A stretch of 16,710 nucleotides of DNA from Paracoccaceae bacterium (GTDB taxonomy: Bacteria > Pseudomonadota > Alphaproteobacteria > Rhodobacterales > Rhodobacteraceae), in the NCBI GenBank assembly GCA_009920225.1, contig RGAJ01000009.1:1-16710 (forward strand). Reading direction: 5' to 3'. This document shows positions 1 through 16,710 of the stretch, one piece after another. The notes below the pieces were generated by a model. The model was not told where the DNA came from, did no database searches, and saw only the letters and a program-made list of their open reading frames with translations. The position numbers and the translations under genes are program-made. Position 1 is the first letter of the stretch. Each line of letters opens with the position of its first letter.

Positions 1-1
1 C

Positions 2-745
2 GGGCCAAGCACATGGCTTCGCCTAAGCCAAGGCCGCCAAGATGGCATTTCGCCCGGTCAAATCGTTCCGATGCTGTGTAAGGCAGGCGATATCACGAAA
101 TCAGATATCGGCGCCATTCGCATCCAAGGGGATCACACATTTGTCGAATTGCGCCAAGATTCTGTAGACGGATTTTTCAAAGCCGTTGGCGCGGCGGCGA
201 AGGTCGAAAATGCGACCGTGCAACGTCTAGACGCGGTTCCAGACATTCCACCTGCACCTGAACGCGGATTTGACAGAGCGCCGCGCTCTGCACCACGCTC
301 CGGTCCAAAACGCGACGGGGACCGTCCGTCGCGCTATAATTCATCGAACGAACAGGGCGATTCCGGCGATCGTCCACGGTCAAAACCACGGTCATCTGGC
401 GGATTTGCAGGCAAAGATCGCGATGGCGATCGGAAGCCAAAAGACTTCCGTGATCGTGGTGAAAAACGGTTCGGCGAAAAACCCGCGCGTAAACCAGCGT
501 CAAGAAAAGCAAAAGAACTGCCCGAAGGCGTAGTTGCACCGTTCAAGAAAAAGCCGTCAAAACCTTTTTCTAAAGACGCCACAAGCGCGCGTCCGTCCGA
601 CAAACCCAAAGCCCGCAAAGGCGCATCCGACCCCAGCGTTTCAATGCGCGGCCCGAAAGAGGGCAAATTCAATAGCAAGAAAAACGTAGCGCGCCGCGCA
701 TCGGGGGAAAAAGGTGGCAGTTTTGGATCACGATCCAAAGGCTGA
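2..745 (+). CDS. DEAD-box RNA helicase, C-terminal part (5' end outside window)
   Basis: The reading frame is open from the left edge, so only about the last 247 residues are present; the in-frame ATG at 71 is internal. The first 70 or so residues (motifs SPGQIVPMLCKAG and IGAIRIQ...TFVEL) match the DbpA-type RNA-binding domain found after the helicase core of DeaD/CsdA-like proteins. The rest, to the stop at 743-745, is a low-complexity tail rich in Arg, Lys, Asp, Ser and Pro with repeated RDGDR-like pieces, typical of the disordered RNA-binding tails of these helicases. The family unwinds structured RNA in ribosome assembly and cold adaptation. The DEAD core lies upstream and cannot be checked, so the exact subfamily is not assigned. 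It is unrelated to the catabolic operon downstream. Confidence 0.88.
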   Translation, partial: GPSTWLRLSQGRQDGISPGQIVPMLCKAGDITKSDIGAIRIQGDHTFVELRQDSVDGFFKAVGAAAKVENATVQRLDAVPDIPPAPERGFDRAPRSAPRSGPKRDGDRPSRYNSSNEQGDSGDRPRSKPRSSGGFAGKDRDGDRKPKDFRDRGEKRFGEKPARKPASRKAKELPEGVVAPFKKKPSKPFSKDATSARPSDKPKARKGASDPSVSMRGPKEGKFNSKKNVARRASGEKGGSFGSRSKG

Positions 746-757
746 TCGATAAACGCT

Positions 758-789
758 GATAGAGGTAAGCAATTTCGCTTACCTCTATC
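758..789 (+). terminator. Hairpin after the helicase gene, probable terminator
   Basis: A perfect 13-bp stem (758-770 with 777-789) closes a 6-nt loop and begins 12 nt after the helicase stop codon. The stem is strong, but what follows (TGATCAATTTG) is only weakly T-rich. It may therefore act as an imperfect intrinsic terminator or as an mRNA 3'-end stabiliser. Confidence 0.6.
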
Positions 790-1390
790 TGATCAATTTG
801 ATAGATTTAATTCAGAATTTTAAGAATCCAATCGAAAAATGAATAACTGACGCTTTACAAAAAGCGGCCTGCTAGAAACCCAATCCATCGTTGTGAACAG
901 GACTCAGTATCTGTCGAAAATAAACCGAAAGGTTAACCGGTAGTGGTCAGTAACTCAGCGTCGGAACAGGCGCAGACAGGTATGACAACGCATCGGGCGA
1001 GGCCATGGTTGTGGTCATACATAGCAGAAGTGATCCACAGGTTAGACCGATTAAAATCCGCCGACGCAACCCAACTAAAACACATGAGAGGGTCGGTCAG
1101 TTCAAACAACACTCGCTGTCATAACCCATTCGATATTCCACATCCACTGAAGTTAACACGCCTTACAGAACAAACACTTTTGAAACAGTCACTTAAGACG
1201 AGACAAATATTATCAGGGAACAACGCAGCGGTTCATACGACTTCGTTGGTTTCTCCAATAAATGGTTTACAATTTCAACAACACCAAATCTGACTGGATC
1301 GCATGTTGGCAGATTTTAGCGCCGAGCAAGCATTTTTAGTTCGGCAAGTGCATCGTCCTCAGATAATTAAGAAGTATTCAGACCGACACC
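790..1390. other. Gene-free, AT-richer stretch, probably decayed mobile DNA
   Basis: About 600 bases lie between the helicase terminator and the recognisable transposase remnant. The only longish open frame (943-1293, plus strand) begins with ATG, but the product has no recognisable motif, no convincing ribosome-binding site and a shuffled composition. I see no tRNA, hairpin array or repeat. Since an IS3-type remnant follows directly, this may be further eroded insertion-sequence or recombined DNA, but nothing in it proves that. Confidence 0.4.
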
Positions 1391-1393
1391 TGC

Positions 1394-1842
1394 ACACCGA
1401 ATGTTTGGCAAAACGCAGCGACCAGAGACCGGCTTAAGCGTGACTTTGTGATGCGTGCGCCTCACATGGCTTTGGTACGGCGGCGAGCGCCAGCGGGATG
1501 CATTCATCATTCGGATCGCGGAAGTCAGTATTGTGCCAATGAATATCAAAAACTACTACACGCGCATGGCCTTCGTGCTTCGATAAGCGGAAAAGGAAAT
1601 TGATATGACAATGCATTCGCGATATTTATTTGAACCAATGGCGCGCAGATCGCTTATTGCGAAAGCTTTTTCAAGACCATTAAAGCCGAGTTGATTTTGC
1701 GTGATCAAGGGAGCACAAGCACGCAAACCGAAATGGTAATCGCGAATTACATCGATCGCTTCTACAATCCCGTTCGAAAGCATTCGGCCATCGGTCACCA
1801 ATCAATCTTGAATGCGGTCAAAAGCAGATTTATGCCGCATAA
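1394..1842 (+). pseudogene. Degraded IS3-family transposase (orfB, DDE integrase core)
   Basis: In one forward frame the translation shows successive blocks of an IS3-family OrfB integrase. A short TPNVW piece (from 1394) is followed by DRLKRDFVMRAPHMALVRRR (about 1430-1487), then IHHSDRGSQYCANEYQKLL with the second catalytic Asp (about 1502-1558). Next come SGKGN-stop-YDNA (stop TGA at 1601, where the family has Cys), ESFFKTIKAEL (1661-1693) and YIDRFYNPVRKHSAIGHQS (about 1751-1807). The gene is dead: TGA codons at 1601 and 1631 lie in frame, roughly 14 extra codons separate YDNA from ESFFKTIKAEL, and the segment with the first catalytic Asp, expected between TPNVW and DRLKRDF, is missing. 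Terminal inverted repeats and orfA were not found. It marks an old transposition event just upstream of the operon. Confidence 0.85.
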
Positions 1843-2105
1843 TGAGAAAACAGGGCGGAACAATAGCGTTACATGTCAAGTGCAATGTGTCAACAGTAAC
1901 TGTTCCTTGCGTAAGTTGTTTAATATATCTTATGTTAATTAAACTTGCAGGGAGTTACGTTTGATAGAAGCCTCTCTTCTGAATGTCGTTCCATAACAGA
2001 TGGCCGATCCAGTCATCCGTGATGGCTGATTTTGTTATTAAATTCTCGAATCTTTTAACAGACGAGTCCACGACAAAAATTCATTTTTCTTCGTAACTGA
2101 AAGTA
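1843..2105. other. Spacer between the IS remnant and the abm promoter region
   Basis: AT-rich and without a convincing gene. The transposase frame stays open to a stop at 1940-1942, but beyond about 1842 the residues no longer resemble the family. An imperfect hairpin (2010-2017 with 2021-2028, one G-T wobble) is followed by T-rich sequence (ATTTTGTTATT). It could stop transcription coming from the IS side before the operon promoter. Confidence 0.4.
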
Positions 2106-2155
2106 TCAATACTATATTTCAAGCTTGAAGCTTTAAGCTTGAAATATAGTATTGA
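2106..2155. repeat. 21-bp perfect inverted repeat, probable MarR operator
   Basis: Bases 2106-2126 and 2135-2155 are exact reverse complements, separated by 8 nt. Inside it the 12-mer TTCAAGCTTGAA (2118-2129) is itself a palindrome, and AAGCTTGAA occurs at 2121-2129 and 2135-2143. The element lies 48 nt before the abmA start codon and its right arm covers the candidate -35 box. Large symmetrical sites over promoters are typical of MarR-family repressors, and a MarR gene sits inside the operon. That this MarR binds here is inferred. In RNA it could also form a long hairpin, but no T-run follows. Confidence 0.7.
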
Positions 2156-2167
2156 CTGATTTATGTT
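2139..2167 (+). promoter_or_regulatory. Candidate sigma-70 promoter of the abm operon
   Basis: TTGAAA (2139-2144) and TATGTT (2162-2167) are separated by 17 nt, which would place the transcription start near 2174. The -35 box lies in the right arm of the inverted repeat, so a protein bound there would block RNA polymerase. An alternative -10-like hexamer, TATAGT (2145-2150), has only a 14-nt spacer from the upstream TTGAAG and is less likely. Confidence 0.5.
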
Positions 2168-2190
2168 TGCTCTAGCCCGTTGGTGCAAAG

Positions 2191-2196
2191 AAGGAG
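2191..2196 (+). promoter_or_regulatory. Ribosome-binding site of abmA
   Basis: AAGGAG lies 6 nt before the ATG at 2203 and fixes this as the start of the monooxygenase/reductase gene. Confidence 0.8.
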
Positions 2197-2202
2197 ACAA
2201 AG

Positions 2203-4503
2203 ATGAAAGTTGTTTGCTTGGGAGGTGGACCTGCGGGGCTGTATTTTGCGATCAGTCTGAAGCTTCGGGATGCGTCTCATGATGTTACCGTGTTAGAGCG
2301 AAACAAGGCCAATGATACTTTTGGTTGGGGGGTTGTTCTGTCTGACGACGCCCTTGGCCGAATGCAAAAGAACGACCCAATCAGCACGCAAACCATTCGG
2401 GATCACTTTGCCTATTGGGACGACATTGCGGTCGAACATAACGGGGTTCGCAGCGTGTCGCGCGGCCATGGGTTTGCGGGTATCGGTCGCAAACAAATGT
2501 TGATTGATCTCCAAGCCCGCGCGCGCGAATTGGGCGTCAAGATGGCGTTCGAGACCGAATTCAAATCTGCCGAGCAGTACCGATCAGAATACGATTTGGT
2601 GGTTGCAGCGGATGGCATCAACTCTTTGGTGCGGCGCGAATACCAAGAGGTGTTCCAACCCGATATAGACACGCGCCTTTGCAAATTTATCTGGCTTGGG
2701 ACGCATCAAAAATTTAACGACGCCTTTACCTTTATCTTTGAAAAAACCCCACACGGTTGGATGTGGGCCCATGTCTATCAATTCGATGACAACACGGCGA
2801 CATTTATCGTCGAATGCTTGCAGCCAACTTGGGACGCGTGGGGCTTTGAGCAGATGACCAAAGAAGAGACGGTCGAAACCTGTCGCCAGATTTTTGCCAA
2901 ATATCTGGATGGTCATGCGCTGATGTCGAATGCTGCGCATTTGCGCGGGTCTGCCGTCTGGATGAACTTTCCACGGGTGATTTGTGAAAAATGGTACCAT
3001 GAAAACGTCGTTCTCATGGGTGATGCGGCGGCCACTGGCCATTTCTCAATCGGGTCAGGATCACGTTTGGCCTTTGACAGCGCCATAGCGCTTGCAGATT
3101 TTCTGCACAGTGAGCCAACCTTGGAACAGGCATTCAAACGGTACCAAGCCGAACGCCGTCTTGAGGTGTTGCGCCTGCAATCTGCGGCACGCAATTCTTT
3201 GGAATGGTTTGAAGAGGTCGAACGTTATCTTGATCAGGACCCCGTCCAGTTCTGCTATAATCTTTTGACCCGCTCACAGCGGATCAGCCATGAAAACCTG
3301 CGATTGCGCGACCCAGAGTGGTTGGAAAGCGCCGAGCGTTGGTTCCAATCAAGCTCTGGCGTGCCAGCGAACGCGCCAGTACGCGCACCCATGTTTGCGC
3401 CCTATCAGCTTGGCGATATGACCCTGATAAACCGCATCGTTGTTTCCCCCATGGCACAATACAAAGCCATCGAAGGCACCCCCACCGATTGGCATCTGGT
3501 TCATTTGGGCGAACGCGCGAAAGGTGGTGCGGGTCTTGTTTATACCGAAATGACCTGTGTCAGCCCAATCGGTCGAATAACGCTCGGATGTCCGGGGCTT
3601 TATGCCCCCGAACATGAAGACAAGTGGCGCCAAATTGTTGGCTTTATCCATAAGGAAACTGAGGCAAAGATCTGTTGCCAAATCGGTCACGCAGGGCGCA
3701 AAGGATCGACGCAGTTGGGATGGGAAGAGATGGACGCGCCGCTCAAAGAGGGCAACTGGGACCTGATCTCGGCCTCTGCTATTCCATGGTCGCCGCGCAA
3801 TGCAACGCCGCGTGCCATGACCCGCGCGGATATGAATGTGGTGCGTGATCAATTTGTCTTGTCAACCGAAATGGCAGAACGCGCTGGATTTGACATGATC
3901 GAACTGCATGCCGCGCACGGCTATTTGGTCTCTTCCTTCATTTCACCTGTGTCGAACACGCGCACAGACGACTATGGTGGCAGCCTCACCAATCGCATGC
4001 GCTATCCATTAGAAATCTTTACGGCGATGCGCGCCGCTTGGCCCGCAGGGAAACCAATGGCGGTGCGCATCAGCGCAACCGATTGGGTCGGCGACCACGG
4101 TGTGACCCCAGAAGACGCCGTTGAAATCGCACGCATGTTCCGTGATGCGTGGGCGGACATTATTGACGTGTCCGCAGGTCAAACATCAATCGACGCCAAG
4201 CCCGTTTATGGCCGCATGTTCCAGACGCCGTTTTCAAACCGCATCCGCAACGAATTGAACATGCCAACGATGGCTGTTGGAAATATTTACGAACCCGACC
4301 ATGTCAATTCAATCCTTCTTGCAGGGCGTGCCGACCTTGTTTGTTTGGCCCGCCCCCACTTGGCGGATCCCTATTGGACGTTGCATGCCGGTGTCGATCT
4401 CAAGGATACGAATGTCCCATGGCCTAACCCCTATCTCGCCGGTCGCGACCAAGCGTACCGTCTGCGGGAACAGCAACAAGAAGGCGAATGCAGGCGACTC
4501 TGA
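2203..4503 (+). CDS. abmA: 2-aminobenzoyl-CoA monooxygenase/reductase (ACMR), fused two-flavin enzyme
   Basis: This 766-residue cytoplasmic enzyme fuses two flavoproteins. Residues 1 to about 380 are a salicylate-hydroxylase-type FAD monooxygenase: GxGxxG at 7-12 (LGGGPAG), Glu32 ending the second beta strand, the ADG motif with Asp137, and the MGD flavin motif at 272-274. Residues from about 395 to 755 are an old-yellow-enzyme reductase: [18 protein letters not shown] from 396, GHAGRKGS with His496, and the HAAHGYL block with His569 and His572 followed by [10 protein letters not shown]. The family hydroxylates 2-aminobenzoyl-CoA at C5 with O2 and NAD(P)H and then reduces the ring to 2-amino-5-oxocyclohex-1-ene-1-carbonyl-CoA. 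The size fits the reported 87-kDa fusion of Azoarcus evansii. Databases may call it bifunctional salicylyl-CoA 5-hydroxylase/oxidoreductase; the ligase, Rid and MarR neighbours favour 2-aminobenzoate. Its last codons overlap the broken dehydrogenase gene, so its native C-terminus may have been altered by a few residues. Confidence 0.88.
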
Positions 4504-4987
4504 AAGCGCACCGTTCCACAAAACAACATTGGATGCATGGCACCGCATGATGAACGTCAACTTGACCGGTGTGTTTTTGACCCTGCGCGAAGGGTTGACC
4601 CAGATGACCGGTTGGGGACGTTTGATCAGTGTGGCCTCAACCGCTGGGCTCAAGGGATATTCATATGTCGCGCCCTACTGCGCCGCCAAACATGGCGTCA
4701 TTGGTCTGACCCGCGCCCTCGCGCAAGAGGTCGCGACCAAAAACATCACCGCCAATGCCCTTTGCCCAGGGTTCATGGATACGGACATGACCGAACGATC
4801 AATTCAAAACATCATGGAAAAAACTGGCATGGATAAAGACACCGCGCGCGTGACACTTGCACGGCACAACCCCCAAAAACGCTTGATCCAACCAAGCGAG
4901 GTTGCCGCCACCGCGCTTTGGCTGTGTAGCCCTGGATCAGATGGGATCAACGGTCAGGCCATCGCAATTGCGGGGGGCGAGATATGA
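4487..4987 (+). pseudogene. Short-chain dehydrogenase (beta-hydroxyacyl-CoA type), N-terminus deleted
   Basis: From about 4487 the frame reads as a classical SDR, starting at the NAG motif ([14 protein letters not shown]) and running to the usual C-terminus (GQAIAIAGGE). Present are the NVNLTGVF helix, the active-site Ser (TCA 4637-4639) in SVAST, and YCAAK with Tyr (4676-4678) and Lys (4688-4690). Missing are the first 80-90 residues of a normal ~250-residue SDR, including TGxxxGxG and the first Rossmann strands that bind NAD(P). Upstream in this frame lies only abmA sequence read out of frame, so there is no dehydrogenase start; the first in-frame ATGs in the SDR part are at 4547 and 4550. 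The neighbours suggest it was the hydroxyacyl-CoA dehydrogenase of the pathway, one of the three beta-oxidation enzymes known in abm clusters. Without the cofactor half it should be inactive. An assembly or sequencing deletion is the main alternative. Confidence 0.8.
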
Positions 4988-5430
4988 CGGATCTGAGCTC
5001 TCTGACATTGCGGCGGTTGCGGGCTTGGATCCGGCTCTTGCGCTTTGTGCGCGGCGCGGAAAGCCAGCTTCGCGAATTTCTTAGGATTAATTTTGATACC
5101 ACCCTGCCCCGCTTTGACGTCGCAGCCGCGCTCTATCGGGTCAACAAACCGGTACGGATGAGCGAACTAAGCAAGATGCTATTGGTATCAAATGGAAATG
5201 TGACAACCGTTGTCGACAGGCTTGAAAAGGAAGGCAAGGCGCGGCGCATTGCGGATGAAACCGACAAGCGTGTCGTCAGCGTGGAATTGACGGAAGGCGG
5301 GCGCAACTGGTTCAAAGACGTCGCCGCCGCGCATTCGCAAGAGATCGACAGAATTTTCGAAAAGCTCGGACATGAAGACCTGTCACAGCTGCGCAACCTG
5401 ATTTCAATGATCACAAGGACACAGAACTGA
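4984..5430 (+). CDS. MarR-family transcriptional regulator of the aminobenzoate operon
   Basis: A 148-residue protein with the MarR winged-helix fold. Helical dimerisation segments flank a helix-turn-helix at about residues 59-85 ([23 protein letters not shown]), followed by the wing ([16 protein letters not shown]). Members near aromatic-CoA genes usually repress their operon until an aryl-CoA ester binds; the likely ligand here is 2-aminobenzoyl-CoA (inference). The start ATG overlaps the dehydrogenase stop (ATGA), so it is co-translated inside the operon and should be autoregulated. A MarR-like regulator is also part of the Azoarcus evansii abm cluster. The inverted repeat at 2106-2155 is the obvious candidate operator. 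Confidence 0.85.
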
Positions 5431-6239
5431 TGCAGATGACTGATCACAAACCTCGGCACTTTCATTGGTCCTGTGACGGGGGGATTGCAACCCTTCGGCT
5501 CAGCCGACCCGATCGCAAAAATCCATTGACTTTTGACAGCTATGCGGAACTGCGCGACACGTTTCGCAATCTTGTCTATGCAGATGACGTTGACGTCGTT
5601 GTTTTTGCCTCGAACGAAGGCAATTTTTGCTCGGGCGGGGATGTGCATGATATCATCGGCCCGCTGGTCGATATGGATATGAAGGGCCTTTTGGCATTTA
5701 CCCGAATGACCGGCGATCTGGTCAAGGCGATGATTGGCTGCGGCAAGCCGATCATTGCGGCGGTCGACGGCATCTGCGTCGGCGCAGGGGCAATCATTGC
5801 CATGGCCGCAGATCTGCGGTTGGCGACACCAGATGCAAAATGTGCGTTCTTGTTCACGCGCGTGGGCCTTGCCGGTTGTGACATGGGCGCCTGTGCTATG
5901 CTTCCTCGGATCATCGGACAAGGTCGCGCGGCAGAGCTGCTGTATACAGGGCGTGCCATGGACGCGGCCGAAGGCCACGCGTGGGGATTTTGGAATGCGC
6001 TGCATCCGGCCGATCTGCTTGATGCAGAGGCACACCGTCTGGCGCAGCGTCTGAAATCGGGGCCAACCTTTGCCCATGGGATCACAAAAACCCAGCTGAA
6101 CCAAGAATGGAACATGGGCCTCGAACAGGCAATCGAGGCAGAGGCGCAGGCGCAAGCAATCTGTATGCAAACACAGGATTTTCGGCGCGCCTATAACGCT
6201 TTTGTCAAAAAAGAAAAACCAAGTTTTGAGGGCAACTGA
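5430..6239 (+). CDS. Enoyl-CoA hydratase/isomerase (crotonase family)
   Basis: A 269-residue crotonase-fold protein. The two oxyanion-hole segments are visible at CSGGD (67-71) and GICVGAGA (114-121). In the usual catalytic-glutamate region the sequence reads [15 protein letters not shown] with Asp151, a variant seen in many aromatic-pathway members, so the exact reaction (hydration, isomerisation or ring hydrolysis) is open. In the abm pathway a hydratase of this family acts in the beta-oxidation-like steps on the alicyclic CoA ester. The start overlaps the MarR stop by one base (TGATG); a second ATG at 5436 is possible. It is followed at once by the acyl-CoA dehydrogenase gene. Confidence 0.85.
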
Positions 6240-7402
6240 TGTCTGACAAAAGCTATCTGGAATGGCCATTTCTTGAACAGCGTCACAGGGATCTGTCTGC
6301 CGCGCTGGAAGTTTGGGCGGCAGAGAACCTTGGCGCCGTGGATCATGCCGACACCGATGCCGCCTGCCGTCAATTGGTGCGCATTTTAGGTGAGGCCGGG
6401 TTTTTGATGCACTCTTCAGTTGATCCCGATCACGGCTCGATCCTTGATGTGCGCAGTTTGTGCCTTATTCGCGAAACTTTGGCCCGCCACGATGGGTTGG
6501 CAGACTTTGCTTTCGCGATGCAAGGACTGGGAACTGGGGCTATTTCCCTGTTCGGTTCAGATGAGCAAAAACAGAAATGGCTGCCGTTGACCCGTTCGGG
6601 CAAGGCGATTTCGGCCTTTGCGCTGACAGAACCACAGTCTGGATCAGACGTTGCAAATTCAACAATGACCGCCAAGCTTGAGGGGGATTGTTATGTACTC
6701 AACGGCGAAAAAACTTGGATTTCCAATGGCGGAATTGCAGATGTCTATACCCTCTTTGCCCGCACCGGAGAAGCACCGGGCGCCAAGGGATTGTCCGCCT
6801 TTATCGTGCCCGCGGATCTGCCCGGTTTTGAGGTGGTCGAGCGGCTGAACACCATCGCCCCCCACCCGCTTGCGCGTCTGAGGTTCAACAATTGCAAGGT
6901 CCCGTTGAACGCAATGCTTGGCAGACCCGGGCAAGGGTTCGCGATCGCAATGTCGGTGCTAGATGTGTTCCGATCAACCGTCGCGGCGGCAGCACTCGGA
7001 TTTGCGCGACGCGCCTTGGATGACACACTCACGCGGGTCGCAACACGCCATGTGCAAGGTGCCCCACTTTTTGAATTGCAAATGGTTCAAGGGCATATTG
7101 CCGATATGGCGCTTGACGTCGATGCCGCAGCACTCTTGGTGTATCGGGCCGCTTGGGCCAAAGACAGCGGCGCACCGCGCGTCACCCGCGAGGCAGCGAT
7201 GGCCAAGCTGTTTGCAACAGACCAAGCGCAAAAAGTCATCGACAAAGCCGTTCAGCTTCACGGAGGGGATGGCGTCAAATCGGACCAATCCGTCGAAAAA
7301 TTATACCGCGAAATCAGGGCATTGCGGATCTACGAAGGCGCGTCCGACGTTCAAAGAGTCATCATCGCCAGACAGGCCATGAACCAGCATTTGGGAGGAT
7401 AA
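6239..7402 (+). CDS. Acyl-CoA dehydrogenase
   Basis: A 387-residue protein with the complete acyl-CoA dehydrogenase fold. The FAD and substrate signature [11 protein letters not shown] and the KTWISNGG block lie in the middle domain. LHGGDGV follows, and the C-terminal [15 protein letters not shown] carries the expected catalytic base Glu366. It should oxidise an alicyclic or opened-ring acyl-CoA with FAD, passing electrons to ETF. In the operon it is the third beta-oxidation enzyme beside the hydratase and the broken dehydrogenase. Its ATG overlaps the hydratase stop by one base, indicating translational coupling. The natural substrate cannot be read from the sequence. Confidence 0.9.
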
Positions 7403-7405
7403 GGG

Positions 7406-9028
7406 ATGTTGGGACCCACAGCACATGTTGATACATTCGCCCGCGATGGGCTTCCGAAACAAGAGGATTGGCCAGACTTCTTGCTTGATGGGTTTGACTA
7501 CCCTGAATATTTAAACGTGGCTGTTGAATTAACAGATGCCCAAGTCGACAAGGGGTTTGGGGATAACATTGCCCTAATCGGCAATGGTCGGCAACGCACC
7601 TATAAAGAATTGGCGGACTGGACCAACCGACTTGCGCGAACTCTTGTCGAGGATCTTGGAGTGAAACCTGGAAATCGGGTGATGATCCGCTCTGCCAACA
7701 ATCCGGCTATGGTTGCCTGTTGGTTGGCGGTCACCAAGGCGGGGGCCGTTGCCGTCAATACAATGCCCATGCTGCGCGCGAGCGAACTTACCAAAATTGT
7801 GAACAAAGCCGAAATCACCCATGCGCTGTGCGACACACGGTTGATGGATGAATTGGCACTCTGCGCCAAAAACAGCCCCTTTCTGAAGACGGTTGTTGGT
7901 TTTGATGGCACCTCAAATCATGATGCTGAATTGGATCGACGGGCGCTGCAAAAGCCCGTGCGCTTTGATGCGATCAAAACAGGCCGAGACGATGTCGCGC
8001 TTTTGGGATTTACGTCCGGCACCACGGGCGAGCCAAAGGCAACCATGCATTTTCACCGTGACCTTTTGATCATCGCGGATGGGTACGCCAAGGACGTGTT
8101 GGGCGTCACACCAGATGATGTATTCGTAGGATCGCCGCCCTTGGCATTTACATTTGGGCTGGGTGGGCTTGCGGTATTTCCGCTGCGCTTTGGGGCAACC
8201 GCGACCCTTTTGGAAAATGCATCACCGCCAAATATGATGGAAATAATCCAGCACTACAAAGCCACCGTCTGCTTTACCGCCCCAACCGCCTATCGCGTTA
8301 TGCTTCAAGCGATGGAACAAGGCGCAGATCTATCAAGCCTTCGGGCCGCGGTGTCTGCGGGCGATACGTTGCCGGCACCCGTATACGAAGACTGGCATAA
8401 CAAGACCGGCAAACCGATGCTGGATGGGATCGGCGCAACCGAGATGTTGCACATATTCCTCAGCAACCGTTTCGACGATCACCGCCCTGCCTGCACTGGC
8501 AAACCGGTCGCGGGGTACGAGGCAAAGATTATTGACGACGACGGAAACGAATTGCCTGCAGGCGTCGCTGGCCGATTGGCTGTTCGCGGCCCAACGGGGT
8601 GCCGTTATCTGAATGATGATCGGCAGGGATCCTATGTCCAAAACGGTTGGAACGTCACCGGTGACAGCTTTATCAAAGATGAGGATGGATATTTTCATTT
8701 CGCCGCGCGTACCGACGATATGATTGTTTCGGCGGGCTACAACATTGCGGGTCCCGAAGTGGAAGCCGCGCTATTAACCCACGAGGCCGTTGCCGAATGC
8801 GCAGTCGTCGCCGCACCAGATGAACAGCGCGGCAGCATCGTTGAGGCCCATATCGTTCTGGCAGCTGGGTTTGACCCGTCTGAGGACATGTGCAAGGCAT
8901 TGCAGGACCATGTCAAGGCGACAATCGCCCCCTATAAATACCCGCGCTCAATACGGTTTCACACCTCGCTTCCCAAAACCCCAACAGGCAAAATTCAGCG
9001 TTATGTATTGCGTCAGACAGCAGGTTGA
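7406..9028 (+). CDS. abmG: 2-aminobenzoate-CoA ligase (benzoate-CoA ligase family)
   Basis: A 540-residue member of the adenylate-forming (ANL) superfamily. The ATP-binding P-loop FTSGTTGEPK is at about 202-211. GIGATEMLHIFLSN, typical of benzoate-type CoA ligases, TGD further on, and the C-terminal TGKIQRYVLR with catalytic Lys529 are all intact. It should convert an aryl carboxylate, ATP and CoA to the aryl-CoA, AMP and pyrophosphate. The assignment to 2-aminobenzoate rests on the neighbouring ACMR and Rid genes; benzoate or salicylate ligase is the alternative. GGGAGG at 7393-7398 stands 7 nt before the ATG, and only 3 nt separate it from the preceding stop. Confidence 0.85.
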   Translation: MLGPTAHVDTFARDGLPKQEDWPDFLLDGFDYPEYLNVAVELTDAQVDKGFGDNIALIGNGRQRTYKELADWTNRLARTLVEDLGVKPGNRVMIRSANNPAMVACWLAVTKAGAVAVNTMPMLRASELTKIVNKAEITHALCDTRLMDELALCAKNSPFLKTVVGFDGTSNHDAELDRRALQKPVRFDAIKTGRDDVALLGFTSGTTGEPKATMHFHRDLLIIADGYAKDVLGVTPDDVFVGSPPLAFTFGLGGLAVFPLRFGATATLLENASPPNMMEIIQHYKATVCFTAPTAYRVMLQAMEQGADLSSLRAAVSAGDTLPAPVYEDWHNKTGKPMLDGIGATEMLHIFLSNRFDDHRPACTGKPVAGYEAKIIDDDGNELPAGVAGRLAVRGPTGCRYLNDDRQGSYVQNGWNVTGDSFIKDEDGYFHFAARTDDMIVSAGYNIAGPEVEAALLTHEAVAECAVVAAPDEQRGSIVEAHIVLAAGFDPSEDMCKALQDHVKATIAPYKYPRSIRFHTSLPKTPTGKIQRYVLRQTAG

Positions 9029-9214
9029 GGCAACAATCAAGAGGAGCATTTGAACAACGCCGATCTGAAAAGATAAAGGCACGATCAGCGCTTAAATCCG
9101 GCGCGGAGCCCCAAGAACACAGCGCAGTGCGCAGGTGATTTCAACGGAACCCGCCGCAAGACACGACATCGACGCCTTGGGCGTTCAAATATTTAAATCC
9201 AACGGGAGGATAAC
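9029..9214 (+). promoter_or_regulatory. Spacer before the transporter genes, possible internal promoter
   Basis: This is by far the widest gap in the operon (186 nt). TTGAAC (9050-9055) and GATAAA (9072-9077) with a 16-nt spacer could be a weak internal promoter that lets the transporter be expressed separately. GGGAGG just before the ATG at 9215 is a clear ribosome-binding site for the binding-protein gene. No long palindrome like the one at 2106-2155 is present here. Confidence 0.35.
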
Positions 9215-10351
9215 ATGAAACTTAAACAACTCGCATTGGCCGCCTGCACCGCATTGGTTGCGGCAGGGGCGCAGGCCGAGGGCCTCAAGGTCGGGATGAT
9301 CACCACGCTTTCGGGTGGTGGGGCTGGACTTGGTATCGATGTTCGCGACGGCTTTATGCTGGCGATTGCGCAATCGGGTCGCACAGACATTGAAGTGGTC
9401 ATTGAAGATGATCAACAAAAACCGGACATCGCCGTACAGCTGGCAGACCGTATGATCCAATCGGAAAAGGTCGACGTTTTGACAGGTATCATCTGGTCAA
9501 ACCTTGCGATGGCCGTCGTCCCGAGCGCGGTTGCGCAGGGCAAATTTTATCTGTCACCCAACGCAGGTCCATCTGCATTAGCGGGCGAGCGGTGTCATCC
9601 GCTGTATTTTAACGTCGCATGGCAAAACGACACACTTCACGAAGCGGCGGGGGCCTATGCAGCTTCGGCAGGCTATAAAAACGCATTCATTCTGGCGCCG
9701 AACTATCCCGCGGGCACCGATGCGCTGACAGGGTTCAAGCGGTTATTCACGGGCAATTTGGCTGGCGAAATCTACACCAAATTGGGCCAAACCGACTATG
9801 CCGGTGAAATCGCGCAAATCCGCGCGTCGGGGGCCGATAGCGTCTATTTCTTCTTGCCAGGTGGCATGGGTATTTCGTTCCTAAAACAATACGCCGACAG
9901 CGGCGTCAATCTGCCGGTTGTTGGACCTGCGTTCAGCTTTGACCAAGGTATCTTGCAAGCGGTTGGTGATGCTGCCCTAGGTGTTCGCAACACAGCACAA
10001 TGGTCAAAAGATTTGGACAATCCAGTCAATGCCGCCTTTGTCGAAAGCTTCCAAGCACAATACGGCCGCTTGCCATCGCTTTATGCATCACAAGGCTTTG
10101 ACACGGCGCTCTTGCTCATCTCCGCGCTCGAATCTGCAGACGTAGGGGATCAAGATGCCTTCCGCAAAGCGCTCGAAGCAGCTGATTTTGCCTCGACCCG
10201 TGGTGATTTTGCCTTTGGCGCGAACCACCACCCTATTCAAGACATCTATGTGCGTGAAGTGATCAAAGAAGGTGACATTTATACAAACAAAATCGTGTCC
10301 CTTGGTCTTGAGGATCACGGCGACGTCTATGCACAAAACTGCAAGATGTAA
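9215..10351 (+). CDS. ABC transporter periplasmic binding protein for aromatic acid
   Basis: A 378-residue type-1 periplasmic binding protein. It begins with a Sec signal peptide (Lys3/Lys5, hydrophobic core, cleavage likely after AQA at residue 21), then GLKVGMITTLSGGGAGLG, the usual first strand of LivJ/aromatic-acid binding proteins. Cys127 and Cys376 (NCKM end) may form a disulfide. It captures the substrate in the periplasm and delivers it to the LivHM-type permease encoded next. The context points to 2-aminobenzoate or a related aryl acid rather than branched-chain amino acids; the Azoarcus evansii abm cluster also encodes such a protein. Specificity is inferred only from neighbours. 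Confidence 0.87.
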   Translation: MKLKQLALAACTALVAAGAQAEGLKVGMITTLSGGGAGLGIDVRDGFMLAIAQSGRTDIEVVIEDDQQKPDIAVQLADRMIQSEKVDVLTGIIWSNLAMAVVPSAVAQGKFYLSPNAGPSALAGERCHPLYFNVAWQNDTLHEAAGAYAASAGYKNAFILAPNYPAGTDALTGFKRLFTGNLAGEIYTKLGQTDYAGEIAQIRASGADSVYFFLPGGMGISFLKQYADSGVNLPVVGPAFSFDQGILQAVGDAALGVRNTAQWSKDLDNPVNAAFVESFQAQYGRLPSLYASQGFDTALLLISALESADVGDQDAFRKALEAADFASTRGDFAFGANHHPIQDIYVREVIKEGDIYTNKIVSLGLEDHGDVYAQNCKM

Positions 10352-10361
10352 GTAAAACTCT

Positions 10362-10390
10362 GTCTGCCCCGTTGAAACGGCGGGGCAGAC
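10362..10390 (+). terminator. Intercistronic hairpin between binding protein and permease genes
   Basis: A perfect GC-rich 10-bp stem (10362-10371 with 10381-10390) encloses a 9-nt loop, 10 nt after the binding-protein stop. The following bases (CTTGATTGG) lack a T-run. It is therefore more likely a partial attenuator or a 3' exonuclease barrier that keeps binding-protein mRNA in excess over permease mRNA than a full stop. Confidence 0.65.
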
Positions 10391-10408
10391 CTTGATTGGC
10401 AGGTTAAA

Positions 10409-11326
10409 ATGTCCCTTATTCTACTTGCAGAACAGACGCTGAACGGGCTGCAATTCGGAGTCATGCTGTTCTTGATGGCAGCTGGATTAACCTTGATCTT
10501 TGGGGTTATGGGACTGATAAATCTGGCCCATGGATCGCTGTATATGGTCGGGGCTTTCGCCGCGGCTGGAATGGCGGCGGCAACCGGGTCGTTTATGCTG
10601 GCCTTGATTGCAAGTCTGGTCGCCGCTGCGATCGCGGGTGTTTTGATTGAAATGACCGTTATTCGACGGCTCTACGACCGCGACCATCTAGATCAAGTGC
10701 TGGCAACATTTGCGCTTATCCTCATTTTTTCGGAAGGAACGCGGTGGGTGTTTGGATCGTTCCCGTTGTTCTTGGACAAACCTTCGTTTTTATCAGGCAC
10801 GGTGACTCTGCCCTTTAATGTCGAATATTCCGTCTATCGCCTGTCTCTCATTGTGGTGGGTATTCTTGTCGCGATCGGTTTATTTTGGATGATTGCGAAG
10901 ACGCGCATTGGTATTCGCATCCGCGCGGGCGAAAACGACCGCGAGATGATTGGCGCGTTGGGCGTTGATATATCGCGGCTGTACACTATGGTCTTTGCGC
11001 TTGGGGCAGCACTTGCGGGGCTTGCTGGTGCATTGATCGGCGCGATCCAATCGGTCCAAGTTGGCATGGGCGAACCGGTTTTGATCCTTGCCTTCGTTGT
11101 CATCGTTATTGGCGGAATTGGATCGATCAAAGGCGCGTTGATCGGTGCGATTTTGGTTGGGCTGACCGATACGTTGGGTCGGTTTTTGTTACCGCAAGCC
11201 TTTGCATTGATATTAGAGCCATCACAGGCTACGTCGGTCGGCTCTTCGTTGGCGTCGATGTCAATCTACATCCTGATGGCCGGCATTTTGTTGTTTCGCC
11301 CCAAGGGTCTTCTTGGGGGGGCATAA
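10409..11326 (+). CDS. livH: ABC transporter permease, LivH type
   Basis: A 305-residue, very hydrophobic inner-membrane protein with about eight predicted membrane spans. GLTLIFGVMGLINLAHGSLYM (residues about 26-46) is the hallmark of LivH permeases. ENDREMIGALGVD in the cytoplasmic loop is the coupling (EAA-like) region that contacts the ATPase. It pairs with LivM to form the transport channel. The symbol describes the family; the substrate in this operon is probably an aromatic acid. A weak AGG sits about 9 nt before the ATG. Confidence 0.88.
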   Translation: MSLILLAEQTLNGLQFGVMLFLMAAGLTLIFGVMGLINLAHGSLYMVGAFAAAGMAAATGSFMLALIASLVAAAIAGVLIEMTVIRRLYDRDHLDQVLATFALILIFSEGTRWVFGSFPLFLDKPSFLSGTVTLPFNVEYSVYRLSLIVVGILVAIGLFWMIAKTRIGIRIRAGENDREMIGALGVDISRLYTMVFALGAALAGLAGALIGAIQSVQVGMGEPVLILAFVVIVIGGIGSIKGALIGAILVGLTDTLGRFLLPQAFALILEPSQATSVGSSLASMSIYILMAGILLFRPKGLLGGA

Positions 11327-11327
11327 G

Positions 11328-12311
11328 ATGAAAAAAGAAACACTCCTTAACGCTGTTTTGATTGCCCTTTTTGTCGGAGTTGCCCTTGCCGCTTGGATCA
11401 TGGACGAACCCTATTTGATCACTCTCGCGACCAAAGCCGCGATTTTTGCCATTGCGGGCGTCGGCCTGAATTTCGCTTTGGGCTTTGGCGGCTTGGTCAG
11501 CTTTGGTCACGCGGTGTTCTTTGGGCTGGGTGGCTATGCGATGGGTATTCTTGCCTTTCATGCGCAAACCTATACCCCGATCCTAGAGTGGCCCTTTGCC
11601 ATAAACGGCACACGCTCCATGCCTGTGATCTGGTGTGTGGCGATTGTCGTCAGCGCGGTGGTGGCCGTCGGCATTGGCGCATTGTCACTGCGGACGAATG
11701 GCGTCTATTTCATCATGATCACCCTCGCCTTTGCGCAGATGTTTTATTATTTCGCGATTTCTTGGCCCACTTACGGTGGCGAAGACGGCCTGTCGATCTA
11801 TGTCCGCAATGAATTTCCGGGGCTGAACACCATGGACCCGATCCAGTACTTTGCCATATGCTTTACGCTTTTGCTTTTGGTGCTTTTCTTTGTGCACCGT
11901 GCTGCGCATTCCTCATTTGGCCTGCTGCTTCGGGCGGCACGCCAAAACGAAGAACGGGTTCAAGCAGTGGGACACACGCCGTTTCGGCTATATCTCACGG
12001 CGTTTGTGATTTCTGGGGCGATCACAGGTTTGGCAGGCGCACTTTTCGCCGATCTCAATCGGTTTGTCAGCCCAACACTTCTAAGCTGGCACACGTCTGG
12101 CGAAATCATGATCTTTGTCATTCTCGGGGGTGTCGGGCGTGTCTTTGGACCTGTGGCGGGTGCGGCCCTGTTTATATTGCTTGAATACGTGCTTGGGGGC
12201 CTCAGCGAATTTTGGCAGATTTACTTGGGCGCTATCTTGCTTGGTGTTGTCCTCTTTGCGCGCGGGGGTCTGTATGGGCTTATCGCTGGTCGCGAGGTTG
12301 CACATGACTGA
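11328..12311 (+). CDS. livM: ABC transporter permease, LivM type
   Basis: A 327-residue membrane protein. The N-terminus (MKKETLLNAVLIALFVGVAL) is a membrane anchor, followed by GVGLNFALGFGGLVSFGHAVFFG, the LivM signature, and the coupling loop RAARQNEERVQAVGH. I prefer the ATG at 11328 to the in-frame TTG at 11313, since a G-run (about 11315-11321) gives a ribosome site and the TTG lies inside livH. It starts one base after the LivH stop. It forms the second half of the membrane channel. Confidence 0.87.
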   Translation: MKKETLLNAVLIALFVGVALAAWIMDEPYLITLATKAAIFAIAGVGLNFALGFGGLVSFGHAVFFGLGGYAMGILAFHAQTYTPILEWPFAINGTRSMPVIWCVAIVVSAVVAVGIGALSLRTNGVYFIMITLAFAQMFYYFAISWPTYGGEDGLSIYVRNEFPGLNTMDPIQYFAICFTLLLLVLFFVHRAAHSSFGLLLRAARQNEERVQAVGHTPFRLYLTAFVISGAITGLAGALFADLNRFVSPTLLSWHTSGEIMIFVILGGVGRVFGPVAGAALFILLEYVLGGLSEFWQIYLGAILLGVVLFARGGLYGLIAGREVAHD

Positions 12312-13059
12312 TCCAGTTCTAGAAATCCGCGGCATCAGCAAAAGTTTTGGGGGACTGAAAGCCAGCAACAATATCACGCTAGACCTGCGACCGGGCGAAA
12401 TACACGGGCTGATCGGTCCGAACGGTGCGGGCAAATCGACCTTGATCAAACAGATCACCGGCAACCTGACGCCAGACAGTGGCAGCATATATTTCAACGG
12501 CCAGAACGTCAGCCATCTGTCCACAGCCGCGCGGGCGCGGCTTGGTATGGGGCGGACCTTTCAAATTTCGTCTTTGGCGATGGACTACACCGTTCTGCAA
12601 AATGTGGTGATGGGTGCACTGGGCCAGCGCGGAAATATCTTTCGGTTTTTCAATAGCGTGATGAAAGACGCCGAATTGATCAAGGTTGCGGAAGATGCGC
12701 TTGAACAAGTTGGGCTTGAGGATTGCAGAACCTTTCGCACGTCGGATTTGTCCCACGGGCAACGCCGCCAGCTTGAGGTCGCGGTTGCGCTCACGCTCCG
12801 ACCAAAGGCGTTTTTGATGGATGAGCCGATGGCCGGTCTGGGGGCCGAAGGATCGCAACGGCTGATTGGATTTCTGGACCAACTGCGCCACCAAGCGCCC
12901 ATCATGTTAGTGGAACATGATATGGACGCGGTCTTTGCACTTGCTGATCGGATCAGCGTTCTGGTCTATGGCGAAATCATCGCAACAGGCAGCGCAGAGG
13001 AAATCCGCTCAAACGCGCTGGTCCGCTCGGCCTATCTGGGAGAGGGGGACGCAGCATGA
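12304..13059 (+). CDS. livG: ABC transporter ATPase, LivG type
   Basis: A 251-residue nucleotide-binding subunit: Walker A GPNGAGKS, Q-loop region GRTFQIS, signature LSHGQRRQLE, Walker B AFLMDEPMAGL and switch His in VEHDMD. The ATG at 12304 overlaps the last 8 nt of livM and gives MTDPVLEIRGISKSF, the normal family start; the open frame reaches further upstream, but that part is livM read in another frame. It powers the importer as a heterodimer with LivF. Confidence 0.9.
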   Translation: MTDPVLEIRGISKSFGGLKASNNITLDLRPGEIHGLIGPNGAGKSTLIKQITGNLTPDSGSIYFNGQNVSHLSTAARARLGMGRTFQISSLAMDYTVLQNVVMGALGQRGNIFRFFNSVMKDAELIKVAEDALEQVGLEDCRTFRTSDLSHGQRRQLEVAVALTLRPKAFLMDEPMAGLGAEGSQRLIGFLDQLRHQAPIMLVEHDMDAVFALADRISVLVYGEIIATGSAEEIRSNALVRSAYLGEGDAA

Positions 13060-13745
13060 ACCTCTTGAACCTTGCAAATATCTCTGCGTTTTATGACCAT
13101 TCGCAAGCGCTGTTTGATGTGAATCTATCGCTTGACGATGGGCAGGTCTTGGCGCTCATGGGGCGCAATGGCATGGGCAAATCGACCACGATCAAGGTGA
13201 TCTGCCGCATGATGCGCAACCAAGGGGGCACGATCGTTTTCAACGGCGCGGACCTGTCCCGTATGCCCGCCCACAAGGCCGCCCGCGCAGGCATTGGGTT
13301 GGTTCCCGAAGGCCGGCGGTGTTTCAAAGACTTGACCGTGTATGAAAATCTAATCGCTGCAGCCCGCGCAGGCGAATGGGATTTTGACCGCGTCGCCACG
13401 CTGTTTCCAAGGTTGAAAGAGCGCAAGGATCAACGATCAGGCACATTATCCGGCGGCGAACAACAAATGTTGGCCATTGGTCGCGCGCTGATGACCAATC
13501 CGCGATTGTTATTGCTGGACGAAGCAACCGAAGGATTGGCCCCTGTGGTACGCGCCGAAATCTGGGCCGCGATCGCAACGCTCAAATCGCAAACGGGCAT
13601 GGCGATCATTGTGGTGGATAAATCGCTGCGCGAACTGGGCACGATCGCAGACACAGCCGTGATTTTGGAAAAAGGCACATCTGTCTGGTCGGGCGCATTT
13701 TCGGCGCTCACCCCTGCAATCACTGACACGTACCTCGGGATCTGA
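13056..13745 (+). CDS. livF: ABC transporter ATPase, LivF type
   Basis: A 229-residue ATPase: Walker A GRNGMGKST, signature LSGGEQQML, Walker B LLLLDEATEGLAP. Where most ABC ATPases have the switch His (or Gln in LivF proteins), it reads VVDKSLREL, with Lys in that position, as in some aromatic-acid LivF relatives. The start overlaps the livG stop by 4 nt (ATGA). It completes the five-part importer. Confidence 0.9.
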   Translation: MNLLNLANISAFYDHSQALFDVNLSLDDGQVLALMGRNGMGKSTTIKVICRMMRNQGGTIVFNGADLSRMPAHKAARAGIGLVPEGRRCFKDLTVYENLIAAARAGEWDFDRVATLFPRLKERKDQRSGTLSGGEQQMLAIGRALMTNPRLLLLDEATEGLAPVVRAEIWAAIATLKSQTGMAIIVVDKSLRELGTIADTAVILEKGTSVWSGAFSALTPAITDTYLGI

Positions 13746-13748
13746 TCA

Positions 13749-14165
13749 GTGGCTTTCCTCTATCCCCAAAAAGTGATGTTCAAACATTGCGATCCCGCGG
13801 GCATCGTCTTTTACCCCCGCTATTTCGAAATGATCAACGATTGCGTTGAAGCCTTTTTTGAAGATGTTTTGGTGCTGCCTTTTTCTGCCCTGCACAAAAC
13901 AGGGGGCGTCCCCACCGCCGAGATCACCACGCGCTTTACCGCCCCAAGCAGGTTGGGTGACATTCTCTCCATCCGATTAGACGTTACAAAACTTGGACGC
14001 AGCTCCGTTGGGGTGCAGATCCAAGCGGAGTGTGGGGAACAAACGCGGTTTTACGCAAATTCGACCCTCGTATTTGTGAATGAGTTAGGAAAGCCAACCT
14101 CTTGGCCCGCGCCCGTGCGCGAAAAATTGGAAAAATGTTTAAAGGACGACGCCAATGACACATGA
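13749..14165 (+). CDS. Hotdog-fold acyl-CoA thioesterase (4-hydroxybenzoyl-CoA thioesterase type)
   Basis: A 138-residue protein of the 4HBT thioesterase family. HCDPAGIVFYPRYFE near the N-terminus carries the catalytic Asp15 and matches the active-site segment of Pseudomonas 4-hydroxybenzoyl-CoA thioesterase. It should hydrolyse an aryl- or acyl-CoA ester, perhaps to release CoA from dead-end thioesters or to end the pathway. A GTG start 3 nt after the livF stop gives a normal length; no good ribosome site is seen, so translation is probably coupled to livF. I do not recall this gene in the described Azoarcus cluster, so its role here is open. Confidence 0.83.
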   Translation: MAFLYPQKVMFKHCDPAGIVFYPRYFEMINDCVEAFFEDVLVLPFSALHKTGGVPTAEITTRFTAPSRLGDILSIRLDVTKLGRSSVGVQIQAECGEQTRFYANSTLVFVNELGKPTSWPAPVREKLEKCLKDDANDT

Positions 14166-14562
14166 AATCATCCAACCCGATAACTGGGCGCCTGCAAAGG
14201 GCTATGCCAATGGTGTTTTGACGTCCGATGGGACGCTTTATATCGGTGGTCAAATTGGATGGGATGCAGATCAGGTGTTTCGATCTCATGATTTTGTAAG
14301 CCAGATGGAAACCGCCCTCACCAACATCCGCGCAATTGTAGAAACCGCAGGCGGGCGCGTCGAGGATATCGTGCGCATGACATGGTTTGTCGTTGATAAA
14401 AAAGAATACTTGGCCAAACAGCGCGAAGTTGGCGAAGCCTACCGCCGCGTGTTTGGCCGTCACTTTCCGGCGATGACAATGGTTGTGGTGGCAGGTTTGA
14501 TTGAAGACGAGGCGCTCGTCGAGATTGAAGCAACCGCGCAACTGAAGGGGCGAGACGGTTAA
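14155..14562 (+). CDS. Rid (YjgF/YER057c/UK114) family protein
   Basis: A 135-residue Rid-family protein. The family forms trimers that hydrolyse reactive enamines and imines. The Glu-containing end motif VEIEATAQL (Glu123, Glu125) is present. The Arg of archetypal RidA (PAR-S/T, Arg105 in E. coli), which holds the substrate carboxylate, is replaced by Met107 (HFPAMTMV). It overlaps the thioesterase by 11 nt and ends the operon. The Azoarcus evansii abm cluster encodes a protein then called a translation inhibitor, the older name of this family. Since the ACMR product is an enamine, a role in removing its amino group is plausible but not shown. Confidence 0.85.
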   Translation: MTHEIIQPDNWAPAKGYANGVLTSDGTLYIGGQIGWDADQVFRSHDFVSQMETALTNIRAIVETAGGRVEDIVRMTWFVVDKKEYLAKQREVGEAYRRVFGRHFPAMTMVVVAGLIEDEALVEIEATAQLKGRDG

Positions 14563-14651
14563 TTCGCCATCCAGCACCAAACACTTTATCAAATGTTCTG
14601 TCAGGCGTGACCTTCGGCGGTGGCGGGTAACCCACGATCTCGTCGGAAATG

Positions 14652-15017
14652 TTAACCTGTGCGTTGCGCATCCCGCACAAGTGCCGCCATTCTGTAAAAC
14701 CCATGCGCCATTTTGGTAAAGGGTGTCAGCACAAAAAACGCCAAAACAGCGCCAAGATGCAGAACAAGAAGCGTTGGCATCAAAACGGTATCCCCAAGAA
14801 AATAAAGGATCAACCCGCTAAAAGCGACAAAGCCCAATAGGCCGATGAACCCGACCTCACCGCCAAAGGCATTTTGCGCGCCAAGTGATGAGTCTGATTT
14901 CAGTTTCAAGCGGATCATTTCAACGCAACCAAGGGCCAAGAGCACCCCACCGGATATACCGGCAATCTTGGGCAGAGACCACAGTGGATAGGGTGCAGGC
15001 ATGTCAAAGCCGTAATG
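14652..15017 (-). pseudogene. tcuB: 3' fragment of tcuB (tricarballylate utilisation membrane protein)
   Basis: On the minus strand, from about 15017 to the stop at 14652-14654, the translation matches the last third of TcuB/CitB. It shows HYGFDMPAPYPLWSLPK, then three hydrophobic segments and the closing LTPFTKMAHGFYRMAAL motif. TcuB is normally about 370-390 residues and passes electrons from TcuA through Fe-S clusters and haem to the membrane. The Fe-S part and first membrane spans are missing. The frame stays open back to a TAG near 15063, with a TTG at 15038, but residues before HYGF do not resemble the family. The gene was cut here, and the secretion genes begin within 50 nt. Confidence 0.72.
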
Positions 15018-15066
15018 CTGACATCGCCAACGCGTCAAACTAGTTCTACGTCCACTTGGCAGCTAG

Positions 15067-16329
15067 TTATTGACGAAAGGCGTCATCCTTAATTTTGGCA
15101 ACTGGTTGCCAGAAATATTCTAGAAGTGTTTGTTTGCCGCGAATAATATCGACCTGCGCGATCATACCGGCATTTAGCGGCACAATTTTCCCATCGCTAC
15201 CGACTAAGCTGCTGTTCAACTTAGTCGTTATCATAAACATGTAAGTATTTTTATCCTCTCTAAATACTGCGTCTGCGGAAACATTTGTCAAAACGCCATC
15301 AATGTAGCCATATTTGGAGGAATCATAGGCGGTTAAACCGATGCGTGCGTTTTGGCCCACTTCAATTTTACCAATATCTTTGGGATCTATGTAGGCCTCC
15401 ACCTCCAATGCATTGTTTCGCGGAACTAAATCTAGGAGAACTTCTCCACCCTTAACCACCGCATTGCTAGATTTAATATAGATTCTATTTACGATCCCAT
15501 CCATTGGCGCGCGAATTTCGGTAAGCTTCAACCGTTCCTCTAAGCGAGGTAAGCTTGTCTTAAGTATCTCAATTTGAGAAACGTGGTCCAATCTTTCGGT
15601 GAGCATCTCAGATATGCGCTCTTGAAAAAAAGATTTTTCTTCAAAATCCAACTGCTCTTTAGCTTTATTATTCTGATCTAACTTTGCGCTATATGAATTA
15701 ATCTGAGCTTTAATATTGGACTGCTCGCGTTCAATTCTATATCGCTCAGAGTTACCGATGACCCCTTTTTCAACGAGCGGCAAAATTTCAGACGCTTCCG
15801 ATAATAAACTGTCCAACAACTCACTCTTTGCCTCAAGTTCTAGCCCCAATATTTGAGCATCAATGTTTAACTGATCTCTGCGGTTTACAAAATTAAGCTT
15901 ATTAAATTCATCACTAGCTGTTTTTGCTTCAAACAGTTCTATTTGTGCCAGAGTTGTCTCAGGATCATAGGATCCAAGCCTCGATTTTAGCTCCAAAGAT
16001 GTTGCGCCGTTCATCATCGCGTCAATGCGCGTAATACTTGCTGAGTGGAAGGCAATTCTTTTCCTAGTCTCCTCCAATGAACCCTCAGCATCAGTAGGAT
16101 TAATGACTGCCAAAACTTGACCTTGTGTAACTTCATTTCCTTCTTCAACGAAAAGCTGTGAAATAATGCCAGGATCTGAGACTTGAATACTTTGGTTTTT
16201 TCCTTTTACGATTAATCTGCCCTCACCCTTTGTCACGAGATCCAAGTCTGTATTTCCGGCCCAAATGTAAGTGACAATTAAGAGCGCACTTATCACTAGG
16301 ATCAAAAACTTGTTTATAAAATTTTCCAT
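15067..16329 (-). CDS. HlyD-family type I secretion adaptor (membrane fusion protein)
   Basis: A 420-residue protein with one N-terminal membrane anchor (about residues 8-24). Half of a lipoyl-like domain follows (VSDPGIISQLFVEEGNEVTQGQVLAVINP), then a long Glu/Lys/Leu-rich coiled-coil hairpin (about 80-275) and the returning lipoyl half (EIRAPMDGIVNRIYI). A beta-barrel end with GMIAQVDIIRG and LLEYFWQP is typical of HlyD proteins. It links the inner-membrane ABC exporter to an outer-membrane TolC-like channel. AGGA stands 5 nt before the ATG, and the exporter gene ends 13 nt upstream, so the two form an operon. The substrate, probably an RTX-type or other large protein, is not in the window. 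The DNA is visibly AT-richer than the abm operon. Confidence 0.9.
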   Translation of the reverse strand: MENFINKFLILVISALLIVTYIWAGNTDLDLVTKGEGRLIVKGKNQSIQVSDPGIISQLFVEEGNEVTQGQVLAVINPTDAEGSLEETRKRIAFHSASITRIDAMMNGATSLELKSRLGSYDPETTLAQIELFEAKTASDEFNKLNFVNRRDQLNIDAQILGLELEAKSELLDSLLSEASEILPLVEKGVIGNSERYRIEREQSNIKAQINSYSAKLDQNNKAKEQLDFEEKSFFQERISEMLTERLDHVSQIEILKTSLPRLEERLKLTEIRAPMDGIVNRIYIKSSNAVVKGGEVLLDLVPRNNALEVEAYIDPKDIGKIEVGQNARIGLTAYDSSKYGYIDGVLTNVSADAVFREDKNTYMFMITTKLNSSLVGSDGKIVPLNAGMIAQVDIIRGKQTLLEYFWQPVAKIKDDAFRQ

Positions 16330-16342
16330 GTGTCCTGCTTAT

Positions 16343-16710
16343 TCAAGATGCGGCTTTTCGCTCATTAATTAACTGGACATATTGATCACGACTGCCATCC
16401 CAAGCAATGCGTCCAGCTTCCATTACAATTATTCGCTCACATGCATTCAATAATGCTGGCTTATGTGTCACCAACAGGATCGTCTTATCTTCTGCAGCGT
16501 CAGTCCTCATATTCTTTATAAATTGCGCTTCCATTGAAGTGTCCATGGAACTCGTTGGTTCATCGAGCAGTAGGAACTGTCCATCAAATGCGAATGCCCG
16601 TGCGAGTGCAACAACTTGCCTTTGGCCACCTGACAAATTCCCACCCCGATCAGTACAAATACCATCTAGAAGAGCATTCAAATCATTCCCAAGTGCCTCG
16701 CCACCCGCGA
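16343..16710 (-). CDS. Type I secretion ABC exporter, ATPase end (start outside window)
   Basis: About 122 C-terminal residues of an ABC ATPase; the frame is open to the window edge (read from 16710 downward), so the Walker A and membrane domains lie outside. Visible are the signature LSGGQRQVVALARA, Walker B FLLLDEPTSSMD and switch His VTHKP. The wording GGNLSGGQRQ...LARAFAFD and the HlyD gene 13 nt downstream identify a HlyB/LapB-like type I exporter, not an importer. It energises export of a protein substrate across both membranes. Confidence 0.88.
   Translation of the reverse strand, partial: AGGEALGNDLNALLDGICTDRGGNLSGGQRQVVALARAFAFDGQFLLLDEPTSSMDTSMEAQFIKNMRTDAAEDKTILLVTHKPALLNACERIIVMEAGRIAWDGSRDQYVQLINERKAAS

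Follow-up and report, generated by a model that had tools for sequence, protein, structure and literature searches.

In the draft genome of a Paracoccaceae bacterium, the short-chain dehydrogenase/reductase (SDR) gene of an abm operon has lost the part coding for the cofactor-binding half of its product, and what is left of it is joined to the end of abmA, with the junction at 4483/4484 of the window (the whole stretch of 16,710 nucleotides that was analysed, contig C565 of the source assembly). The initial annotation had described this arrangement, which was confirmed in the contig. Its origin is put, at a little better than an even chance, in a real and recent strain-level deletion of about 247 bp that brought codon 80 of the SDR gene up against the 3' end of abmA, a reading that stands slightly ahead of an assembly or library artefact. 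Given database proteins almost identical to the products of both genes, the truncation is private to one strain or to one assembly and is not a new kind of gene.

The junction and the dehydrogenase remnant

Residues 1–760 of the window AbmA matched the NF006101 model with 1260 bits against a cut-off of 1078, which identifies a two-domain flavoprotein, and the protein is normal up to Glu760 (codon 4480–4482). The abmA sequence then reads ...CAAGAAG and passes directly into SDR sequence, GCGAATGCAGG..., after which AbmA ends out of frame in GECRRL-stop (stop codon 4501–4503), whereas P0121, the best database AbmA (98% identical, representing a cluster of 42), has the ordinary tail EAIRV, i.e., it ends in QQQEAIRV and thus has AIRV-stop where the window departs. 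The net change is the loss of the last four codons and the gain of six. The frame of the SDR is open from 4259 to its stop codon at 4985–4987, and is SDR-like only from 4484 (ANAGDSES...).

Table 1. Features of the window around and downstream of the abmA–SDR junction
Feature	Coordinates	Strand	Evidence
abmA, 2-aminobenzoyl-CoA monooxygenase/reductase (bifunctional salicylyl-CoA 5-hydroxylase/oxidoreductase family)	2203..4503	+	NF006101; P0121 98% identical
Deletion junction, abmA ...GAAG / GCGAAT... at SDR codon 80	4483..4484	+	Sequence compared with P0121 and P0001
Remnant of the abm-operon SDR, codons 80–246 plus stop	4484..4987	+	PF13561, PF00106, P0001
First in-frame ATG codons of the remnant (ATGATG)	4547..4552	+	Sequence; TTG at 4529
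MarR-family regulator; ATG overlaps SDR stop (ATGA)	4984..5430	+	PF01047, sequence
Enoyl-CoA hydratase-family protein	5430..6239	+	NF006107, 477.6 bits, cut-off 330
Acyl-CoA dehydrogenase-family protein	6239..7402	+	21 NCBIfam matches, all below cut-offs
Benzoate/2-aminobenzoate-CoA ligase-type protein	7406..9028	+	TIGR02262, 363.9 bits, just below cut-off 375.25
ABC uptake system, branched-chain amino acid type (binding protein, two permeases, two ATPases)	9215..13745	+	Binding protein matches below cut-off; rest ORF reading
4HBT-type thioesterase	13749..14165	+	PF13279, PF03061
Rid-family enamine/imine deaminase	14155..14562	+	PF01042; TIGR00004 below cut-off

The remnant amounts to 167 open codons (504 bp) that lack a start codon, and is therefore not full length when set beside the 239–255 residues of its relatives. 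Its Pfam matches begin at profile position 81 (PF13561) and 84 (PF00106), and the 25 NCBIfam models listed likewise match from about position 80–105 onward. The TGxxxGxG motif, found at residues 11–18 of the full-length P0001, is absent from 4484–4987, while NAG81, Asn103, Ser131, Tyr144 and Lys148 (P0001 numbering), which we take to be the classical short-chain dehydrogenase/reductase motif and catalytic residues, are all kept. Compared with residues 80–246 of P0001 the remnant is 99% identical; one of 166 residues (81–246) differs, at remnant residue 86, which leaves the motif and the catalytic residues untouched, and no decay was seen. The initial annotation was thus right that the remainder is open to the C-terminus with its Ser-Tyr-Lys in place, and that the SDR starts abruptly at the NAG motif, though the break falls at residue 80 and not at about 85.

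A missing stretch with the start codon and the TGxxxGxG region had also been proposed, and this was borne out except for its size, which is estimated at 247 bp and not at 250–280 bp. The figure (79 codons of the SDR together with the 10 bp of abmA that precede the overlapping start) derives from the proteins and assumes that the intact copy has the four-base overlap seen in relatives. It agrees with the plasmid records, which match the window in two pieces and by subtraction carry 241–277 more bases (20 listed of 68 matching records). The exact junction was found in one of 394 genomes of the family, namely the source genome itself (G000, at one place), and its absence elsewhere is weak evidence since nearly all of the others belong to other genera. 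When the protein database, whose clustering at 90% could hide short variants, was searched with the fusion frame, one candidate came up and none scored. Programmed frameshifting and a novel fusion protein were both rejected as explanations: the abmA frame ends 20 bases past the break, the SDR half has no binding fold, and none of the 76 loci in which an SDR follows abmA has this form.

Intact operons among relatives

A scan of genome contigs yielded 227 AbmA relatives, of which 80 loci were retained. The SDR follows abmA on the same strand in 76 of the 80, with a length of 239–255 residues, YxxxK in every case and TGxxxGxG in 75 (the exception being L054), and in 72 of the 76 there is a four-base overlap between its start and the stop of abmA (ATGA in 68, GTGA in 4). 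Comparison with related abmA–SDR regions had been proposed as a check, and as 76 of the 80 related loci carry the SDR at full size, unlike the window, the break goes beyond chance. A full-size SDR after abmA is, however, not strictly defining of the operon: in L057 (Cribrihabitans marinus) and L070 (Rhodobacteraceae bacterium HLUCCO07), two of the 80, abmA overlaps marR by ATGA with no SDR between them, and genes read as hydratase, dehydrogenase and ligase lie downstream of marR. These two loci resemble the window in having no working SDR between abmA and marR, but in them the gene is cleanly absent, whereas the window retains its 504-bp remnant. In both, the SDR-less arrangement is found from about 5290–5300 onward. 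Of the other two loci lacking the SDR, L060 sits on a contig that stops 138 bases after abmA, and in L033 no downstream abm gene was recognised among same-strand ORFs over 90 aa.

The closest comparison is with Sediminimonas qiaohouensis (L023), in which the SDR has the same position and direction and to which the remnant is 78% identical; like P0001, this SDR has codons 1–79, whereas the window has neither these nor the overlap with abmA. The 76 abmA-adjacent SDRs are 42–71% identical to P0001. AbmA itself was 76–85% identical in these comparisons (L017–L096), though the adjacent SDRs vary more widely, a pattern that an exchange of the gene at this site could give.

P0001 is a full-length SDR of 246 residues, with TGGGSGIG at residues 11–18, whose best match by sequence among solved structures is 9fe6, an SDR family oxidoreductase. 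It stands for a cluster of 43 sequences, as P0121 does for 42, both at 90% identity and with sizes that count all members and not the full-length forms alone. The existence of this near-identical full-length SDR and of the normal-tailed P0121 shows that neither the lineage nor the species is fixed for the loss.

Between the window AbmA and P0121, 11 of the 12 differences fall within residues 461–650, a clustering with a probability of about 5e-5 by simulation in a test chosen post hoc. Among the 120 database AbmA listed of 7920, the window's Leu461 is Pro in 118 and its Trp650 is Gly in 118, and P0121 is odd at a site of its own (Ala536, Pro in the other 119). Where columns are conserved to 97% or more, the window AbmA departs from the norm at three and other sequences at up to ten, so the window is not unusual in this respect. 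The clustered differences hint at strain recombination or at a mixed consensus.

Origin of the truncation

Under the favoured reading, a private deletion would have removed the last four AbmA codons and, from the SDR, its start and its dinucleotide-binding half, most likely in the sequenced cells and through illegitimate recombination that needed little homology or none; the SDR would be inactivated, and AbmA, altered only at its C-terminal tail, would probably be unharmed. With a full-length SDR at 99% identity and a normal AbmA at 98% among the database proteins, the event is recent and strain-level, and the single difference among 166 residues suggests that it is young. Going by the residues of P0121 and P0001, the two break ends have no base in common at the junction, since abmA continues C-N-A-T-H and A-T-H precedes SDR codon 80. 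A k-mer assembler would have had no shared bases to collapse, so that a collapse is unlikely and the join was probably spanned by some read or molecule. Eight of 11 relatives ending in EAIRV use GCG ATC for Ala-Ile, and if the intact copy does so too, GCGA would stand at both break ends, a possible microhomology offset by one base from the junction observed.

An artefact is given somewhat less than an even chance. By this account, the operon is intact in the cells of a mixed-strain sample, and the join was produced by a chimeric read, the forced merging of contigs or the closing of a gap. The source assembly is a fragmented draft (586 contigs, 2.43 Mb, 92.31% complete, 2.66% contamination), near-identical full-length proteins exist, and the remnant has no sign of decay; Leu461, Trp650 and the clustering of the AbmA differences would fit a mixed or low-coverage consensus, and neither the database (for the fusion frame) nor the family genomes (for the junction) provided a second sighting. 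Against this stand the lack of shared sequence at the break ends, the ordinary number of conserved-column departures in AbmA and the state of the remaining contig genes, which are open: by reading, all are uncut except at the contig ends and in a possible transposase remnant. The latter, a frame at 1691–1942 (about 1690–1942 of the window), presumably resembles the end of an IS3-type transposase and had no Pfam match; no gene was recognised in 745–2200, upstream of abmA.

The assembled sequence of the genome has no second intact abmA/SDR copy, by DNA and AbmA searches. AbmA is encoded once, and the only other match is partial and 28% identical (residues 390–726, the OYE domain). In two assemblies of the same genus, G001 and G002 (84% and 81% complete), the AbmA matches were partial, at 26–34% identity, with no orthologue; the abm operon may be patchy in the genus, acquired, or unassembled in these two genomes.

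The initial annotation had allowed for a recent natural deletion, an assembly error or an adaptive loss compensated by another dehydrogenase. The first two both stand; the third, a lineage-level or adaptive loss made good by another dehydrogenase or by community partners, is very improbable. The loci of L057 and L070 speak for it, in that the gene can evidently be lost or its role served elsewhere, but the same population or a sister one has a full-length protein at 99% identity, and the remnant is undecayed. Searches of the source assembly with P0001 and the SDR, which took up a suggestion that a close SDR might be found elsewhere in the genome, brought up, besides the remnant, nothing above 41% identity; the two next-best SDRs reached 34% and 39–41%, and compensation by another dehydrogenase thus has no support from the sequences at hand. 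An SDR paralogue could still sit in the unassembled part of the genome, the assembly being 92.3% complete. Three of the best SDR paralogues of the source assembly were, moreover, only 24–34% identical to the paralogue class of L057 and L070 (L136/L138/L139/L140), a class that Sediminimonas L023 carries alongside its full abm SDR.

The best SDRs in the genomes of L057, L070 and L033 are at most 49, 44 and 49% identical to P0001 (E 1e-35). The abmA-adjacent SDR nearest to the best L057 and L070 paralogues is that of L096 (59% and 53%), and the best SDR of the L033 genome has 70% identity with the one next to abmA in L034. By reading, the best L057 and L070 SDRs lie near, not beside, a transhydrogenase-like gene. 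With nothing above 49% and 44% identity elsewhere in L057 and L070, the SDR step may be dispensable there or served by another enzyme.

That the short remnant is a working enzyme or regulatory protein is very improbable: its frame is open and its catalytic residues are retained, but the short form is absent among the 76 SDRs after abmA, and with the dinucleotide-binding half missing and no obvious ribosome site in the sequence directly upstream of the ATGATG at 4547, it should be enzymatically dead.

The pathway and the meaning of a deletion

The window groups genes for an AbmA-type flavoprotein and for CoA ligase-type, hydratase-type, acyl-CoA dehydrogenase-type and Rid-type proteins, and the closest pathway for comparison is the 2-aminobenzoyl-CoA pathway of Azoarcus evansii, by its first two steps as given in the available part of PMC4539516; in the window the SDR is broken. 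According to the available part of PMC3534580, a CoA ester, possibly cyclohexanedione-carboxyl-CoA, occurs in Arthrobacter Rue61a only in anthranilate-grown cells. No role for an SDR in the 2-aminobenzoyl-CoA pathway was found in the available parts of PMC4539516, PMC3534580, PMC9007349 and PMC6221969, and where the terms "2-aminobenzoyl-CoA" and "short-chain dehydrogenase" appear together, in the available part of PMC6221969, the latter means an enzyme of an indole pathway. The SDR may reduce or oxidise a ring keto or hydroxy group after the pathway steps named above. The name AbmB for it is a label of the initial annotation that no search result backed.

By itself the truncation means little, being a further case of a gene cut short in a draft assembly, and it cautions against reading the loss of a pathway from a single draft contig when a near-identical full-length protein is public. 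If the deletion is real, the dehydrogenase/reductase step after the AbmA product should be blocked or slowed, and MarR would lose the ribosomes arriving from the SDR; a weaker translation of the regulator is possible, and lower MarR after the loss of the SDR start could derepress the operon. It is a long shot that a living deletion strain stops after the AbmA product and passes this or an earlier intermediate to neighbours with an intact operon, as a first step toward operons of the L057 and L070 type. The operons running directly from abmA to marR make the need for the SDR step testable.
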